DNA of 64,000 nt, from NCBI GenBank assembly GCA_949289305.1, contig CASENB010000023.1:1-64000 (forward strand), given 5' to 3'. Source of the stretch: an uncultured Spirochaetales bacterium. Its GTDB lineage: Bacteria > Spirochaetota > Spirochaetia > Sphaerochaetales > Sphaerochaetaceae. Both the position numbers and the translations under genes were made by a program. Shown here piece by piece: positions 1-64,000 of the stretch (positions within the stretch are counted from its first letter, which is position 1; each line of letters opens with the position of its first letter). Below the pieces are notes generated by a model that did no database searches, was not told where the DNA came from, and saw nothing but the letters and a program-made list of their open reading frames with translations.

Positions 1-346
1 AACATCATTCTACCACAGCACTCACTGGGTTCAATTACTCATGAGTGCTTTATTTATAACATTTTACTTCTATGTCTTTTAGATCTTTAGCTTAATATAA
101 TGAGGGCTGCCAGAAAATTTCGACTTTCTTAACAGCCCCTATTTCTATGAAAATTATGCGAGGGTTTTCTCTGAAATAATACAAATTATGACAATTAAAT
201 TCACGAGGAAGTCTTTTATAATAAGGAATATGTGATCTGCATTTTCTTTTGCAAATAAAGTAGCGGATCATGATGGCAATAGCTTTTGAAGGTATTAACA
301 TTCTCTTTCTAGGTGCATATAATCTCTTCTGTTTTAGGAGGGCGGA
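1..346. other. leader region without a convincing gene; imperfect hairpin
   Basis: No supported gene lies in this stretch. An imperfect hairpin is visible at 104-138: GGGCTG pairs with CAGCCC and an inner AGAAA pairs with TTTCT. It could be a terminator or a decayed end of an upstream element. A minus-strand reading frame at 92-301 is open for 69 codons, but I recognise no family in it and see no good ribosome binding site. The right-hand end carries the strong Shine-Dalgarno sequence of the MATE gene. Confidence 0.4.
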
Positions 347-1723
347 ATGTCTGATCTTTCTAAGGCGCGAAAGATGGATATGCTAAATGGCCCTATAGCC
401 TCGAAGCTTATCGCATTTGCCTTGCCTCTTGCAGCAAGTAGCATACTGCAACAACTTTTCAATGCGGTTGACGTTGCTGTCGTTGGCCACTTCGCATTAA
501 ATCAAGCAGAAGCAACTGCAGCTGTCGGTTGCAACGGACCTGTAATCAATCTTATAGTCAATCTCTTTGTAGGGGTTTCTGTAGGGGCTAATGTAGTTGT
601 TTCGGGATATATCGGAAATCAGAATAAAGATGGTGCGAATAGGGCAGTACACACAGCCATGTCCATAGCTTTAATTTCAGGAATCGCACTTCTTTTCGTT
701 GGACTATTAGTATCGCGCCCTATTCTCGAACTGATGGATACTCCTCCTGAAGTTCTTCCTGATGCTGTAGAGTATCTTAGAATTTATTCTCTAGGCATGC
801 CTGTTATAATGATCTACAATTTCGGATCTGCAATATTAAGATGCATAGGAGATACGAAAAGGCCTCTTTACTGTTTAACGGTCTCTGGAGTGATTAATGC
901 AATCCTCAATATGATTTTCGTTGTTGTCTTCCATCTTGATGTAGCTGGAGTTGCGATTGCAACAGTCATATCGAATGTAATCAGCGCCTCACTCGTCATT
1001 ATCTTTTTAATACGTGAAAAGAGCGAGATCCATCTCGATATTCATAAGCTTAAAGTGTGTAAGACAGATTTGCTAAGAATAATGAAGATTGGTCTTCCTG
1101 CAGGGCTTCAGTCAATGGTCTTTTCAATATCTAACGTAATCATACAGAGTGTGCTTAACAGCTTTGGAACGGATGCTGTAGCAGGATCTGCCGTCGCTCT
1201 TAACTATGAAAACTTTACGTATTTTGCCGTCTCTGCATTCTGCCAAACCACAGTTACATTTACAAGCCAGAACTTTGGAGCAGGAAACTATAAGAGATGC
1301 AATAAGATTTTCAGGCTGTGTTTTGTCTTTGCAATTATATCTGCAATAGCCATGGGCTGGATCTTTATATTTGGAAGAAGCTTATTCGTATCTATTTTTA
1401 CTAGAGATTCTGGAGTTGCCGAGTACGCATATACAAGGATGATAATAGTTCTTTCTCTCTATTTCATACTATGCACATACGAAGTGGGGGGATCTGCGCT
1501 AAGAGGGCTAGGATACTCAATGACTCCAGCCGTGCTTACAGTATTTGGAACATGCATCTTCCGTCTTTTCTGGGTATGGGTTATCTGTGATATCTGGCCG
1601 AGCTATGACGTCCTTCTTTTAGTCTATCCTATATCTTGGATAATAACAGGAACGGCAGTACTTTCGGTCTATTTTATTTTAAGAGGCAAAGCATATAAGC
1701 GTCTTATAAAGAAACAAGCATGA
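347..1723 (+). CDS. MATE family efflux transporter
   Basis: The 458-residue protein is a polytopic membrane protein of the usual MATE length, with about 12 hydrophobic segments. The N-terminal stretch (GPIASKLIAFALPLAASSI, then LFNAVDVAVVGHF) is the typical MATE opening, and the second half repeats the fold around residues 240-290. Members of the family export drugs or metabolites in exchange for Na+ or H+; the substrate here cannot be read from sequence. The ATG is chosen because a strong AGGAGGG lies just upstream. The gene stands alone, with about 250 bp before xylulokinase. A second, only distantly similar MATE gene lies at 25590-26969 on the other strand. Confidence 0.9.
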   Translation: MSDLSKARKMDMLNGPIASKLIAFALPLAASSILQQLFNAVDVAVVGHFALNQAEATAAVGCNGPVINLIVNLFVGVSVGANVVVSGYIGNQNKDGANRAVHTAMSIALISGIALLFVGLLVSRPILELMDTPPEVLPDAVEYLRIYSLGMPVIMIYNFGSAILRCIGDTKRPLYCLTVSGVINAILNMIFVVVFHLDVAGVAIATVISNVISASLVIIFLIREKSEIHLDIHKLKVCKTDLLRIMKIGLPAGLQSMVFSISNVIIQSVLNSFGTDAVAGSAVALNYENFTYFAVSAFCQTTVTFTSQNFGAGNYKRCNKIFRLCFVFAIISAIAMGWIFIFGRSLFVSIFTRDSGVAEYAYTRMIIVLSLYFILCTYEVGGSALRGLGYSMTPAVLTVFGTCIFRLFWVWVICDIWPSYDVLLLVYPISWIITGTAVLSVYFILRGKAYKRLIKKQA

Positions 1724-1847
1724 ATTTAGATTGAGTGAGTAGAACTACGGCTTCAAAGCATACCTATTTTGAAGAAATATGTCATTTTAAATCAAAAAGC
1801 TAATGATTGAATTAAGAAAGATATGGAGTTCTGATACCTGCAACGTC

Positions 1848-1879
1848 AACACTTGCTTCTTAAACAAGATTTAAGTGTT
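1848..1879. promoter_or_regulatory. inverted repeat upstream of xylB
   Basis: AACACTT at 1848-1854 is repeated in inverse as AAGTGTT at 1873-1879, with CTTG and CAAG inside. It lies about 95 bp before the xylulokinase start. It could be an operator for the sugar genes or a weak end-of-transcript hairpin for the MATE gene; the sequence does not decide. Confidence 0.3.
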
Positions 1880-1971
1880 TGCATTATACTTTTTTTCACT
1901 AATCGTTAAAAAAAGATTTAAAATAAAATTGATTTTGAATTTGCATGCTACTCTTTTTTAAGGAGAAAAAC

Positions 1972-3480
1972 GTGAATCTATATTTAGGTGTTGATCTTGG
2001 AACTTCAGCTGTGAAAGTAATCTTGGTCTCAAGTGACGGTGCAGTACTTAATACAGTCACAAAGGAGTATGAGCTTTATTTCCCTCATCCAGGGTGGGCA
2101 GAGGAAAACCCGGATGACTGGTGGAATATGACAAAAAAGGGGATTAAAGAAGTAATCCAAGGCTTTAACGGCGATGATATCAGAGCTCTTGCCGTAGCAG
2201 GACAGATGCATGGCCTGGTTACGCTTGATGAAAACGATAACGTGATCAGGCCTGCAATCCTTTGGAATGATGGAAGGTGCGATAGAGAAACGGACTATCT
2301 TAATAATGTCATCGGAAAAGAATTCCTGTCCAGGCATTCTGCCAATATCGCATTCGCAGGCTTCACCCTTCCTAAGATTCTCTGGATGAGGAATAACGAA
2401 AGAGAAGCATTTGAAAAGATAAAGAAGATCATGCTCCCAAAAGATTATATAAACTATAAGTTGACGGGAGAGTTTGTAACGGACTATTCCGATGCATCTG
2501 GTATGCTTTTGCTTGATGTTGAGAACAAGAAATGGTCTGATGAGATGATAGAAATAGCAGTCATCGACAAAAACATGCTGGCATCTCTTCATGAAAGCTA
2601 TGATTCAATTGGAAAGATAAAGAAGGAGATTGCAGATGAATTAGGCTTAGCAGAGGATGTGCTAGTTGCTGCCGGGGCGGGAGACAATGCTGCAGCTGCA
2701 ATCGGCACTGCGACTGTCGGAAATGGCAGATGCAATATAAGCCTTGGCACAAGCGGAACAATATTCATCTCCTCAAAGAACTTTAACATTGATAAGTACA
2801 ATGCGCTGCACAGCTTTGCTCACGCGGATGGAAATTACCATTTGATGGGATGCATGCTCTCTGCAGGGTCTGCTAGCAGATGGTGGATGCTTGATATCCT
2901 TGGCACTCATGATTATCCGGCTGAAGAAGATTTAATAAAAGAAGAGAAGCTTGGGCGTAACAAAGTGTTCTTCCTTCCATATATTATGGGGGAACGCAGT
3001 CCGATAAATGATACCGATGCTCGCGCCACATTTACCGGCATAAGCATGGATACAAGCAAAGCTGATTTGACGCAGAGCGTGCTTGAAGGTGTCGCTTTTG
3101 CCTTCCGCGACAGCTTTGAGGTTGCCAAGTCGCTTGGCATCGATATAAAAAAGAGCACAGTATGCGGCGGAGGAAGCAGGAGTCCGCTCTGGCGCAAGAT
3201 CATAGCAAATGTTCTTGGAATTCCGCTTGAGATTCTTGAAACAGAACAGGGCCCGGGATATGGTGCCTGCATTCTTGCAATGGTTGCCGATGGCATATAT
3301 GAATCGGTTGAAGAAGCATCTAGAAAGCTTGTTAAGATTAAGAAGACTGAATATCCAGATGTTGAGCTCGCAAAATTATACGATGAGAGGTATGCGGAGT
3401 TTAAAGAGATCTATCCGGCTATGAAAGGCCTGTTTAAGAAACTTGGAGGAAAGCAAGGCAAAAATAAAGGGCGTCTTTGA
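1972..3480 (+). CDS. xylB: xylulokinase
   Basis: This FGGY-family kinase phosphorylates D-xylulose (or a related ketose) with ATP, feeding the pentose phosphate pathway. The N-terminal phosphate-binding loop reads YLGVDLGTSAVKVIL. The substrate region has GQMHGLV followed by AILWNDGR, both typical of XylB. The second domain carries NISLGTSGT and a C-terminal GGGSRSPLW adenosine motif. I choose the GTG at 1972 because AAGGAG sits about six bases before it; an in-frame ATG at 1945 would place that Shine-Dalgarno inside the coding region. The protein is then 502 residues, a normal family length. The fucose-isomerase-family gene follows 165 bp downstream on the same strand, which suggests one catabolic unit. 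Confidence 0.9.
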   Translation: MNLYLGVDLGTSAVKVILVSSDGAVLNTVTKEYELYFPHPGWAEENPDDWWNMTKKGIKEVIQGFNGDDIRALAVAGQMHGLVTLDENDNVIRPAILWNDGRCDRETDYLNNVIGKEFLSRHSANIAFAGFTLPKILWMRNNEREAFEKIKKIMLPKDYINYKLTGEFVTDYSDASGMLLLDVENKKWSDEMIEIAVIDKNMLASLHESYDSIGKIKKEIADELGLAEDVLVAAGAGDNAAAAIGTATVGNGRCNISLGTSGTIFISSKNFNIDKYNALHSFAHADGNYHLMGCMLSAGSASRWWMLDILGTHDYPAEEDLIKEEKLGRNKVFFLPYIMGERSPINDTDARATFTGISMDTSKADLTQSVLEGVAFAFRDSFEVAKSLGIDIKKSTVCGGGSRSPLWRKIIANVLGIPLEILETEQGPGYGACILAMVADGIYESVEEASRKLVKIKKTEYPDVELAKLYDERYAEFKEIYPAMKGLFKKLGGKQGKNKGRL

Positions 3481-3645
3481 AATTATTTAGTTTCTTATGA
3501 AACAATTTAGACTACTTGGATGCTGCGTCTCTTCTTGATAGTCTTAATAAGAAGGACTCTAAGAAGCGGCAGTTTGTTATAGTCGCCCCTGAATAAAGAT
3601 AACATAGATATTGAAAATCTGATATAAAAACAATTGGAGGAAAAG

Positions 3646-5118
3646 ATGAAGAATATTCCAGAGATTAAATTGGGTCTTATTGCTGTAAGCAGAGGGTGTT
3701 TTCCTAAGGAGCTTTCTGAAAGGAGGCGTGATGCAATAAAGAAAGCCTATAAAGGCGATCTATATGCATCTAGCATTATTGTGACGACAGAACAGGATGC
3801 GCTTGCTGCTGTTGAAGATGTGAAAAAGAACGATGTTGATTCTCTCGTTGTGTTCCTAGGCAATTTTGGCCCTGAAACGCCTGAGACGCTTATCAGCGAA
3901 TATTTTGACGGTCCTATCATGTATGTTGCAGCTGCAGAAGGTGATGGAGATCTTTTTGATGGAAGAGGGGATGCATACTGCGGTCTTCTCAACTGCTCGT
4001 ACAACCTTGGGCTCAGAGGAAAGAAAGCTTATATTCCGGAGCATCCGGTTGGAAGGGCTGAAGATCTGGCAAAAAGGATTGAGGAGTTTATTCCTGTAGC
4101 AACAGCAATCGTAGGGCTTAAGAACCTGAAGGTCATCGCATTCGGACCTCGTCCGGATGATTTCTTAGCATGCAACGCACCTATCAAGGCATTATACGAT
4201 CTTGGTGTTGCAGTAGAGGAAAACAGCGAGCTTGATCTTCTTGTTGCTTATAACAAGCATGCAAGGGATGAAAGAATACCTGCAAAAGTAAAAGAAATGG
4301 AAGCAGAGCTCGGACCAGGAAACAAATATGCAGGAATCCTTCCGCGCTTAGCACAGTATGAGCTTACGCTTCTAGATTGGGCAGATGAACATAAGGGAAA
4401 CAGGAAATATGTGGCATTTGCAAACAAATGCTGGCCGGCATTCCAGACTGAATTCAAGTTCGTACCATGTTATGTCAACAGCCGTCTGACGCAGATGGGC
4501 ATACCCGTATCATGCGAAGTAGATATATATGGCGCGCTTTCCGAGTACATTGGACTATGTGTCTCAGGATCTCCTGTCACTCTTCTTGATATCAACAACA
4601 CAGTTCCAGAGAGCATCTATGATAAGGCTATCAAGGGCAAATATGATTGCCGTTTGGAAGAAGTGTTCATGGGCTTCCATTGTGGAAACACATCATGCAG
4701 CCTCTTGAAGAATCCTCATATGGGCTATCAGCTAATAATGAAAAGGGATCTTGAGCCGGAACTCAAGGAGCCGGACATCACAAGAGGCACTATGGAAGGA
4801 AATATCAAGGCAGGAGAGATTACATTCTTCCGTCTGCAGAGCAGTGCTGATACGAGCCTCAAGGCATATGTCGCAGAGGGCGATGTTCTCGATGTGGATT
4901 GTGAGAGTTTTGGCTCTATAGGAGTATTCAGAATTTCTGAGATGGATCGCTTCTATCGCCATGTGCTTGTTGAGAAGCAGTACCCGCATCATGGAGCTGT
5001 AGCATTCGGACACTATGGAAAAGCGCTTTTCTCCGTATTCAAGTATCTCGGAATTGCTGACATCTCATATAATCAGCCTAAGAGCCTCCCGTATAAAACA
5101 GAAAATCCATTTGCATGA
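3646..5118 (+). CDS. L-fucose/L-arabinose isomerase family protein
   Basis: The 490-residue protein belongs to the FucI/AraA superfamily of metal-dependent aldose-ketose isomerases. Likely metal ligands are visible: a glutamate in CEVDIYGALSEY (about residue 290), an aspartate in TLLDINN about 25 residues later, and a histidine in the C-terminal HHGAVAFGHYG. The N-terminal half is the Rossmann-like substrate domain. The sugar is not certain: the family includes L-fucose, D-arabinose and L-arabinose isomerases, and the xylulokinase next door suggests the product is a ketose phosphorylated by XylB. An upstream in-frame TTG at 3634 overlaps the GGAGG ribosome binding site, so the ATG at 3646 is the start. 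A strong terminator follows. Confidence 0.8.
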   Translation: MKNIPEIKLGLIAVSRGCFPKELSERRRDAIKKAYKGDLYASSIIVTTEQDALAAVEDVKKNDVDSLVVFLGNFGPETPETLISEYFDGPIMYVAAAEGDGDLFDGRGDAYCGLLNCSYNLGLRGKKAYIPEHPVGRAEDLAKRIEEFIPVATAIVGLKNLKVIAFGPRPDDFLACNAPIKALYDLGVAVEENSELDLLVAYNKHARDERIPAKVKEMEAELGPGNKYAGILPRLAQYELTLLDWADEHKGNRKYVAFANKCWPAFQTEFKFVPCYVNSRLTQMGIPVSCEVDIYGALSEYIGLCVSGSPVTLLDINNTVPESIYDKAIKGKYDCRLEEVFMGFHCGNTSCSLLKNPHMGYQLIMKRDLEPELKEPDITRGTMEGNIKAGEITFFRLQSSADTSLKAYVAEGDVLDVDCESFGSIGVFRISEMDRFYRHVLVEKQYPHHGAVAFGHYGKALFSVFKYLGIADISYNQPKSLPYKTENPFA

Positions 5119-5156
5119 TTTTTAATCTCGCATCTATTTTAAGCGGTGTGAAAAAG

Positions 5157-5196
5157 ATAGCTTCAGAAGTCGATTGGCATGCTGAAGCTATTTTTA
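5157..5196 (+). terminator. rho-independent terminator after the isomerase gene
   Basis: A perfect 10-bp stem (ATAGCTTCAG at 5157-5166 with CTGAAGCTAT at 5182-5191) is followed by TTTTAC. It ends the sugar-catabolism unit 39 bp after the isomerase stop codon. Confidence 0.8.
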
Positions 5197-5282
5197 CTTT
5201 CTCACGTTTAATTTATTTGAGACTATTCTTTGCCAATGTACTTAAGTGGACAAAATAATATAGTTCTGCAAGAATATGGATT

Positions 5283-5510
5283 GTGCTGTCAATATTCAGA
5301 AAAGTCATAATAATAGACACATGGCAAGATGTCTGGAGACCTCCTAGCCAGGAAGAGGCGATGGCTGCTGCAGAAGCATATGCTCAAAAAGAAAAACTTT
5401 CCTTTTATAAGCTGACTGGCAGTGCAGCTGAAATAGGGGGAAGGGATTATGATGTCGTTCCTTCCAGGCTCTTTCGCAGTTCTTATGGTGTTAAGCTAAT
5501 CCGGCGCTGA
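5283..5510 (+). CDS. short hypothetical ORF or gene remnant
   Basis: A 75-codon frame lies between the terminator and the convergent CcdA-like gene. The middle is alanine- and glutamate-rich (QEEAMAAAEAYAQKE) and looks protein-like, but I recognise no family. There is no clear Shine-Dalgarno sequence and the apparent start is not ATG. It may be the 3' remnant of a lost gene rather than an expressed protein. Confidence 0.25.
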   Translation: MLSIFRKVIIIDTWQDVWRPPSQEEAMAAAEAYAQKEKLSFYKLTGSAAEIGGRDYDVVPSRLFRSSYGVKLIRR

Positions 5511-5527
5511 TGCTGTTTGAATGGTAC

Positions 5528-6205
5528 TTAAAATCCAAGATAGAACATATATAAAGCAAGAATAAGTATTAATATTCCAAGGATGATGTTGGCAATCTTT
5601 GGAAGCATTCCTTTTTTCAGTTCCTTTACCGCTCCAAGCGCCGTTGCTATCGCAATTGAAAGAAGGCTGTATCCTATGCTGTAGGATAACAAAAGGATTA
5701 TTGAAAAAAGCATGTCTGCTCCAATTGAAATAGATAATAGCAGTGCAATTAGAACTGGCGTGGAGCAGGGGGAAGAGAAAAGAGCTGAGAGAATTCCCGT
5801 TAAGAAAGCGCCTATATAGCCTTTTCTCTTGTTTTTAGTTATCAGATTAGTAGATGGAATGATGTTTATAACTCCGAAGCATTGAAGGCTGAGAAGTGCC
5901 ATAATTACTCCTAGTACTATGTAGTACCACGATCCGGCTTGGCTTAGCATCCCTCCTATGGCTGTTATGACAACTCCCAGAATTATGAACGTTATGCTCG
6001 ATCCAAGTGCATATATAAGGGAGTAGCGGAAGGCCGATTTCCTATCCGCAGATCCTCCCGACACATATAAAATAATTAGCGGAAGGCTTGAAAGAGAGCA
6101 TGGAAGAAGTGATGTCAGCGCTCCTGATATTAAAGCGATGATGAGAGATAGGACAGAATGTTCTCCTATGATTAAAGAGAAGTTTTGAAGCAGGGATTCA
6201 ATCAT
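5528..6205 (-). CDS. CcdA/DsbD-type transmembrane thiol transporter
   Basis: The 225-residue protein has about six hydrophobic segments and the two proline-cysteine motifs of the CcdA/DsbD transmembrane family: LLPCSLSSLP near residue 35 and SSPCSTPVL near residue 145. Such proteins carry electrons from cytoplasmic thioredoxin across the inner membrane to an extracytoplasmic thioredoxin-like partner. That partner is the gene immediately upstream, whose stop codon overlaps this start (ATGA). The pair therefore probably forms a periplasmic reducing system. It lies beside the TetR and metal ATPase genes, which suggests a role in metal or oxidative stress, but that link is inference. Confidence 0.8.
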   Translation of the reverse strand: MIESLLQNFSLIIGEHSVLSLIIALISGALTSLLPCSLSSLPLIILYVSGGSADRKSAFRYSLIYALGSSITFIILGVVITAIGGMLSQAGSWYYIVLGVIMALLSLQCFGVINIIPSTNLITKNKRKGYIGAFLTGILSALFSSPCSTPVLIALLLSISIGADMLFSIILLLSYSIGYSLLSIAIATALGAVKELKKGMLPKIANIILGILILILALYMFYLGF

Positions 6206-6726
6206 AGATCAACCCCCATATCCCTGAATATGGCATACATCTGATCTTTTGTTAGTATTCCATAATGCCCTGTAAGCACGTGTTCCGTTTCACTCGTTCC
6301 ATAAAGCTGGAAACCAATGCTTTCCATCATTTCTTTTGATGGGACATAAGGCGTGCCATCTGCATAGAAGAAGTATTGAACTGGGACGGCATATGCAGGA
6401 AAGCCCCCAGAAAGCGATCCGTTCGCCCAGATATCTGCGTAGCGTACGCTGACTTTGCCGTACGTCTCATTATAAAACGCTTCAAGATCAGGTTTCATCT
6501 GCATGCACGGACCGCAGGAAGCAGATCCCATATCAAGCATTAATGGAAGCCCAGGTGCTAGAAACTCTTGCATGTCGAAGGCAGTGTATTCAAGAGGAAT
6601 CCTCTCTTCCTGTACTGCAGCAGCTTCGACTGCGGTACTCTTTTCCTGTCCTCTTTTTATAAAGAACACGCCTAAAATGAGCGCTAAGACTATTATTACG
6701 ATAATGACTTTTATTCCTTTTTTCAT
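6202..6726 (-). CDS. membrane-anchored thioredoxin-like protein
   Basis: The protein begins with a basic start followed by a single hydrophobic segment (VIIVIIVLALILGVFF), an uncleaved anchor or signal that places the rest outside the inner membrane. The thioredoxin motif is CGPC in GSASCGPCMQMKP. It is expected to be kept reduced by the CcdA-like protein encoded next, with which it overlaps by four bases. The ATG at 6726 is preferred because TGAGGA lies just upstream; an open frame extends further 5' but has no ribosome binding site. The domain ends near TKDQMYAIF, a normal TlpA-like length of 174 residues. Confidence 0.8.
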   Translation of the reverse strand: MKKGIKVIIVIIVLALILGVFFIKRGQEKSTAVEAAAVQEERIPLEYTAFDMQEFLAPGLPLMLDMGSASCGPCMQMKPDLEAFYNETYGKVSVRYADIWANGSLSGGFPAYAVPVQYFFYADGTPYVPSKEMMESIGFQLYGTSETEHVLTGHYGILTKDQMYAIFRDMGVDL

Positions 6727-6836
6727 TTTTTCCTCAATGGGAAAAGTGTATTGGAAACTTTTTCTCAATTCAAGCAAAATTAATCTGTCTTTTGCATGTA
6801 AAACAATTAGGAGCGGCAGTCAGGACTTGTACTGCA

Positions 6837-7400
6837 TTAAAGTATCGGATTTATTATTTCGCAAAAATAGCGATCAAGCTCTTCCGGGCTTTGTTCAGGT
6901 TTTGATCTTATCCACCATAATACCATCTCAACAAAACTTCCTGCTATGTGATTGATTAGAAAATCTTCTGGAATATTTTGATTTCTCCGTCTTATTTTTC
7001 CGTCAGAAAACTCTGTCTTTATGAAATCTGTTAAAGCTTCTCTGAAATAACGGAGGAAGATTTCACTGCTGTCATGAGATAGAAGGGCTATGATTCTTCC
7101 ATCTTCCTTTATGTGGTGAAGCAGATGACAGGATGCAGAAGTTGGCGCTTTCGCATTTGAATACAGACCTTTGCCGTTTATGCTGTCTTTTGTATTTTCC
7201 ATTATGTGTCCAAAGAGTTCTTCGCATAATGCCTTAAGCAACTGATCCTTTGTTGTAAAATGAGCATAGAATGTTGTTCTTCCCACATCTGCTTCTTCAA
7301 TTATTTCTTGCACGGTTATACTAATGTAGCTTTTCTTTGAAAGCAGTCTTGTAAATGCGTCTAAGATTGCTTTTCTGCTTTTCTTTTGTCGTCTGTCCAT
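6837..7400 (-). CDS. TetR/AcrR family transcriptional regulator
   Basis: The N-terminal helix-turn-helix is typical of TetR: AILDAFTRLLSKKSY, then ITVQEIIEEADVGRTTFYAHF, within the first 60 residues. The C-terminal half is the variable ligand-binding and dimerisation domain and contains a CHLLHHI segment that could bind metal, though this is a guess. The ATG at 7400 is used here. AAGGAGG is better spaced for an in-frame TTG at 7409, so the true start may be three codons earlier. The gene is divergent from the P-type ATPase, and the intervening DNA carries inverted repeats, so the likely role is repression of the ATPase and autoregulation. Confidence 0.8.
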   Translation of the reverse strand: MDRRQKKSRKAILDAFTRLLSKKSYISITVQEIIEEADVGRTTFYAHFTTKDQLLKALCEELFGHIMENTKDSINGKGLYSNAKAPTSASCHLLHHIKEDGRIIALLSHDSSEIFLRYFREALTDFIKTEFSDGKIRRRNQNIPEDFLINHIAGSFVEMVLWWIRSKPEQSPEELDRYFCEIINPIL

Positions 7401-7440
7401 TGACTGCAATACGCCTCCTTTTTGCCGAACTATTTCTTGA

Positions 7441-7560
7441 ATATGTTTGCTAACGCACATATATGCGAAACTGATTATTGTTTTCTTATAATCAAATGAT
7501 TTATGTTTTAACAAACATAATATTCTTTATCATACTTAATGTTCGTTTCAAATAAGTATG
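7441..7560. promoter_or_regulatory. cluster of inverted repeats, candidate TetR operators
   Basis: Three dyads lie between tetR and the ATPase gene. The dyad at 7441-7462 reads ATATGT...ACATAT. The dyad at 7501-7520 is TTATGTTT-TAAC-AAACATAA, a perfect 8-bp repeat. The dyad at 7531-7560 pairs CATACTTA with TAAGTATG across 14 bases, also perfect. The first two share a TATGTTT-like half-site, as expected for one dimeric regulator binding twice. Promoter boxes could not be assigned with confidence. Confidence 0.55.
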
Positions 7561-7586
7561 TCAACTATATAATGAGGTGAGGAGTG

Positions 7587-9482
7587 ATGTTAAAGAGAAT
7601 TAATGATTTTTTTGCAGGACTTCCAATGACGATTGTTGCGGGCGTTTTCTTATTGTTTGATCTCGCTCCGCACATTGCAAAAGGTTTTTCAGGCAATGAT
7701 ATAAGCCTAGGATGCCTTCCATTTGACCCAGCATGGATTACTGTGGTAATCAGTGGTTTTCCTCTGCTTTATCTCGCGCTATATAGGCTTAGACATAACA
7801 AGGGGATAAGCAAGATCTCTTCTGCACTCCTTATATCGATAGCAATGTTTGCGGCAATTGCAATTGGAGATCTCTTTGCAGCAGGAGAGGTTGCGTTCAT
7901 CATGGCAATCGGTGCGATTTTGGAAGAAGCTACAACAAACAGGGCTAAGAAAGGGCTGAAGAAGCTTATTGATCTTGCTCCTGCAAAGGGGAGAAGAATA
8001 AAAGACGGAAAAGAAGAAATCGTTTCTGTCGAGGATATCAGGAAAGGGGATGTCTTAAGGATCCTTCCCGGTGAGACCATCCCTGCAGATGGAACTATCG
8101 TCAAAGGAGAGACATCAATTGATCAGGCAGTCATGACAGGAGAATCTATTCCTGTAGACAAGGCGGTTGGAGATGGCGTCTTCTGTGGAACGATAAACTG
8201 TTTCGGCTCTATAGATATCGAGGCGACGAATGTCGGGAATGACAGTTCTCTGCAAAAGCTTATTATGATGGTTGAGGAGGCCGAGGAAAGGCAAGCGCCT
8301 ATGCAGAGGATTGCAGATAAGGCGGCAAGCTATCTCGTTCCTGTTGCTCTTTCAATTGCTGTAATTGCTTATATCGCAACAGGGAACATCGTAACAGCGG
8401 TCACAATTCTTGTCGTATTCTGCCCTTGCGCGCTTGTGCTTGCAACCCCAACTGCAGTGATGGCGGCAATTGGACAGGCAACTAAGCATGGCGTGATTAT
8501 CAAGTCAGGAGAAGCTCTTGAGAAGATGGGCAAAGTTGATACGATTGCATTTGATAAGACTGGCACTCTTACATATGGACGTCTTGAGATAAGCAATATT
8601 TTCCCTTTTGTCCAGGGTATGACCGAGAATGAGCTGCTTATGATTGCAGCATCTGCAGAATCAAGAAGCGAGCATCCGCTAGGAAAGGCGATCGTAGACG
8701 GAGCTAAAGAAAGGAATCTGATAATCGTGGAGGCTGAGGATTTCAGAATGAAGTCGGGCAGAGGGATATCAGCAGAAGTTTATGGAAAGAGAATTTTCTG
8801 CGGTAGCGAGCGTTTCATGAGGGAAGAGGGAATAGCAATCGATGATAATGCGTATGATGTCCTTCAGAGCTTACGTGAAGAAGGCAAGGCATCGATCATT
8901 ATTGCCTCTATCGATTCTGTTGTTGGCGTGATAGCTCTTTCTGATTCCCTTAAGCCGGAGGCAAAAGAGATGGTATTGCGTCTCTCTTCAATGGGAACAA
9001 GGACCGTGCTGCTTACGGGAGATAACAGAAGAACAGCCGATTATTTTGCCTCAAAGATAGGAATTACGGAAGTGAGGGCTGAACTTCTTCCTGAAGAGAA
9101 GGTTGAAAATATCGCACTTATCCAGAAAGAAGGGCACAAGGTCTGCATGATAGGCGATGGAGTCAATGACGCGCCTGCATTGAAAACGGCTGATGTCAGC
9201 GTGGCTATGGGAAGCATGGGAAGCGATATTGCAGTCGATGCTGCGGATATCGCATTGATGGGCGATGACATCTCAAAGATTCCATATCTTAAAAAGCTTT
9301 CAAATGCGACAGTCAGGACAATCAAGGCGAGCATAACGCTGTCGATGTTCATCAACTTTGCTTCAATCGTCCTCTCTCTCTTAGGACTGCTTAATCCCAC
9401 GACAGGGGCATTGGTTCATAATGCGGGATCTTGTTTTGTTGTTCTAATTGCTGCATTGCTCTATGACAGGAAGTTTGATTGA
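7587..9482 (+). CDS. heavy metal translocating P1B-type ATPase
   Basis: This ATP-driven metal exporter shows every core P-type motif: MTGES in the actuator domain, CPCAL in the transmembrane metal site, DKTGT with the phosphorylated aspartate, SEHPLG in the nucleotide-binding domain and GDGVNDAPAL in the hinge. At 631 residues it lacks an N-terminal HMA domain, and no CxxC metal-binding motif precedes the first membrane segments. CPC pumps move Cu+/Ag+ or Zn2+/Cd2+/Pb2+, and I cannot assign the metal. The ATG at 7587 is preferred over the GTG at 7584 because GAGGTGA is then correctly spaced. It is divergent from a TetR gene and close to thioredoxin and CcdA-like genes. Confidence 0.9.
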   Translation: MLKRINDFFAGLPMTIVAGVFLLFDLAPHIAKGFSGNDISLGCLPFDPAWITVVISGFPLLYLALYRLRHNKGISKISSALLISIAMFAAIAIGDLFAAGEVAFIMAIGAILEEATTNRAKKGLKKLIDLAPAKGRRIKDGKEEIVSVEDIRKGDVLRILPGETIPADGTIVKGETSIDQAVMTGESIPVDKAVGDGVFCGTINCFGSIDIEATNVGNDSSLQKLIMMVEEAEERQAPMQRIADKAASYLVPVALSIAVIAYIATGNIVTAVTILVVFCPCALVLATPTAVMAAIGQATKHGVIIKSGEALEKMGKVDTIAFDKTGTLTYGRLEISNIFPFVQGMTENELLMIAASAESRSEHPLGKAIVDGAKERNLIIVEAEDFRMKSGRGISAEVYGKRIFCGSERFMREEGIAIDDNAYDVLQSLREEGKASIIIASIDSVVGVIALSDSLKPEAKEMVLRLSSMGTRTVLLTGDNRRTADYFASKIGITEVRAELLPEEKVENIALIQKEGHKVCMIGDGVNDAPALKTADVSVAMGSMGSDIAVDAADIALMGDDISKIPYLKKLSNATVRTIKASITLSMFINFASIVLSLLGLLNPTTGALVHNAGSCFVVLIAALLYDRKFD

Positions 9483-9514
9483 CATGTTTTTCATTTTCAG
9501 TTGCAAAGACGAAA

Positions 9515-9556
9515 AAAGATTGCATAAGAAATTGATTTGCAATCTTTCGTATTTTT
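9515..9556 (+). terminator. rho-independent terminator after the ATPase gene
   Basis: A perfect 10-bp stem (AAAGATTGCA at 9515-9524 with TGCAATCTTT at 9538-9547) is followed by CGTATTTTT. It lies just after the ATPase stop codon. Confidence 0.7.
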
Positions 9557-9572
9557 CTGAGATGATGTTAAT

Positions 9573-9580
9573 GCTATAAT
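9573..9580 (+). promoter_or_regulatory. extended -10 promoter for the DUF2264 gene
   Basis: TGCTATAAT spans 9572/9573-9580 and matches the extended -10 form TGnTATAAT. The expected transcript start near 9587 leaves a short leader containing AGGAGG before the ATG at 9604. No good -35 box is visible, which extended -10 promoters do not strictly need. Confidence 0.5.
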
Positions 9581-9603
9581 CAACAAAAAAAGAGGAGGTT
9601 GCA

Positions 9604-11646
9604 ATGCATTTTGAACCGAAAGATTTAGATTACGAGCTAAGTCCTTATACCGGACTGACAAGAAAGCATTGGATAGATGCGGGAAAATATATTTTGGAAG
9701 GTGTTTTCAAACATGTGAAGACAATGGACGATCCTGTCCTTGTTCCTCGCTACGAGACAGAGATAACATATCCTAACAGTCATACTCCTGCATGGAAGGT
9801 CCAGGCAGAATATTATGAAGGGCTTGCCCGCAGCTTCTTTATTGCAGCCCCGCTTATAAGCATAGACCCCGATCTCGAGATTGCAGGAAAAAACATGAGA
9901 AAATATTACAAGGATCATATCCTAAGATCATGTACTCCAGGGGACGATCAGTATGTTCTAAGCTACAGCGATATGAATAAGGATGCAGAGCCTTCTTTTA
10001 TGCTTCATACTTATCAGCAGACAGTAGAGACCTGCGCCATGGTGATAGGGCTTGAGACAACAAAGAGTGAAATATGGGACACATATACAAAAGAAGAACG
10101 CGATTTGATTGCTTCTTTTCTTAGCGATTATGCAAAAGGGGACACCGTTCCTCAGAACTGGCGTCTATTTAACATGCTTGATCTGGCATTTTTGCATATG
10201 GCGGGGTATGAAATCGATAAGGGCGTAATGAGGGAACATGCCCAGGCAATTCTTTCGTATTATACTGGAGACGGATGGTACCGCGACGGACATTCGTTCG
10301 ATTACTATTCGGCTTGGGCGTTCCAAGTATATGCTCCGATCTGGTGCAGATGGTATGGTTATGATAATGAGCCGTATATTGCTTCTGAATTTGAAAAGAA
10401 TTCTAACGAGCTTATGAAAACATACGACAGGCTCTTTGATGAAAACGGCTTTGTTACGATGTGGGGCAGAAGCAATATCTATCGTAATGCCGCAACAGCT
10501 CCTTTTGCCGCAAACTTCAACTTAAAACATCCATCTGCAAATCCAGGCCTTGCTAGGCGAATTGCATCTGGAGCGCTGCTTCAATTCTTTGGTCGTGACG
10601 ATATTCTTTACGAAGGATCTCCTGTTATTGGTTTCTATGGGCCGTTTACCCCAATGGTGCAAAGCTACAGCTGTGCAGAAAGCCCTCTTTGGCTTGGAAA
10701 GGCATTTTTATGCCTTGAACTTCCAGAGGATCATCCGTTCTGGCAGGCAAAGGAAGAAAATGGCGTATGGGATGAGATGAGAAAAGGCGAGGTACGTGAA
10801 ACGGTTCTAAACGGTCCTGGACTGTCAATTGCTGATTTCCATGACAATGGCACGATGATTCTTCGCACGGGAAAGGTTTTAAAGCGCATAGGCGATGACA
10901 ATGGCAGATGGTGCTATGCAAAACTTTCTTATAATAGCCGCTATCCATGGGAATCTGATCTTTCTTCCGGCCTTAGCGCCGCATCTTATGTCTTGAAGGA
11001 AAGCGATATCGAAAAGACAGAGCAGATGAACAGCATACTCTGGAGCGGAGAGAGAGACGGAGTGCTTTATAGAAGGGCGCTTTTCGGTTTTGACAGCTCT
11101 ACAGAATGGCATTGGACAAGCATGATCGATCTAGCGGACTTCCCTGTTTCTAATGGACTTGTCAGGGCTGATAAGCTGCGCCTGTTCCATAAGCCCGTAG
11201 ATATCTATCTTGGCTCTTATGGCTTTCCTTGCCCTGATGCGACTTACCATGTTGAAAAGAGGGAGAATGCCGAGGCTGTTATCCTAAAAGGACGCGGAAG
11301 CGATGGAAAAACTCGTCATATGGCTATGACTGTCTATTCAGGCTGGGGCGATTGGTCTGTTCAAAAGAGCACGGGTACGAATCCGGATACTAAAGAAAGC
11401 TTCGTTATTTTCGCTCATGCGTTGAGAGAAAAGGTTTTTGCCTACGAACCATACATCCTTATAAGCCAGGTCATAACGAAGGAAGGAGATGAGGGCTTTA
11501 GCGAAGATGAAATATTCAGTATTGCAGAAATAAAATATAAAGACAAAGAGCAGTGCGGAGGATACGGTCCTGTAGAGATAAAGCTTAAGAGCGGAGATGA
11601 AAAGGTTGTGGATTTCAGCCTAATGGAAGGAAGGCTTTCTCTATAG
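9604..11646 (+). CDS. DUF2264 domain-containing protein, predicted polysaccharide-degradation enzyme
   Basis: The 680-residue protein opens with SPYTGLTRKHWIDAGKYIL, the characteristic start of the DUF2264 family, whose members are found in carbohydrate-utilisation loci and are predicted to have an alpha/alpha toroid fold. Aromatic-rich segments such as DGHSFDYYSAWAFQ (about residue 225) are typical of sugar-binding toroids. There is no signal peptide, so it probably acts in the cytoplasm on imported oligosaccharides. The neighbouring sugar ABC importer, YesM/YesN pair and heparinase-family gene support this. The catalytic activity is unknown. AGAGGAGG gives a strong start, and a strong terminator follows. 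Confidence 0.8.
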   Translation: MHFEPKDLDYELSPYTGLTRKHWIDAGKYILEGVFKHVKTMDDPVLVPRYETEITYPNSHTPAWKVQAEYYEGLARSFFIAAPLISIDPDLEIAGKNMRKYYKDHILRSCTPGDDQYVLSYSDMNKDAEPSFMLHTYQQTVETCAMVIGLETTKSEIWDTYTKEERDLIASFLSDYAKGDTVPQNWRLFNMLDLAFLHMAGYEIDKGVMREHAQAILSYYTGDGWYRDGHSFDYYSAWAFQVYAPIWCRWYGYDNEPYIASEFEKNSNELMKTYDRLFDENGFVTMWGRSNIYRNAATAPFAANFNLKHPSANPGLARRIASGALLQFFGRDDILYEGSPVIGFYGPFTPMVQSYSCAESPLWLGKAFLCLELPEDHPFWQAKEENGVWDEMRKGEVRETVLNGPGLSIADFHDNGTMILRTGKVLKRIGDDNGRWCYAKLSYNSRYPWESDLSSGLSAASYVLKESDIEKTEQMNSILWSGERDGVLYRRALFGFDSSTEWHWTSMIDLADFPVSNGLVRADKLRLFHKPVDIYLGSYGFPCPDATYHVEKRENAEAVILKGRGSDGKTRHMAMTVYSGWGDWSVQKSTGTNPDTKESFVIFAHALREKVFAYEPYILISQVITKEGDEGFSEDEIFSIAEIKYKDKEQCGGYGPVEIKLKSGDEKVVDFSLMEGRLSL

Positions 11647-11657
11647 TGTTCTTATAG

Positions 11658-11688
11658 CAGGCAGGGCATGGGCCTTGCCTGTTTTTTT
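11658..11688 (+). terminator. rho-independent terminator after the DUF2264 gene
   Basis: CAGGCAGGGC at 11658-11667 pairs with GCCTTGCCTG at 11672-11681 with one G-T pair, a four-base loop and then seven T residues. Confidence 0.9.
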
Positions 11689-11703
11689 ACGCAATAGTTG
11701 AAC

Positions 11704-11734
11704 AAAAACGGCACCACATTTTCGTGTGATGCCG
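11704..11734 (-). terminator. rho-independent terminator of the sugar ABC operon
   Basis: On the minus strand CGGCATCACA pairs with TGTGGTGCCG (one mismatch, six-base loop) and is followed by TTTTTG. It lies 30 bp beyond the stop codon of the last permease gene and is back to back with the DUF2264 terminator. Confidence 0.8.
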
Positions 11735-11763
11735 AATAAGTCACAAATAAAGGATTTATCTTA

Positions 11764-12600
11764 TCAGCCTTTAAGACCGCTAGATGCAACACCTTCAACG
11801 AAGTATTTCTGAAGCGATAGGAATACAGCCAACACAGGAATCATTGTGACTACGCTTCCTGCCATAATCAGGCCGTATTCTGACGAATACTGTCCGATAA
11901 AGCTTCTCAGTCCTAGCTGAATCGTTTTCAGGTTGTCCCTTGTCAAATAGATGTAAGGGCCTAAGAAGTCATTCCAAGTGTTTACGAATGTGAAGATCGT
12001 CAGCGTAGATAGCGAAGGCTTTGCAAGAGGAAGCATGATCTTTGCATATATCCCATACTCTGTCATGCCATCAATTCTGGCCGCTTCGCAAAGCTCTGTA
12101 GGAACTCCTTCATAGAACTGTTTCATCATGAACACGCCGAATGCGCTGAATGCCTGAAGTATTATTATAGCCATATGCGTGTTGTTCAGACCCATTGATC
12201 TAAGCATCATAAATTGCGGAACCATGTATGCCTGCCAAGGGACGGCAATGGTTGCAATATAGCCTAGAAAGAGCGAATTCCTACCTTTGAATCTCAGTTT
12301 TGCAAATGCATATGCCGCAAAAGAAGATGTGAAGAGCTGCAATAATGTGACGATAATTGTCAGTTTCACAGTATTGAGAATGTATGTAAGCAGTGGAATT
12401 CTCGTCCAAATATCCTGGTAGTTTGCCCAACGTGGCTCCGATGGGATCCATTGTATTGGGAATGTAAATACATCCCTATCTTCCTTTAAAGAAGCAGAGA
12501 GCATCCATAAGAAAGGCAGCAGCATTATAGCGGCCATAATAATCAGGAATACATAGAGAAGTACTCTGAGTACTTTCTGTCCTGTAGATTCAATCATCAT
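11764..12600 (-). CDS. carbohydrate ABC transporter permease (MalG type)
   Basis: The 278-residue inner-membrane permease has six hydrophobic segments and the EAA loop EAARIDGMTEYGIYAKIMLP, which contacts the ATPase. It is the second permease of a CUT1 sugar importer. The frame is open further upstream, but AAGGAGG followed by seven bases and ATG at 12600 fixes the start. This also leaves the upstream permease stop codon 13 bp away. No ATPase gene is encoded here; CUT1 systems in many bacteria share one MsmX-like ATPase encoded elsewhere, which is the likely situation. Confidence 0.9.
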   Translation of the reverse strand: MMIESTGQKVLRVLLYVFLIIMAAIMLLPFLWMLSASLKEDRDVFTFPIQWIPSEPRWANYQDIWTRIPLLTYILNTVKLTIIVTLLQLFTSSFAAYAFAKLRFKGRNSLFLGYIATIAVPWQAYMVPQFMMLRSMGLNNTHMAIIILQAFSAFGVFMMKQFYEGVPTELCEAARIDGMTEYGIYAKIMLPLAKPSLSTLTIFTFVNTWNDFLGPYIYLTRDNLKTIQLGLRSFIGQYSSEYGLIMAGSVVTMIPVLAVFLSLQKYFVEGVASSGLKG

Positions 12601-12613
12601 CTCTCTTACCTCC

Positions 12614-13579
12614 TTAGTCCTTATCCAGTCTGAACTGGATAATCGTAACGACAAGTACGATAGCGAAGAGCACGAGCGCTTCCGCGCTTGCAACTCCGAG
12701 TCTCCAATAGCGGAATGCGCTGTTATAGATTTCGTAAACTAGAACTGTGGTCGCTTCCGATAGCGCGCCAGATCCTGCGCCTGCTAGCATGTAGACGATA
12801 TCGTATACCTTGAAGCACTGGATTGTGAGCATGATAAGAATGAAGAATGTCGTATTCTTCAGCTGAGGCAGTGTGACGTACCAGAACTTCTGCATTGTAT
12901 TTACACCGTCGATTGAAGCGGCTTCGTAAAGCTCTGTGTTAATTCCCTGAAGTCCTGCTAGGTATATTACCATGTAGTAGCCCATATATTTCCATACGGA
13001 AAACAGTACTATTGTGAACATCGCCCAGTCGTTATCTGCAATCCAACGCGGAGGATCTTCAACACCAAGACGCATTAAAATCTCGTTTACAGGTCCCATC
13101 GACGGATTGAAAAGCATGTTCCAGACGGCTGTAATTGCTACGAGAGATCCTACGTAAGGGAAGAATGATACGGTTCTGAAGAAGTTCCTTCCTTTAATCT
13201 TCTGATTGAGAACGATAGCAAGAAACAGAGAGATGACTAGTGTAAGAGGAACCGTGCCGATAGTATAAATGAATGTGTTCTTCAGCGATGAGAGGAACAT
13301 TTCATTTGTAAAGATGTATTTGAAATTATCGAGACCGGCAAAGGTCATTTCCGTATTTCCATTCCAGTTCATGAATGCAAGCGCAAATGCAAATACTATT
13401 GGAATGAGTGTAAATATTGCAAAACCAATGAAATTGGGAGCTATGAACGAGTAGGCGACTAAGTTCCTATTCAGCTCTGCTCTCTTTGCTGCCTTTGACT
13501 TCTCGATTTTGATGCTTTTGTCAATTGGTAGGCCATTGGCCGTAAAGCCAGTAGTCGCTTTGTCCTTTTTTTTCAACAT
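12614..13579 (-). CDS. carbohydrate ABC transporter permease (MalF type)
   Basis: The 321-residue protein has a charged cytoplasmic N-terminus of about 45 residues, then six membrane segments. The EAA loop EAASIDGVNTMQKFWYVTLP lies about 90 residues from the C-terminus. It pairs with the downstream MalG-type permease to form the channel of the importer. GAGG precedes the ATG at 13579. The gene sits between the binding protein and the second permease, the classic CUT1 order, and is separated from the binding-protein gene by a stable hairpin. Confidence 0.9.
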   Translation of the reverse strand: MLKKKDKATTGFTANGLPIDKSIKIEKSKAAKRAELNRNLVAYSFIAPNFIGFAIFTLIPIVFAFALAFMNWNGNTEMTFAGLDNFKYIFTNEMFLSSLKNTFIYTIGTVPLTLVISLFLAIVLNQKIKGRNFFRTVSFFPYVGSLVAITAVWNMLFNPSMGPVNEILMRLGVEDPPRWIADNDWAMFTIVLFSVWKYMGYYMVIYLAGLQGINTELYEAASIDGVNTMQKFWYVTLPQLKNTTFFILIMLTIQCFKVYDIVYMLAGAGSGALSEATTVLVYEIYNSAFRYWRLGVASAEALVLFAIVLVVTIIQFRLDKD

Positions 13580-13598
13580 ACAAAACCTCGATAAATAG

Positions 13599-13625
13599 AA
13601 TCAGCCGCATCTCGCGCGGCTGATT
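13599..13625 (-). other. intercistronic hairpin between binding-protein and permease genes
   Basis: AATCAGCCGC at 13599-13608 pairs perfectly with GCGGCTGATT at 13616-13625 around a seven-base loop, with no T tract after it. Such hairpins after a binding-protein gene usually protect the upstream mRNA or partly terminate, giving more binding protein than permease. Confidence 0.6.
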
Positions 13626-13642
13626 AAAGGGTTAATGGAAAC

Positions 13643-14923
13643 TTAGTTGGCGAGAACCTGGTCAACTCTTCTTCCCATCTCCGCTAGTCCTTCATCCACG
13701 CTCATGTTGCCAGTCATGATCTGGTCATGGAATTCGTTAAGGACGACTTCGATCTCTGCGCTCTTGTCATGTAGAGGCATCTCTAGATAAAGCTGGGAAA
13801 CGTTGAGAGCTTCCTTGCTCTGCTCGTCCTGAGGGAATCCTGGCGTAGATGCGATGATGTTATTGATCTCTGCATTTGAAAGAGCTGGGAAGTTTCCAGT
13901 TCCAGCAAGGATTTCCGCACCTTCTGTGCCGCAGACGAACTTTACGAAATCCCAAGCGGCTTCCGTCTGATCCGTTCCTGATGGAATCGCGAGGGCTGTG
14001 ATCGTTCCAAGAGTTGTTCCTGGTTCTACTCCTTCAGCGTGAGGATACTTTACGATTCCCCAGTTTGTCGCATCGTTCTGGCCATTTTCCGTAGCTGCAA
14101 TAAGTGTTGCGATGAACCATGATCCCATGTTCTCCATTGCTACTGACTGATTGTAGAATACTCCAGAGTAGTGGATGTTGCTTGTCTTGAGTGTTGCATA
14201 ATCCTGAACAATTCCATCCCTCTGCTGTGCAAGAGCCATCTCATAATATGGCTTTAGATAGCTGTAGTCTCCTCCATCTGTAATCTGATGCTCTCCATCA
14301 AGAATTCCAAAGAGCTGGATAGCGCTTCTCCATGTGTGGTAGTGTGCGCCGTAAACCTTGCTGGCTCCGCTTCCAGATGTCATTGCGCGTGCAATCTGAT
14401 CGTACTCTTCGAATGTCATATCGTTTGTAGGATATGGAACGCCTACTGCATCAAAGAGATCCTTGTTGTAGAATACGACCCAGAAGTCGCTTCTAAACGG
14501 TAGCTCGTAGTAGCTGTCGCCAACAGAAATCTGCTCGACAATGCCGCCATATGCGGATGTGTCGATTCCATCGCGCTCTGCGAGAGGCTTTAGATCCTGA
14601 AGCAATCCAGCTTTTACAAGGTTGTTATAGCCAGGGATGTCCTTAACTGCTACGACATCGAATTCGCTTCCGCCGCCAGAGAGCTGGATCTGGAGTGCAG
14701 TCTGGTAATCTGCCGAGCCAAGGTCGATTACTTCGACGTTCACGCCAGGATTTGCTGCTTCATATGCATTTATGAGAGCATCGTAATATGGCGTCGTCTG
14801 GTAGTCCCAAACAGCCCATGTAAGTGTTGTGCTTCCATCGTCGGATGTTTCACTTCCTCCGTTAGCAAAAACACTGGAAACTGCTAAAAGTGCAATTAAA
14901 AGAATAGATAAAGCTTTTTTCAT
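13643..14923 (-). CDS. sugar ABC transporter substrate-binding protein
   Basis: The 426-residue protein starts with a clear signal peptide (MKKALSILLIALLAVSSVFA, cleavage probably before NGGSE) and continues as a family 1 solute-binding protein. The motif YEAANPGVNVEVIDLG near residue 55 is the usual first-domain signature, and AWDFVKFVCG near residue 330 is the usual C-terminal-domain signature. No lipobox is seen, so it is expected to be free in the periplasm. The ATG at 14923 follows GGAGGTTAAC. It is the first gene of the importer operon, divergent from the YesM-like sensor kinase, which probably controls it. The ligand is probably an oligosaccharide from uronic-acid or pectin-like glycans, inferred from the lyase-family neighbour. 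Confidence 0.9.
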   Translation of the reverse strand: MKKALSILLIALLAVSSVFANGGSETSDDGSTTLTWAVWDYQTTPYYDALINAYEAANPGVNVEVIDLGSADYQTALQIQLSGGGSEFDVVAVKDIPGYNNLVKAGLLQDLKPLAERDGIDTSAYGGIVEQISVGDSYYELPFRSDFWVVFYNKDLFDAVGVPYPTNDMTFEEYDQIARAMTSGSGASKVYGAHYHTWRSAIQLFGILDGEHQITDGGDYSYLKPYYEMALAQQRDGIVQDYATLKTSNIHYSGVFYNQSVAMENMGSWFIATLIAATENGQNDATNWGIVKYPHAEGVEPGTTLGTITALAIPSGTDQTEAAWDFVKFVCGTEGAEILAGTGNFPALSNAEINNIIASTPGFPQDEQSKEALNVSQLYLEMPLHDKSAEIEVVLNEFHDQIMTGNMSVDEGLAEMGRRVDQVLAN

Positions 14924-14989
14924 GTTAACCTCCATCTGTTTAAGCTTCATGCCTTGTTACCACACTAACAGCGGTTTTTCTTCCTTAAC

Positions 14990-15072
14990 ATGTAAAATTT
15001 ATGCAGATTTATCGACAATTTTATGTAAATGCCAGATATTGCATGCACTATTTTCTATTAGATGTAAAATTT
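14990..15072. promoter_or_regulatory. divergent control region with repeated ATGTAAA boxes
   Basis: ATGTAAAATTT occurs at 14990-15000 and again at 15062-15072 in direct orientation, with ATGTAAAT at 15023-15030 between them. They lie in the roughly 200-bp divergent region between the binding-protein gene and the sensor kinase gene. Repeated boxes are what an AraC-type response regulator such as the YesN homologue would bind, but no binding is shown by sequence alone. Confidence 0.4.
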
Positions 15073-15122
15073 TATTATTATAAAAAGTTGTATGCTTTCT
15101 TTGTTTATTGGATAATAATGTC

Positions 15123-16859
15123 ATGCGGGTTTTTCATTCTGTTAGAACTAGAATCATCCTTATAAGCACAATACTTCTTGCACTTTTCTTGATTGCCTAT
15201 ACCGTAACCGTATGGGCGATTGCAAACAGTTATGCACTTGAGAGCCTGAGCCAGACCAACTCTTTTTCTTTAAGCATGATCAGCAGTGAAATCGATAACA
15301 ATACGGCTAATGTAAGGGCGCTTGTAACAAGGGTTGCAATAGATAATGAACTGAAAAACATACTTTCAGATTTTGAAGAGTCGAGCTGGATAAATTATTT
15401 TCATCAGTTTGAAAGCATGATACAGTCGAATCCCGCTTTTAATGTCGTGGACCGCTTTATTATCACTGACAGCAGCTTGAATCATTTTTTGCAGGTCGTG
15501 GGCTATGCCGCATCGACAGGAAGGCCTCTAAGACAGGATACTTTTTTAGGCGAGATAGCGCATGTTGCCCCTGACAGCGGCTTTAGCGATATCTACGCAT
15601 CTACGTTCTCTTATGAAAACTATAATGTGACCGGTATTCTGAAAAGCATTATAGACTACAATAGCGGACGGACCATCGGATATGTCTTTGCGACTATAAA
15701 CATAGATGCGCTTTTTCAAAATCTCAGCAGCTATCAGGAGATGAATGGAGAGACGATATATTTCAGCCATAACGGAGAATACTATCTTGCAGACGGCGGC
15801 GATTTCATATATAAGCCTGAAACCAGCTTTTCCTTAGATGGTCAGCATCATGCGGTTTTAAACCATGGGACAAGCGTCGTATTCCGTTTAGACGATGGCT
15901 CGTATATGCTTTATCAGGAGAGCCTGCAGGATGAATTTGATCTGATGCAGATCTTCTCGGCTCCCTCGATTTTCGGGTCGTTCAGGAATGCGACTTTCAT
16001 ACTCCTCTTCGTCGTCATTGGTTTTGTCGTTTTTGTCATTGCTTTAATCCTTTCCCTCTATCTCAATAAGGCAATTTACCAGCCCGTTAAAAAACTTTCC
16101 AAAAGGATTGAAAAGATACAGCAAAGCGATTTCTCACAGGACAATTCAATCAACACTGAAGATGAGTTCGGCCTGATCGGGCGCGGCATAAACAAACTTT
16201 CCAGCGAAGTTACAACTTTAATGGACAGGAGGGTTGAAGACGAGAGGAAGAAGATAGAACTTGAATATAAGATGCTGGAAAACCAGATCAACCCGCATTT
16301 TCTCTACAATACGTTCAATTCGATTAAATGGATGGCGACAATACAAGGGGCAAGCGGAATAGGGGAGATGATAACTTCTTTATCGCGCCTTATGAAGAAC
16401 ATATCAAAGAGGGATGACAGCCTCTGGACTCTGAGCGAAGAGCTTAGCTTCATAGATGACTATTTTATCATTATGAAATACCGATATGGAAACACCATCA
16501 GCTGTTATAAAAGCCTGGATGAAGAATGCAAGAATATAATGATCCCTCGTTTCACCCTTCAGCCATTAGTTGAGAATGCGATTTTCCATGGAATAGAACC
16601 AAAAGGCACTGGAGCTATCGCGATTAAGGGAGAGAGCTTTGATACCCATTATTCGATAATGGTTGCAGATAACGGAGTCGGTTTTGACAGTTCAGAGGAG
16701 AAAGAGAAAAAAGCCGACGGAGTTTTCAGGCATATCGGTGTGGAGAACATTAAGCAGCGGCTTTCTTATGCTATGCCAGGTAAGGTGTCTTTCGAAGTTT
16801 CTTCTCGTATTGGCATAGGAACAGCGTGTATAATCAGAATAGCAAAGGAGGATAAATGA
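15123..16859 (+). CDS. YesM-type sensor histidine kinase
   Basis: The 578-residue kinase has a membrane segment at about residues 10-30, a roughly 255-residue extracytoplasmic sensor, a second segment near 295-315 and a HAMP linker (YQPVKKLSKRIEKI). The His_kinase domain has its phosphoacceptor in NPHFLYN (His near residue 392), with the ATPase part marked by PLVENAIFHG and DNGVGF. This is the LytS/YesM class that senses sugars, often together with a binding protein. The ATG at 15123 is used; an in-frame TTG at 15108 is possible. The stop overlaps the response regulator start (ATGA). It probably controls the adjacent importer and degradation genes. Confidence 0.9.
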   Translation: MRVFHSVRTRIILISTILLALFLIAYTVTVWAIANSYALESLSQTNSFSLSMISSEIDNNTANVRALVTRVAIDNELKNILSDFEESSWINYFHQFESMIQSNPAFNVVDRFIITDSSLNHFLQVVGYAASTGRPLRQDTFLGEIAHVAPDSGFSDIYASTFSYENYNVTGILKSIIDYNSGRTIGYVFATINIDALFQNLSSYQEMNGETIYFSHNGEYYLADGGDFIYKPETSFSLDGQHHAVLNHGTSVVFRLDDGSYMLYQESLQDEFDLMQIFSAPSIFGSFRNATFILLFVVIGFVVFVIALILSLYLNKAIYQPVKKLSKRIEKIQQSDFSQDNSINTEDEFGLIGRGINKLSSEVTTLMDRRVEDERKKIELEYKMLENQINPHFLYNTFNSIKWMATIQGASGIGEMITSLSRLMKNISKRDDSLWTLSEELSFIDDYFIIMKYRYGNTISCYKSLDEECKNIMIPRFTLQPLVENAIFHGIEPKGTGAIAIKGESFDTHYSIMVADNGVGFDSSEEKEKKADGVFRHIGVENIKQRLSYAMPGKVSFEVSSRIGIGTACIIRIAKEDK

Positions 16860-18454
16860 GTTACAGGACAATCATAGCAGATGATGAACCTCTTGTGCTT
16901 ATCGGGCTCAACGATATGATTGACTGGGCGAGTGAAGGGTTTGAAATTGTAGGCCAGGCAAGAAATGGAAAGGTGTTGGAAGAAGAGATAGAAAAACACG
17001 ATCCGGACCTTGTAATAAGCGATATTAAGATGCCTGTCGAAACTGGAATAGAAGTTCTTGAGCGCATCAGAGCTAAAGGAAAGAGCCTTCCCCTTTTCAT
17101 CTTTTTAACAAGTTTCGAAGAGTTTGATCTTATAAAGAAAGCGATGAACCTTGAAGCTTTGGATTACATTGTAAAGCTTGAATTGGATAAGACGCAGCTT
17201 TTAGAAGCGCTTAAAAAAGCAAGGGATAAGATAAGGGCCATTAAGGGAGCAAACGATGAGGATGATCTGGCTTTCAATGAGAAACAGCTGCTTCAGGAAC
17301 GTTATTTCATGCGTCAGCTGTTCTCAATAGACGTGCATGATCTTGATGCTAAAGCTCTTGATATTGATCTTGATGCAGATGCTTTTGCCGTTTCTTACAT
17401 ATCGTTTTCCGATCTTTTGACGCAAAACGGAGGCTTAAGCCGTTTTTATAGCGCATACCGTCTTATAGAAGAGACGGTAAACCGTTATACGAAATGTTAT
17501 CTGATCCAGCTTGATTATGGCCATATTGCCGCAATATTTCCATTTTCTGAGAAACAGAGGGCTGGGTATAGAAGCTATATCAGCACGGCGTTTAAAGCAG
17601 CAGCGCTGAGTATTAAAGATTATTTTTCTCTTAGCGTGAAGATTTCAACCGGGCCGTTAGTCGGTTCAATTGATTTGCTTTCTGATTCGTTTTTTAAAGC
17701 CAAACTCCTTTTTACATCAAGAGAAGGCGGCAAGGATGAGATGCTCTTTTTTGATTATAGTGAAAACAAGGATCTGAATGTCAGTGCGCCGGATTTCGAT
17801 ACCTTAGGCTTTACTAAAGCGTTTGGAGAGCTTAATGCAGAGCTGTTGAAAGAGAACATTGATAAGGTTATTGATAGCTTGAAAGCACCTACTGTGACTA
17901 AAATACATGCGATGGAAATTGCTTCCAGCATTCTTTATATGGCAATTACTCTAGTGCCTGATGCGGAAAAATGTCTTGAAGAGATCTTCCCTGAAGAAGA
18001 GAACATATTCTCTTACAGGCAGCTTTATCAGGCTGTCAGTACTATGGACATCATAAAATGGCTGGAACGATTATGTTCTGGCTTTTCTTCAATATTCAAT
18101 GAAAGGCGTCAGGATTACCGCTTGCAGACTATTCAGAAAGTACAGGCGTATATCAGAGAGAATGTCGATAAAAGACTGACGCTAAAGGATGTCGCATCCG
18201 TTTTTGGATACAGTCAGAATTACTTGTCATCCTTATTTGGAAAATATGCTGGTCTTAGTTTTATAGATTATGTAAACAAATGTAAGATTGAAAAAGCTAA
18301 AAACATGCTGAGCAATCCGAATACGATGATCTATGAAGTAGCAACTCGGCTTGGTTTTGATTCCCAGTTCTATTTTTCAAAAGTATTCAAGAAGATTGAA
18401 GGAATCAGCCCTACGGCTTATCAAAATAAGATAAAAAGGAAAGAAGAGAGTTGA
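16856..18454 (+). CDS. YesN-type response regulator with AraC DNA-binding domain
   Basis: The 532-residue protein has an N-terminal receiver domain (IIADDEPLVLIGL; phosphoacceptor Asp near residue 56 in DLVISDIKMP). A long linker of about 280 residues follows, then a C-terminal AraC-type double helix-turn-helix from about residue 425 (RLTLKDVASVFGYSQNYLSSLF, then IYEVATRLGFDSQFYFSKVFK). It is translationally coupled to the YesM-like kinase. The likely targets are the divergent importer operon and the flanking DUF2264 and heparinase-family genes, through the repeated ATGTAAA boxes, which is inference. Confidence 0.9.
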   Translation: MSYRTIIADDEPLVLIGLNDMIDWASEGFEIVGQARNGKVLEEEIEKHDPDLVISDIKMPVETGIEVLERIRAKGKSLPLFIFLTSFEEFDLIKKAMNLEALDYIVKLELDKTQLLEALKKARDKIRAIKGANDEDDLAFNEKQLLQERYFMRQLFSIDVHDLDAKALDIDLDADAFAVSYISFSDLLTQNGGLSRFYSAYRLIEETVNRYTKCYLIQLDYGHIAAIFPFSEKQRAGYRSYISTAFKAAALSIKDYFSLSVKISTGPLVGSIDLLSDSFFKAKLLFTSREGGKDEMLFFDYSENKDLNVSAPDFDTLGFTKAFGELNAELLKENIDKVIDSLKAPTVTKIHAMEIASSILYMAITLVPDAEKCLEEIFPEEENIFSYRQLYQAVSTMDIIKWLERLCSGFSSIFNERRQDYRLQTIQKVQAYIRENVDKRLTLKDVASVFGYSQNYLSSLFGKYAGLSFIDYVNKCKIEKAKNMLSNPNTMIYEVATRLGFDSQFYFSKVFKKIEGISPTAYQNKIKRKEES

Positions 18455-18513
18455 CGAGCTTTGCCAATCGGTAGAAATTATGAAAGTGCTTGAGAAAAAC
18501 CTAGGAGAAAGAT

Positions 18514-20310
18514 GTGGAAAGCAGAATAATTGAAAACGCCCTTTTAGGACTAAAAGACGCATTGCCAGTAAATTTTAGTTCATTCTCATCGAATAATCGT
18601 AATTTCTGGAAATCTCTTGATAGTTCAGTCAAACAAGATATCATAACTCGTGCCGACGAGTGCCATTTCAGCCAAAATGACGCAATAAGCCTCTCTCTCT
18701 TCAGAGACTTCAAAAAAACTGGAAACCGTAAGCGTTTTGAAGACGTATATTTTAATAAAAGAAGGAAGCTGTCTGATCTTGTGATTGCAGAGTGCGTTGA
18801 AAATTCAGGGCGTTATGCTTCAGAGATCGAAGAGGGGGTGTGGAGCATACTTTCAGAGCCTGCATGGGTGCTTCCTGCCCATAACAGCTATATAAGGGAT
18901 ACTCCTCAGCTTTCAACTCCGCTGCTCAGCCGTCCTGTTCTGGATCTTTTCGCATGTGAGACTGCAGAGATTCTGGCTTTAACTGCCGCTGTCTTAAAAG
19001 ACAGTCTTGATAAGATACTCATTGATGACATCTATAGCGAATTACAGAAGCGAATCACAATTCCATACGTCACAGATCATTTCTGGTGGATGGGCTCAGA
19101 TGGCCAGATAAACAACTGGGCGCCATGGTGCACTCAAAATATTCTGATAGCCGTTTTGTCAAATCCTTTAACGAGCGAAAAAGAGAGGATGAAGACAATA
19201 AAGACGGCAATATCCACCCTCGATCTTTTTATATCAAGTTATGGCGATGACGGAGGATGCGATGAAGGTGCTGGTTACTACCATGCTGCAGCATTGACTT
19301 TATTTGGTTCTCTATTGGTCCTTGAAAGAGCAACAGGAAGGAACCTTTCCTCGATATTTCAAAACAGCAAGATAAGAAACATGGCATCTTTTATCGAAGA
19401 TGTTTTTATCGCAGACGACCTATATCTGAATTATGCGGACTGTTCTCCTAAAGCCGGAACTCTTACATGCCGCGAATACCTATTTGCTAAAGCATGCCGT
19501 AATGATGCCATGGCCCATCATGCTGCAACAGATGTTGTTAAATATGGCTGGAGAGAAAGCGATGCGCCTTATAACCTTTACTATAAGCTGTTGGCCCTAA
19601 GCGTTTATAACGAGGTTTTAAAGGAAGCTAAAGAGGATAAAACATTCATAAGACCTCGGTTTAAGGCCTTTAGAAAGACGGATTTGGCCATCTGGAGAGA
19701 AGGGGATATCACATTCTCGATTAAAGGCGGCAATAATGCTGAAGGGCATAACCATAACGATGTTGGCTCAATAATCCTTTATAAAGGATCAAAACCGCTT
19801 TTAATAGATATCGGAGTGGAAACATATACGGAGAAAACATTTTCACCAGAACGTTACAGCCTCAAGCCGATGCAAAGCAATTACCATAATCTGGTTAATT
19901 TTCCTCCTTTTTCAGAGATTGCAGGAGCTGAATACATGGCAAAAGATGTCGTTTTAGAGGAGAGCTTTGCAAGCTTTGATCTAAGTGAATGCTATGCCAA
20001 AGAAAGCGGCGTAAGCTATATAAGGAAAGCTTATTTCAATAGGTCGAAAACTGAAATAGAAATAGATGAGGTGATTTCGTCAGATAATACGCCTGTTCTT
20101 ACTTTGATGAGCCAGGAAGAGCCAAAGCCAACTGAAAATAGAATTGAATATTCCTCTTTTACTATTACGTTCTTAAGTGGTTTTTCCAGCTCTTCTGTCG
20201 AAGTGATGCCAATAGAGGACGCAAGGCTTAGAATTGCATGGCCTGATAAGCTCTATCGTACTCTTATTTATCTAAATGGTTCTGCAAAGTGGAAGATAAG
20301 CTTCAAATAA
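18514..20310 (+). CDS. heparinase II/III family protein, predicted uronate lyase
   Basis: The 598-residue protein has an N-terminal helical toroid domain and a C-terminal heparinase II/III beta-sandwich. The beta-sandwich carries the motif GHNHNDVGSIILY near residue 412, a conserved histidine- and asparagine-containing signature of the family. Such enzymes cleave uronic-acid-containing polysaccharides (heparin, alginate, ulvan and others) by beta-elimination. There is no signal peptide, so it probably works on imported oligosaccharides. The start is a GTG with TAGGAG seven bases upstream; an ATG two bases earlier is out of frame. It follows the response regulator by 59 bp and is probably co-regulated with the importer. 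Confidence 0.8.
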   Translation: MESRIIENALLGLKDALPVNFSSFSSNNRNFWKSLDSSVKQDIITRADECHFSQNDAISLSLFRDFKKTGNRKRFEDVYFNKRRKLSDLVIAECVENSGRYASEIEEGVWSILSEPAWVLPAHNSYIRDTPQLSTPLLSRPVLDLFACETAEILALTAAVLKDSLDKILIDDIYSELQKRITIPYVTDHFWWMGSDGQINNWAPWCTQNILIAVLSNPLTSEKERMKTIKTAISTLDLFISSYGDDGGCDEGAGYYHAAALTLFGSLLVLERATGRNLSSIFQNSKIRNMASFIEDVFIADDLYLNYADCSPKAGTLTCREYLFAKACRNDAMAHHAATDVVKYGWRESDAPYNLYYKLLALSVYNEVLKEAKEDKTFIRPRFKAFRKTDLAIWREGDITFSIKGGNNAEGHNHNDVGSIILYKGSKPLLIDIGVETYTEKTFSPERYSLKPMQSNYHNLVNFPPFSEIAGAEYMAKDVVLEESFASFDLSECYAKESGVSYIRKAYFNRSKTEIEIDEVISSDNTPVLTLMSQEEPKPTENRIEYSSFTITFLSGFSSSSVEVMPIEDARLRIAWPDKLYRTLIYLNGSAKWKISFK

Positions 20311-20372
20311 TCCATAGATAGAAAGAATGTGAACTTAAGTTATAACTGTTTTATATATATTTCTTTTATGAA

Positions 20373-20392
20373 ATACAATTGTATTGTATAAT
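20373..20392 (+). promoter_or_regulatory. possible promoter and palindrome before the surface operon
   Basis: A perfect 12-bp palindrome ATACAATTGTAT at 20373-20384 lies directly before TATAAT at 20387-20392. This is 29 bp upstream of the lipoprotein start, a plausible -10 position. No convincing -35 box is seen. Confidence 0.4.
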
Positions 20393-20420
20393 TTAAGGAC
20401 AAATTAAGAAGGAGTTTTAC

Positions 20421-20947
20421 ATGAAGAAAAAACTACTAGTTGCAATTACAGCATTGTTGGCTTTAATTGCTATTGTGTCATGCGATATGGGGGGGGTGCA
20501 GAAATAGTTAACTACGAAGTTCCTCAATGGTTGATTGATTATGGAACTGTATACGCCACAAATACAATGAATGACACAAGGAATGGCGCAATAGAAGGTC
20601 AAATGTATTTCGTTGGCATAAGTTCAACTAGAAATTGCATTGAACTGATATACAAAATTAAAGGAAACGGACCCGATGCTTCATCTGATAAAGAAGTCAG
20701 ATATAAGCAGGAAGACGTTCCAAGGATGATTAATCCTTCCTATTCCGGTTTTCCTATTGTAATAAAAAATGAAAATATACATGCCGTAGAGATATGGGTA
20801 GAGACCGTCAATGGGCTAGGGCCTGCAATGCTTGAGATTAGTGAATACGAAAGTGTAAAAGGATTGAAATTTTATTTTGATCCATCAAACAATCCACTTA
20901 ATAGCAGTGAAACAGAATACGGCTTCAGATACTTACCTATACAATAA
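20421..20947 (+). CDS. putative lipoprotein split by a G8 tract (out of frame as sequenced)
   Basis: The ATG at 20421 follows AAGGAG and opens a typical lipoprotein signal, with a hydrophobic stretch ending in the lipobox IVSC (Cys at residue 21). Five bases later is a run of eight G (20489-20496). As sequenced, the frame reaches TAG at 20505, giving only 28 residues. The rest of the protein (about 150 residues from NYEVPQWLIDYGT to the stop at 20947) lies in another frame; adding one G or removing two restores a 175-residue lipoprotein. I recognise no domain in the body. The beta-barrel gene starts two bases after the stop. The alternatives are a phase-variable gene in its OFF state or a homopolymer sequencing error. 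Confidence 0.7.
20489..20496 (+). repeat. homopolymer G8 tract, candidate phase-variation switch
   Basis: Eight consecutive G residues directly after the lipobox Cys codon of the lipoprotein gene. The count sets the reading frame: nine would be ON, eight is OFF. Runs of this length in G or C are rare in this AT-rich window. Confidence 0.7.
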
Positions 20948-20949
20948 TC

Positions 20950-21636
20950 ATGCTTAAAAAGCTGATTTTACTTATTCTTTTGATTATCTCAGCTCCGCTT
21001 TTTGCATCTGAACTCTTAATAGGTGTGGAGGCGGGGTATAATTATAATATCATTAATACCACAACAGGATGGGAGGGGACTTTCCACAGGAATGGACATG
21101 GATTTGATGTCGCAATTCCTATTGAGTACAGGGTGAATAATTGGTTTTCCCTCAGCACTGGAATACGTTGGGTTATGCGAAGTTCTGAATATACGAAGAC
21201 ATCTAAAGAATTAAATGTGAACTTTGTCGATGATTATACTCTGATGCACCATGCAATCAATATTCCGCTTACGCTGAGGTTTTCTCTTCCAATTAATAGT
21301 TTCAGGATATTTGTCGGAGGAGGAGCATACATTGGGGTGCGTACTTTTGATTTTGAATCAGGATCGACGATGATTCAAGTTTCAGATTCTTTAGGACGTT
21401 ATTTTTGGGATGATCACTATTCTTATGTGACGTTTGAAGCCGATGACAATCTCTTTGACGCAGGACTGATTGCAGAACTTGGCGCTTCTTATGATTTTGA
21501 GAATTACGGAAGCTTTTATCTCCTTGGACGCTATCAATATGGACTGACAAGCCTCGCAAAAGATTCTTATATGGCCTCTCATACATATTTTGACAGCATC
21601 AGCGTTGATGCTGGCTTTGCCTGGAGGATCATATGA
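20950..21636 (+). CDS. outer-membrane beta-barrel protein
   Basis: The 228-residue protein begins with a signal peptide (LILLILLIISAPLFA, then SELLIG). It continues as alternating amphipathic strands with many aromatic girdle residues (EAGYNYNI, FSLSTGIRWVM, FRIFVGGGAYIGVRTF, SFYLLGRYQYGL), as in eight-stranded OmpA/PorT-like barrels. It ends in an amphipathic strand (DAGFAWRII). It begins two bases after the lipoprotein stop and overlaps the S41 peptidase start by four bases, so the three genes are surely one operon. The protein probably sits in the outer membrane as a partner or scaffold for the flanking lipoproteins; its exact job is unknown. Confidence 0.75.
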   Translation: MLKKLILLILLIISAPLFASELLIGVEAGYNYNIINTTTGWEGTFHRNGHGFDVAIPIEYRVNNWFSLSTGIRWVMRSSEYTKTSKELNVNFVDDYTLMHHAINIPLTLRFSLPINSFRIFVGGGAYIGVRTFDFESGSTMIQVSDSLGRYFWDDHYSYVTFEADDNLFDAGLIAELGASYDFENYGSFYLLGRYQYGLTSLAKDSYMASHTYFDSISVDAGFAWRII

Positions 21637-23006
21637 AAAAAGCGCGAAAAGTAATTTTGATTCTCCTACTCGTTTTGTTTATAGTTTCTTGTCGACCTCA
21701 GCCAGATTTATCAAGAGATTTTCCCGAAACCGAAACTTGGGGAGAAACTTTTGAAGTCTTTTGGAAGAAGATGAGCACTAATTATCTGTTCTGGAGTCTT
21801 GATTATGACGAGGGCAGAGGTTGGGATAGCGTTTACGACGAATATAAGGAAAAGTTTGATGCTCTTGGCCTTGTAGAAGACAGTACAAGAAGCGCTGAAG
21901 AACAGAAGAAAAATACACTTAAGGCTTATAGATATTTCTTTGAAATAACTAAGAGCCTTAGTGATGGTCACTATGCATTGGAAATAGATGACAAATCGGG
22001 TAATAGAATCAGGCTTTCTCCATCTAGTTACAGGTCTTTAAAGAACTATGGATTTAGTGATGACGATATTTTCAAGTTCTTATATGACCCTGAATATCTT
22101 AGCAATCCTATATTTTCCGATTGGCTTGAATACTGCATGGAAAATACCGCTACTATCATGGAAAAGACATTTGGCCTGCCTTCAGATGTTGGAGGGTATA
22201 ATGATGCGTTGGCAAATGGCGCTTTAGCTGAACAATATCACTTTAGCGCTATGAAGTACTTTAATACAAGAAATGGATTTCATATTGTTCTTGGCCGAAA
22301 TAGTGAAGGCATAGTATATTTTTCCTTTAGTGGATTTAATTTCAATAACTATTTTGACGAAGACGCAGGAGATAATGGCGTTGTTAAGATTGTAAGAGAT
22401 TTCTTTACTTTAATTTCTGATGAAGAAACAACTGGGGTCATAATCGATCTTAGAGGCAATACTGGCGGTTTTATTACAGATATGTCAAATCTTTGGACTG
22501 CTTTCATGCCTTCCGATATTGATAGCGTCACAATTGGATACACGCGAAGAAAAGCCAGCGAGAACAGAACCGACTACAATGCATGGATTCCGTTTGTTAT
22601 AAACCGATCGCATCTGTTTGAATATGGCAATTTCAACAAAGATCTTCCTATTGCGATCATTTTAAATGGATCAAGCATATCATGTGCCGAGATGTCCACA
22701 TGTTTTTTCATGGCGCTGAGAGACGATTATGGATATGATGTGCGCCTATTTGGAGAGCCTTCCTGCGGCGGAATGGGATCTCTTAATTATGATTCTGAGG
22801 AGATGTTTAATGGAGGAATATCGAGTATAGCGCCGTATGTATCGCTTTTGTATACGCCTTACTGCCAGATGAAATATCTTGATGGAATCTGTTATGAAGG
22901 AAAAGGCCTTCCTGTTGATGAGAATGTAGAATTTGATCATGATGCTTTCAATGACGGAAGAGATTTACGTCTTTCTGCTGCGCTAGAATGGATTAGCTCT
23001 AAATAG
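21633..23006 (+). CDS. S41 family peptidase lipoprotein
   Basis: The 457-residue protein has a lipoprotein signal ending in lipobox FIVSC (Cys at residue 20). The C-terminal half is an S41 (tail-specific/C-terminal processing) peptidase domain: DLRGNTGGF near residue 272 is the conserved strand motif, and NGSSISCAEM near residue 345 contains the likely catalytic serine (the Ser before Cys). No PDZ domain is obvious between the N-terminal helical part and the catalytic core. It probably trims or degrades proteins at the cell surface or in the periplasm. It overlaps the beta-barrel gene by four bases and is followed by a strong terminator. Confidence 0.8.
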   Translation: MKKARKVILILLLVLFIVSCRPQPDLSRDFPETETWGETFEVFWKKMSTNYLFWSLDYDEGRGWDSVYDEYKEKFDALGLVEDSTRSAEEQKKNTLKAYRYFFEITKSLSDGHYALEIDDKSGNRIRLSPSSYRSLKNYGFSDDDIFKFLYDPEYLSNPIFSDWLEYCMENTATIMEKTFGLPSDVGGYNDALANGALAEQYHFSAMKYFNTRNGFHIVLGRNSEGIVYFSFSGFNFNNYFDEDAGDNGVVKIVRDFFTLISDEETTGVIIDLRGNTGGFITDMSNLWTAFMPSDIDSVTIGYTRRKASENRTDYNAWIPFVINRSHLFEYGNFNKDLPIAIILNGSSISCAEMSTCFFMALRDDYGYDVRLFGEPSCGGMGSLNYDSEEMFNGGISSIAPYVSLLYTPYCQMKYLDGICYEGKGLPVDENVEFDHDAFNDGRDLRLSAALEWISSK

Positions 23007-23027
23007 CATGGAATGTTCGGTTCGTAT

Positions 23028-23055
23028 ATGCTCTCATTTTTATGGGGGCATTTTT
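23028..23055 (+). terminator. rho-independent terminator of the surface operon
   Basis: ATGCTCTCAT at 23028-23037 pairs with ATGGGGGCAT at 23042-23051 (two G-T pairs, TTTT loop) and runs into TTTTT. It ends the lipoprotein/barrel/peptidase operon. Confidence 0.8.
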
Positions 23056-23060
23056 ACATT

Positions 23061-23636
23061 TTAGTTCTCAACAGACCACGTAGGCTTTTTCTCTTCTTCC
23101 TCTTTTTTATCCTCTCCGGCTTCTTCTACATGGTCTACAGGTAAAGATATCTTCGTCGGTTTTCCAAGAAGCATTATCTCTACATCGACCCTCTCTCTCT
23201 TTTGATCGATTTTAAGTATTTTTCCTTTTAAAGATGTGAAGGCCCCTTTTGAAACCACTACGACCTCTCCCTGCTTTATGAATACGTTCTTTGCTCTTAT
23301 AAGCTGCGGAAAATCAAAAAGCATGGAGCAGTAAGCCTCGTCATCTGATCGCATTATATAGCTTTTGTCCGAGTAGGTGAGAAAGTGATAGAAGTCGTTT
23401 GCTTGCGTAAGTTTCTCTAGCAAGATGGGGCTGATAATCTCTTCCGAGCGAGCAAATATATAGCCAGGGATTAAATTGTAGCGTTTTGTGATCCTGCCTG
23501 TTTTACTATGGTTTATCATTTCTTTTTCCTGAAGACGGAAAGAGATCGGGATCTCGTATTTCTTCGCTATCCTTCTAAGGCTTTTTACTGTTTCACTCTC
23601 TTTTTTCGTTCTGCTATATATTATGTAGTACGGCAT
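23061..23636 (-). CDS. NusG-like transcription elongation factor (specialised NusG paralogue)
   Basis: The 191-residue protein starts MPYYIIYSRTKKES, the beginning of an NGN domain. GYIFARSEE in its middle is the typical NusG-family strand. A KOW-type segment follows (VFIKQGEVVVVSKGAFTSLKGKILKID), then an acidic/lysine tail. NusG proteins bind RNA polymerase and change pausing and termination; specialised paralogues such as RfaH, UpxY and LoaP act on long surface-polysaccharide or metabolite operons. Its standalone position, without secE or ribosomal protein genes, argues for a paralogue rather than housekeeping NusG. The ATG at 23636 is preferred because residues upstream of it do not match the family. 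A polysaccharide cluster lies 30 kb away, but any link is speculative. Confidence 0.75.
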   Translation of the reverse strand: MPYYIIYSRTKKESETVKSLRRIAKKYEIPISFRLQEKEMINHSKTGRITKRYNLIPGYIFARSEEIISPILLEKLTQANDFYHFLTYSDKSYIMRSDDEAYCSMLFDFPQLIRAKNVFIKQGEVVVVSKGAFTSLKGKILKIDQKRERVDVEIMLLGKPTKISLPVDHVEEAGEDKKEEEEKKPTWSVEN

Positions 23637-23753
23637 ATTCTCAAGATAGCAATTTCCATTTCTTAAGCCAAGAGCAAATGCAAATGTTGCGCCTTGCAAC
23701 AAATTTGGTTAATATTTCTCAAAAAGACAATTGAAGCTGTATAGGGGAAGATT

Positions 23754-24398
23754 ATGATAATTTCAAGGAGAATGAGCAAGCATCCGGTAGTGGCAAATAA
23801 GAGAATGAAAGTCCTAGAGGCCTTAAGCCTTATGAAGGAAAAAGGGGTTGCGAAACTTCCAGTTCTCGATGATGACCTCTCTCTCGTTGGAATATTGACA
23901 GAAAAAGATATATTAAGAGCCAGCCTGCCCGAAGTCAAAGCTCTATCATTATTGGAGATGGCCTATCAAGTGGGCAGCATGAGCATTGAGAGCATAATGA
24001 CCAAGGATGTAATATCCATCACTCCTGAGACAGGAATAGAGGAGGCTGCACGCATAATGGTAATGCAGGATCTCTCGTTCCTTCCTGTCGTGAAAGACGG
24101 AAAGCTTGAAGGAGTAGTCTCTAAATCCGACATGTTTAAGATATTGATGGATCTTTTTGGGGCCAGAGCCTATGGAACCAGAATAACCCTTGCCCTTGAA
24201 GACAAGGTCGGAATGGTTGCGAAGATCTCTAAGATTCTGGCAGAAAACAACATCCAGATAATAAGCTTTAACAACATCATGGATGATGAGAGCGGAAGCG
24301 TGATCTGCACTCTCAAAGTCGAGGGAGTCGACAAAAAAACTTTAATAAATCTTCTTAGCCCCGTGACAAGCGCAATTGTCGATGAGGGAGAAGTGTAA
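23754..24398 (+). CDS. CBS-pair and ACT domain protein (AcuB-like)
   Basis: The 214-residue protein contains two CBS motifs in tandem (residues about 1-55 and 75-130; LPVLDDDLSLVGILTEKDIL and LPVVKDGKLEGVVSKSDM). A C-terminal ACT-like domain follows (ITLALEDKVGMVAKISKILAENNI). CBS pairs bind adenine nucleotides and ACT domains bind small effectors such as amino acids, so this is a soluble sensor or regulatory protein of unknown target. Its stop codon overlaps the start of the Smr gene by one base, showing co-translation. Confidence 0.8.
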   Translation: MIISRRMSKHPVVANKRMKVLEALSLMKEKGVAKLPVLDDDLSLVGILTEKDILRASLPEVKALSLLEMAYQVGSMSIESIMTKDVISITPETGIEEAARIMVMQDLSFLPVVKDGKLEGVVSKSDMFKILMDLFGARAYGTRITLALEDKVGMVAKISKILAENNIQIISFNNIMDDESGSVICTLKVEGVDKKTLINLLSPVTSAIVDEGEV

Positions 24399-25555
24399 TG
24401 GGTAAGAAGAATAAAAAGATTGCTAAAGTTCAGAATTTTACCAAGAAGAAAGAAGAAGATGAGAATGACAGTCCTTTTTCCAAAATCGTATTGAAAGAGA
24501 AAAAGGAAGATGTAAAAAAAGAGATGAAGAGCGAGAAGAAGGAGCAGATTGTAGGAGGCTACGATCCTAACGCATCTTTTGCTGACATCCTTGCTAATTT
24601 CGAACGTACGGGAAATCCCTATGCCATGCCGAAGAAGAAAGGGGATGCGAAGGCAGCCCTTTCTTTTGCCGAAATATTAGACAAATGGGAAGGAAAAGAC
24701 AAAGGCTCAGATAAAAACGCTAAGAGGGAGGAAAAGAAGGAAGAGAAAAAGAGTTCTTATAAGGCAACTAAATCTTTTGCAGAGATCTTAGCAAGTTATG
24801 AAGGAACTCCTATTTCTAAGGAAAAAGAAGAGGCTGTTGAAGAAGCTGAGAAAGACGCTCCTAATAATATCCCATTAGTAAGGGAGTCTGTAATAGATGA
24901 AGAGATAGAAGTGGCTCTTGATAAGAAAGAGGAGAGCCCGCTGTTTAAAAAAGAAGGGGATGAGGAATGGGAGAAGAGGAGTCAGGAAGCGTCCTGGTCC
25001 ATCTATGGCAATAACGAAAGTTTTGAAAGAAAAGAAGAAGTTAAAGACGATCTGCCTCCAATAGTAAAAGAAGAGAAAACGTCGAATAAAAAGACGGATA
25101 ACGAGAAGCCTAAGCAGAAAGAGAGGATAGAGAGGCCTCAGCAAAAGAAGAAGGAATTTTCCAAAATCTTAGACAATTTCGATTCAAAGAAGAAGGAAGT
25201 AAAAACCTTTGAAGAGATAATAAAGGAGAAGGGCGATGTTGCTGAGAAAAGAGAACACACTATAAGCCAGCTAAGGGCGATGCTTCCTCAGGCGACGCTC
25301 GATCTTCATGGAGAGACTCAGGCAGAAGCTGAACATAAGGTTAAGGATTTCCTTTCAGACTGCAGAGCCCACAACATAAGGAAGATAAGCATTATTACAG
25401 GAAAAGGGCTCCATTCTGAAAACGGACAGGGTGTTTTAAGGGATGCCGTTTTAAAAGTGCTTGATTCTGACGGAGGAATAAGTGAAAGAGGAAGTTCTCC
25501 GAGACAGTACGGAGGAGACGGCAATCTCTGGGTCATTTTAAAGAAGATCGATTAG
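24398..25555 (+). CDS. Smr domain protein with repeated SFAEIL-type motifs
   Basis: The C-terminal 85 residues form an Smr domain: LDLHGETQAEAEHKVKDFL, then the nuclease-associated GKGLHSENGQGVLRDAV and a final GGDGNLWVILKK. Smr domains cut or bind nucleic acid (MutS2, SmrA/SmrB ribosome-rescue nucleases). The first 285 residues are highly charged, lysine- and glutamate-rich and presumably disordered. They contain a motif repeated about every 40-45 residues: SFADILANFE, SFAEILDKWE, SFAEILASYE, then FSKILDNFD and TFEEIIKEKG. These look like short linear binding motifs for a partner. The gene overlaps the CBS-ACT gene by one base and ends in a strong terminator. Confidence 0.8.
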   Translation: MGKKNKKIAKVQNFTKKKEEDENDSPFSKIVLKEKKEDVKKEMKSEKKEQIVGGYDPNASFADILANFERTGNPYAMPKKKGDAKAALSFAEILDKWEGKDKGSDKNAKREEKKEEKKSSYKATKSFAEILASYEGTPISKEKEEAVEEAEKDAPNNIPLVRESVIDEEIEVALDKKEESPLFKKEGDEEWEKRSQEASWSIYGNNESFERKEEVKDDLPPIVKEEKTSNKKTDNEKPKQKERIERPQQKKKEFSKILDNFDSKKKEVKTFEEIIKEKGDVAEKREHTISQLRAMLPQATLDLHGETQAEAEHKVKDFLSDCRAHNIRKISIITGKGLHSENGQGVLRDAVLKVLDSDGGISERGSSPRQYGGDGNLWVILKKID

Positions 25556-25559
25556 TTTT

Positions 25560-25591
25560 TTCGCTCTCTTAATACGGGAGCGAATTTTTTT
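25560..25591 (+). terminator. rho-independent terminator after the Smr gene
   Basis: TTCGCTCTC at 25560-25568 pairs with GGGAGCGAA at 25576-25584 with at most one weak pair, followed by seven T residues. It sits between convergent genes; the T run touches the stop codon of the facing MATE gene. Confidence 0.85.
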
Positions 25592-26969
25592 ATATCACTT
25601 TCAAGCTCTTCCATCTGCCGCTTTTATATCTTGCATAGTAGAGCGCTCCCCTTACTAGCCAGTCGACATACATGGCATACCATACCCCGTCGACTTTAAG
25701 GGAGAAGAATTTGATTAAGACATATGCAAGGCTTACTCTGAAAAGCCACATTGAAAGAAGCGATACTACCATAATGAACTTCACATCCCCTGTCGCTTTT
25801 AGCGTGTTTGGCAGCGTGAACGCAAAAGGCCAGATGATAAGACATGCGATTAAGCACCCTCGTGCAATTGGAACTGCCTCTGCTATGCTTGCGCTCTCAA
25901 GGCCGTAAAGCGCAACGACTTCTGGTGTGAATATGTAAAGAGGAACCGTGATAAGCAGCGTGGATGCATATACAAGCAGCATTAAAAGACGGGTGTAGTA
26001 CTTTATGTCTTTGAAGTTCTCTTTCCCCCTGCATTGTCCGACGATTGTAATCAGTGCGAGATTTATTCCGTTTCCAGGGATGTTTGAGTATGAATTGAAG
26101 TTCATTACGACTGCGTTAATTGCAATCTGCGCAGTTCCAAGCGTTGCAATAAGGCTTTGCACGAGGATCTTTCCTACGTGAAAGAGCGTGCTCTCAATGC
26201 CTGCAGGGATCGCGATTCTAAGTATTCTTTTTATCATGGAGAACGAGAGAGGACCTTTGGTAAGTCCGATCAGGCTAAGCTCTTCCGTTTTCCTGTACAT
26301 AAGAGAGAACATGAAGAGGCACCCGATTATCCTAGATGTAAGAGAAGAGATCCCTGCGCCAAGAGGGCCAAGATTGAAAACATAAATTAATGCGGCGTTT
26401 CCAAATATGTTAATGGCGTTCATAATCACCGATGCCGCCATCGTGCGCGCCGTCTTTCCCTCGCTCCTTGAGATTGCTGTCAGGCTTTCAAAGAATGCTA
26501 AGGCCGGGTAGGAGAGAAGTATAGGAGTAAAATAATCGCTTGTGTATCCTCTTACGTCCTCGCTGATTGAGCCAAATACTATGTCTATTACGCTGTCTTT
26601 GAATGCTAGCATGAAAAGGGCGATGACAGCTGCTATTAAAGATGAGATGTAGATTAGGTTTCTTGATGCGCCGATAGCGTTCTCCTTATCCTTTCTTCCT
26701 AGATATTGCGATACTATGACCGCTCCTCCGGTGCTGAATGCAGTGAAAAGCTGTACTAGAAGGACTGATATCGAATCTACAAGGGATACTGCGGATACGG
26801 CGGCCTCTCCGACTCTTGAAACCATTATAGTGTCGGCCATACCGATCATCATCCCGAGAAGGGATTCGAATATCAACGGTATTATAAGCTCTGCTAAATA
26901 TGAAGTGCTGAATTGATGCGCCGTCTTTTCCACGCATGGCAATATAATCTCTTTTATGCTTTTATGCAA
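25590..26969 (-). CDS. MATE family efflux transporter
   Basis: The 459-residue membrane protein has about 12 hydrophobic segments and the MATE signature at the start of the first repeat (PLIFESLLGMMIGMADTIMVSRVG). An equivalent proline-led segment starts the second half (ILRIAIPAGIESTLFHVGK). This NorM/DinF-like exporter is of unknown substrate. It is a different subgroup from the MATE at 347-1723, with little visible identity. It is monocistronic, convergent with the Smr gene. Confidence 0.85.
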   Translation of the reverse strand: MHKSIKEIILPCVEKTAHQFSTSYLAELIIPLIFESLLGMMIGMADTIMVSRVGEAAVSAVSLVDSISVLLVQLFTAFSTGGAVIVSQYLGRKDKENAIGASRNLIYISSLIAAVIALFMLAFKDSVIDIVFGSISEDVRGYTSDYFTPILLSYPALAFFESLTAISRSEGKTARTMAASVIMNAINIFGNAALIYVFNLGPLGAGISSLTSRIIGCLFMFSLMYRKTEELSLIGLTKGPLSFSMIKRILRIAIPAGIESTLFHVGKILVQSLIATLGTAQIAINAVVMNFNSYSNIPGNGINLALITIVGQCRGKENFKDIKYYTRLLMLLVYASTLLITVPLYIFTPEVVALYGLESASIAEAVPIARGCLIACLIIWPFAFTLPNTLKATGDVKFIMVVSLLSMWLFRVSLAYVLIKFFSLKVDGVWYAMYVDWLVRGALYYARYKSGRWKSLKVI

Positions 26970-27012
26970 TCGAAATTAATTATAAGAATTTAAAACATCA
27001 ATATTGTTGATT

Positions 27013-27041
27013 AAAAAAAGGGAAAGACTCTATCTCTCCCT
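27013..27041 (-). terminator. rho-independent terminator overlapping the infA stop
   Basis: On the minus strand AGGGAGA pairs with TTTCCCT (one G-T pair) and is followed by seven T residues. The left arm contains the end of the infA coding region. Confidence 0.65.
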
Positions 27042-27248
27042 GTAAACTATTCTGCCCTTTGTTAAATCATATGGAGAAAGCTCTACTTTTACAGTATCTC
27101 CAGGAACGATCCTGATATAATGCTTTCTCATCTTTCCTGAAAGGTGGGCAAGTATTACGAGCTTGTTCTGAAGCTCTACGCGGAACATGGTGTTAGGAAG
27201 CGCTTCTTTTACCACTCCCTCAACTTCAATTGCTTCTTCTTTGGCCAT
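27030..27248 (-). CDS. infA: translation initiation factor IF-1
   Basis: The 72-residue protein is a complete IF-1 with a single OB fold: [58 protein letters not shown]-1 binds the ribosomal A site during initiation. The ATG at 27248 follows GGAGACC; the open frame extends 18 codons further but without support. Here it stands apart from ribosomal protein genes and from the spc operon where it is often found, and is divergent from glyA. Confidence 0.95.
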
Positions 27249-27345
27249 TTGGTCTCCTTCAATAATCGTAAAAAGTATAGAAAGCAAGCAATTGTTTGTC
27301 AATTAATTTCTTTTGCTAAAAGAGAAAGCAGATTTCATATTTTTC

Positions 27346-27374
27346 TTGCATTCAATTTAATTATCTTAGATACT
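27346..27374 (+). promoter_or_regulatory. candidate sigma-70 promoter for glyA
   Basis: TTGCAT at 27346-27351 and GATACT at 27369-27374 are spaced by 17 bases. The transcript would start near 27381, 20 bp before the glyA ATG, with GAGGTTAAGG as ribosome binding site. Confidence 0.45.
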
Positions 27375-27401
27375 TATTTCATAATTGAGGTTAAGGTATA
27401 A

Positions 27402-28901
27402 ATGGGAGCGCTAGAGAACTATTTAAAAAAAGAGAACATTAATACGAAGATGGTGCAGTATGTATCATCGCTGGAATTGGTAAATGACGTATCGCCTTTA
27501 ATTGCAAGAAGCATCGTAAAGGAACTTGAGGATCAGAGAAGCAATTTAAAGTTAATTGCAAGCGAGAACTATTCAAGCATAAATGTGCAGGCGGCCATGT
27601 CCAATCTGCTTACTGACAAGTATGCAGAGGGCTTTGCCTTTCATAGGTTTTATGCAGGATGCGCTAACGTCGATGATATAGAATCATATGCGGTTGAAAA
27701 GGCGAAAGAACTGTTTAACGCAGAGCACGCATACGTACAGCCGCATTCGGGTGCGGATGCCAATCTATGCGCCTATTGGGCAATCTTGAATGAGAGGGTG
27801 CAGGTCCCGTCTTTAGAGGAGATGGGGGTAACAAACGTAAGTAACTTATCAAGGGAAGACTGGAACAAGATCAGGGAGAAAACCCATAATCAAAGACTTC
27901 TCGGCCTTGATTATTATTCTGGCGGACATCTTACTCATGGTTACAGGCAGAACGTATCTGCTCAGATGTTCGACGCATACTCATATGGAGTTGACAGGGA
28001 AACAAATCTGCTGGACTATGATGAGATTGAGCGCCTTGCTAAAGAGATCAAGCCTCTCATTCTTCTTGCAGGATACTCTGCCTATGCAAGGAAGATAGAC
28101 TTTAAAAGGCTAAGCGAGATAGCACATTCTGTTGGCGCTGTCTTCATGGTCGATATGGCGCACTTTGCCGGTCTTGTCGCTGGAAAGGTATTTACTGGGC
28201 AATACGATCCGGTTCTTTGGGCTGACGTTGTTACAAGTACGACGCATAAGACCCTTCGCGGTCCGCGCGGAGGATTGATTCTTTGCAAAAATGAATTCAA
28301 AGAGAGCGTAGACAAGGGCTGTCCTCTTGTAATCGGAGGACCTCTTCCACATGTGCTTGCAGCAAAGGCAGTTGCCTTTACAGAAGCTTTGAAGCCTGAA
28401 TTTAAAGAGTATGCAAAAAAGATCGTTGAGAACGCAAAAGATCTTGCAGCTGCTTTGATTGATGAGAAAATAGAAGTGCTTACCGGAGGAACGGACAATC
28501 ATCTGATGCTTTTGGATGTCACGCCATTTGGTTTGAACGGGCGCATGGCAGAAAGCATACTGCGCGATGCAGGAATAACGCTTAACAGGAACGCCCTTCC
28601 TTATGATAAAAACGGTCCGTGGTACACATCAGGTCTTAGACTTGGAACAGCGGCCGTAACGACCCTCGGAATGGGAAAGAGCGAGATGGGAGAGATTGCT
28701 TCGATAATATCGCTTGTATTAAAGAATGCGCGCCCTGCCATCCTTACAAAAGGTGAGAATGCAGGAAAGCCTTCTAAGAGCAAAGCAAAGGTTCCGTCTC
28801 AGATATTAAGCGAGGCAAAGGAGAGGGTGAAGGCGCTTTTAGATAGATTCCCTCTGTATCCTGAACTCGATCTTGAATTTTTAAAAGAGGAGTTTTCTTG
28901 A
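27402..28901 (+). CDS. glyA: serine hydroxymethyltransferase
   Basis: This PLP enzyme interconverts serine and glycine while charging tetrahydrofolate with a one-carbon unit. The PLP lysine is in STTHKTLRGPRGG (about residue 285). Other family motifs are LIASENYSS near residue 50, YVQPHSGADAN near 113, and MVDMAHFAGLVAGK near 248. At 499 residues it is longer than the common 415-residue enzyme, with an N-terminal extension and an insertion around residues 135-165. Long forms are known in Treponema and Chlamydia, which supports a spirochaete host. The stop codon overlaps the start of a TIGR02452 gene (TGATG), so they are co-translated. Confidence 0.95.
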   Translation: MGALENYLKKENINTKMVQYVSSLELVNDVSPLIARSIVKELEDQRSNLKLIASENYSSINVQAAMSNLLTDKYAEGFAFHRFYAGCANVDDIESYAVEKAKELFNAEHAYVQPHSGADANLCAYWAILNERVQVPSLEEMGVTNVSNLSREDWNKIREKTHNQRLLGLDYYSGGHLTHGYRQNVSAQMFDAYSYGVDRETNLLDYDEIERLAKEIKPLILLAGYSAYARKIDFKRLSEIAHSVGAVFMVDMAHFAGLVAGKVFTGQYDPVLWADVVTSTTHKTLRGPRGGLILCKNEFKESVDKGCPLVIGGPLPHVLAAKAVAFTEALKPEFKEYAKKIVENAKDLAAALIDEKIEVLTGGTDNHLMLLDVTPFGLNGRMAESILRDAGITLNRNALPYDKNGPWYTSGLRLGTAAVTTLGMGKSEMGEIASIISLVLKNARPAILTKGENAGKPSKSKAKVPSQILSEAKERVKALLDRFPLYPELDLEFLKEEFS

Positions 28902-29713
28902 TGACTTACGAGGAGAGAAAGAAATACAATACTTCCATCATTAATGACACTATCTCGTTTATAAAAGGCAATAGATATTTAAGCGCCAAAGTAGAAGATT
29001 CGGTTTCCGCTCTTTCTTATTTTGAAAATGGATGCGGCCTGGTTAAAAGCGATCGTAGGTTTGAAGAGAAGGCCGAGGTGGTCGTTACTAAAAACAGGAC
29101 TGCCGAAGCTCTTTATAACTACAAGGAAGAATCTGTCGTTCTTTTGAATTTCGCCTCGGCTAGAAATCCGGGAGGAGGGGTTATGAAAGGCTCGAACGCG
29201 CAAGAGGAATCTCTATGCAGGGTTTCGACGCTCTATCCTGTGCTGACATCTGAAAAGGCAAAGCCGTATTATAGAAGGCACAGAGACGATTGCTCGTCCA
29301 CATCTTTCTATTACTCAGACTCTGTTTTGATATCTAAAGGAATAGTCTTTTTCAGAAATGACGATTCCTTTATGGATAAAAGAAATGAAAAAGATTGGAA
29401 AGAGGCGACTGTCATAACTGCAGCAGCCCCTAATCTGAGAAACGTCGGATATTTTAATCAAGCTGCATTCATTAAAACTGCTGAAAGCAGAATAGAATCT
29501 GTTTTTAAAGCGTCATCTATGAGCGGTGCTGACATTCTTATCCTTGGAGCCTTTGGATGCGGTGCGTTTCGCAACCCTCCTGAGATCGTAAGTCAGATAT
29601 TTAAAGAGATCCAGCAGGATTACATGCATTCATTCAAGAGAATCGAGTATGCGCTTGCTGCTAGGGATGACGAGGATTTGAATTACTCAGTTTTCAGATC
29701 TATAGCTTTTTGA
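28901..29713 (+). CDS. TIGR02452 family protein, microbial-type poly(ADP-ribose) glycohydrolase-like macrodomain
   Basis: The 270-residue protein has the signature of the bacterial PARG/TIGR02452 group: NFASARNPGGGVMKGSNAQEES near residue 90, in which GGG followed seven residues later by QEE is the catalytic loop. The macrodomain also contributes VITAAAPNLR and LILGAFGCGAFRNPP. Such enzymes remove or hydrolyse ADP-ribose chains. The ATG at 28901 shares a base with the glyA stop codon, while an upstream in-frame TTG is less likely. Operon placement after glyA is unexpected and not explained by known pathways. Confidence 0.85.
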   Translation: MTYEERKKYNTSIINDTISFIKGNRYLSAKVEDSVSALSYFENGCGLVKSDRRFEEKAEVVVTKNRTAEALYNYKEESVVLLNFASARNPGGGVMKGSNAQEESLCRVSTLYPVLTSEKAKPYYRRHRDDCSSTSFYYSDSVLISKGIVFFRNDDSFMDKRNEKDWKEATVITAAAPNLRNVGYFNQAAFIKTAESRIESVFKASSMSGADILILGAFGCGAFRNPPEIVSQIFKEIQQDYMHSFKRIEYALAARDDEDLNYSVFRSIAF

Positions 29714-29751
29714 TATTGTCAAAAAACACATAAGTGTTAAAATTTTTTCTG

Positions 29752-30660
29752 ATGGAAGAGAAGAAACTTAAATTATTTCAAAGCCCCGTGGAGTACCTCT
29801 ATCTTATTTTTGGTGCTTTAATATCGGCAGTAGGAGCGGCGCTGTTCTATACTCCTGGACACATTACAGGCGGTGGAGCCACTGGTATCGGAACGATCAT
29901 ATACTACGTCTTTGGAATTGATCAGGGACTTGCGATGATGGTCGTAAACGTCATTCTTTTTGCAATCGGGGTATATTTTTTCGGACTTCGTTACGGTCTT
30001 AAAGCGTTGATTGGTTCTACGCTTCTTTCTATTTTCGTATCAATTTTAGGAAATATTACGTCCTATCAAGGGGTGCTTGACTATAGCGACAGGATAGATG
30101 TCCTATTAAGCGCGATATTCGGCGGCGTCTGCATGGGGTCAGGAATCGGCCTGGTGCTTAAAAGCGGATGCAATACGGGCGGCTCTGATATAATCGCCCA
30201 AGTAATATGCCGTTTCACCCCTTTTGCTTTCGGAACAGTCCAGTTCCTTTGCAATGCGATAATAGTTGCCATAGGCGGCTTTATAATGGGACTTGAAGGA
30301 ATGCTCTACTCGATAATCGCAATGTATATATCAAGTCAGTGCGTGAACTTCGTCCTTCTTGGTTTTGCAACTAATTTAGCAAAAGCCGTCTACATAATTT
30401 CAGAATACCATACGACAGATATCGCACAGCGCGTAATAGCCGATCTTCATAGATCAGGAACCATATTGCATGGTACGGGAATATATACGGCTAAGAGTAA
30501 GAACGTTCTTTTTGTAATAGTTCCGAACCAGCAGCTTCAGCGTATCACAAGGATTATAAACGAAGAGGATCCGAGCGCGTTCGTCCTTGTAACTCCAGCA
30601 TATGAAGTGCTTGGAAAGGGATTTGAATCGCTTAAGAAAGTAGCATCAAAGGAGAATTAG
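29752..30660 (+). CDS. YitT family membrane protein (DUF2179)
   Basis: The protein of about 302 residues has five or six membrane segments in its first 200 residues (LIFGALISAVGAALFYTPGHITGGG at the start is the family hallmark). A C-terminal cytoplasmic DUF2179 domain follows (RSGTILHGTGIYTAKSKNVLFVIV, then VTPAYEVLGKGF). The function of YitT proteins is unknown; transport has been proposed. No strong ribosome binding site is seen. The ATG at 29752 is chosen over a GTG at 29734, which has no better support. The nitroreductase follows after one base, with its Shine-Dalgarno inside this gene's end. Confidence 0.8.
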   Translation: MEEKKLKLFQSPVEYLYLIFGALISAVGAALFYTPGHITGGGATGIGTIIYYVFGIDQGLAMMVVNVILFAIGVYFFGLRYGLKALIGSTLLSIFVSILGNITSYQGVLDYSDRIDVLLSAIFGGVCMGSGIGLVLKSGCNTGGSDIIAQVICRFTPFAFGTVQFLCNAIIVAIGGFIMGLEGMLYSIIAMYISSQCVNFVLLGFATNLAKAVYIISEYHTTDIAQRVIADLHRSGTILHGTGIYTAKSKNVLFVIVPNQQLQRITRIINEEDPSAFVLVTPAYEVLGKGFESLKKVASKEN

Positions 30661-30661
30661 A

Positions 30662-31159
30662 ATGAATACATATGAATGCATTATGTCTCGACATTCGACA
30701 AGGTCTTATAAAGAAGACATGCCGTCTGACGATTTAATTGATCGCGTTGTAGATGCTGGACGTTTTGCTCCATCAGGCATGAACAGGCAGAATTGGCATT
30801 TCACAGTCGTCAAAGGCAGGGATAAGATAAAAGAGATATCGTCTTATGTCCTTGGTAATGGCGCTGATATCGCTTATAACGCCCCTGTTTTCATCATGGT
30901 AAGCTATAAAGAGAATACGTCTTACGCAATTGAAGACACATCATGCGCTCTTACAAACATGATGCAGGCTGCTTCTTCTTTAGGACTTTCTTCTGTTTGG
31001 ATTAACGCAATAAATAAAAGCGATAAGGCATCTTTTATGCAGCGTTTCAGCGTTCCCGAGGGTTTCAGAGTTTACGGCTCTCTTGCTCTTGGATATGAAA
31101 AAGAGCGAGGAAAGATGCGTGATGTAAAGCCAAGAGAAGAGACTGTAAGCGTATACTGA
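30662..31159 (+). CDS. nitroreductase family protein
   Basis: The 165-residue protein has the FMN-binding nitroreductase fold: RHSTRSYKEDMPSDDLID at the N-terminus, FAPSGMNRQNWHF around residue 36 and the C-terminal LALGYEKERG. It is one of the short members of the family and would reduce nitro or quinone-like compounds, or act as a flavin reductase, using NAD(P)H. AAGGAG within the end of the upstream YitT gene gives a strong start, so the two genes are co-transcribed. A weak hairpin follows. Confidence 0.9.
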   Translation: MNTYECIMSRHSTRSYKEDMPSDDLIDRVVDAGRFAPSGMNRQNWHFTVVKGRDKIKEISSYVLGNGADIAYNAPVFIMVSYKENTSYAIEDTSCALTNMMQAASSLGLSSVWINAINKSDKASFMQRFSVPEGFRVYGSLALGYEKERGKMRDVKPREETVSVY

Positions 31160-31179
31160 ATAAAAAAGTCTGACCATTC

Positions 31180-31206
31180 AAAAGGGCATTCCTTTTAAAT
31201 TATTTT
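31180..31206 (+). terminator. weak terminator-like hairpin
   Basis: AAAAGG at 31180-31185 pairs with CCTTTT at 31191-31196, followed by an A/T-rich stretch with TTATTTT. It is placed correctly after the nitroreductase but is short. Confidence 0.35.
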
Positions 31207-31209
31207 GCA

Positions 31210-31739
31210 TTAAGGGATGCCTAGTAGATCTCTAGTCCTTGATCCTGTCAGGTACTCCTCATAGAAAAACGGTACGGAATTTGTGATGTCATGAGCTACT
31301 GCCCAGTTGAAGACGGGCTTCGTCTCATTATCCTTCGTATGGCCATACTCTACGATTTCCAGATCCCCTGCCTGTCCACCATTTGAAGAAGGCCTGCCTT
31401 GTATTGATGTCCATCCCACTCCTGGAGAAGTCGCAGATCCTGGAATCGGAATAGATTTTCATGTTCCATGTAAAGAGAGGATGTTCCCATGCATAGTCAG
31501 GGTAGTGCTGAGCCTCATTGGCTTCACAGATGATCTGGTAGGCTTGCAAAGTCAGGAAGAAGACCTCCGTCAACCTCTCCAAGATGATCGTTGAACCACT
31601 CATCAAGCCAGTTGGACCGGATTCCCTTTCCAAGAACAACCCATGTTCCCGCCTTCAATGCATTACTCCTGTCGATGATGTTGTTGTCAATCTCAATAGT
31701 TCTGTCTTCAGGAAAGTACTTTGTGAATTCGGCCTTTAG
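31210..31739 (-). pseudogene. decayed IS1634/IS4-type transposase fragment
   Basis: Read on the minus strand, three frames together give pieces of one transposase. The first is FTKYFPEDRTIEIDNN...WLDEWFNDHLGEV. After a frameshift comes AYQIICEANEAQHYPDYAWEH, KIYSDSRICDFSRSG and FFKWWTGRGSGNRRVW. After a further break and loss of the expected catalytic segment comes VEYGHTKDNETKPVFNWAV ending in PFFYEEYLTGS. The order and motifs (the EYGHTKD...P block and F-Y-x-x-x-x-x-G) match the IS1634-like DDE transposase layout. Both ends are missing, so this is a dead remnant. Confidence 0.65.
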
Positions 31740-31876
31740 TTAAGTTTTGGCGACGAATTAACATTAAAGTAATTTTTTTTCTTGAAAATTTCCACCCATA
31801 ATCAAGTTTTTACCTATAATTGGTGGGGTTGGGATGTGTTATTTGTATGTAATATTATGTATATAGTCAAGATCAG

Positions 31877-31908
31877 TTGCGTAGGTGTTATATATGTTAT
31901 AACATATA
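31877..31908 (+). promoter_or_regulatory. promoter with an 18-bp palindromic operator before the DUF4160 gene
   Basis: A perfect 18-bp palindrome, TATATGTTATAACATATA, lies at 31891-31908, 14 bp upstream of the DUF4160 start. TTGCGT at 31877-31882 would be a -35 box with the -10 (TAACAT at 31900) inside the palindrome after 17 bases. This is the expected layout for autorepression by the XRE-type partner. Confidence 0.55.
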
Positions 31909-31922
31909 AATGGAGAATATAA

Positions 31923-32171
31923 ATGCCTACAATTTTTAGATGTTTAAATTTACGTATAACAATGAATCCGAGAGGAAATGAACATAATCCACCTCATGTT
32001 CATGCATATTATAAGGAGGATCTCGCTCTTATTGATATAAGGACAGGCGAAATAACAAAAGGGTATATTCCTTTAGATCAATATTTGATCGCAAAACGTT
32101 TTATAGAAGAAAATCGTGATATTCTTTTAACGCTCTGGGATGAAGATCCTCAGAATTTTGATAGGTTTTAA
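31923..32171 (+). CDS. DUF4160 protein, putative toxin of a toxin-antitoxin pair
   Basis: The 82-residue protein carries the DUF4160 pattern: a beta-rich start, NEHNPPHVHAYYKEDLALIDI in the first half, then ITKGYIPLDQYLIAKRFIEEN. DUF4160 proteins are typically encoded just before DUF2442 proteins, and such pairs are predicted toxin-antitoxin modules, though the activity is not established. The next gene starts 10 bp after the stop and fits this partner role. A palindrome overlaps the putative promoter. Confidence 0.75.
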   Translation: MPTIFRCLNLRITMNPRGNEHNPPHVHAYYKEDLALIDIRTGEITKGYIPLDQYLIAKRFIEENRDILLTLWDEDPQNFDRF

Positions 32172-32181
32172 GGAGAACAAT

Positions 32182-32649
32182 ATGGATCACAATATTAAAG
32201 AAATAAAAATGAAAGATAATTTGATTGTTGAGGCAACATTTTTCTCTGGAGAGGTAAAAGAGTTTGATGTTTCTTCTCTTTTTAAAAAGCATCCAGAATA
32301 TAAAATACTTGAGACTGACAGGGAATTGTGGAAAAAAGCTGAATTATTGCCGCAAGGTAGTGGTGTGTATTTTAACGATGATCTTGATCTAACAGTAGAA
32401 GAAATATGGAGAGATGGGAAAACGATTGGAAAGGTTTCTGTCGAACCTAAGTTTACGCTTGCTTTTGCTATTTCATCTGCTAGGGAAGAAATAGGCCTTA
32501 GTCAGACTGAACTGTCTAAGCTCTCTGGCGTTTCTCAATGTGATATTTCTCGGATAGAGGGAGCTGTTGCTAACCCAACAATGGAGACTATCGGAAAACT
32601 TTGCAATGTGCTTGGGCTTGAGATTAAATTATCGAAAACAAGTGCTTGA
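32182..32649 (+). CDS. DUF2442-like and XRE helix-turn-helix protein, putative antitoxin
   Basis: The 155-residue protein has an N-terminal DUF2442-like half (LIVEATFFSGEVKEFDVSSLF; LDLTVEEIW). The C-terminal half is an XRE helix-turn-helix (ISSAREEIGLSQTELSKLSG, VSQCDISRIEGAVANPTMETI). This is the usual architecture of the partner of DUF4160. The ATG at 32182 follows AAGGAG; an earlier in-frame ATG at 32140 lies inside the DUF4160 gene and lacks support. It probably represses its own promoter through the palindrome at 31891-31908. The module is the only intact pair in a region full of decayed genes. Confidence 0.8.
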   Translation: MDHNIKEIKMKDNLIVEATFFSGEVKEFDVSSLFKKHPEYKILETDRELWKKAELLPQGSGVYFNDDLDLTVEEIWRDGKTIGKVSVEPKFTLAFAISSAREEIGLSQTELSKLSGVSQCDISRIEGAVANPTMETIGKLCNVLGLEIKLSKTSA

Positions 32650-32769
32650 TACCTGAGATAGGCTAGTCAGATTAAATATTATTTAGAGAAACGTTATGAT
32701 ATATTCTTTTGTAATTACTTGTTGAATGTTTTTTTATTGGAATTTTAGTTTTTTATTTCGTTTATTTTT

Positions 32770-32955
32770 AGAGGTTTTTTCAAAACTCCACTTTCACCAG
32801 AAGTATTACATGAATATGCATTAATAACCGGAATTGGAGCAGATACAGCTTTTATTCAGGCTGTTTGGCAGGAATTTCGGAAGTTGCGTCTAAATAAGTG
32901 CATTGAGTATATAAAAAATGAGGTCAATCCTATTGTAATGCCGTCCATGCGGTGA
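32770..32955 (+). pseudogene. C-terminal fragment of an unidentified protein
   Basis: An open stretch with protein-like composition (FFKTPLSPEVLHEYALITG, FIQAVWQEFRKLRLNKCIEY) has no start codon or ribosome binding site and ends at 32955. It abuts the transposase-like fragment and looks like the tail of a gene cut by an insertion. I do not recognise the family. Confidence 0.3.
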
Positions 32956-33215
32956 AGCTTTATTTCAAGGAAAATACAATGAATGCAGCAAGGGAGAGGC
33001 TTCTTTCCGGTAGCAGCCTGAGAACGATAACAGGGATTTCTAGGGGGGCGAGCCTTGCCGTCATCTCAAAGAAGACTGACGTGCTTATAAGGCTTATTGA
33101 TTTCAATCAGATAATCGCCTCCATATGCTCCACATTCTATAAGGACAGGCTGGTATGCCACATGTCGATAGACAGCACGATAGCGGAGGCAAGAGAGAAT
33201 GAACCGCTGGACTAG
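32952..33215 (+). pseudogene. transposase-like fragment
   Basis: The 87-codon frame reads RERLLSGSSLRTITGISRG, then a segment containing CHMSIDSTIAEAREN. That second segment resembles the IS5/IS1182-type context in which a DST motif carries the first catalytic aspartate. The frame breaks at 33215, exactly where sequence of a decayed higA begins on the opposite strand, so the element is truncated on the right. No terminal inverted repeats were found. Confidence 0.4.
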
Positions 33216-33341
33216 CATGGATAGCTTGTTGATACTGGCTCCAACAGGGGTCTTGAGCGAGAAGAAACTCCATTCTCAGGCTCACAGTAATGTGAGACAG
33301 GGTGGTGGAGAGTAAGTCGCTCTTGTATGTATCCATCTCAT
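33213..33341 (-). pseudogene. decayed higA-type antitoxin remnant
   Basis: Directly after the higB-like stop on the minus strand, an ATG opens a short frame with a GGAG upstream. A second frame then gives EWSFFSLKTPVGASINKLSMLVQR. This resembles the HigA N-terminus, in which a short leader is followed by a P-x-G-x-S-x-x-x-L-S helix-turn-helix start. Frameshifts and the abrupt end at about 33213 show it is not functional. Confidence 0.45.
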
Positions 33342-33349
33342 TCTTCTCC

Positions 33350-33633
33350 TTAATGATAATCGACAAATTCAACATCATATGCATTTCCATCGTCCTTCCA
33401 GACGAAACAGATTTGATACTGGTCGCTCACACTTATCGAGTACTGCTCCTTCCTGTTGTCCTTAAGGCTTTCAAGTCTGTTGCTTGGTGGAATTTTCAGA
33501 TCCGATAGTTTTCCGTCCTGTGTAAGGCCATAAGCTTCAACTCTGCCCGTCTTGCTACATCTCGGGGCATTTTGACTGGTGCGAGACTATCGAAGATCTG
33601 TTCTATTTCCTTGTTCTTGGAAGATTGAATCAT
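33350..33633 (-). pseudogene. frameshifted HigB-type toxin gene
   Basis: The N-terminal half reads MIQSSKNKEIEQIFDSL...DVARRAELKLMALHR in one frame. The C-terminal half reads LKIPPSNRLESLKDNRKEQY, then SVSDQYQICFVWKDDG and a terminal VEFVDYH in another frame. Together this is the RelE/HigB family (mRNA interferase) layout, including the closing D-Y-H. The frame breaks near 33515. A normal toxin would be about 95 residues. The antitoxin remnant follows, as in higBA operons, so the locus is a dead toxin-antitoxin module or carries a sequencing error. Confidence 0.65.
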
Positions 33634-33728
33634 CTTGATGATGTCATAAGGCTTTAATAGCGTCAATATGTTTTGTTGTAAAGAGATGGCGAATGTAGAA
33701 TAGAAGGAGAGATGTTTTTCCCTCCTCT

Positions 33729-34118
33729 TCAAAGGTTCAACATAAATTGACATTTTATGGTTATGATGGTTAATTTAATAATAGGGTCTGACGCTCGAAT
33801 CGCCTCTTCTGAGAGTGGTTCATCAATGAGGTCGGACTTATTTTTTATTCCGATCAACTCAATTGTATATAGCGTATTGCCTTCTATATTGCTCATTTTC
33901 ATCATTATTTGAGCATAGCCTTGCTTACCAGACGGAAAAAACTCTATATGAGTCTCGTAATATCTGATTGTTACATCATAGTTGCCTTTTCTGTCAGGTC
34001 TTTCAAGCAACAAATGACTGTATTCATATAGAATAGCTACATTTGCAGCTGCAGTATTATGTTCCTGATGTGAAAACCCATTTCTCAATGATTTTTCACG
34101 GGCTTTATTAGATATCAT
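33729..34118 (-). CDS. hypothetical protein
   Basis: The 129-codon frame is coupled to the upstream frame by an ATGA overlap. The sequence contains LYEYSHLLLERPDRKGNYDV and THIEFFPSGKQGYAQIMMKM, plausible for a small soluble mixed alpha/beta protein. I recognise no family. It lies between the decayed higB and the ABC exporter and may be accessory DNA. The coding call rests on length, overlap and composition only. Confidence 0.4.
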   Translation of the reverse strand: MISNKAREKSLRNGFSHQEHNTAAANVAILYEYSHLLLERPDRKGNYDVTIRYYETHIEFFPSGKQGYAQIMMKMSNIEGNTLYTIELIGIKNKSDLIDEPLSEEAIRASDPIIKLTIITIKCQFMLNL

Positions 34119-34390
34119 CTTATTTCTGCCAACAGAACCATACCTAGCGACTGTGCCGTCAGAGAGATTTCTAATATGTTTTTTTGTTGCTGTTTTAGAT
34201 AATAAGTAGCCTGTTCATTATTAGCCGCATAAACTGTCTTTTTCATTTCCTTAGCATAATTCATTTTTCTTTGAATATTAAGAAAAATAGAAAACGATCG
34301 GACGACTAAATTATCGTTTTGTTTCCTTTTGAAGGGTACAATCATTTTATGCAGAACCTCACAGACTTGTTTGTAGGGACAGTCAGACAT
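34115..34390 (-). CDS. hypothetical protein
   Basis: The 91-codon frame is basic and helix-rich in the middle (NIQRKMNYAKEMKKTVYAANNEQATYYLKQQQ). No Shine-Dalgarno sequence stands out before the ATG at 34390. It overlaps the next minus-strand frame by four bases, which argues for a two-gene unit. No family is recognised. The pair could also be remnants of one longer gene. Confidence 0.35.
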   Translation of the reverse strand: MSDCPYKQVCEVLHKMIVPFKRKQNDNLVVRSFSIFLNIQRKMNYAKEMKKTVYAANNEQATYYLKQQQKNILEISLTAQSLGMVLLAEIR

Positions 34391-34445
34391 ATTAACGTAT
34401 TAAAAGTACCTTGCCATTAGGCATGAGAGTTGTCAAAATAAAGAC

Positions 34446-36170
34446 ATGTCCAGCAGTTTAATTAAATATCTCAAGCCTTATAAGAAGGAGTGCGTCCTTG
34501 CCCCCCTTTTTAAGCTTTTAGAGGCGCTTTTAGAACTTTTTGTACCTTTAGTCATTGCAAATATAATCGATGTCGGAATTGCGAATAAGGACGGATCTTA
34601 CATTTTAAGGATGTGCCTTCTCTTAATTTTCATCGCATTTGTCGGATTAAGCGTTTCGATTACAGCACAGTATTTTTCAGCAAAAGCGGCATCATATTTT
34701 TCTAAAGACGTAAAGAGCGCGCTCTTTTCGAAGATACTTTCTTTCAGCAGAAAGGATGCTGAAAAGAGCGGGGAGTCAACGTTAATTACAAGGCTGACAA
34801 GCGATGTGAATTTAGTTCAAAACGCGCTTAATATGACGCTCCGTCTGGCACTTAGAAGTCCGTTCGTAGTCTTTGGAGCTGCAATTGCGGCTTTTACAGT
34901 GGACAGAGAAGGGGCTTTGATTTTTGCAGTTGCCATTCCTCTTTTAACCTTCTTCGTCGTCTTATTCATGGCGCTGTCAATGCCTCTCTTTAAAAGGAGC
35001 CAGGCGAAGCTTGACGAGGTAGTATCATCTACAAGAGAGAATTTAGAGGGACTCAGGGTTATAAGGGCGTTCTCTCTTGAAGAGGATGAGAAAAAAAGAT
35101 TCAAAGTGAAAAACGACAGCCTGTTTAACCTTCAGATAGCGGCATCGAAGATATCTGCTCTTACCAATCCCGTAACCAGTGCGATAATCAACATATCGAT
35201 CATTGCCTTGCTGTATTTCGGTTCTATCGAGGTTAATGTCGGCACGCTGTCTCAGGGCGAACTTGTCGCTCTTATTAACTATATGAGCCAGATTCTTGCC
35301 GAGCTTATAAAGCTTGCAAATCTTGTCATAACAATCAGCAAGGGCTTAAGCAGTGCGAACAGGATTGAGGAGATCTTTAAAACTGAATCTAGTATGAGCT
35401 ACGGAAGCGAAACTGAGATGGATGAAAACAGCGAGTATGCGCTTGTCTTTAATAATGTAAGCTTCAGCTACAGAGGGGATGAAAAATATGCATTAAAGAA
35501 CATCTCGTTTAAGTTAAAAGATGGAGAGAGTCTTGGAATAATAGGGCAGACCGGAAGCGGTAAGAGTACGCTCGCATCATTAATTGCAAGGCTTTATGAC
35601 GCAAGTTCTGGCGAGATTCTGCTTTATGGAAAAGACATTAAAAGCTACTCTAAAGAGGAACTGACGAAGATTATTTCATATGCGATGCAAAAGTCCCGTC
35701 TTTTTAAGGGAAGCATAGAGAGCAACCTCCTTCTGGTAAAAGAAGGTGCTGCTGAAAATGAAATTAATGATGCTCTAAATATTGCGCGTGCAAAAGAGTT
35801 CGTAGATAAGAAAGGGCTAGCTTCATCTGTCTCTTCCCTTGGAAAGAACCTCTCGGGCGGGCAAAAGCAGAGGATGAATATTGCGAGATCCGTTTTAAAA
35901 GATTTTAAGATACTAATTCTTGATGACAGTTCATCCGCTTTGGACTATAAGACGGAAAGCGAGCTTAAAAAAGAGCTTGAAAAGTTAAAAAGGACTATGG
36001 TCGTCATATCTCAGAGGGCATCATCTGTAATAAATGCCGATAAGATCTTAGTGCTTGAGAACGGAGAGATAAGGGCTCAGGGCACAAGCGAAGAGCTTTT
36101 AGCGTCTTCTGATATATACAGAGAGATCTATTACACGCAGTTTGAAAAGGGGGAGAGCTATGAAAAATAA
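34446..36170 (+). CDS. ABC exporter half-transporter with degenerate ATPase site
   Basis: The 574-residue protein has a six-helix type IV exporter membrane domain (about residues 1-300) and a nucleotide-binding domain. The latter shows Walker A GQTGSGKST, signature LSGGQKQR and Walker B ILILDDSSSALD. The residue after the Walker B aspartate is Asp rather than the catalytic Glu, so this half carries the non-canonical site of a heterodimer. Its partner starts within its last 11 bases. Heterodimeric exporters of this type (BmrCD, TM287/288-like) export drugs or lipids; the substrate is unknown. Confidence 0.9.
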   Translation: MSSSLIKYLKPYKKECVLAPLFKLLEALLELFVPLVIANIIDVGIANKDGSYILRMCLLLIFIAFVGLSVSITAQYFSAKAASYFSKDVKSALFSKILSFSRKDAEKSGESTLITRLTSDVNLVQNALNMTLRLALRSPFVVFGAAIAAFTVDREGALIFAVAIPLLTFFVVLFMALSMPLFKRSQAKLDEVVSSTRENLEGLRVIRAFSLEEDEKKRFKVKNDSLFNLQIAASKISALTNPVTSAIINISIIALLYFGSIEVNVGTLSQGELVALINYMSQILAELIKLANLVITISKGLSSANRIEEIFKTESSMSYGSETEMDENSEYALVFNNVSFSYRGDEKYALKNISFKLKDGESLGIIGQTGSGKSTLASLIARLYDASSGEILLYGKDIKSYSKEELTKIISYAMQKSRLFKGSIESNLLLVKEGAAENEINDALNIARAKEFVDKKGLASSVSSLGKNLSGGQKQRMNIARSVLKDFKILILDDSSSALDYKTESELKKELEKLKRTMVVISQRASSVINADKILVLENGEIRAQGTSEELLASSDIYREIYYTQFEKGESYEK

Positions 36171-37881
36171 AGAACTTAATCGGATATTCTCATTAGTGTT
36201 TGAATATAAGTTATCTTTCTTTTTAAGCATTCTGTTCGCGCTGCTTTACAGCCTCTCAAGCCTTCTGATTCCTCTTTTCACAGGCCATGCCATAGACTGC
36301 GTCATAGGAGAGGGAAATGTCGATTTTCCATCTCTTTTTTTGGAGATAGTCTACATAGCCATATTCATTGCCGTCGCTTTCTTCTCTTCATTTTTTATGG
36401 CGAGGATAAACAACAAGATAAGCTATGCCGTATCTAGAAAATTAAGGGAGGATGCCTTTAATAAGATAAGCACTCTTCCTTTTTCTTATCTTGACAGAAG
36501 ACAGACAGGCGATACGCTTTCTCGTATTGTAAATGACACAGAGAGCGTTTCGGACGGCCTTATTCTCGGCTTCTCGCAGCTTTTTAGCGGAATTATAACG
36601 ATCTTGGGTACTTTAGTGCTCTTATTCAGCTTGAACATAACTCTTGCCCTAGTCGTTCTTCTTGTCACGCCTTTAAGCCTTTTTGTCGCATCGTTCATCT
36701 CAAAGAAGACGCAAAAACTTTACAGGGTAGCAGCAGAGGACAGAAGCAGACTTACAGAGATTACCGATGAGAGCGTGAAGATGCTTTCCGAGATAAAGGT
36801 GTATAATGCTGAAGAAAAGATTAAAGATAACTACGAAAGAATAAACGAGTCTTATGCGAAATCAAGTTTCAAAGCGACTTTCTATTCTTCCATAACAAAC
36901 CCATCTACAAGGTTCGTTAACTCCATCGTATACGCTTTGACAGCTCTTGCAGGGGCCCTTTTAGCGCTAAGCGGAAGGATAAGCGTAGGACTGATGAGCG
37001 CATCCCTTAGCTATGCAAACCAATACACGAAGCCGTTTAACGAGATAAGCGGAGTGATTGCCGAGTTCCAAAACGCCCTTGCATCAGCTTCGCGCATCTT
37101 TGCTTTCCTAGACGAAAGAGAGGAAGATAAGTCAGGCGAGAGCGACATCGGCAAGGCTAGGGGCGACTTCTCTTTTAATAACGTCTCTTTCTCCTATAAT
37201 AAGGATGAAGAGCTTATTAAAGGTTTTAACTTCGCTTCTAAAAGCGGGGACAGCGTTGCGATCGTTGGTCCGACCGGAAGCGGCAAGACTACGATAATAA
37301 ACCTTATCATGAGGTTCTACGACACAGATGGCGGCACTATCAGCCTAGACGGGAAGGATTTGAAGACTATCAGCAGAAAAAGCCTTAGAAAGAATATAGG
37401 GATGGTCTTGCAGGATACTTATGTCCTTAACAGAAGCGTGAAAGAAAATATTCTTATGGGACGTGATTTTCCATTTGAGAAGGTGAAAGAAGCTGCCCGC
37501 CTCTCATATGCCGATTCTTTTATTGAGCGTCTTCCAAATGGCTACGATACCGTTCTTTCCGACTCTTCATCCGCTTTAAGCCAAGGAGAGAGACAGCTAT
37601 TGTCGATTGCAAGGGTCATGCTTGATATCCCATCGATTTTGATCCTCGACGAGGCTACAAGCAATATAGATACGAGAACGGAGATATTGATTCAGAAATC
37701 TTTTGCCCGTTTAAGCAATGGCAAGACCACATTCGCTGTTGCCCATAGGCTCTCTACGATTGAGAATTCAGACTACATAATCTGCTTAAAAGATGGTAAG
37801 GTTGTAGAAAGCGGAAACCATAAGGAGTTGATTGATAAGAAGGGATTCTACTATGATCTCTATCAAAGTCAGTTCGCATGA
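36160..37881 (+). CDS. ABC exporter half-transporter with canonical ATPase site
   Basis: The 573-residue partner of the preceding half-transporter has six membrane helices followed by an ATPase domain with Walker A GPTGSGKTT, signature LSQGERQ and Walker B ILILDEATSNID, which keeps the catalytic Glu. The signature has Q in place of the second G. Start choice: the ATG at 36160 follows AAGGGGGA and overlaps the upstream stop by 11 bp, favouring translational coupling and equal stoichiometry. The protein would form the consensus ATP site with the neighbour. The 3' end overlaps the start of the next gene. Confidence 0.9.
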   Translation: MKNKELNRIFSLVFEYKLSFFLSILFALLYSLSSLLIPLFTGHAIDCVIGEGNVDFPSLFLEIVYIAIFIAVAFFSSFFMARINNKISYAVSRKLREDAFNKISTLPFSYLDRRQTGDTLSRIVNDTESVSDGLILGFSQLFSGIITILGTLVLLFSLNITLALVVLLVTPLSLFVASFISKKTQKLYRVAAEDRSRLTEITDESVKMLSEIKVYNAEEKIKDNYERINESYAKSSFKATFYSSITNPSTRFVNSIVYALTALAGALLALSGRISVGLMSASLSYANQYTKPFNEISGVIAEFQNALASASRIFAFLDEREEDKSGESDIGKARGDFSFNNVSFSYNKDEELIKGFNFASKSGDSVAIVGPTGSGKTTIINLIMRFYDTDGGTISLDGKDLKTISRKSLRKNIGMVLQDTYVLNRSVKENILMGRDFPFEKVKEAARLSYADSFIERLPNGYDTVLSDSSSALSQGERQLLSIARVMLDIPSILILDEATSNIDTRTEILIQKSFARLSNGKTTFAVAHRLSTIENSDYIICLKDGKVVESGNHKELIDKKGFYYDLYQSQFA

Positions 37882-38791
37882 TACTATGAGACTATACATA
37901 TCGAAAGAAATTGAAGAGAAAAGGGAAGAGAAGGCTTTGCGCGCTAAGAAGGAAGAGGGGGCACTAGACTTCATCGCCGATGTCATTACTCTTAAAAGAA
38001 AGAAGATCCTTGTCTTTTACAATGAAGCAAGCTCCTTTACTCTCTTATATAACAGGCCTGAAAAAAGCAATTACAAAAAGATAGATAAGATATTTTCAAA
38101 ATGTCTTTCTGAATACCTGAGAGCGGAGAATGTCGAGTGTAGTCTAGAAGCAGAACCCGTTGAGATCTTCAAGGCCGAATCCAAAAGCGCTTTAGCAAAA
38201 GTAAGAGAGAGGATTGCCGAATACGATGAGTACATCTCTGACGATGATAAGAGCCTTACATATGTAAGCCATATCTTAGGCGGCAGGAAAAAAGGAGATT
38301 CAACCGCGCTGAAGACATTTTTAGATCTTAACAGTTTAAAACAGAAAGACAGAACCCTAATAATAAAAATAGAAGATGATAGGAAAAGGGAGGTGAGCCT
38401 GCTCTTTCCATCTCTTATGACGCTTAAGGATTTAAGAGATTCGATTGTCAAAATTTACGATTTAAGCGATGGCGAGAGATCCGATTTCGTAGTATTCAGC
38501 CCATCGAGTCTGGACTATATGTACAGAAGCGAAGAGTATAGGGCGCTTGATTTCGATCTTGATGACAAGCTTAAAAAGAGGGGATGCTCGTATGCCCATA
38601 TAAAAAGCGCAATGCTGAACCTTTCTCCAAAGGATTTGATCTTCAGATACAAGCTTGAAATGCCAAGATACTTCAAAGTCTCATTCGACGGATTCATGGA
38701 AGACCTTTCCCGTACTTCTCCAATTGCGCTATCGTGCAAATGGAGAAGCGAAGATGAGATAACTCTTCTTTTAAAAGGGATTAAGTCTTAG
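37853..38791 (+). CDS. hypothetical protein with DUF6933-like N-terminal domain
   Basis: The 312-residue soluble protein starts inside the end of the ABC exporter gene. The first 110 residues contain FIADVITLKRKKILVFYNEASSF, a pattern like DUF6933 proteins, in which a similar block follows an N-terminal strand. The C-terminal half (TLIIKIEDDRKREVSLLF and DLSPKDLIF-like segments) has a mixed alpha/beta look that might be related to pRiA4b ORF-3-like proteins. Both assignments are by eye. Its 29-bp overlap with the exporter suggests co-transcription but not a shared function. It is convergent with, and overlaps by four bases, the NYN gene. Confidence 0.6.
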   Translation: MISIKVSSHDTMRLYISKEIEEKREEKALRAKKEEGALDFIADVITLKRKKILVFYNEASSFTLLYNRPEKSNYKKIDKIFSKCLSEYLRAENVECSLEAEPVEIFKAESKSALAKVRERIAEYDEYISDDDKSLTYVSHILGGRKKGDSTALKTFLDLNSLKQKDRTLIIKIEDDRKREVSLLFPSLMTLKDLRDSIVKIYDLSDGERSDFVVFSPSSLDYMYRSEEYRALDFDLDDKLKKRGCSYAHIKSAMLNLSPKDLIFRYKLEMPRYFKVSFDGFMEDLSRTSPIALSCKWRSEDEITLLLKGIKS

Positions 38792-39531
38792 CGGTCTAGG
38801 CACTTGTAATAGAGCACGTTAGATCCTTTTCCATCCTTCTTAACCTGATATTTTTCAGGATAGTCTTTTAAGAAGTCTGATAGTTTTGAATAGCCGTACT
38901 GGTATGCGTTGAATTCAGGGCGAACCCTTTTAATGTAGTTTCCCGCGCTTGAGACTGTTACATAATCATCATCGTCCTGATATTTTTCGTATGCGATCCT
39001 TAAAAGGCTATGAAGCTCCTCAATCGCGCTGTCTTCCTCTTTTACAATCTCTTTCTCCTTTACCTTCCTCTTGCGTTTTTCCTCTTTTTTCGCATCCTTT
39101 CCAAGGTATTCAAGGTAGATGAAGCGGTCGCAGGCTGCAGGGAATGCAGACGGCGTCTTCTCTTCTCCTACACCGAACACGAATACGCCAGATTCTTTTA
39201 GCCTTAGGGCAAGGGGAGTGAAATCGCTGTCCGAGGATACGAGAACGAATGCGTCGTACATGTTCTTATGAAGCATATCCATCGCATCGATTACCATTGC
39301 AATATCTGTAGTGTTTTTTCCTGCTACATAATCGAATTGCTGTTCTGCCTTTATCGCAAGATCTTTTATAAGTGTTTCCCACTTGTTTAAATTCTGTTTC
39401 TTAAAGTTCCCGTATGCCTTTTTTACTACGATACGGCCATATGCGGATACCTCTGTAAAGACATCCGCCATCTTATTAAGCTGTGTGTTGTCCGCGTCTA
39501 TTAAGACTGCGATTTTATCAAATTCATTCAT
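38788..39531 (-). CDS. NYN domain RNase with OST-HTH/LOTUS domain
   Basis: The first 150 residues form a NYN (LabA/DUF88, PIN-like) nuclease domain: IAVLIDADNTQ with the first acidic residues, GKNTTDIAMVIDAMDML, then VLVSSDSDFTPLALRLKESG. A charged linker (about residues 145-170) precedes a C-terminal LOTUS/OST-HTH RNA-binding module (VSSAGNYIKRVRPEFNAYQYG, SDFLKDYPEKYQV). The architecture suggests a metal-dependent ribonuclease targeted to RNA. Its ATG overlaps the feoAB stop codon (ATGA), so it is co-translated with the iron transporter. Confidence 0.9.
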   Translation of the reverse strand: MNEFDKIAVLIDADNTQLNKMADVFTEVSAYGRIVVKKAYGNFKKQNLNKWETLIKDLAIKAEQQFDYVAGKNTTDIAMVIDAMDMLHKNMYDAFVLVSSDSDFTPLALRLKESGVFVFGVGEEKTPSAFPAACDRFIYLEYLGKDAKKEEKRKRKVKEKEIVKEEDSAIEELHSLLRIAYEKYQDDDDYVTVSSAGNYIKRVRPEFNAYQYGYSKLSDFLKDYPEKYQVKKDGKGSNVLYYKCLDR

Positions 39532-41867
39532 AAAACTAACAATCCTACTAATCTAAAAATTAGAGCTACAAAATATGCGATCAGGCATTGTGCTAAGATA
39601 ACCGTTACCGCATAGCGCCTTCCAAGTTCTTTTTTTACAGTTGCAATTGCCGCAACGCATGGGGTGTAGAGCAATGTGAATATTAAGAATGTGAATGCGC
39701 TGAGAGGAGAAAATACAGATCTAAGAGCATCTGCGGAGCCAAATAGCACGAGCATTGTGCTTATTACGTTTTCTTTGGCCGTAAAACCGGTTACGAGTGC
39801 TGTTGATATCCTCCAGTCGTTCAGCCCGAGCGGTGCGAAAATCGGGCTTATAAAAGATCCGAGGAGGGCAAGAATGCTCATGCTGCTATCGCTTACGACG
39901 TTAAGCCTGAGATCGAAACTTTGCAAGAACCATATGACAATGGAAGCAAAGAAGATGATTGTAAAAGCTTTTGTAATGAAGTCCTTGGTCTTCTGCCATA
40001 TCAAAAGGAGCACGTTCTTAGCAGTCGGGAATCTGTAGTTTGGAAGTTCGAGCACGAATGGAACTGGACTTCCCTTAAATCCCGTCTTATTCAGTATGAG
40101 TGAAAATACTAGGCCGACTATGATTCCAATCAGATAAAGAGAGACCATGACAAGACCTCTGTGGTTTGCAAAGAACGCTGCCGTAAACAGCGCGTAAATC
40201 GGAAGCTTTGCAGAACACGATGCAAAAGGCGTTAAAAGGATCGTCATCTTCCTGTCTCTTTCGGATGAAAGCGTTCTCGTTGCCATGATCGCTGGAACAG
40301 AACATCCAAAACCTATTAAAAGCGGCACGAAGCTTCTTCCTGAAAGTCCTATCTTTCTAAGCGCCTTATCCATTACGAATGAAATACGCGCCATATAGCC
40401 CGTGTCTTCCAATATGGAGAGGAAGAAGAACAGCACTACGATAATAGGAAGGAACGACAGAACGCTTCCGACTCCAACGAATATTCCGTCTACTATCAGC
40501 GATTTAACAACGCTATTAAGCCCAAATGCACTAAGGGCTGAATCCGCAGCAAGAGTTATTTTGTCTATCACTGCAGAGAGCGCATCTGATAGCATCGTTC
40601 CAAAAGGGCCGAAGGTTATGTAGAATATCAAGGCCATTATTACGATAAAAGCAGGAAGCGCAGTGTATTTTCCTGTCAGTATCTTATCTGCCTTTATCGA
40701 TCTCTCCCTTGCCTTGCTCTCTCCGCTTTTAATTACTACGGACGAGCATACGCTTTCTATGAAGCTGAATCGGATATCGGCAAGAAGGGCTTCCCTGTCT
40801 TCTCCTGCTTCTGTTTCAAGCTGTTTTAAAATGTGCTCAAGGGTTTCCTTTTCATTTTCATCCAGATTTAGTTGTGCTTTTATAAGATCGTCATCCTCGA
40901 CGAGTTTTGTCGCTGCAAATCGCAGCGGAATATTTGAAGAAGCCGCATGATCCTCTATCAGGTGCATTATAGAGTGGATTGTGCGGTGCATGGCGCTCTC
41001 TTTTACATCTCCGTCTTTTTTACAGAAATCGATTGTTTCAGGGCTTTCTTTGAATCTTGCAACGTGCACCGCATGGCTTAATAATTCGTCAAGTCCTTCT
41101 CCTTTTGATGCGGAAATTGGAATGACAGGCACGCCAAGCGCCTCTTCAAGCCTGTTTACGTCTATTGAGCCGCCGTTCTCTCTTACTTCATCCATCATAT
41201 TCAGTGCGATTACCATAGGAACTTTCAGTTCTATAAGTTGCATGGAAAGGTATAGGTTGCGCTCTATGTTGGTCGCATCCACTATGTTAATGATGCCGTC
41301 CGCATTTCCTTTTAAAAGAAAATCTCTAGTTACTATCTCTTCGTTTGTAAAAGGGGACAGGGAATATATTCCAGGAAGATCGACAAGGCTTGCATTCTCT
41401 CCTTTTATCTGTCCTTCTTTTTTATCTACCGTAACGCCGGGAAAGTTTCCGACCCTCTGGTTTGATCCTGTGAGCTTGTTGAAAAGAGTCGTTTTCCCGC
41501 TGTTCTGATTTCCGGCAAGGGCGAAAGTAATTGGGATGTTTTCTGAAATCTTTGGTTTCTCATTTGCCTTATGCTCTCCTCTCTCTCCAAGATGAGGATG
41601 GTCTATCTGCGGTTTTTGCGCACTTCTTTTTACGACTTCCGCTTTCGCCATCTCAATATCGATCAGATCTGCATCCTCTTTCCTAAGGGTAAGTTCGTAT
41701 CCTCTGATGTAGAACTCAAGAGGATCGCCAAGAGGTGCTTTTTTAATCAGAGTGAGAACAGCCCCAGGGGTCAGGCCCATGTCAAGAAGATGCCTTCTCG
41801 TCTCTCTTACGCCTTTTACGCTTGTTATTCTTGCGCTTTCATTTATTTTTAGCTCGCTTAGTTTCAT
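39528..41867 (-). CDS. feoB: fused FeoA-FeoB ferrous iron transporter
   Basis: The 779-residue protein fuses a FeoA SH3-like domain (about residues 1-75: LLDMGLTPGAVLTLIKKAP, YELTLRKEDADLI) to FeoB. The FeoB part has a GTPase domain from about residue 110 (G1 GNQNSGKTT, DLPGIYSLSPF, NMMDE). Its membrane domain holds the conserved gate cysteine region (GFGCSVPAIMATR) and the FTAKENVIST motif. It imports Fe2+ across the inner membrane. The ATG at 41867 follows GAGG; an in-frame GTG or ATG further up is not supported. No Fur-like site is obvious in the short upstream region. The gene overlaps the downstream NYN RNase gene. Confidence 0.95.
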   Translation of the reverse strand: MKLSELKINESARITSVKGVRETRRHLLDMGLTPGAVLTLIKKAPLGDPLEFYIRGYELTLRKEDADLIDIEMAKAEVVKRSAQKPQIDHPHLGERGEHKANEKPKISENIPITFALAGNQNSGKTTLFNKLTGSNQRVGNFPGVTVDKKEGQIKGENASLVDLPGIYSLSPFTNEEIVTRDFLLKGNADGIINIVDATNIERNLYLSMQLIELKVPMVIALNMMDEVRENGGSIDVNRLEEALGVPVIPISASKGEGLDELLSHAVHVARFKESPETIDFCKKDGDVKESAMHRTIHSIMHLIEDHAASSNIPLRFAATKLVEDDDLIKAQLNLDENEKETLEHILKQLETEAGEDREALLADIRFSFIESVCSSVVIKSGESKARERSIKADKILTGKYTALPAFIVIMALIFYITFGPFGTMLSDALSAVIDKITLAADSALSAFGLNSVVKSLIVDGIFVGVGSVLSFLPIIVVLFFFLSILEDTGYMARISFVMDKALRKIGLSGRSFVPLLIGFGCSVPAIMATRTLSSERDRKMTILLTPFASCSAKLPIYALFTAAFFANHRGLVMVSLYLIGIIVGLVFSLILNKTGFKGSPVPFVLELPNYRFPTAKNVLLLIWQKTKDFITKAFTIIFFASIVIWFLQSFDLRLNVVSDSSMSILALLGSFISPIFAPLGLNDWRISTALVTGFTAKENVISTMLVLFGSADALRSVFSPLSAFTFLIFTLLYTPCVAAIATVKKELGRRYAVTVILAQCLIAYFVALIFRLVGLLVL

Positions 41868-41944
41868 ATATATCCTCGGCATAATAATATCTAAAAGGAA
41901 AAGCGTTGTTAACTAGAAATCTTTTTTTCTGTTATACTGTCGCT

Positions 41945-42022
41945 ATGAGTAAAAGAATTATTGCAGTTGCAGGAACAGGATATTTAGGGCTTGCTAATGC
42001 ATATTTGATAGCTTGTATTTAA
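41945..42022 (+). pseudogene. relic of a UDP-glucose 6-dehydrogenase N-terminus
   Basis: The 25-codon frame beginning at 41945 reads IIAVAGTGYLGLANAYLIA before its stop. This is the NAD-binding G-x-G-x-x-G start of UDP-glucose/GDP-mannose dehydrogenases. The rest of the roughly 390-residue enzyme is missing. It is a truncated relic between feoAB and the cysteine desulfidase gene. Confidence 0.55.
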
Positions 42023-42044
42023 TTATATTTTTAGAGATTGATGT

Positions 42045-43322
42045 ATGGAAAGAAGAAAGGAAATAGATGCGCTGTTAAAAAGCGAATTGACGCTTGCACT
42101 AGGCTGTACGGAGCCTGCGTGTGCAGCTCTTACTGGAGCTAGGGTTAAAGACGAGCTGGGAGAGACGCCAAAGAGGGCGAAGGTAAAAGTAAGCCGCGAT
42201 ATGATGAAAAATGCGATGGGCGTTTCAATTCCCAATAGCAATCTTACGGGAATCAGCGCTGCCGTAGCTCTTGGCCTTGCAGTTGGAAACAGTTCACGCG
42301 GACTCTCGGTACTTGAAGGACTTGACGATGAGAAAAGGGCAGAGGCGAAAGGGATTGATATTGAAGTTGAAATAGAGTCTGGATGTCCCTCTCTTTTCAT
42401 AGAAGTAAGTGCAAAAACTGAAGATCATAGTGCGCTTTGCACTATTGAAAATGAACACGACAGGTTTTCCCGCATCATAAAAGACGGAAAAGAGGTAGAT
42501 GCGAATGTCTCTTTCTTCTCTGAGTGCGAAAGTTCTCTTAATAGCGATCTTCTAGATGAATTAACGCTTAAAGACGTAATAGAATACTCTGAGAACTTAA
42601 CTGATGACATCAAGGATCTCTTGGATAGGGCATATAGTACTAATCTTGAGATATCTTATGCAGGCCTTGAAGAGGACTGGGGCTTGTCTGTAGGGAAAAC
42701 GATGTTTAACATGATAGACGGAATAAAGAGTACGGATGATGCCATGAGAAAGGCCGCAGCCCTTGCAGCCTCTGGTTCCGATGCGCGTATGTCCGGATCT
42801 TGTCGTCCCGTCATGATAAACTCTGGATCTGGAAACCAAGGAATAACGGTTACCGTTCCAGTTGCCGTTCTTGCCGCATATTTAAATGTCGGACATGAGA
42901 AATTAATAAGCGCGTTATCCATAAGCGAGCTTGTAGCTTTGATATTAACGAATAAAAAGGCGCGTCTTTCTGCACTTTGCGGCGCGTTTACCGCCTCCAT
43001 TGCAACAGCTGTGAGCTGGTGCTATCTTCTTGGCGGAAGCTTGGAAGAAATGGACGCAACAATCAACAATATGATAGCAAATCTAACCGGCATCATATGC
43101 GATGGAGCAAAAAAGACATGTGCGCTTAAGATATATTCTTCTTTAATTGCCGCATCTGTTGCAGTGCATTTGAGCATGAAAGGAAAGAGTGCAAGCAATG
43201 AGTCCGGTATTGTCGGCTCAAACAGTTTTGAATCCATTAAGAACTTATCTACGATAAGCCATGAGGGAATGGAAGAAACTGATAAGACAATATTGAAAAT
43301 CATGATAGAGAAGAACAGATAG
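42045..43322 (+). CDS. L-cysteine desulfidase / UPF0597 (CyuA-like) iron-sulfur protein
   Basis: The 425-residue protein opens with LALGCTEPACAALTGARV, the hallmark of the UPF0597 (YhaM/CyuA) family. The other likely [4Fe-4S] ligands are cysteines in LSALCGAF and in GIICDGAKKTCALK, both in the C-terminal half. These enzymes degrade L-cysteine to pyruvate, ammonia and sulfide and are related to the alpha subunit of serine dehydratase; the CyuA activity is established knowledge, and assignment here is by motif. There is no adjacent CyuP transporter. The gene is directly followed by an exonuclease gene, two bases away. Confidence 0.85.
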   Translation: MERRKEIDALLKSELTLALGCTEPACAALTGARVKDELGETPKRAKVKVSRDMMKNAMGVSIPNSNLTGISAAVALGLAVGNSSRGLSVLEGLDDEKRAEAKGIDIEVEIESGCPSLFIEVSAKTEDHSALCTIENEHDRFSRIIKDGKEVDANVSFFSECESSLNSDLLDELTLKDVIEYSENLTDDIKDLLDRAYSTNLEISYAGLEEDWGLSVGKTMFNMIDGIKSTDDAMRKAAALAASGSDARMSGSCRPVMINSGSGNQGITVTVPVAVLAAYLNVGHEKLISALSISELVALILTNKKARLSALCGAFTASIATAVSWCYLLGGSLEEMDATINNMIANLTGIICDGAKKTCALKIYSSLIAASVAVHLSMKGKSASNESGIVGSNSFESIKNLSTISHEGMEETDKTILKIMIEKNR

Positions 43323-43323
43323 C

Positions 43324-43920
43324 ATGCAGTATGTTGCAATAGATTTTGAAACTGCGAACAAAAGCTCTGACAGCGCATGCGCAATTGGACTTAATCTTTT
43401 TGATGAAAACGGATGTCTAAAAGATTCTTATTATTCTTTGATCTGCCCCTTAGTTCCATACTTCGATCCAGCATGTACTGCCGTACACGGGCTTAGCGCA
43501 GAGGACATATTAAGTGCGCCTAAACTAAAGGACATATGGGATGAAATTCTATCTTTCATTTCTAATAGGCCTCTTATTGCCCATAATGCGCCTTTCGATA
43601 TCCGCGTGTTAAAAGACAGTGCGGAAAGTTCCGGCCTATATGGAATAGACAGCGATTATTATTGCACGCTCTCCCTTTCTAGAAGGCTTATGCCTGAGCT
43701 TGACCGTCATAATTTGACATATATTGCAAAGCAGAATGACTGGATCTATAGGGCTCACGATGCAAAGGACGACTCATTTATCTGCGGTGTTCTTTTTTAT
43801 GAACTTTTGAAAGGCAAACTTGAGAGCGAGTATGCTCTCAAGTCATATTTAAACGAAGTCTATAAAGGGAGCAAAAGCGCATACCCAAGGCATATAACGC
43901 TTGAAGGCATGCTGTTCTAA
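43324..43920 (+). CDS. DnaQ-like 3'-5' exonuclease
   Basis: The 198-residue protein is a DEDDh exonuclease of DnaQ type: YVAIDFETAN gives the first D and E, FDPACTAVHGL is the usual loop, HNAPFDIRVL gives the second D, and HDAKDDSFICG gives the final H and D. Standing alone, it is either a DNA polymerase III epsilon-like proofreading subunit or an RNA/DNA trimming enzyme. It starts two bases after the cysteine desulfidase and runs to a convergent overlap of four bases with the PAP2 gene. Confidence 0.9.
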   Translation: MQYVAIDFETANKSSDSACAIGLNLFDENGCLKDSYYSLICPLVPYFDPACTAVHGLSAEDILSAPKLKDIWDEILSFISNRPLIAHNAPFDIRVLKDSAESSGLYGIDSDYYCTLSLSRRLMPELDRHNLTYIAKQNDWIYRAHDAKDDSFICGVLFYELLKGKLESEYALKSYLNEVYKGSKSAYPRHITLEGMLF

Positions 43921-44849
43921 ATGACATCCCTGAACATGCCTGTATAATAGCTTCTCTTCTTTAAAACGTTCATTTTTATAAGAATAAGAGGTACGAAATA
44001 TGTCGCGCTTGCACCTATTAAAGAATAGCGGACATATGACCAGATATAATAAATAGAGTCGGGGACTATAAGCTTCGTAGCCTGTATAAGGCCTATGAAT
44101 GCAAGACCAAAGATACATGTGATTACTTTGTCTTTCATAGTCTTTGCCTCCACAAAGTCGGTGGTGTTTATCTCTATTACTCCGCAAAGGAGCGCAGTAG
44201 AGAATACGGAAAGCGTTTTCATGAAGTCTGAGTAAGCAACTGCGTCTACTAGATCGAGTTCAAGAAGAACAGACATTGCCAGAGAAATTATTGATAGTGC
44301 AATGCCGATTGGAATTGCTGCTTTATATAGTTTCTTTTTCTCATCGTAAAGACGGATGAAATAAGGCTCGAAGAAGAGCGTAATTCCTAGTCCTAATATC
44401 GTTCCGAACATTACATCAAGCGGCCAGTGGACGCCTAAATAAAGACGTGATAGCGGTACAAGGATTATAATGAGAATGGCGAGTATGCGTATTGCCTTGT
44501 TTTTAAAAAGGAGCAAGAGGCTTGAATAAAAAGATGATGCTCCTGTACTGTGCCCTGATGGAAACGAGTACCCTGTAGCTGTGCTAGTCCTTTCTGCTTC
44601 AATTAGATCGCCATATGCCAAATACGGACGCTCTACTTTGAATATGGCCTTAAGTCCCTGCATAAGATTGAGTGAGATCATTAAAGAAAGAAATATTGCA
44701 AAACCTTTTCTCTTATCTATGCACCAATAGATTAAAACTAGGGCGAATATCAAGACAGTTTCTTCTGCGAAAAACGATGCAATATTGGCAATTATATCCA
44801 GAAACGGATTCTTTATACTTTGAAAAAACAGCATTACATCTAAACTCAT
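43917..44849 (-). CDS. PAP2 family membrane phosphatase
   Basis: The 310-residue membrane protein carries the three PAP2 motifs in order: KAIFKVERP (K...RP), SFPSGHSTG (PSGH) and SRLYLGVHWPLD (SR...H...D). The active site is on the outer face. About 10 hydrophobic segments are present, more than the usual six, because the C-terminal half adds an extra membrane region. Likely substrates are lipid phosphates such as undecaprenyl pyrophosphate or phosphatidic acid. It is convergent with the exonuclease gene. The region upstream is AT-rich and leads into the accessory stretch. Confidence 0.9.
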   Translation of the reverse strand: MSLDVMLFFQSIKNPFLDIIANIASFFAEETVLIFALVLIYWCIDKRKGFAIFLSLMISLNLMQGLKAIFKVERPYLAYGDLIEAERTSTATGYSFPSGHSTGASSFYSSLLLLFKNKAIRILAILIIILVPLSRLYLGVHWPLDVMFGTILGLGITLFFEPYFIRLYDEKKKLYKAAIPIGIALSIISLAMSVLLELDLVDAVAYSDFMKTLSVFSTALLCGVIEINTTDFVEAKTMKDKVITCIFGLAFIGLIQATKLIVPDSIYYIWSYVRYSLIGASATYFVPLILIKMNVLKKRSYYTGMFRDVI

Positions 44850-44968
44850 ACCTTATTTTACCATTCTTTGGAAAAGAAAGATAAATAAAAAGTAAACAGT
44901 ATATAAATCTGCATGATAATTCTATTTAAAGTATCGATATGAATTGCAATAATTATTGATTGCAAGTT

Positions 44969-45066
44969 GACAAGTACATTAAAAGCCAAAATGACTAACA
45001 AAAAAATGCCAACTTGACTAATGAAAAAACGCCAATTTGACTAATGATTTAATATTACTATATAAT
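44969..45066 (+). promoter_or_regulatory. 23-bp tandem repeats and promoter of the DUF4143 ATPase gene
   Basis: Units at 44993-45015, 45016-45038 and a partial one at 45039-45050 share the core GACTAA...GCCAA at 23-bp period, with a more divergent 24-bp copy at 44969-44992. The last unit junction contains TTGACT (45037-45042). This is followed after 18 bases by TATAAT (45061-45066), an excellent sigma-70 promoter 17 bp before the ATG. The -35 core thus recurs in each repeat, implying a multi-site regulator. Confidence 0.65.
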
Positions 45067-45082
45067 ATAAAAAGAGTTATAT

Positions 45083-46387
45083 ATGTCATTAGATCAGAAA
45101 ACAGTGTATAGGCCAAGAATTGCAGACGAGCTACTTTCTAGAGAGCTTGAAGGAATGGGGGCAGTCCTTATAAAAGGACCTAAATGGTGTGGAAAGACAA
45201 CAACAGCGGAACAACAGGCCAAAAGTGTTATTTATATTGATGAACCTGAAAATGTCGATCTTAACATACGAACATCAGAAATCAATCCGTCTCAACTTTT
45301 GGAAGGAGATGTTCCTCGTCTTATAGATGAATGGCAGATAGCGCCAAAACTTTGGGATGCTGTTCGTTTTACTGTAGATCGTAGGAAACTTGACGGCCAG
45401 TTCATTCTTACAGGCTCTTCTGTGCCTGCAGATAGAGATAGTAATAATAACAAATTGACCAAACATTCAGGTACTGGCCGTATTGCCCAGATTACAATGA
45501 GGCCAATGAGTTTATGGGAATCTGGAGATTCTAATGGCTCTGTTAGTTTAAAAGATCTTTTTAACGGTAATTTAGATGTTTCAGGAATAAGTGAAAAGAA
45601 CATTTATGACATTGCGTATTATATATGTAGGGGAGGCTGGCCTCGTGCTACATTGCAAAGTCGAGATGTTTCTCTTCGAAGAGCCTTTGATTATTATGAT
45701 GCAATAGTCAATGTTGATATTCATCGTGTTGATAATGTTGAAAGGAGTAGTGAAAGAACAAAGCTTTTAATGCGATCTTATGCACGTATTCAGGGCGCAC
45801 AGTCTCCTTTAACAACAATACGCGAAGATATGAAAGCAAATGATAGTCCAAATCTAGATGAACGCACTGTATTTTCATATATAGAAGCGTTGAAGAAACT
45901 ATTTGTTATTGAAGATATGCCTGCATGGAATCCCAATTTGCGTTCAAAAACAGCGATACGTACGAGCGATACAAGGTATTTCGTAGATCCTTCTATTGCA
46001 ACGGCTTCCCTTGGTGTTGGGCCAGATGCTCTTGTTGCTGATTTAAATACTCTTGGGTTGATGTTTGAAACAATGTGTATAAGAGACCTCCGAGTATATG
46101 CCGATTCTTTGGATGGGGCTGTTTCTCATTATAGGGATAAATCTGGGCTCGAATGTGATGCTGTAGTGCATCTTAGAGATGGTTCCTATGGGCTTGTTGA
46201 AGTGAAGCTTGGCGGGGAAACCCTTATAAATGAAGGTGTTAAGAATTTACAGACTCTTGCTTCAAAAATTGATACAGATAAAATGAAGAAGCCTTCGTTT
46301 CTGATGGTTCTTACAGGAACAGGACGCTATGCAATAAAGAGAAATGATGGAGTTTTAGAAGTCCCTATCTGCTGCTTGAAAAATTGA
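45083..46387 (+). CDS. AAA ATPase with DUF4143 domain
   Basis: The 434-residue protein has an AAA_14 domain with Walker A KGPKWCGKTTT near residue 32, Walker B RLIDEWQI near residue 81 and sensor ILTGSSVPADRD near 112. The C-terminal DUF4143 domain contains the LFETMCIRDLRVYAD and GLECDAVVHLRDGSYGLVEVKLGG blocks, the latter resembling a PD-(D/E)XK nuclease core. Such ATPases are widespread in anaerobes with frequent horizontal transfer, and their function is unknown. A tandem-repeat control region and near-consensus promoter precede it. No second gene is coupled. Confidence 0.85.
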   Translation: MSLDQKTVYRPRIADELLSRELEGMGAVLIKGPKWCGKTTTAEQQAKSVIYIDEPENVDLNIRTSEINPSQLLEGDVPRLIDEWQIAPKLWDAVRFTVDRRKLDGQFILTGSSVPADRDSNNNKLTKHSGTGRIAQITMRPMSLWESGDSNGSVSLKDLFNGNLDVSGISEKNIYDIAYYICRGGWPRATLQSRDVSLRRAFDYYDAIVNVDIHRVDNVERSSERTKLLMRSYARIQGAQSPLTTIREDMKANDSPNLDERTVFSYIEALKKLFVIEDMPAWNPNLRSKTAIRTSDTRYFVDPSIATASLGVGPDALVADLNTLGLMFETMCIRDLRVYADSLDGAVSHYRDKSGLECDAVVHLRDGSYGLVEVKLGGETLINEGVKNLQTLASKIDTDKMKKPSFLMVLTGTGRYAIKRNDGVLEVPICCLKN

Positions 46388-46435
46388 ATAATCTTTTTCT
46401 GATGTGAAATTATCTTTTTGATATATGATATTCGT

Positions 46436-47167
46436 ATGGGCAGAAATCTAATCGTTGGGGATATCCATAGCAATTACAATAAGTTGATGGATGTATTATC
46501 TAAGGCGCATTACAATCCGGATAAGGATGTTCTATATTCTGTAGGCGATTTCTGCGATCGGGGTAAGGATGCTGTAAAAACCATACGCTTTTTAATGTCA
46601 CAAAGTAATTTAAAAGCCGTTATCGGAAATCATGACATATATCTTCAGAATTGGCTTTATTCGGGAATTAAAGATACCAATTGGACTCACTATCTTGGAG
46701 GAAACAAAACGGTCCAAGATATTACATACAGAAATAAGATTACATCAACAGAAAAGTTAATGATTGCAGATTGGCTTAATAGTATTCCCCTTGTACGCGT
46801 TGAAGAGAGGTATATCATCATGCATGGCGGTATCCCATATAGAAGTACGATGAAAGATCTGCTTAACTATCAGGAAAGGAAACGCCAAAGGTGTAGTTTC
46901 CTTTCTAAGGAAGATCAGCCAGCATGGGATAGGGATTACATGCTATCTGCATATTCTGAAGAATATCCAGAAGTAAAAGATGAGATGTTTTTCAAAATAG
47001 AACCATTTGATACTGATAAAATGATATTCGTTGGACACACTCCAACACTCGATGGAAAACCATTTATATCAGAGAAATACCATTTGGTTGCACTTGATAC
47101 AGGATCTGGTCATAATGGTCCTCTTACTTTGATGGATATGGATACACTGGAATATTGGCAGTCCTAA
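46436..47167 (+). CDS. calcineurin-like serine/threonine protein phosphatase
   Basis: The 243-residue protein is a PPP-type metallophosphatase: LIVGDIHSNYN, SVGDFCDRGKDAV, AVIGNHDIY, IMHGGIP and FVGHTPTLDGK, the five metal- and phosphate-binding motifs in the expected order. Relatives include PrpA/PrpB protein phosphatases and Ap4A hydrolases; the substrate is not deducible. The ATG at 46436 has only a weak ribosome binding site, and an upstream TTG at 46418 is unlikely. It follows the DUF4143 gene by 48 bp. Confidence 0.85.
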   Translation: MGRNLIVGDIHSNYNKLMDVLSKAHYNPDKDVLYSVGDFCDRGKDAVKTIRFLMSQSNLKAVIGNHDIYLQNWLYSGIKDTNWTHYLGGNKTVQDITYRNKITSTEKLMIADWLNSIPLVRVEERYIIMHGGIPYRSTMKDLLNYQERKRQRCSFLSKEDQPAWDRDYMLSAYSEEYPEVKDEMFFKIEPFDTDKMIFVGHTPTLDGKPFISEKYHLVALDTGSGHNGPLTLMDMDTLEYWQS

Positions 47168-47486
47168 TTTCTCTTAAGTAGTGACAGTTCATGGAAGACC
47201 AGTGAGAAATCATCTGCTGAATTAGTCTACAGTTTCATTGAATTGTACTCATTTTATTGACTGTAATCAGCGAATTACCTATTATAAAGATGTAAAGAGC
47301 ACTGCTAGAAAGGCAGTTAGTTTCTGAGTCCGCTATTTCAAGATGGACACATGTTGTGAAGTATCCGCCACTTAATGCTTACCAGAGCCGTGGCGGTTAT
47401 TCATGAACAAGAAGATTGCAGTTGCAAGAGAAATAACCTTAATGGCCAGTTCCATAATGCTAAGAATCAAATCTAAATTCAATTTA
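47168..47486. other. region without a supported gene; GC-rich hairpin
   Basis: No gene is supported. A perfect 7-bp stem, CCGCCAC at 47365-47371 with GTGGCGG at 47390-47396 around an 18-base loop, stands out in AT-rich DNA. A 31-codon frame follows it at 47403 (MNKKIAVAREITLMASS...), but it resembles no family I know and does not look hydrophobic enough for a type I toxin. It could be decayed sequence. Confidence 0.3.
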
Positions 47487-47581
47487 GGCTCCTTATAGAT
47501 TAAGAATCTATGAAGCCTATACAGGCTCCAGTGTTTTACGACTGGAAGCTGACCGCCTAACCACTATGCTAGCAGTGCCTG
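47487..47581 (-). other. tRNA-like cloverleaf element, copy 1
   Basis: Read on the minus strand, the 95 bases fold as five helices: acceptor AGGCACT/AGGAGCCT ends; a D-arm-like block GCTAGCATAGTGGTTAGGCGGTCAGC; an anticodon-like arm CCAGT-8 nt-ACTGG; a variable-arm-like AGCCT-4 nt-AGGCT; and a T-arm-like ATAGATT-3 nt-AATCTAT. The D region looks strongly tRNA-like, but the T loop lacks TTCGA, the anticodon loop has eight bases and there is no CCA end. It is not a standard functional tRNA. It may be a tRNA-derived relic, mimic or attachment site. Confidence 0.5.
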
Positions 47582-47902
47582 AAACATTATTATTGATCGT
47601 AATTAAAATGAAAGTCTATAAATGAAATCATATTTAGAATACGAATTGTAAATCCCGTATTTACTTTTTCCAATTAACGTCTTAATCAAATCTAGATCTT
47701 TACTGTATTCAAAAGATTCTCTGAGTCAGGAAGGCTTTTGATCTTTTGTAATAATAACTCATCATAAAAAACAGAATCGGTGACTTATGTTGAGAACAAT
47801 CAAAGATCGATTTCTTCACGTCTTAAAACATGGTGTCCGCTGCACTCTTGTATGATAGGCCATACAGTTCCTCTCTGCATGGCCTACATGTAATCGTAAG
47901 AA
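47582..47902. other. gene-free stretch
   Basis: No coding frame, hairpin or repeat with support was found between the tRNA-like element and the end of the Rpn-type nuclease gene. Confidence 0.4.
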
Positions 47903-48877
47903 TTATAAACCAAGTTTTGCAGCAACTTTATTTACGTCATCTATGGAGGCAGATGTAGCTCTTGCGATCTGATTGATACTGAATTCTCCTAACTTAAGCA
48001 TGCGCTCTATGGTTGTATTTTTCTCTTTAGAAGCTCCTGTTTTGATTCCTTTTGAATATCCAGTTTTCTGACCATATTCAACGCCTTTTGCATATTCTTC
48101 TTTTTGTATCGATGTAATAAAATCTTCTGCTTCTCTCATATTACTCTCCTCATCTTTTCCTTTTACTTTTTCCATACTCTCTTTTATAGCGCCGTCATTC
48201 ATCTCTTCCACGTCTTTTACGTTGAAATCGTGCGCGACCCTTCCATAATCGTCATCCCCTCTGTATGGGAGATTTACAAATACTAATATCTCTTCGCAAT
48301 CACTAAGAACCTCTTTTGATTCATCTTCCCTCATTCTGAAAGTATAGAAAGGCTTTCCTTCTTCCATAATATCACGATTGGAAAGATAAATGACAATGCA
48401 ATTAGGAAGATCCTCGTATTTTTCTCCGTCTTTCAAACTTGCAGTTATAAGACGGCTCAAATAGAACATCGCCCTCTTAATACTCCTTTTCGACGACTCT
48501 TTCGTGTACTGCGCTTCAACTTCTACGAAGACGTCCTCATCTTTGCTGTTCATTAAAAGATCGTATCTTACGTTTTTCTCATCTCCTCTTCCAAAAGATG
48601 GAAACTCCGTCTTGATCATGCTTGGATCAAGATTCTGATATTCAGGCGGAAGGTAATAGCAGCAGAGCATCCTCCTAAAGCCCTCGCTGCTTTCAGCCAT
48701 GTAGCGGAACGAGTTCCTGTTTAGAGGAATCTCGTTCTCAATTTGCTTTAAAAAGGCCTTCGCCCTTTTAACCGTTACGTCTTTGTCTTTTATTTCACTT
48801 GTATCAACAGAGGTAACATTCTCTTGATACTCAGGAATGACGAATACCCTGGTGTTTTTATAAAAATTATTTTCCAC
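47903..48877 (-). CDS. Rpn family PD-(D/E)XK nuclease / transposase-like protein
   Basis: The 324-residue protein has an N-terminal PD-(D/E)XK core, with RYDLLMNSKDEDVFVEVEAQ carrying the D and E-x-E-x-Q catalytic pattern near residue 110. It then has FMLSRLITASL-like and LPNCIVIYLSNRDIM segments. The C-terminal part is rich in glycine- and charge-containing repeats (YAKGVEYGQKTGYSKGIKTG) and ends in a possible helix-turn-helix (FSINQIARATSASIDDVNKV). This is the layout of the Rpn/YhgA-like recombination-promoting nuclease group. It has a TTA/TAA-rich AT-biased context and stands alone. Confidence 0.75.
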   Translation of the reverse strand: MENNFYKNTRVFVIPEYQENVTSVDTSEIKDKDVTVKRAKAFLKQIENEIPLNRNSFRYMAESSEGFRRMLCCYYLPPEYQNLDPSMIKTEFPSFGRGDEKNVRYDLLMNSKDEDVFVEVEAQYTKESSKRSIKRAMFYLSRLITASLKDGEKYEDLPNCIVIYLSNRDIMEEGKPFYTFRMREDESKEVLSDCEEILVFVNLPYRGDDDYGRVAHDFNVKDVEEMNDGAIKESMEKVKGKDEESNMREAEDFITSIQKEEYAKGVEYGQKTGYSKGIKTGASKEKNTTIERMLKLGEFSINQIARATSASIDDVNKVAAKLGL

Positions 48878-49267
48878 ATTAATTAAAGGGCAAAAAGAAG
48901 CAAAACTGTTAGCTTCTTTTGAAAAAAAAAGTGAAAAATATTATTATTTTGCTCTGATTTTCTTGTTTTTATGTTTTGAAACATCTATTAGATGCAAAAA
49001 TGATGCTATGCCTATTACAGCAACCTAACCCCACTTCTTGAGCTATGATTCCAACAGTTTTTCATTCGTATTCAAAAATGATTTACCCTAAAATCAACAA
49101 GAAGATTCTATTCTTTATTGACTCCTGACATGCATAGCTTGTTGCTGATAGTCCCATTAATGGAATCAATACGTATCAGTAAGAGTATTGTAATTAGGAA
49201 ACACTTCAGAATAATCCTTATCCCTCATGTTTTATTGTACCTATTAAATAAAGGAGTACGAAATATC
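48878..49267. other. gene-free AT-rich stretch
   Basis: No supported gene is present in these 390 bases. It is strongly AT-rich with A and T runs just upstream of the nuclease gene, where its promoter should be, but no clear -35/-10 pair could be assigned. Confidence 0.35.
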
Positions 49268-49468
49268 ATGAGCACAGTGAAAAACGCATGGGACTTTGAA
49301 GGTGCAGAAGAGAACTCGAGAGATCGTTTGAGGTCTGAAAATATTTTTCGAAACGCAATATCAGAATCTTTATCTTTAGGTGTCAGTAAATACAGAGTAA
49401 TGCATTATGCAATCGAGATAGGTGAGAATGCAAAACCAAAAAAGAAAATGGCATACATAATAAGGTAG
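49268..49468 (+). CDS. small hypothetical protein
   Basis: The 66-codon frame starts MSTVKNAWDFEGAEENSRDR and ends with a basic tail KPKKKMAYIIR. AAGGAG lies 12 bp before the ATG, slightly far. It is rich in charged residues and might be helical (FRNAISESLSLGVSKYRV). No family is recognised. It lies in the same accessory stretch as the Rpn nuclease and may be a remnant. Confidence 0.35.
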   Translation: MSTVKNAWDFEGAEENSRDRLRSENIFRNAISESLSLGVSKYRVMHYAIEIGENAKPKKKMAYIIR

Positions 49469-49638
49469 AGAATATCTTTGTCTATTAAGCCACATAAAGC
49501 TTGATAACACCATACAAATAAGATTTTAGCCTACATTAATATCCACATTTTAGAGGAAACTTTTATTAGAGAACATGAATGAGTGTGTATGTCTTTTAGT
49601 CAAAATAAATCAAGAGGGCATAAAATACTTTGATAGCC

Positions 49639-50193
49639 TTAGACTCTTCTATGTTCATCCTTAAATAATTCATTGTTATTAATAAGCTCTTCAAATGTGA
49701 CAGGATAATAACCGTTAATCTCTACACCAGCATTTAACAGCCTTTGATTCTGGCATATATAATCCCGTGCTATTTTATCTGGAATACTATTGTGGATATG
49801 TCCATAAATACACCAACCTCCGTGTTCCATATGAGGCCACGAGAGAAGAGGGTAGTGGCATAGTGTCATTGTCCTTCCTGCTTCTTTCAATACGAATAAA
49901 TTATTCACATCAATGAAATATTGGGACAATTCAATCTTTTTCATCCATGTATAATCATGGTTGCCAATAATTAAGTGTTTTTTTCCTTTTAAACGATGCA
50001 ATATATCTTCAATATCATCTGTAGCTTTATAGAACATATCGCCAAGGATATATACATCATCTCTATCAGTAACCCTGCTGTTCCAATTATCGATTAAAGT
50101 TCTGTTCATTTCATTAAGAGACGAAAAAGGACGGTTACAGAACCTGATAATGTTTTCGTGACCTAAATGAAGATCTGAAGTGAAATATGTCAT
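49639..50193 (-). CDS. metallophosphoesterase
   Basis: The 184-residue protein is a calcineurin-like phosphoesterase with YFTSDLHLGHEN, DVYILGDMFY, HLIIGNHDYTW, LCHYPLLSW and CIYGHIHNS, all five metal motifs in order. It resembles the YfcE/MPE group of short phosphoesterases. This is distinct from the larger PPP-type phosphatase at 46436-47167. The substrate cannot be read from the sequence. The ATG at 50193 has a weak ribosome binding site, and the gene is divergent from the second ATPase gene. Confidence 0.8.
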   Translation of the reverse strand: MTYFTSDLHLGHENIIRFCNRPFSSLNEMNRTLIDNWNSRVTDRDDVYILGDMFYKATDDIEDILHRLKGKKHLIIGNHDYTWMKKIELSQYFIDVNNLFVLKEAGRTMTLCHYPLLSWPHMEHGGWCIYGHIHNSIPDKIARDYICQNQRLLNAGVEINGYYPVTFEELINNNELFKDEHRRV

Positions 50194-50384
50194 ATAAAAT
50201 ATTTTCTCCCCATTACATTATACCACAACTAATATGCATGTTTTTTTCTTGATAAAATATGTTGCAATTGTTCAGGTAAGATTTACAAATGAAAACAACA
50301 TTAAAAAATGATTCAATCATTCAGTAATAGATTATGTAGAATGCCATCTCTGCTGGATAAAACTTTCTTTTTTACAAAACACTA

Positions 50385-50415
50385 TATAATTAATATAAAT
50401 TATACTATAATTAAT
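50385..50415 (+). promoter_or_regulatory. 21-bp direct repeat upstream of the DUF234 ATPase gene
   Basis: TATAATTAAT occurs at 50385-50394 and 50406-50415, spaced by 21 bp. This is two helical turns and immediately upstream of the ATPase ribosome binding site. The repeats coincide with candidate -10 boxes. It parallels the repeats before the other ATPase at 45083. Confidence 0.45.
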
Positions 50416-50435
50416 TATCGTATAAGGAGAATGAT

Positions 50436-51827
50436 ATGTTTATTGGCCGTAGAAAAGAACTTGAAACTCTCAATAATCAGTATAATGAACGATCTTATGG
50501 TTGCATTATTCTATATGGAAGGCGTCGTGTTGGGAAAACTGCTTTGATAAATGAGTTCTGTAAAGATAAGCCTGCGATTCTTTTTAGTGCGGTTAAAGGT
50601 AGTGAGTCCGATAACCTTCGAGAACTTTCCAGGGTCATATCCGAATACCAATATGGGCTAGATGAAGACATATCGTTATCTTTATCTGATTTCCGATCTG
50701 CATTGGTTGCTGTAAGCAGACTTGCAAAAGGAAAACATCTTGTATTCTGTATCGATGAACTGCCATATCTTGCTATATCTATTCAATCGGCCCTTTCCGT
50801 ACTGCAACATTTTTTAGATTATGAAGCGAAAGAGTCTGGATTGTTCGTTATTTTAAGCGGTTCTTCTATGAGCTTTATGGAAGACGGAGTACTATCGGAG
50901 AAAAGTCCTATCTATGGCAGAAGGACAGGCCAAATAAAGCTTGAACCCTTTGATTATAGAGAAACTGCCGAATGGTTTCCAAAGCGTAGCTTGGAAGAAA
51001 AAGCTTTGATATACGGCATCTCTGGCGGAATACCATATTACATGGAATGTTTTCTTTCTAACAATTCAATCAGGGATTCTGTAATAGAATCTGTATTTAG
51101 TACAAACGGTATTTTGTTTGCTGAGCCTTCATTTCTTTTAAGAGAAGAGTTAAAGGATTCATTTTTTTATGATTCCATTCTCAGGGCGATTTCAGATGGA
51201 AAGACACGACTTTCGGGGATTGCCGATTCCATTGGTATAGAATCAAGTTTATGCAGTATTTACCTTAAGTCTCTTATGGAACTAGGATTTGTCAGAAAAG
51301 AGAGTCCTGTCGGACAAGGTTCTAGAAAGAAGACATTTTACCTCATAGACGATTCATTTCTTCTTTTCTGGTTTAAATTCGTATATAAGTACGCTTCTGT
51401 GATTTCATCGGGTAGAGGAGATGCTCTGTATGATAAAATAGTTTCTCCTAATACTAATGAATTTATGGGAAGTATTTTTGAGAAAATGGCGAAAGATTAC
51501 ATATTGAAGTATGCTAGTCTCCCTTTTCTTATCGGACAGTCTGGAAGATGGTGGGGTGGAAATCCGAAGACAAAAAAGGAAGCTGAAATAGATTTTGTTG
51601 CATTATCTCTAGAAAATCCGGAAGAAGGTATAATCTGTTCATGTAAATATCGCAATAGAATGATGGATGTTGATGAACTTGAACTGATGAAAGAATACGG
51701 AGATGCAATGAATTTGATTAGAATCAGGCATTATTGGATGTTCTCTAAGAATGGTTTTTCCGAAGATCTGAGTAAATTATCTGCAGATAATATCAGGCTT
51801 ATATCACTAAAAGATATGTATGAATAG
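50436..51827 (+). CDS. ATPase with DUF234 C-terminal domain
   Basis: The 463-residue protein has a P-loop ATPase domain starting FIGRRKELETLN with Walker A GRRRVGKTALI near residue 30. LVFCIDELPYLA follows as Walker B, and FVILSGSSMSFME as a sensor. A winged-helix linker (LYLKSLMELGFVRKESPVG) follows. The C-terminal DUF234 domain contains GGNPKTKKEAEIDFVALSL with a nuclease-like D-x-x-x-x-x-C-K-Y pattern (IICSCKYRNR). Family members are common in archaea and anaerobes and their function is not known. AAGGAG before the ATG gives a good start. Confidence 0.85.
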   Translation: MFIGRRKELETLNNQYNERSYGCIILYGRRRVGKTALINEFCKDKPAILFSAVKGSESDNLRELSRVISEYQYGLDEDISLSLSDFRSALVAVSRLAKGKHLVFCIDELPYLAISIQSALSVLQHFLDYEAKESGLFVILSGSSMSFMEDGVLSEKSPIYGRRTGQIKLEPFDYRETAEWFPKRSLEEKALIYGISGGIPYYMECFLSNNSIRDSVIESVFSTNGILFAEPSFLLREELKDSFFYDSILRAISDGKTRLSGIADSIGIESSLCSIYLKSLMELGFVRKESPVGQGSRKKTFYLIDDSFLLFWFKFVYKYASVISSGRGDALYDKIVSPNTNEFMGSIFEKMAKDYILKYASLPFLIGQSGRWWGGNPKTKKEAEIDFVALSLENPEEGIICSCKYRNRMMDVDELELMKEYGDAMNLIRIRHYWMFSKNGFSEDLSKLSADNIRLISLKDMYE

Positions 51828-51871
51828 ATCATATTTCAATAAGAAGATTGAATAGGGATTAAATCTTCTTC

Positions 51872-51961
51872 AGGTGAATTAGAGTCATCTATAAAGCCTA
51901 TAACGTCTCATGCTTTTCAAATGGAAAACTGATCGCCTAATCACTATGCTAGCAATTGCTT
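51872..51961 (-). other. tRNA-like element, degenerate copy 2
   Basis: This is similar to the element at 47487-47581 in the same orientation. The D-arm-like block TGCTAGCATAGTGATTAGGCG differs from copy 1 at one base (G for A), and the ATCTAT-AAGCCTATA-like region on the plus strand is shared. The anticodon-like arm is now TTTTC-CATTT-GAAAA, and the T-arm-like and acceptor-like helices are lost. Copy 2 is therefore decayed. Confidence 0.45.
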
Positions 51962-52668
51962 TAAGTATTATTGAGAGCTGATTGAAAATACTAAGGTTCA
52001 ATATTATTCTAAAAATGAAGGAGTAGTGCATATGGAATCAGATAGAAGGGATCGTGATTATGAATGGTTCCTTAACAACCAGAAAGAGTTTCGCAGAATT
52101 TATTATTGAAGGAAAATATCGGCTATCGCTTAAATCTATATTTCTCTTGTCCCCTGACTGCAATAATCAGATATGATTCATTCATTTTATTTATCAATAT
52201 ACCAGACGATGTCACAAATTCTCAAATGGTTATTGATATATCTTGCTATCTCAATATACGCATTTATAAATGCGTCATAAACCTTTTTGCCTTATTTTTG
52301 ATGTATTCTGTTGTATTGGTTTATATTACATAGTGGGTGTATTTGCTATTCATTTAATACAAAATCTTTAGGACTATAAAAACATATGTTGTAAACCTAT
52401 TTGTATTACCTATTGATGTTCTTTTTTCTTTCTTCTGGATTATATCATTAATTGCAAACCATAATATAATGCATATAATTATAATAAACAAAAATTAAAA
52501 ATGAAGTTTTATTTATTAAAAAGCATGAACGAAACTTCATTACACATTTCAAATGTACTCATTTAATTTTAAGAAAGAGTCTCAGAAATGGTTGCAAGAA
52601 ATATATGTAGTAGGCAATGCTTTTATCATGATATCATAAGACAAGAAGGATTTGGTTAGGAGGTTTTC
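51962..52668. other. AT-rich intergenic region before the polysaccharide cluster
   Basis: No large gene is supported. A 25-codon frame at 52032-52109 has AAGGAG before its ATG and reads DYEWFLNNQKEFRR, resembling the beginning of DUF5678 proteins but stopped after 25 residues. A 75-codon frame at 52106-52333 has no ribosome binding site. The last 150 bp are very AT-rich and presumably contain the promoter of the lipoprotein gene, whose AGGAGG is at its start. Confidence 0.35.
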
Positions 52669-54306
52669 ATGAAAACTAAAATAAAAGGTTCTGTTGTTAT
52701 AGCAATTATTGCTATATTGCTTGTTGCAATAGTTGGATGTAATCCTGATTCTACCCCCCCCCATCACTTTCCAATAGAAGATTCTCAAACAATAAAAGAA
52801 CTATTGGTTCCTATTTTGGTTGAAACAGGGGTAAATAGGGTAGTTGTAGAAGATTATCTTGTTGATTTAGATGGAAATACTGTTCGAAATTGGTCATCTG
52901 AATATTCTGTTGGTGAAGGTGTAACTAATATTGAACATGATCTTAAATTCTTTGGTAAGCATATTCTAGACATTTCTTATTATAATAATTCCTCTTTAGT
53001 AGATACTAGAGGCGAAGAAGTTATAAGTACTTCGGATTCTTATAATGTTGCTCCAATGATTGCAACTGTTCCTGCGCTATATTTTACTTTGTTAGATCTG
53101 GATGAAGATTATAATATGCCTTATTTTGATTCGTCAATTCCGACTATCATAATGCTTGAAAGACAAGATGCTTATAATTGGGATGAACTTCCTTCAAATA
53201 TGATGGCATGTCCTTTCTTGTCTGACGATGAAATACAAAATGGAACAGGCGGAGATGCAGGAAGTTTTGATAACACTTTCTGGGAATATATAGATTATCT
53301 ATATAAGTTGAATCCTTCCTCGAAATTTAATTTTTATGGAAATGATTACTGGCAGGGGCAGATGTATGATCTCTTAGATTTGCATATACCTTTAGATCAA
53401 TTAAAGTTTGTTTTCTTCTCTGATGGCAGTGGAACATATTCTGCCTTTAGATCTATATATGGCGATGGAAGCGGAACTGATAACTCTCTTTCTAAATATA
53501 ATGAGCTTAAGGCAAATTGGGATACAATAAAAGATTTGTACAACAAAAATGATGATTCGTATCGGGATTTGTTAGGTTCTGACTTTATGAACGCAAGAGG
53601 ATATCTTTCAGTTTTAGTCAATGATGAGACAGATATTGATGCATATTGGATTGTGCGAATTAAAAGTGAAAATAATTTCGGTTCTTCAGACGTTTATACA
53701 AATTATATTGCACAAAATGAGAGAGTTATTGGTTTGGACATGAATAATCTTTTTAATGATTTATCTGATAGCGAAAAGGAGACATTTAAGAAGTTATATT
53801 CTATTGACACATCCCTTATCGAAAATACAGATAAGCCAATTTTAATATTCTTAGGAACTTCAACTGATAGTGAAAGTAATTTAAGAGAATATCTTATTGC
53901 TACAAAAGCTTTTTTTGAAGAGCAATATGATTGCTACTACAAAGGACATCCCGGACATGTAAATAATAATCCAGAAAATAGGAATGAAACTTTGGAAGAA
54001 CTTGGAGTGAAAGTACTCGATGCAGCAATTCCTGCTGAACTATTTTCATTCTATTTTGATGATGTTGTATATGCCGGTTATCCATCTTCTACACTACAAA
54101 ATGTAAATAATCCATGCGTATTTCTTACTTTTGTTGGCACAAAGACGAATGAAGTTTATATGAATCGGGTAGAATCATATCTAGAAAAATTAGGAGAAGG
54201 AAATTTCCGTATTGTAAAAGATTATTTGACAGAGAATCCTCAATATGCAATGTGGAACGGAAGCGACGATATCTCAACATTAAACTGGCAACCATATCAG
54301 GAGTGA
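52669..54306 (+). CDS. GT80-like sialyltransferase lipoprotein with a C9 tract
   Basis: The 545-residue protein has a lipoprotein signal ending in lipobox AIVGC (Cys24). The body resembles bacterial GT80 sialyltransferases. Motif 1 is SDG at residues 251-253 (the family has D/E-D-G), preceded by PTIIMLERQD near 158. Motif 2 is KGHPG at 425-429 (the HP motif), and motif 3 is PSST at 472-475 (the SS motif). The motif spacings are 175 and 46 residues, close to those I recall for Pasteurella PmST1. Some Photobacterium sialyltransferases are also lipoproteins. CMP-sialic acid (or a Kdo-like donor) would be the expected donor. A C9 tract lies 13 bases after the Cys codon; the frame is intact with nine. 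AGGAGG precedes the ATG. Likely a phase-variable surface modifier. Confidence 0.75.
   Translation: MKTKIKGSVVIAIIAILLVAIVGCNPDSTPPHHFPIEDSQTIKELLVPILVETGVNRVVVEDYLVDLDGNTVRNWSSEYSVGEGVTNIEHDLKFFGKHILDISYYNNSSLVDTRGEEVISTSDSYNVAPMIATVPALYFTLLDLDEDYNMPYFDSSIPTIIMLERQDAYNWDELPSNMMACPFLSDDEIQNGTGGDAGSFDNTFWEYIDYLYKLNPSSKFNFYGNDYWQGQMYDLLDLHIPLDQLKFVFFSDGSGTYSAFRSIYGDGSGTDNSLSKYNELKANWDTIKDLYNKNDDSYRDLLGSDFMNARGYLSVLVNDETDIDAYWIVRIKSENNFGSSDVYTNYIAQNERVIGLDMNNLFNDLSDSEKETFKKLYSIDTSLIENTDKPILIFLGTSTDSESNLREYLIATKAFFEEQYDCYYKGHPGHVNNNPENRNETLEELGVKVLDAAIPAELFSFYFDDVVYAGYPSSTLQNVNNPCVFLTFVGTKTNEVYMNRVESYLEKLGEGNFRIVKDYLTENPQYAMWNGSDDISTLNWQPYQE
52754..52762 (+). repeat. homopolymer C9 tract, candidate phase-variation switch
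   Basis: Nine consecutive C residues sit within codons for T-P-P just after the lipobox Cys of the sialyltransferase-like gene. With eight C the frame meets TAG within about six codons. The tract is in the same position relative to the lipobox as the G8 tract at 20489. Confidence 0.7.
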
Positions 54307-54340
54307 TAGATAATTATTTTATAAATGATTGTTGTCAGAC

Positions 54341-54390
54341 GAGGCTGTAGAGTTCTTTTGCATGGACTATGCAGCCTCTTTCCCTTCTTA
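54341..54390 (+). terminator. terminator-like hairpin between lipoprotein and sugar transferase genes
   Basis: GAGGCTG at 54341-54347 pairs with CAGCCTC at 54372-54378, followed by TTTCCCTTCTT. The loop is long (about 24 bases) and the T run is interrupted. The left arm also contains GGCTGTAG, loosely like the ops element of RfaH-regulated operons. Confidence 0.35.
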
Positions 54391-54463
54391 GAAGATATAT
54401 TGTTATATTTTGATGTAATCTTTATAATAAAGAAACATTAAAATTAAGAGGGGAGAGACTGGC

Positions 54464-55072
54464 TTGTTTTATCATGTTGCAAAGCGCTTATTTGATTTTA
54501 TATTTGCTTTGATTCTTTCAATTGTCATGCTTCCTTTTTTTATTTTAATAGCCATTATTATTAAATTGGATTCTAAGGGGCCTGTATTTTTCATACATAA
54601 TAGGGTAGGAAAAGGAGGAAAGCCACTTCCTCTTTTTAAGTTCAGAACCATGTGTGATGATGCTGAAGGCATGATAAAAAATTTCAGCAGTGATCAGCAG
54701 AAAGAATGGCAGGAAAATTTTAAGTTAAAGGATGATCCAAGAGTAACAAAAGTTGGAAAGTTTTTAAGAAAGACAAGTTTAGATGAACTACCGCAACTTT
54801 ATAATATTTTGATTGGTCAATTAAGTTTTGTAGGTCCAAGACCTGTTACAAAAGAAGAATTAGAAAAATTCGCATTGGGGGAGGCAGAAAAAGTTTTATC
54901 TGTCACTCCAGGCCTTACAGGTTGGTGGGCATGTAATGGAAGAAGCAATATAGATTACGATGAAAGAGTAAAGCTTGAATTGTATTATGTTGACCATGCT
55001 TCGATTTTACTTGATTTAAAGATAATTCTAAAAACTATATTAATTGTATTTTCTCGTGAAGGAGCTATTTAA
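54464..55072 (+). CDS. initiating sugar transferase (undecaprenyl-phosphate phosphosugar transferase)
   Basis: The 202-residue protein is a short (single-domain) bacterial sugar transferase: an N-terminal membrane hairpin (LFDFIFALILSIVMLPFFILIAI), KLDSKGPVFFIHNRVG, LFKFRTMCDDAE, then RKTSLDELPQLYNIL and FVGPRPVTKEEL. These are the WcaJ/PglC/RfbP-type motifs. It transfers a phosphosugar to undecaprenyl phosphate and so starts a surface polysaccharide chain. The start is a TTG with AGGGGAG eight bases upstream. The next glycosyltransferase gene starts on the next base. Confidence 0.9.
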   Translation: MFYHVAKRLFDFIFALILSIVMLPFFILIAIIIKLDSKGPVFFIHNRVGKGGKPLPLFKFRTMCDDAEGMIKNFSSDQQKEWQENFKLKDDPRVTKVGKFLRKTSLDELPQLYNILIGQLSFVGPRPVTKEELEKFALGEAEKVLSVTPGLTGWWACNGRSNIDYDERVKLELYYVDHASILLDLKIILKTILIVFSREGAI

Positions 55073-56215
55073 ATGAAAATTGCAATAGTTCAAGAGTGGA
55101 TGGTATCTATTGGTGGATCGGAAAAGGTCGTTTATGATATTCACAAAATTTTTCCTGATGCGCCAATTTATACGCTTGTATATGATAAGAAAAATGGGCC
55201 TTCATGGGTGAAGGATTTAGATATTAGAACAACAAAAGTACAAAAGATACCTTTTGCTACAAAAATATATAAAAATCTTTTAACCTTTATGCCCAAAGCA
55301 TGGGAAGCTTTAGATCTTACCGAGTTTGATTTGATTATTAGTAGTAATCATAGTTTTGATAAATGTATAATAACTAGACCAGACGCTTTACATATATGTT
55401 ATTGCCATTCTCCTATCAGATATGTGTGGGATTTGTACCATGAATATATGAGAGGGGCTGGCTTCTTAAAACGATTAGTATTTAAACATTCTGTGTCTAA
55501 ACTAAGAATAATAGATTATGTTTCTGCTCAAAGAGTAGATTATTTTGTTGCTAATTCTTATAACATCGCAAATCGTATACGTAAATTTTACAAGAGAGAG
55601 GCTGATGTTATATATCCTGGCTGTCCAATAAATAAATTTGATGTAATGGATAATGAAGGTGATTATTATCTTATCGTTTCAAGATTTGTTTATTATAAAA
55701 GAATAGATCTAGCAATAGAGGCTTGTAATAGATTAGGAAAGAAACTTGTTATTGTTGGAAAAGGTGGCGAAGAAAAGAAACTCAAGAAGATAGCAGGAAA
55801 TACAATAGAATTCAAAGGTTTTTGTTCTGACGATGAATTAGAACAAATTTATTTAAACGCAAAGGCTTTTCTATTTCCTGGAGATGAAGATTTTGGTATT
55901 ACTCCTGTTGAAGCACAAAGTGCAGGGCTTCCTGTACTTGCTTATGGGAAGGGAGGGGCTCTAGAGACCGTATTAGATGGGAAAACAGGAATGTTTTTTT
56001 CTGAGCAGTCGGTTGAAAGTTTAGTTGAATGTATTGAAAGATTTGAAAAGGAAGGAGTGGAATATAGTAAAAAACAAATAAGAAAGCATAGTATGATTTT
56101 TTCAGAAGAAAGATTTTCTAGAGAGTTCCAAGCGTATGTTTTTAATAAACTTGAAGAGTTTCATAAAAGTCTAAAATATTATAAAGAAGATAATTCCGGA
56201 ATTCTGTTTAAATGA
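55073..56215 (+). CDS. family 4 glycosyltransferase
   Basis: The 380-residue protein is a GT-B fold transferase of CAZy family GT4. The N-terminal domain starts MKIAIVQEWMVSIGGSEKVVY. The C-terminal domain has LIVSRFVYYKRIDLAIEAC and the nucleotide-sugar motif FPGDEDFGITPVEAQSAGLP, typical of the WbaZ-like mannosyltransferase group. The donor and linkage are unknown. It begins directly after the sugar transferase stop. As the second gene of the cluster it probably adds the second sugar to the lipid-linked chain. Confidence 0.85.
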   Translation: MKIAIVQEWMVSIGGSEKVVYDIHKIFPDAPIYTLVYDKKNGPSWVKDLDIRTTKVQKIPFATKIYKNLLTFMPKAWEALDLTEFDLIISSNHSFDKCIITRPDALHICYCHSPIRYVWDLYHEYMRGAGFLKRLVFKHSVSKLRIIDYVSAQRVDYFVANSYNIANRIRKFYKREADVIYPGCPINKFDVMDNEGDYYLIVSRFVYYKRIDLAIEACNRLGKKLVIVGKGGEEKKLKKIAGNTIEFKGFCSDDELEQIYLNAKAFLFPGDEDFGITPVEAQSAGLPVLAYGKGGALETVLDGKTGMFFSEQSVESLVECIERFEKEGVEYSKKQIRKHSMIFSEERFSREFQAYVFNKLEEFHKSLKYYKEDNSGILFK

Positions 56216-56283
56216 TAATTGGGAGTATTTTATAGATATAATAACTCTTAAATGCAAGTATCATAATTGGTGATAGCTAAGAT

Positions 56284-57342
56284 ATGAAAAATAATAAGAT
56301 AAAAATCGCTATTGTTGTAAATAACTATGGAGAAGCTTATGATGGAGTTGGGGCATATTCAAAAGTTATTGCTTCTAATTTTTCTGATAACATTGATATA
56401 AATGTATTTACAGCTAAATGTTTCGGAAATGCTTCTATTCTAAAAAAGTTTTTTTCATTTGAGATGTCTAAGGAGTTTTATTTGGTATCAAGATCTATTA
56501 AACAGTATGATACTGTACTAATTGAGTATCCTTTTGTAGAATGGAATCCTCTAATAATTGTTTTATTTCGCATATTATGCATTAAGGCTCATCGGCTAAA
56601 TAAAAGGATTATCTTATCTCTTCATGAATATACAAGAGTTAATAAACTTCGAAAAATTGTTATAAGAAGTATGGTGAAGAAGGCTGATTTAATTTTAGTT
56701 AGTGATGAAACATTTAGAAAAGCTTTGTTAAAGTATTCTTCGAATATTATGGTTCGCAATATACCAACTAATATATATTCCAGAAATTTTAAAGAAAAAG
56801 AGAAAAGTACTAATAATTATGTATTTTTTGGTCTTATTAATGGTGCGAAGGCTTTTGATTCAATGATCGATGGTTGGAAATTGTTTAATAGAAATGGAAA
56901 GTTTAAATTGTATATTATTTCGGCAACGAAAATAGATGAATCTCAAATTAGAGATTTTGAATTAAGTAATATTTCTTATATATATAAAGCAGAAGAAGAC
57001 AAAATTATGGAGATTATGCAGTCTTGTGCTTTTTGTATTTTGCCAATAAAACCAAATATTGATAATAAAAATGCGACATTCAAAACAGCTTCATTAGCGG
57101 GGTGTATATGTATTGGCAAATTTTCTGAAGAATTTAAAGATCTAAGCTTTACAATAAATATGGATTCTTATAAGACGGAAGAATTTAAATTAGCGTTATG
57201 CGCAACTAGAAAACTAAATGAGCAGGAATTAAAAGATGAATTCTATAAAGCAAGAGAATTTGGTAAAAATTTCACTCCTCACATAATAGCAGAAACAATT
57301 GAGAGTTGTATTAAAGAAGAGATTAATATCGGGAGAAAATAA
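56284..57342 (+). CDS. glycosyltransferase (GT-B fold)
   Basis: The 352-residue protein begins IKIAIVVNNYGEAYDGVGAYSKVIA, a GT4-type N-terminus with the donor-side glycine motif. The C-terminal half is divergent: it contains IMEIMQSCAFCILPIKP and TFKTASLAGCICIGKF, the weaker version of the usual E-x-x-x-x-G-x-P signature. It is AT-rich like its neighbours. Its stop codon overlaps the next gene by one base (TAATG). The acceptor and donor are unknown. Confidence 0.7.
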   Translation: MKNNKIKIAIVVNNYGEAYDGVGAYSKVIASNFSDNIDINVFTAKCFGNASILKKFFSFEMSKEFYLVSRSIKQYDTVLIEYPFVEWNPLIIVLFRILCIKAHRLNKRIILSLHEYTRVNKLRKIVIRSMVKKADLILVSDETFRKALLKYSSNIMVRNIPTNIYSRNFKEKEKSTNNYVFFGLINGAKAFDSMIDGWKLFNRNGKFKLYIISATKIDESQIRDFELSNISYIYKAEEDKIMEIMQSCAFCILPIKPNIDNKNATFKTASLAGCICIGKFSEEFKDLSFTINMDSYKTEEFKLALCATRKLNEQELKDEFYKAREFGKNFTPHIIAETIESCIKEEINIGRK

Positions 57343-58454
57343 TGATTATTGGTATTGATGCAAGACCTTTAGTTGAAAAGAAAACAGGATTTGGGTACTT
57401 TTTGTCAAACATGTTAAAAGAGCTCCTTAAGATTGATTCTATTAATACGTATTATTTGTTTTCAGATAGAGCGATTCATTTTAATGAAAATAATTATACA
57501 AATGTTCATAAGATACTTTATCAAGATTCTTTTTATTGTCCTAAAACTTTTTATTTTTACTATAAACTTGCAAGGACAATTAAGGAAATTGGAATTCAAC
57601 TTGATGTGTTTTGGGGAACTGAACACATTATGCCTAGAGGCTTCAGCAAGAATGTAAAGTGTATTTTAACTATTCATGATTTTACGCATATTCTTTTTCC
57701 TAAATCTACAACAAAATATAATTTATTAATAACTAAGCTGTTATATAAGAAGTCAATACGAAATGCGGATACAATAATATGTATTTCAAATAATACAAAA
57801 GCTCAATTAAAACAGTTTTATGCAAAAGAAATAAAAGATAAAGATGTTTTAATGATTTATGAGGGAGGCTTCCCGAGTGATCAGAAAAAAACGAAAAATG
57901 ATTATTCTAATTTACGTCGTGAAGTTGAAGAATTGAGTAATGACTGTTTTCTATTGTTTATAGGAACTATTGAACCAAGAAAAAATATTTCACTTTTAAT
58001 TGAAGCTGCAACGAAACTAAAGATACATAATATTAAAATTGTGATCTGCGGTAAAATTGGATGGGAAAAAAAGAGTATTGTTGAGAAATTATACTCAACA
58101 GAGAATTTAATATATTTAGATTATGTCTCAGATTCAGAGAAAGATTTTTTGATGACTAATGCCTTTTGTCAGGTTCAGCCATCTTTATATGAAGGGTTTG
58201 GACTTCCTATAATTGAAAGTATGCAACGAGGAACGGTTGTGCTAGTTGCAGATAATTCATCAATGAAAGAATTGGTTGAGGTTGATTATTTGAAATTTGA
58301 AACAGAAAACTCTGATGATTTTTGCAAGAAAGTATTGCTTTTATACAATAATAAGAATTTATATTCACTTGCAAAAAAATACTGTTTAAATAGAGCAATT
58401 CAGTTTAATTGGGAAGAAGCAGCAAAGCAATATTTGGATTGTTTTAATAAATGA
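57342..58454 (+). CDS. family 4 glycosyltransferase
   Basis: The 370-residue protein is a clear GT4 enzyme: MIIGIDARPLVEKKTGFGYF at the N-terminus, LLFIGTIEPRKNISLLIEA at the domain start, and the donor motif VQPSLYEGFGLPIIESMQRG near residue 290. GT4 enzymes transfer mannose, glucose or other sugars with retention. The start shares a base with the stop of the preceding gene. It ends the plus-strand run; the following genes are on the opposite strand and meet at a hairpin. Confidence 0.9.
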   Translation: MIIGIDARPLVEKKTGFGYFLSNMLKELLKIDSINTYYLFSDRAIHFNENNYTNVHKILYQDSFYCPKTFYFYYKLARTIKEIGIQLDVFWGTEHIMPRGFSKNVKCILTIHDFTHILFPKSTTKYNLLITKLLYKKSIRNADTIICISNNTKAQLKQFYAKEIKDKDVLMIYEGGFPSDQKKTKNDYSNLRREVEELSNDCFLLFIGTIEPRKNISLLIEAATKLKIHNIKIVICGKIGWEKKSIVEKLYSTENLIYLDYVSDSEKDFLMTNAFCQVQPSLYEGFGLPIIESMQRGTVVLVADNSSMKELVEVDYLKFETENSDDFCKKVLLLYNNKNLYSLAKKYCLNRAIQFNWEEAAKQYLDCFNK

Positions 58455-58476
58455 AAAGTAAATTTCCTGTTAGTCT

Positions 58477-58505
58477 AAAATGAGGGCAAGTATTTCATTA
58501 CCCTC
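58477..58505 (-). terminator. hairpin at the convergent end of the glycosyltransferase genes
   Basis: GAGGG at 58482-58486 pairs with CCCTC at 58501-58505. On the minus strand it is followed by ATTTT and overlaps the GT2 stop codon at 58498-58500. The stem is short (5 bp), so it is a weak terminator at best. Confidence 0.4.
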
Positions 58506-59478
58506 TGAATGAATATATCTTTAATATTAAGTAGCTTATAAATGATGGAAGCATAATAGAATATTTTACTAATTTCCCTTTTATGTCTGAAATGGAACAA
58601 TTTAATCTTTTCATTGCTGTTTTGAATTTTTTTGATATATATTTGTATTCTTTATAGTTTTCATGATTAAATTTTTGGAAAGAGATTCCCTTTAACGCAA
58701 AATAATATGGACTTTCTAAGCCACTAAAAATCGCTGTATTAACATTTTTTATATTCTCTTTTTCAATTTTTATTTCAAAATCTTTTTCTAAAACCTTAAT
58801 ACAATCTTTATATTTGGATTTATAAACAGATGCCGTTATGCTTTGGCCTGCTCTATTTATTCTGTATATGTATAAAGGTAGGTTTGTATAAAAAAAAGAT
58901 TTTGCTTTTGCTATTCCTGATATTGAAATTAAACCATCTGTATATAATGTATGATCAGGACATACGCATTTATCCAATAACTCTTTTTTAAATGCAAAAT
59001 GATGTAAAAATAAATCTTTCATCAAAGCTGATTTTAAATCATTTAAAAAGCCGTATTTTTCAGATGTTTCGTTATATGTACCTATTTCTTTTTTTATTTC
59101 ATCATCAAATTTAATACAATCATTAATAAAGACGTCTGCGTTATTGGATGCAAGAATATCTAGGTATGATGAGAATGTTTTTTTATTAAAAAAATCATCA
59201 GAATCTAGCATTTTTAAATACTTTCCAGTTGCTAATGTTTTTCCCAAATTAAAACATGACCCATATCCTCCGTTTGTTTTATCTATGACTTTAAAAATAG
59301 AAGGGTGTTTAGTCTCATATTTTCTTGCAATTTCTAGAGAAGAATCGGTAGAGCCATCATTGATAATAATGGCTTCATATAGATCTGCCTTTTCTGGAAT
59401 AATTACAGAATTTATACATTCATCGATATATTTTTCCATATTATACATTGGAATTATTAATGATAATAGTTTTTGCAT
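58498..59478 (-). CDS. family 2 glycosyltransferase
   Basis: The 326-residue protein is a GT-A fold family 2 enzyme: LSLIIPMYNMEKYIDECINSV at the N-terminus, IIINDGSTDSSLEIARKY, then KMLDSDDFF with the metal-binding DxD. A C-terminal helical and basic region follows (residues about 230-326). The minus-strand orientation is opposite to the earlier glycosyltransferases, so it belongs to a separate transcript with the flippase and polymerase genes. Sugar specificity is unknown. Confidence 0.9.
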   Translation of the reverse strand: MQKLLSLIIPMYNMEKYIDECINSVIIPEKADLYEAIIINDGSTDSSLEIARKYETKHPSIFKVIDKTNGGYGSCFNLGKTLATGKYLKMLDSDDFFNKKTFSSYLDILASNNADVFINDCIKFDDEIKKEIGTYNETSEKYGFLNDLKSALMKDLFLHHFAFKKELLDKCVCPDHTLYTDGLISISGIAKAKSFFYTNLPLYIYRINRAGQSITASVYKSKYKDCIKVLEKDFEIKIEKENIKNVNTAIFSGLESPYYFALKGISFQKFNHENYKEYKYISKKFKTAMKRLNCSISDIKGKLVKYSIMLPSFISYLILKIYSFRG

Positions 59479-59563
59479 GTTTCTCCCTCTTTTTTCATTG
59501 TTAGTTCATATGATACAACATATAACCCAAATAATTAATTCATTAAAATTGGCAAAATATGAT

Positions 59564-61012
59564 TTATTGTCTTTTACGTTTTTTTATCATTAATATTACT
59601 TTTTCTTTAAGCAATATGGCTAAAAATAAATATAAAGCAAAGAATATAATTGCAGAAATGATAAGCTGAATAAATTCATTATCAAAAGATGTGACAGAAT
59701 AGGTAATTACAGTTGCTATTATTGTTGATAGGGTTATTTTTAGAAAATTCGCTATAGGAAAAAGATGGATTTTTAATTTGTAGAGAAATAAATATTGTAT
59801 TATAAGCACTACTAATTCTGTAATCATTGTTGCAATTGCAGCCCCTAAAGCGCCAAATCGAGGTATAAAAATAGCATTCATTATTATATCTATGATTGCA
59901 CCTCCTAAAGTTGATATAAATACATATATTTCTTTGTTTATAGGTAAGAATAATTGAATCCCTATTACATTAGTGAGACCTATAAAAACAATTGCCGGCA
60001 TTAATATCTGCATTACAGGTATTGCTTCTAAGAAGTTCTCACCAGAAATGATCAGAATCATATTTTTTGCCTCAATAATGCAAAATACAGAAACGGGAAT
60101 CGCAAAAAACAGATTAAAATTAAATGTATTTTTTATTAAGTTTAGAAATTCATCTTTTTTATTCTGTTCTAAAAGATAAGTAGAACGAGGAAGTAATACA
60201 GATGAAATTACTGTAATGATACCGACTAGAAGATTCTTTATTTTTATAGCAGTCGAATAATAACCAATTTCTTTACTATTAGAAAAGAATCCTATCATAA
60301 CTGTCGCTAATGAATTATATATAGTTGTGGTTGCTGAGAAGGCAAAAAGAATAAATACTGGTTTTAAATGGCGCTTTATATTGCATTTTACGGCAGAACG
60401 TAAAGAAATAAATTTATGTAGACGAATAATGTTAAAAATATTCGATCCTACAGAACCTATAATTACGACAAAGCCATATTGCAATACATCTGTAGAATTT
60501 CGTACTAGAATAAACATTAAAACTAGTGATACAAGTTTTCCAAGTACACTGCGTATTGTAATATAGTCATATTGTTCAATTGCTTGGTAAAACCATTCAG
60601 CACCAAATACAGTTAGAGCGATTTGAATGGAAACAATCCATAGGAGAGTTTTTTCTTTTGAAAATTCGTTAATGTATAGGGTCGCAATTAGCAAAAGAAA
60701 ATAAGAAACAGCCATTGCGATTGTATTTAAGATCAATAATTCCTTAACTGTTGTTGCTAATTGAATTTTATCATCTCGTACCTTTGAACACGCTTTTATT
60801 CCATATAATGGAATTCCAAGCATTGCAAGCATTGTAAATATATCGATTGTAGATTGAGCAAAAGATACCCTGCCAATACCTTCCGGCATCAAAATTCTAG
60901 ACACGTAAGGGATTGTAATTAAGGGAAACAGCAGCTGAGAGGCTTTTAATATAAAACCCATCACCACATTATATATATTGGAATGTATTTTATAAGCTGT
61001 ATTATTGCCCAT
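59564..61012 (-). CDS. oligosaccharide flippase (Wzx-like, PST family)
   Basis: The 482-residue protein has about 12-14 membrane segments and the polysaccharide-transport signature (LLFPLITIPYVSRILMPEGIGRVSFAQS near residue 25). It also has MIGFFSNSKEIGYYSTAIKI and FGALGAAIATMITELV, typical of MVF/PST flippases. It moves undecaprenyl-linked repeat units across the inner membrane for outer assembly. It is in the same minus-strand run as the GT2 and the polymerase. It ends in a basic cytoplasmic tail. Confidence 0.9.
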   Translation of the reverse strand: MGNNTAYKIHSNIYNVVMGFILKASQLLFPLITIPYVSRILMPEGIGRVSFAQSTIDIFTMLAMLGIPLYGIKACSKVRDDKIQLATTVKELLILNTIAMAVSYFLLLIATLYINEFSKEKTLLWIVSIQIALTVFGAEWFYQAIEQYDYITIRSVLGKLVSLVLMFILVRNSTDVLQYGFVVIIGSVGSNIFNIIRLHKFISLRSAVKCNIKRHLKPVFILFAFSATTTIYNSLATVMIGFFSNSKEIGYYSTAIKIKNLLVGIITVISSVLLPRSTYLLEQNKKDEFLNLIKNTFNFNLFFAIPVSVFCIIEAKNMILIISGENFLEAIPVMQILMPAIVFIGLTNVIGIQLFLPINKEIYVFISTLGGAIIDIIMNAIFIPRFGALGAAIATMITELVVLIIQYLFLYKLKIHLFPIANFLKITLSTIIATVITYSVTSFDNEFIQLIISAIIFFALYLFLAILLKEKVILMIKKRKRQ

Positions 61013-61040
61013 AGTCTCGATATTATTCTTTTATTAAATG

Positions 61041-62663
61041 TTATTCAACAAAAAGGTTTGTGTTCGTTTTGTGCTGCATGGATTTTTCTGATCTGATATT
61101 CATAAAGTCGGTAAAAGCAATGCAGAAAATGACAATATAAATATAGTTTGTCATCCATAAATTTGATAAACCAAAGGCAATGATTAATGCGCATGTAGTT
61201 AAAATAAAACATGAGCTATTTTTGTTTATTGTCTTGTTATAAGCCAAAAAATTTATAGACAAAAATAAAGATACAATAATAAAAGGCATTGTGTTTATAA
61301 GAAATCCAAGTATGCCAGAATAAGCTAATGTATATGTATATTCATTTAATCCTGGGCTTATATTTGTAAAAGGGCCTTCTTCTTGTTGTGTTTGTTCCCA
61401 TATATTTACTTCCATGTTATTTGCTGTATATTCAGGAAAATTATTTATTAGATGCGTTCCAACAAGATCTTTACCTGCGCCTAATAATGGATATTTCTTG
61501 AATACTTCTAATTCTGCTTCTATCATACCATAACGTGAATTGTTGCTTCTTTCGTTTAGTTTTGTTAAAGAATTAATATTAGTATTAAAAAAATCAGAAA
61601 AAGTTGTTTTGCCTGACTTGTTCTCATATGTATTAACGTTTGGCGCTATATTTATAAATATAATCGCACAGCTTAAAGCTATTATTGTAACTAATATGAT
61701 AATACCAATTTTAATTAATGTATCTTTATTTATATTCCTATATAAATTCAGAATAAAGAAAACAACAAGGCCTCCAAATACAAGCATTGTTCCTGTTCTT
61801 GAATTTGATGAGAATATTATGAATGAAAGTAGAAAGTATTCAATAATAGAAGAGATTTTATTTTCATTATAAAAACCATAAAGCAATATGATTAAAGAAC
61901 AAGTCCCCCAATAAGAGAGATAGCTTGGCTCAGGGAAAATTGATCTTATATTTATCGGTAATTCTGGCGGCCACCATCCATGCGCATTTGCAACATTATA
62001 GATTGAATTAAATACTTTTTTTATAATCACATCTGCTTTTGTAATATCCATGAAATAGGCAATTTCTATTATTTCAAATATCAAAATATATGCAACTGAT
62101 ATGGATGTTGAAAGCCATATATAATGCATATAATCTATCTGAGAATGTTTACAGAATATGTAAAAAGAAAATACCATTAAATATGTAGTCATAAAAAAAG
62201 TTGTTAGAGAGACTATTTGTCTGAATGTTGAAGAAATGGCAAAAGCAGTAAAATTAGAGATGCTAGGGGATATCGTTTTGGTAATGTTAAATAAAAAAAG
62301 ATTTGATCCTTTTAATAAAGAGTAATCAGCACTTTCTAAATATGGTGAAACAATTAATCCATGAATATATAAAATTATGTTTAAAGACAGATAAATGGCA
62401 AAAAATATTAGTATTGGTTTATATTCTTTCAGCCTTTTCTGTTTTACTTCCTCAATAAATAAAATGATTACAAAGGCTAGAAAGAAATACATTGATATAG
62501 CATCTTCATTATGAAGAATTATTTTTAAATATGAAGGAAGGCACTCTCCAAGTTTCGTATCATCAAAAGGCAAAAACAAAACACCTAGAAAAAAGAATAT
62601 AAAACATATTTTATAAATTGGATTTGTTAATTGGCTTATTTTACAAGTGCTTTGAGAATCCAT
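61041..62663 (-). CDS. O-antigen polymerase/ligase-like membrane protein (Wzy candidate)
   Basis: The 540-residue protein has about 12 membrane segments and one large extracytoplasmic loop near residues 335-445. That loop contains NSRYGMIEAELEVFKKYPLLGAGKDL; the GAGxxL pattern within the loop is typical of the O-antigen ligase/polymerase superfamily. FSSNSRTGTMLVF near residue 290 is also typical. It probably polymerises repeat units (Wzy) or ligates them. It is the first minus-strand gene of the group and lies 28 bp before the flippase. The upstream region is decayed. Confidence 0.75.
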   Translation of the reverse strand: MDSQSTCKISQLTNPIYKICFIFFFLGVLFLPFDDTKLGECLPSYLKIILHNEDAISMYFFLAFVIILFIEEVKQKRLKEYKPILIFFAIYLSLNIILYIHGLIVSPYLESADYSLLKGSNLFLFNITKTISPSISNFTAFAISSTFRQIVSLTTFFMTTYLMVFSFYIFCKHSQIDYMHYIWLSTSISVAYILIFEIIEIAYFMDITKADVIIKKVFNSIYNVANAHGWWPPELPINIRSIFPEPSYLSYWGTCSLIILLYGFYNENKISSIIEYFLLSFIIFSSNSRTGTMLVFGGLVVFFILNLYRNINKDTLIKIGIIILVTIIALSCAIIFINIAPNVNTYENKSGKTTFSDFFNTNINSLTKLNERSNNSRYGMIEAELEVFKKYPLLGAGKDLVGTHLINNFPEYTANNMEVNIWEQTQQEEGPFTNISPGLNEYTYTLAYSGILGFLINTMPFIIVSLFLSINFLAYNKTINKNSSCFILTTCALIIAFGLSNLWMTNYIYIVIFCIAFTDFMNIRSEKSMQHKTNTNLFVE

Positions 62664-63844
62664 ACGACAAGTATATGAATTGTTATCTTATTGGTCTATG
62701 CTAATATTGTTAATGAATGGAAAGATCAACCATTGAGAGTTGGAAAATTAAATCAAAAGAACTAGATGTTTTTCCCTCTGAAGATATTCTTATCTTGGAG
62801 AGCCTACTGTACAGGTGGATTATGACCAAAGAAGAAGCCCATTGCTATGCCGAGATCTTTTAGTTGAGAAGCTATACAATTTGCGATTTAAATACACTAT
62901 ATTTCGGTATCTCCAGAACTTATTGGAATTCATTATAATAAAAGAAGAAGGGCACACCAATATTTTCTGTAGATTCTTATCAACTGTTTATACAATAAAT
63001 GCTAAATTCTATCTAATTAATGGCGATAGTTTAAAACTTTTTATGCCTTCAATATCTTCTAGCGCAAAAGATTCTGATGATGTTAATTTTCAAATCAGGG
63101 GTTACACTATTAATGATGAAGCTACAGCTTTGTTAATGGAAACAAATTATTCCAGCACTGTACTGTGATTGTATGTGCAGTACGGTATCCGGAAAGTCTT
63201 GATGTAGAGCAAGTTATTGATTTGAAGTCTGCAGACACCATTTTGGGGTGATATACATGGCGAATACTCTCTTTGCCAAGAGAAAGCTTTTTGCATCTAA
63301 AAAGTTGGTTGATCAAATAATGAAAAATCAGAAGTAATACTTTCATTCTTTGTTTAGCTGTTGACATATGAAGAAATGCTTCCACCTATGTTGGAGAAGT
63401 AATAACAATATGTCAATCAGGCAATGATGTTTAGGAATAGGGTATTAGCGAAAAAAATTCTATTCAATGTAAGAAAGCTTAAAATGGAAGCAAATATTAC
63501 TCTTGATAGTCCCATTCCTTCTAATCTTAACGATTTGCTTTCTTATATGTTTAAGAAACTTTTGTTGCTTGAAATATCAGTTTGCTATCAAATATGATTT
63601 AGCTTGCATAAACTAAAATGAAGCCTCGAAGTGCTATCATTGATTTTGTGAATGTAAGGAAAAAAAGAAATTTCAGAAATTGATACTACAGGAGCTGTAG
63701 AAGCATTGAGAAAACAATTTGTACTAAGCATTCAAAACCTGAAATAGTTTTCTATTTTACGTCTGTAAAAGTAGGCGGAAATGAAATATTTTGTGAATAA
63801 CAAGGACTTTTTATTATAAGCATTAGAAACGATATAAACTGGTA
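62664..63844. other. decayed region with short gene fragments
   Basis: No intact gene is supported in these 1.2 kb. Short protein-like frames occur on the plus strand: 62717-62863 (SWKIKSKELDVFPSEDILIL), 62815-63168 (117 codons, no ribosome binding site) and 63424-63597 (KMEANITLDSPIPSNLNDLL). None has a good start or a recognisable family, and they are in different frames. This looks like relics of one or more lost genes upstream of the polysaccharide operon. Confidence 0.4.
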
Positions 63845-64000
63845 TTAGAAATCGTTATTAACGATCTTAAATGGACATGTCTTAATACATTGATGGCATC
63901 TAATGCATTTATTTCCATCAATTTCGGGATATTCAAATCCTTCTTCATCTTCTATCATTAAAATTGCTTCTTTAGGACAAATTGCATAGCATACCGCACA
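63845..64000 (-). CDS. 3' end of a two-[4Fe-4S] ferredoxin-domain protein (partial)
   Basis: The gene enters from beyond the right edge and ends at 63845. The 51 visible residues show two [4Fe-4S] motifs: CAVCYAICPK at the edge, then CIRCHQCIKTCP, joined by EEGFEYPEIDGNK. That spacing resembles the N-terminal part of the coenzyme F420-reducing hydrogenase beta-subunit-like proteins found in polysaccharide loci, where a large domain normally follows. Here the frame stops eight residues after the second motif, so it may be truncated, or it may be a genuine ferredoxin. Confidence 0.6.
   Translation of the reverse strand, partial: CAVCYAICPKEAILMIEDEEGFEYPEIDGNKCIRCHQCIKTCPFKIVNNDF

Follow-up and report, generated by a model that had tools for sequence, protein, structure and literature searches.

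GT80 enzymes are the work-horses for the synthesis of sialylated glycans. In Photobacterium the alpha-2,6-sialyltransferases of this family carry a lipoprotein-type signal peptide that ends before Cys16, and why some GT80 proteins should be exported as lipoproteins, when the donor is produced in the cytosol, has to our knowledge no explanation. Homopolymeric-tract switching of surface glycan enzymes, to which the gene described here can be likened, occurs in the lipooligosaccharide glycosyltransferases of Campylobacter and Neisseria; those phase-variable enzymes are cytoplasmic, use an endogenous donor and are not exported lipoproteins. The D/E-D/E-G motif has a role in catalysis (PMC2169525, PMC5517516), and the spacing between motifs is shorter in the GT38 family than in GT80 (PMC2169525). 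Among spirochaetes, the Treponema pallidum outer-membrane proteins tprL and TP0126 undergo poly-G phase variation with promoter tracts of about 9 (PMC7864442). In our literature searches, no GT80 study on spirochaetes came up, nor any account of phase variation in Sphaerochaeta.

The gene under study is located at 52669–54306 of the window, which is the whole 64,000-nucleotide stretch analysed, in the genome of a gut-type spirochaete (2.27 Mb, 30 contigs, 86% complete). It lies on the forward strand, as do all of its features given below. The open reading frame and the structural model describe a GT80-fold lipoprotein of 545 amino acids with a signal peptide, an Ig-like N-terminal domain and a GT-B fold. 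The fold, the Ig-like domain and the motif order are shared with the Photobacterium alpha-2,6-sialyltransferases (ST0160/Pd2,6ST, 4r83; JT-ISH-224, 2z4t), whereas the protein is only about 13–16% identical to them, has Ser for the first Asp of DDG and carries a C9 tract past the lipobox; moreover, no CMP-sialate pathway was found in its genome, and its relatives are paired with an outer-membrane beta-barrel. The Pasteurella enzyme PmST1/PM0188 (PF11477) has the same fold (Z about 23–26) and the same active-site motifs, but its structures lack the Ig-like domain and the alignment begins at model residue 122. The GT38 polysialyltransferase (5wcn, 5wc6) has the D/E-D/E-G and HP motifs and the CMP-binding logic in common (PMC5517516), while its Z of 12.6 falls below GT80. 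As with tprL and TP0126, a spirochaetal homopolymer tract accompanies a surface protein, but here the tract stands in the reading frame past the lipobox.

Fold, predicted export and distribution of the encoded protein

The lipoprotein signal peptide (52669–52740) ends in the lipobox I21-V22-G23-C24, with Cys24 encoded at 52738–52740, and the model places a hydrophobic helix at residues 8–22. The C9 tract (52754–52762) occupies codons 29–32 (aCC CCC CCC Cat = T-P-P-H), five residues past the lipobox Cys, and is followed by the Ig-like beta domain (about residues 41–120; 52789–53028), which is seen in the model strands and the structural alignment as in the Photobacterium enzymes. The sequence-only reading of this DNA had placed the reading frame, Cys24, the tract, SDG (251–253), KGHP (425–428) and PSS (472–474) correctly; its "nine C residues" are exactly nine C bases, to be read as nucleotides and not as cysteines. 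Signal peptide, lipobox and Cys were thus found in the sequence, with the hydrophobic helix in the model, and all nine close members within the window's bacterial family have the Cys, in agreement with the lipid anchor proposed earlier. The protein is very probably lipid-anchored.

Searches with the single sequence gave no significant Pfam or PDB (phmmer) match and no close relatives in the genome contigs, and alignment-based searches were needed to find homologs. An AlphaFold2 model built from 12 sequences (pLDDT 82, pTM 0.80) replaced an earlier one (pLDDT 74, weak near motif 3). The best 16 Foldseek matches of the model were all GT80 (E 3e-13 to 7e-9), and VIA gave Z 20.4–26.8 for every GT80 crystal structure listed, against at most 12.9 for the best other family, which bears out at the structure level the GT80 match that had been suggested from the letters. 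The structural alignment with JT-ISH-224 (2z4t) joined window residues 34–539 to 31–514, including the N-terminal Ig-like domain. Sequence profiles pointed the same way: PDB sequences compared with the homolog profile yielded GT80 sialyltransferases (E 0.006), the 12-member profile matched Photobacterium sialyltransferase 0160 (ST0160; E 8e-4), and profile-profile comparison with GT80 by hhalign gave a probability of 93.6% and an E of 2e-7. An HMM search against GT80, proposed earlier as a check, had a divided outcome, as the window protein itself remained below the Pfam model PM0188 (PF11477), while a congeneric homolog (L005, 33% identical) scored 27 bits against a cut-off of 25. In a phylogenetic tree, a single branch separated the spirochaetal and actinobacterial proteins from the three reference GT80 enzymes. 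Taken at the level of fold and family relationship, the assignment to GT80 is very likely.

Homologs with 32–37% identity were present in six other genomes of the genus, further ones occurred in the same bacterial family, and the overall identity within the close family was about 28–37%. A phylum-wide search revealed members in 14 of the 393 sampled genomes of Spirochaetota. A scan of genome collections found members in MAGs labelled Spirochaetaceae, Spirochaetales and Sphaerochaetaceae, and the same scan found one in a MAG labelled Propionibacteriaceae. The latter (L083:5236-7377) is a secreted-looking GT80-like protein of 713 amino acids with no lipobox, with KGHP and with S-T-T; either horizontal transfer or a wider family could account for it. 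Most distant members have lipobox-type starts; one that does not is that of genome G287, where a cytoplasmic-looking GT80-like gene adjoins an IspD-like cytidylyltransferase gene (L088:676-1389 and 1393-3009). This neighbour is a hint that a non-sialic donor, CDP- or CMP-activated, may serve some members.

Directly upstream of the gene, the remaining complete loci from the window's bacterial family carry a gene for a small protein of the outer-membrane beta-barrel type. When compared with PF13505, one partner (L009) scored above the cut-off and another (L024) below it, and most others were recognized by family similarity, that of L023 being weak. In genome G011 a G8 tract close to where the signal peptide ends divides the partner gene between two reading frames. 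The window locus has no beta-barrel neighbour, and the rest of its assembly gave weak matches only, with no clear copy. The partner gene is a hint that the GT80-like lipoprotein may act at the outer membrane.

Active site and sugar donor

The active-site residues were located by alignment with three solved GT80 enzymes (ST0160, JT-ISH-224 and P. dagmatis), in which the ST0160 sequence corresponded to PDB 4r83 over an unbroken identical alignment. Asp252 falls on the position of the catalytic Asp, His427-Pro428 on the HP motif, Glu457 on the equivalent of the ribose Glu (MhPST E323 is the ribose-binding Glu; PMC5517516) and Ser473-Ser474 on the S-S motif, and the last three placements were backed by sequence-profile comparison too. 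In genomic terms, motif 1 (S251-D252-G253, with Asp252-Gly253 at 53422–53427) matches the catalytic base motif DDG, motif 2 (K425-G426-H427-P428; 53941–53952) the CMP phosphate and leaving-group site, Glu457 lies at 54037–54039, and motif 3 (P472-S473-S474-T475; 54082–54093) matches S-S. The HP motif, the ribose-binding Glu and the S-S pair, which make up the CMP site of GT80, were therefore all found by alignment, and the three motifs noticed in the sequence-only reading are in register with the solved enzymes. Judged from the alignment and the order of secondary-structure elements, they would share one pocket.

Asp252-Gly253 corresponds to the second Asp and the Gly of DDG, and the first position is Ser, so that the D/E-D/E-G consensus is only partly matched. 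This substitution, for which the sequence-only reading had asked that activity be tested, is present but not alarming: all close members have Ser or Thr before Asp252, and the first Asp of DDG in PmST1 (D140) is turned toward the protein core, the second Asp being the base (PMC2169525). In a related GT38 enzyme, mutation of the first acidic residue cost 300-fold (PMC5517516). All nine close members have Asp252, His427 and Glu457 and retain motif 3. Even distant members share the KxHP motif and the Glu without exception, whereas in some of these the catalytic Asp-Gly has been altered or lost (NDM in G405b, HAG in G451). Two ORFs of about 1800–2000 amino acids on a single contig of genome G032 (C17, L026 and L031) have long repetitive N-terminal parts and a GT80-like domain that lacks the HP motif; the fold may here be put to a non-catalytic use. 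Some members may thus be non-catalytic, given the loss of Asp-Gly in distant members and the HP-less domains of G032. For the window protein itself, catalysis is somewhat more probable than not.

NeuB and a CMP-sugar synthetase (PF02348) were not found in the window genome or in ten related genomes, while most control genomes were positive. Candidates were considered and rejected: matches to PF03102 occurred in 9 of the 11 genomes, and those read were DAHP synthases, fused to prephenate dehydratase in the window genome, and weak CTP_transf_3 matches in the relatives proved, where read, to be MobA-like NTP transferases. Three relatives that are 94–97% complete (G020, G028 and G136) agree with the window genome on the absence of donor genes. 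Distant gene-carrying spirochaetes gave strong PF02348 matches in six of seven genomes, possibly KdsB or NeuA, and G287, the seventh genome, gave only the IspD-like match. In genome G483 (L102, L109, L113), 14 matches to PF02348 were observed, along with G11–G12 tracts in the flanking sequence. The search for neuA and neuB that had been suggested together with a sialyl donor went against that donor, as the matches read in the window genome and the related gene-carrying genomes were only the DAHP synthases and MobA-like proteins. With neither gene found in the window genome or its relatives, the nearly complete ones included, a cytosolic CMP-sialate donor for the exported protein is unlikely, and so is sialic acid from own synthesis.

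The apparently missing donor pathway gives room to a reading in which the protein is a GT80-fold lipoprotein without catalysis, namely a surface binding protein or variable antigen with a nucleotide or glycan cleft, switched for immune or phage escape. The predicted exported location would suit such a protein, as would the failure to find donor biosynthesis genes in the window genome and ten relatives, the loss of the catalytic Asp in some relatives, the degenerate GT80-like domains in the giant surface proteins of G032 and the tracts carried by other lipoproteins of the window genome. Retention of Asp252, His427, Glu457 and motif 3 at about 28–37% identity is, however, hard to explain without catalysis or nucleotide binding, and we regard this alternative as possible but rather less probable than an active enzyme.

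The polysaccharide cluster and the C9 tract

A polysaccharide cluster begins downstream, with a sugar transferase, GT4, GT2, a flippase and a Wzy-like gene annotated at 54464–62663, and runs to about contig position 97 kb with six further G/C tracts. Between the two lies a terminator-like hairpin (54341–54378, forward strand) with –25.1 kcal/mol for the folded stretch, a z of –3.6 and a weak U tail; a consensus terminator scan did not have it among its listed terminators. The annotated neighbours of the homologs were a GT4, a GT28-type protein, an MMPL transporter and an acyl-CoA synthetase-like protein, and not Wzy/Wzx clusters. The sequence-only reading had the protein as a membrane-attached sialyl- or related transferase that alters the surface glycan under control of the tract; spelled out, this would be a sialyl- or nonulosonate transferase that decorates the polysaccharide of this cluster. 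GT80 membership, the adjacent cluster and the richness of that cluster in tracts speak for this model, but searches of the window genome and ten relatives found no NeuB or CMP-sugar synthetase apart from DAHP synthase and MobA-like matches; the exported protein would have no cytosolic donor, the hairpin separates the gene from the cluster, and those neighbours of the homologs that were annotated do not form such clusters. The model is unlikely, the functional tie to the cluster being weak, and adjacency alone should not be read as proof of function.

The C9 tract was evaluated for its predicted effect on the product. With 7, 8, 10 or 11 C in the tract, the product would be 50, 35, 51 or 36 amino acids long, respectively, compared with 545 at C9, so that any change in length that is not a multiple of 3 is predicted to truncate the protein to 35–51 amino acids. 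In about 100 kb of the contig, C/G runs of 4, 5, 6 and 7 were present 143, 27, 4 and 0 times, and runs of 8, 9 and 10 were present 3, 4 and 1 times. The eight runs of at least 8, against about 0.19 expected (P 4e-11), depart far from a geometric spectrum; C9 thus has one feature of tract-mediated phase-variable genes, a homopolymer in the reading frame that is long and above expectation. The whole assembly contains 16 G/C tracts of at least 8 bases, and when the C9 of the GT80-like gene is left out, 6 of 15 fall within the following 42 kb of polysaccharide genes (P 2e-7). These cluster tracts, 8–10 in length, are located at contig (C23) positions 64157, 67328, 73981, 78219, 90205 and 96883, in genes for FrhB-like proteins, a GT2, an acyltransferase and an O-antigen-ligase-like protein. 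At least two interrupt genes: the tract at 73981 splits an FrhB-like gene between two frames, and the O-antigen-ligase-like gene terminates right past its own tract at 96883. Tracts of this type were present in all 48 genomes of the genus.

Elsewhere in the window, a small lipoprotein gene (20422–20947) carries a G8 tract (20489) about three residues past the lipobox Cys, with the remainder in another frame; it looks OFF in this assembly, or else reflects a homopolymer error. The G-strand flanks of the 16 tracts of the window genome (e.g. L045, L047, L049, L057, L060, L064 and L073) follow the pattern AT-G8..10-T[AG], with T at +1 in 15 of 16 (P 5e-6) and A or G at +2 in all 16, and the same flanks were seen at intergenic tracts and in some congeners. 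In genome G483, a 12-base G/C tract (L089:965-976) lies about 355 nt upstream of the GT80-like gene.

A tract at the site equivalent to C9 was absent from all eight nearest full-length homologs. The distant homolog of G451 has a G15 from nt +88, compared with C9 from nt +86 in the window gene, both five residues past the lipobox Cys, and the two tracts fall on separate branches of the tree. An ancestral origin of C9 was rejected on these observations, and the two tracts are probably of separate origin, since in the tree the nearest neighbours of either gene carry no tract there. Screening the family of G451 for further tract-bearing members yielded four gene carriers in 200 genomes, too few for statistics. 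Recurrence at equivalent places is the best indirect evidence that tract length matters, though it concerns few loci. An inert C9, or one produced by faulty assembly, with constant production of the protein is very unlikely. In favour of this view, the linker around the tract is poorly conserved and permissive to many residues, and no homolog of the same family has a tract at this site; against it stand the run-length spectrum, the non-random genomic placement of tracts, the G15 of G451 and the genes broken into two frames at other tracts (e.g. window 20489 and C23:73981). Switching by tract length, as the sequence-only reading had supposed, is likely in view of the genome-wide set of tracts and the tracts at equivalent places in homologous loci. 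With tract lengths read from one assembly, expression of the GT80-like lipoprotein is likely to be switched by C9.

Proposed activity and meaning for the family

The best reading of the locus, to which we give an even chance, is a phase-variable, surface-anchored transferase or remodelling enzyme of the GT80 family with putative activity. By fold, motifs and homology, the protein is a member of a spirochaetal GT80 branch, predicted to be exported and lipid-anchored. Slipped-strand changes of C9 would yield the full lipoprotein at in-frame lengths and a stub of 35–51 residues at others. In the ON state the protein would face outward from a membrane; the outer membrane is the probable one, as a beta-barrel gene of outer-membrane type directly precedes the genes of its relatives. 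There it may bind a cytidine nucleotide via the K-x-H-P, Glu and S-S sites, and with Asp252 as the base, a sugar could be transferred or remodelled on surface or host glycans.

The donor would then come from outside, as the cell is apparently unable to make CMP-sialic acid, CMP-legionaminate or CMP-Kdo. Known GT80 enzymes have sialidase and trans-sialidase activity mainly via reverse sialylation (PMC10795189), by which an extracellular enzyme could work without donor synthesis if CMP is available, and such CMP-dependent reverse sialylation is one conceivable route here. In its most specific form, a phase-variable surface GT80, mostly with a beta-barrel partner, would serve as a spirochaetal CMP-dependent trans-sialidase that moves sialic acid from glycans of the host or of neighbours to surface glycans, with no need for the cell to synthesize CMP-sialate itself; we consider this improbable.

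In this genus, G/C tracts appear to switch genes for surface lipoproteins and polysaccharides. The spirochaetal branch sharpens the puzzle of GT80 export, since the donor pathway is seemingly missing and the CMP site is kept. With it one could test directly whether exported GT80 proteins act via reverse or exchange reactions, use exogenous donors or are non-enzymatic.
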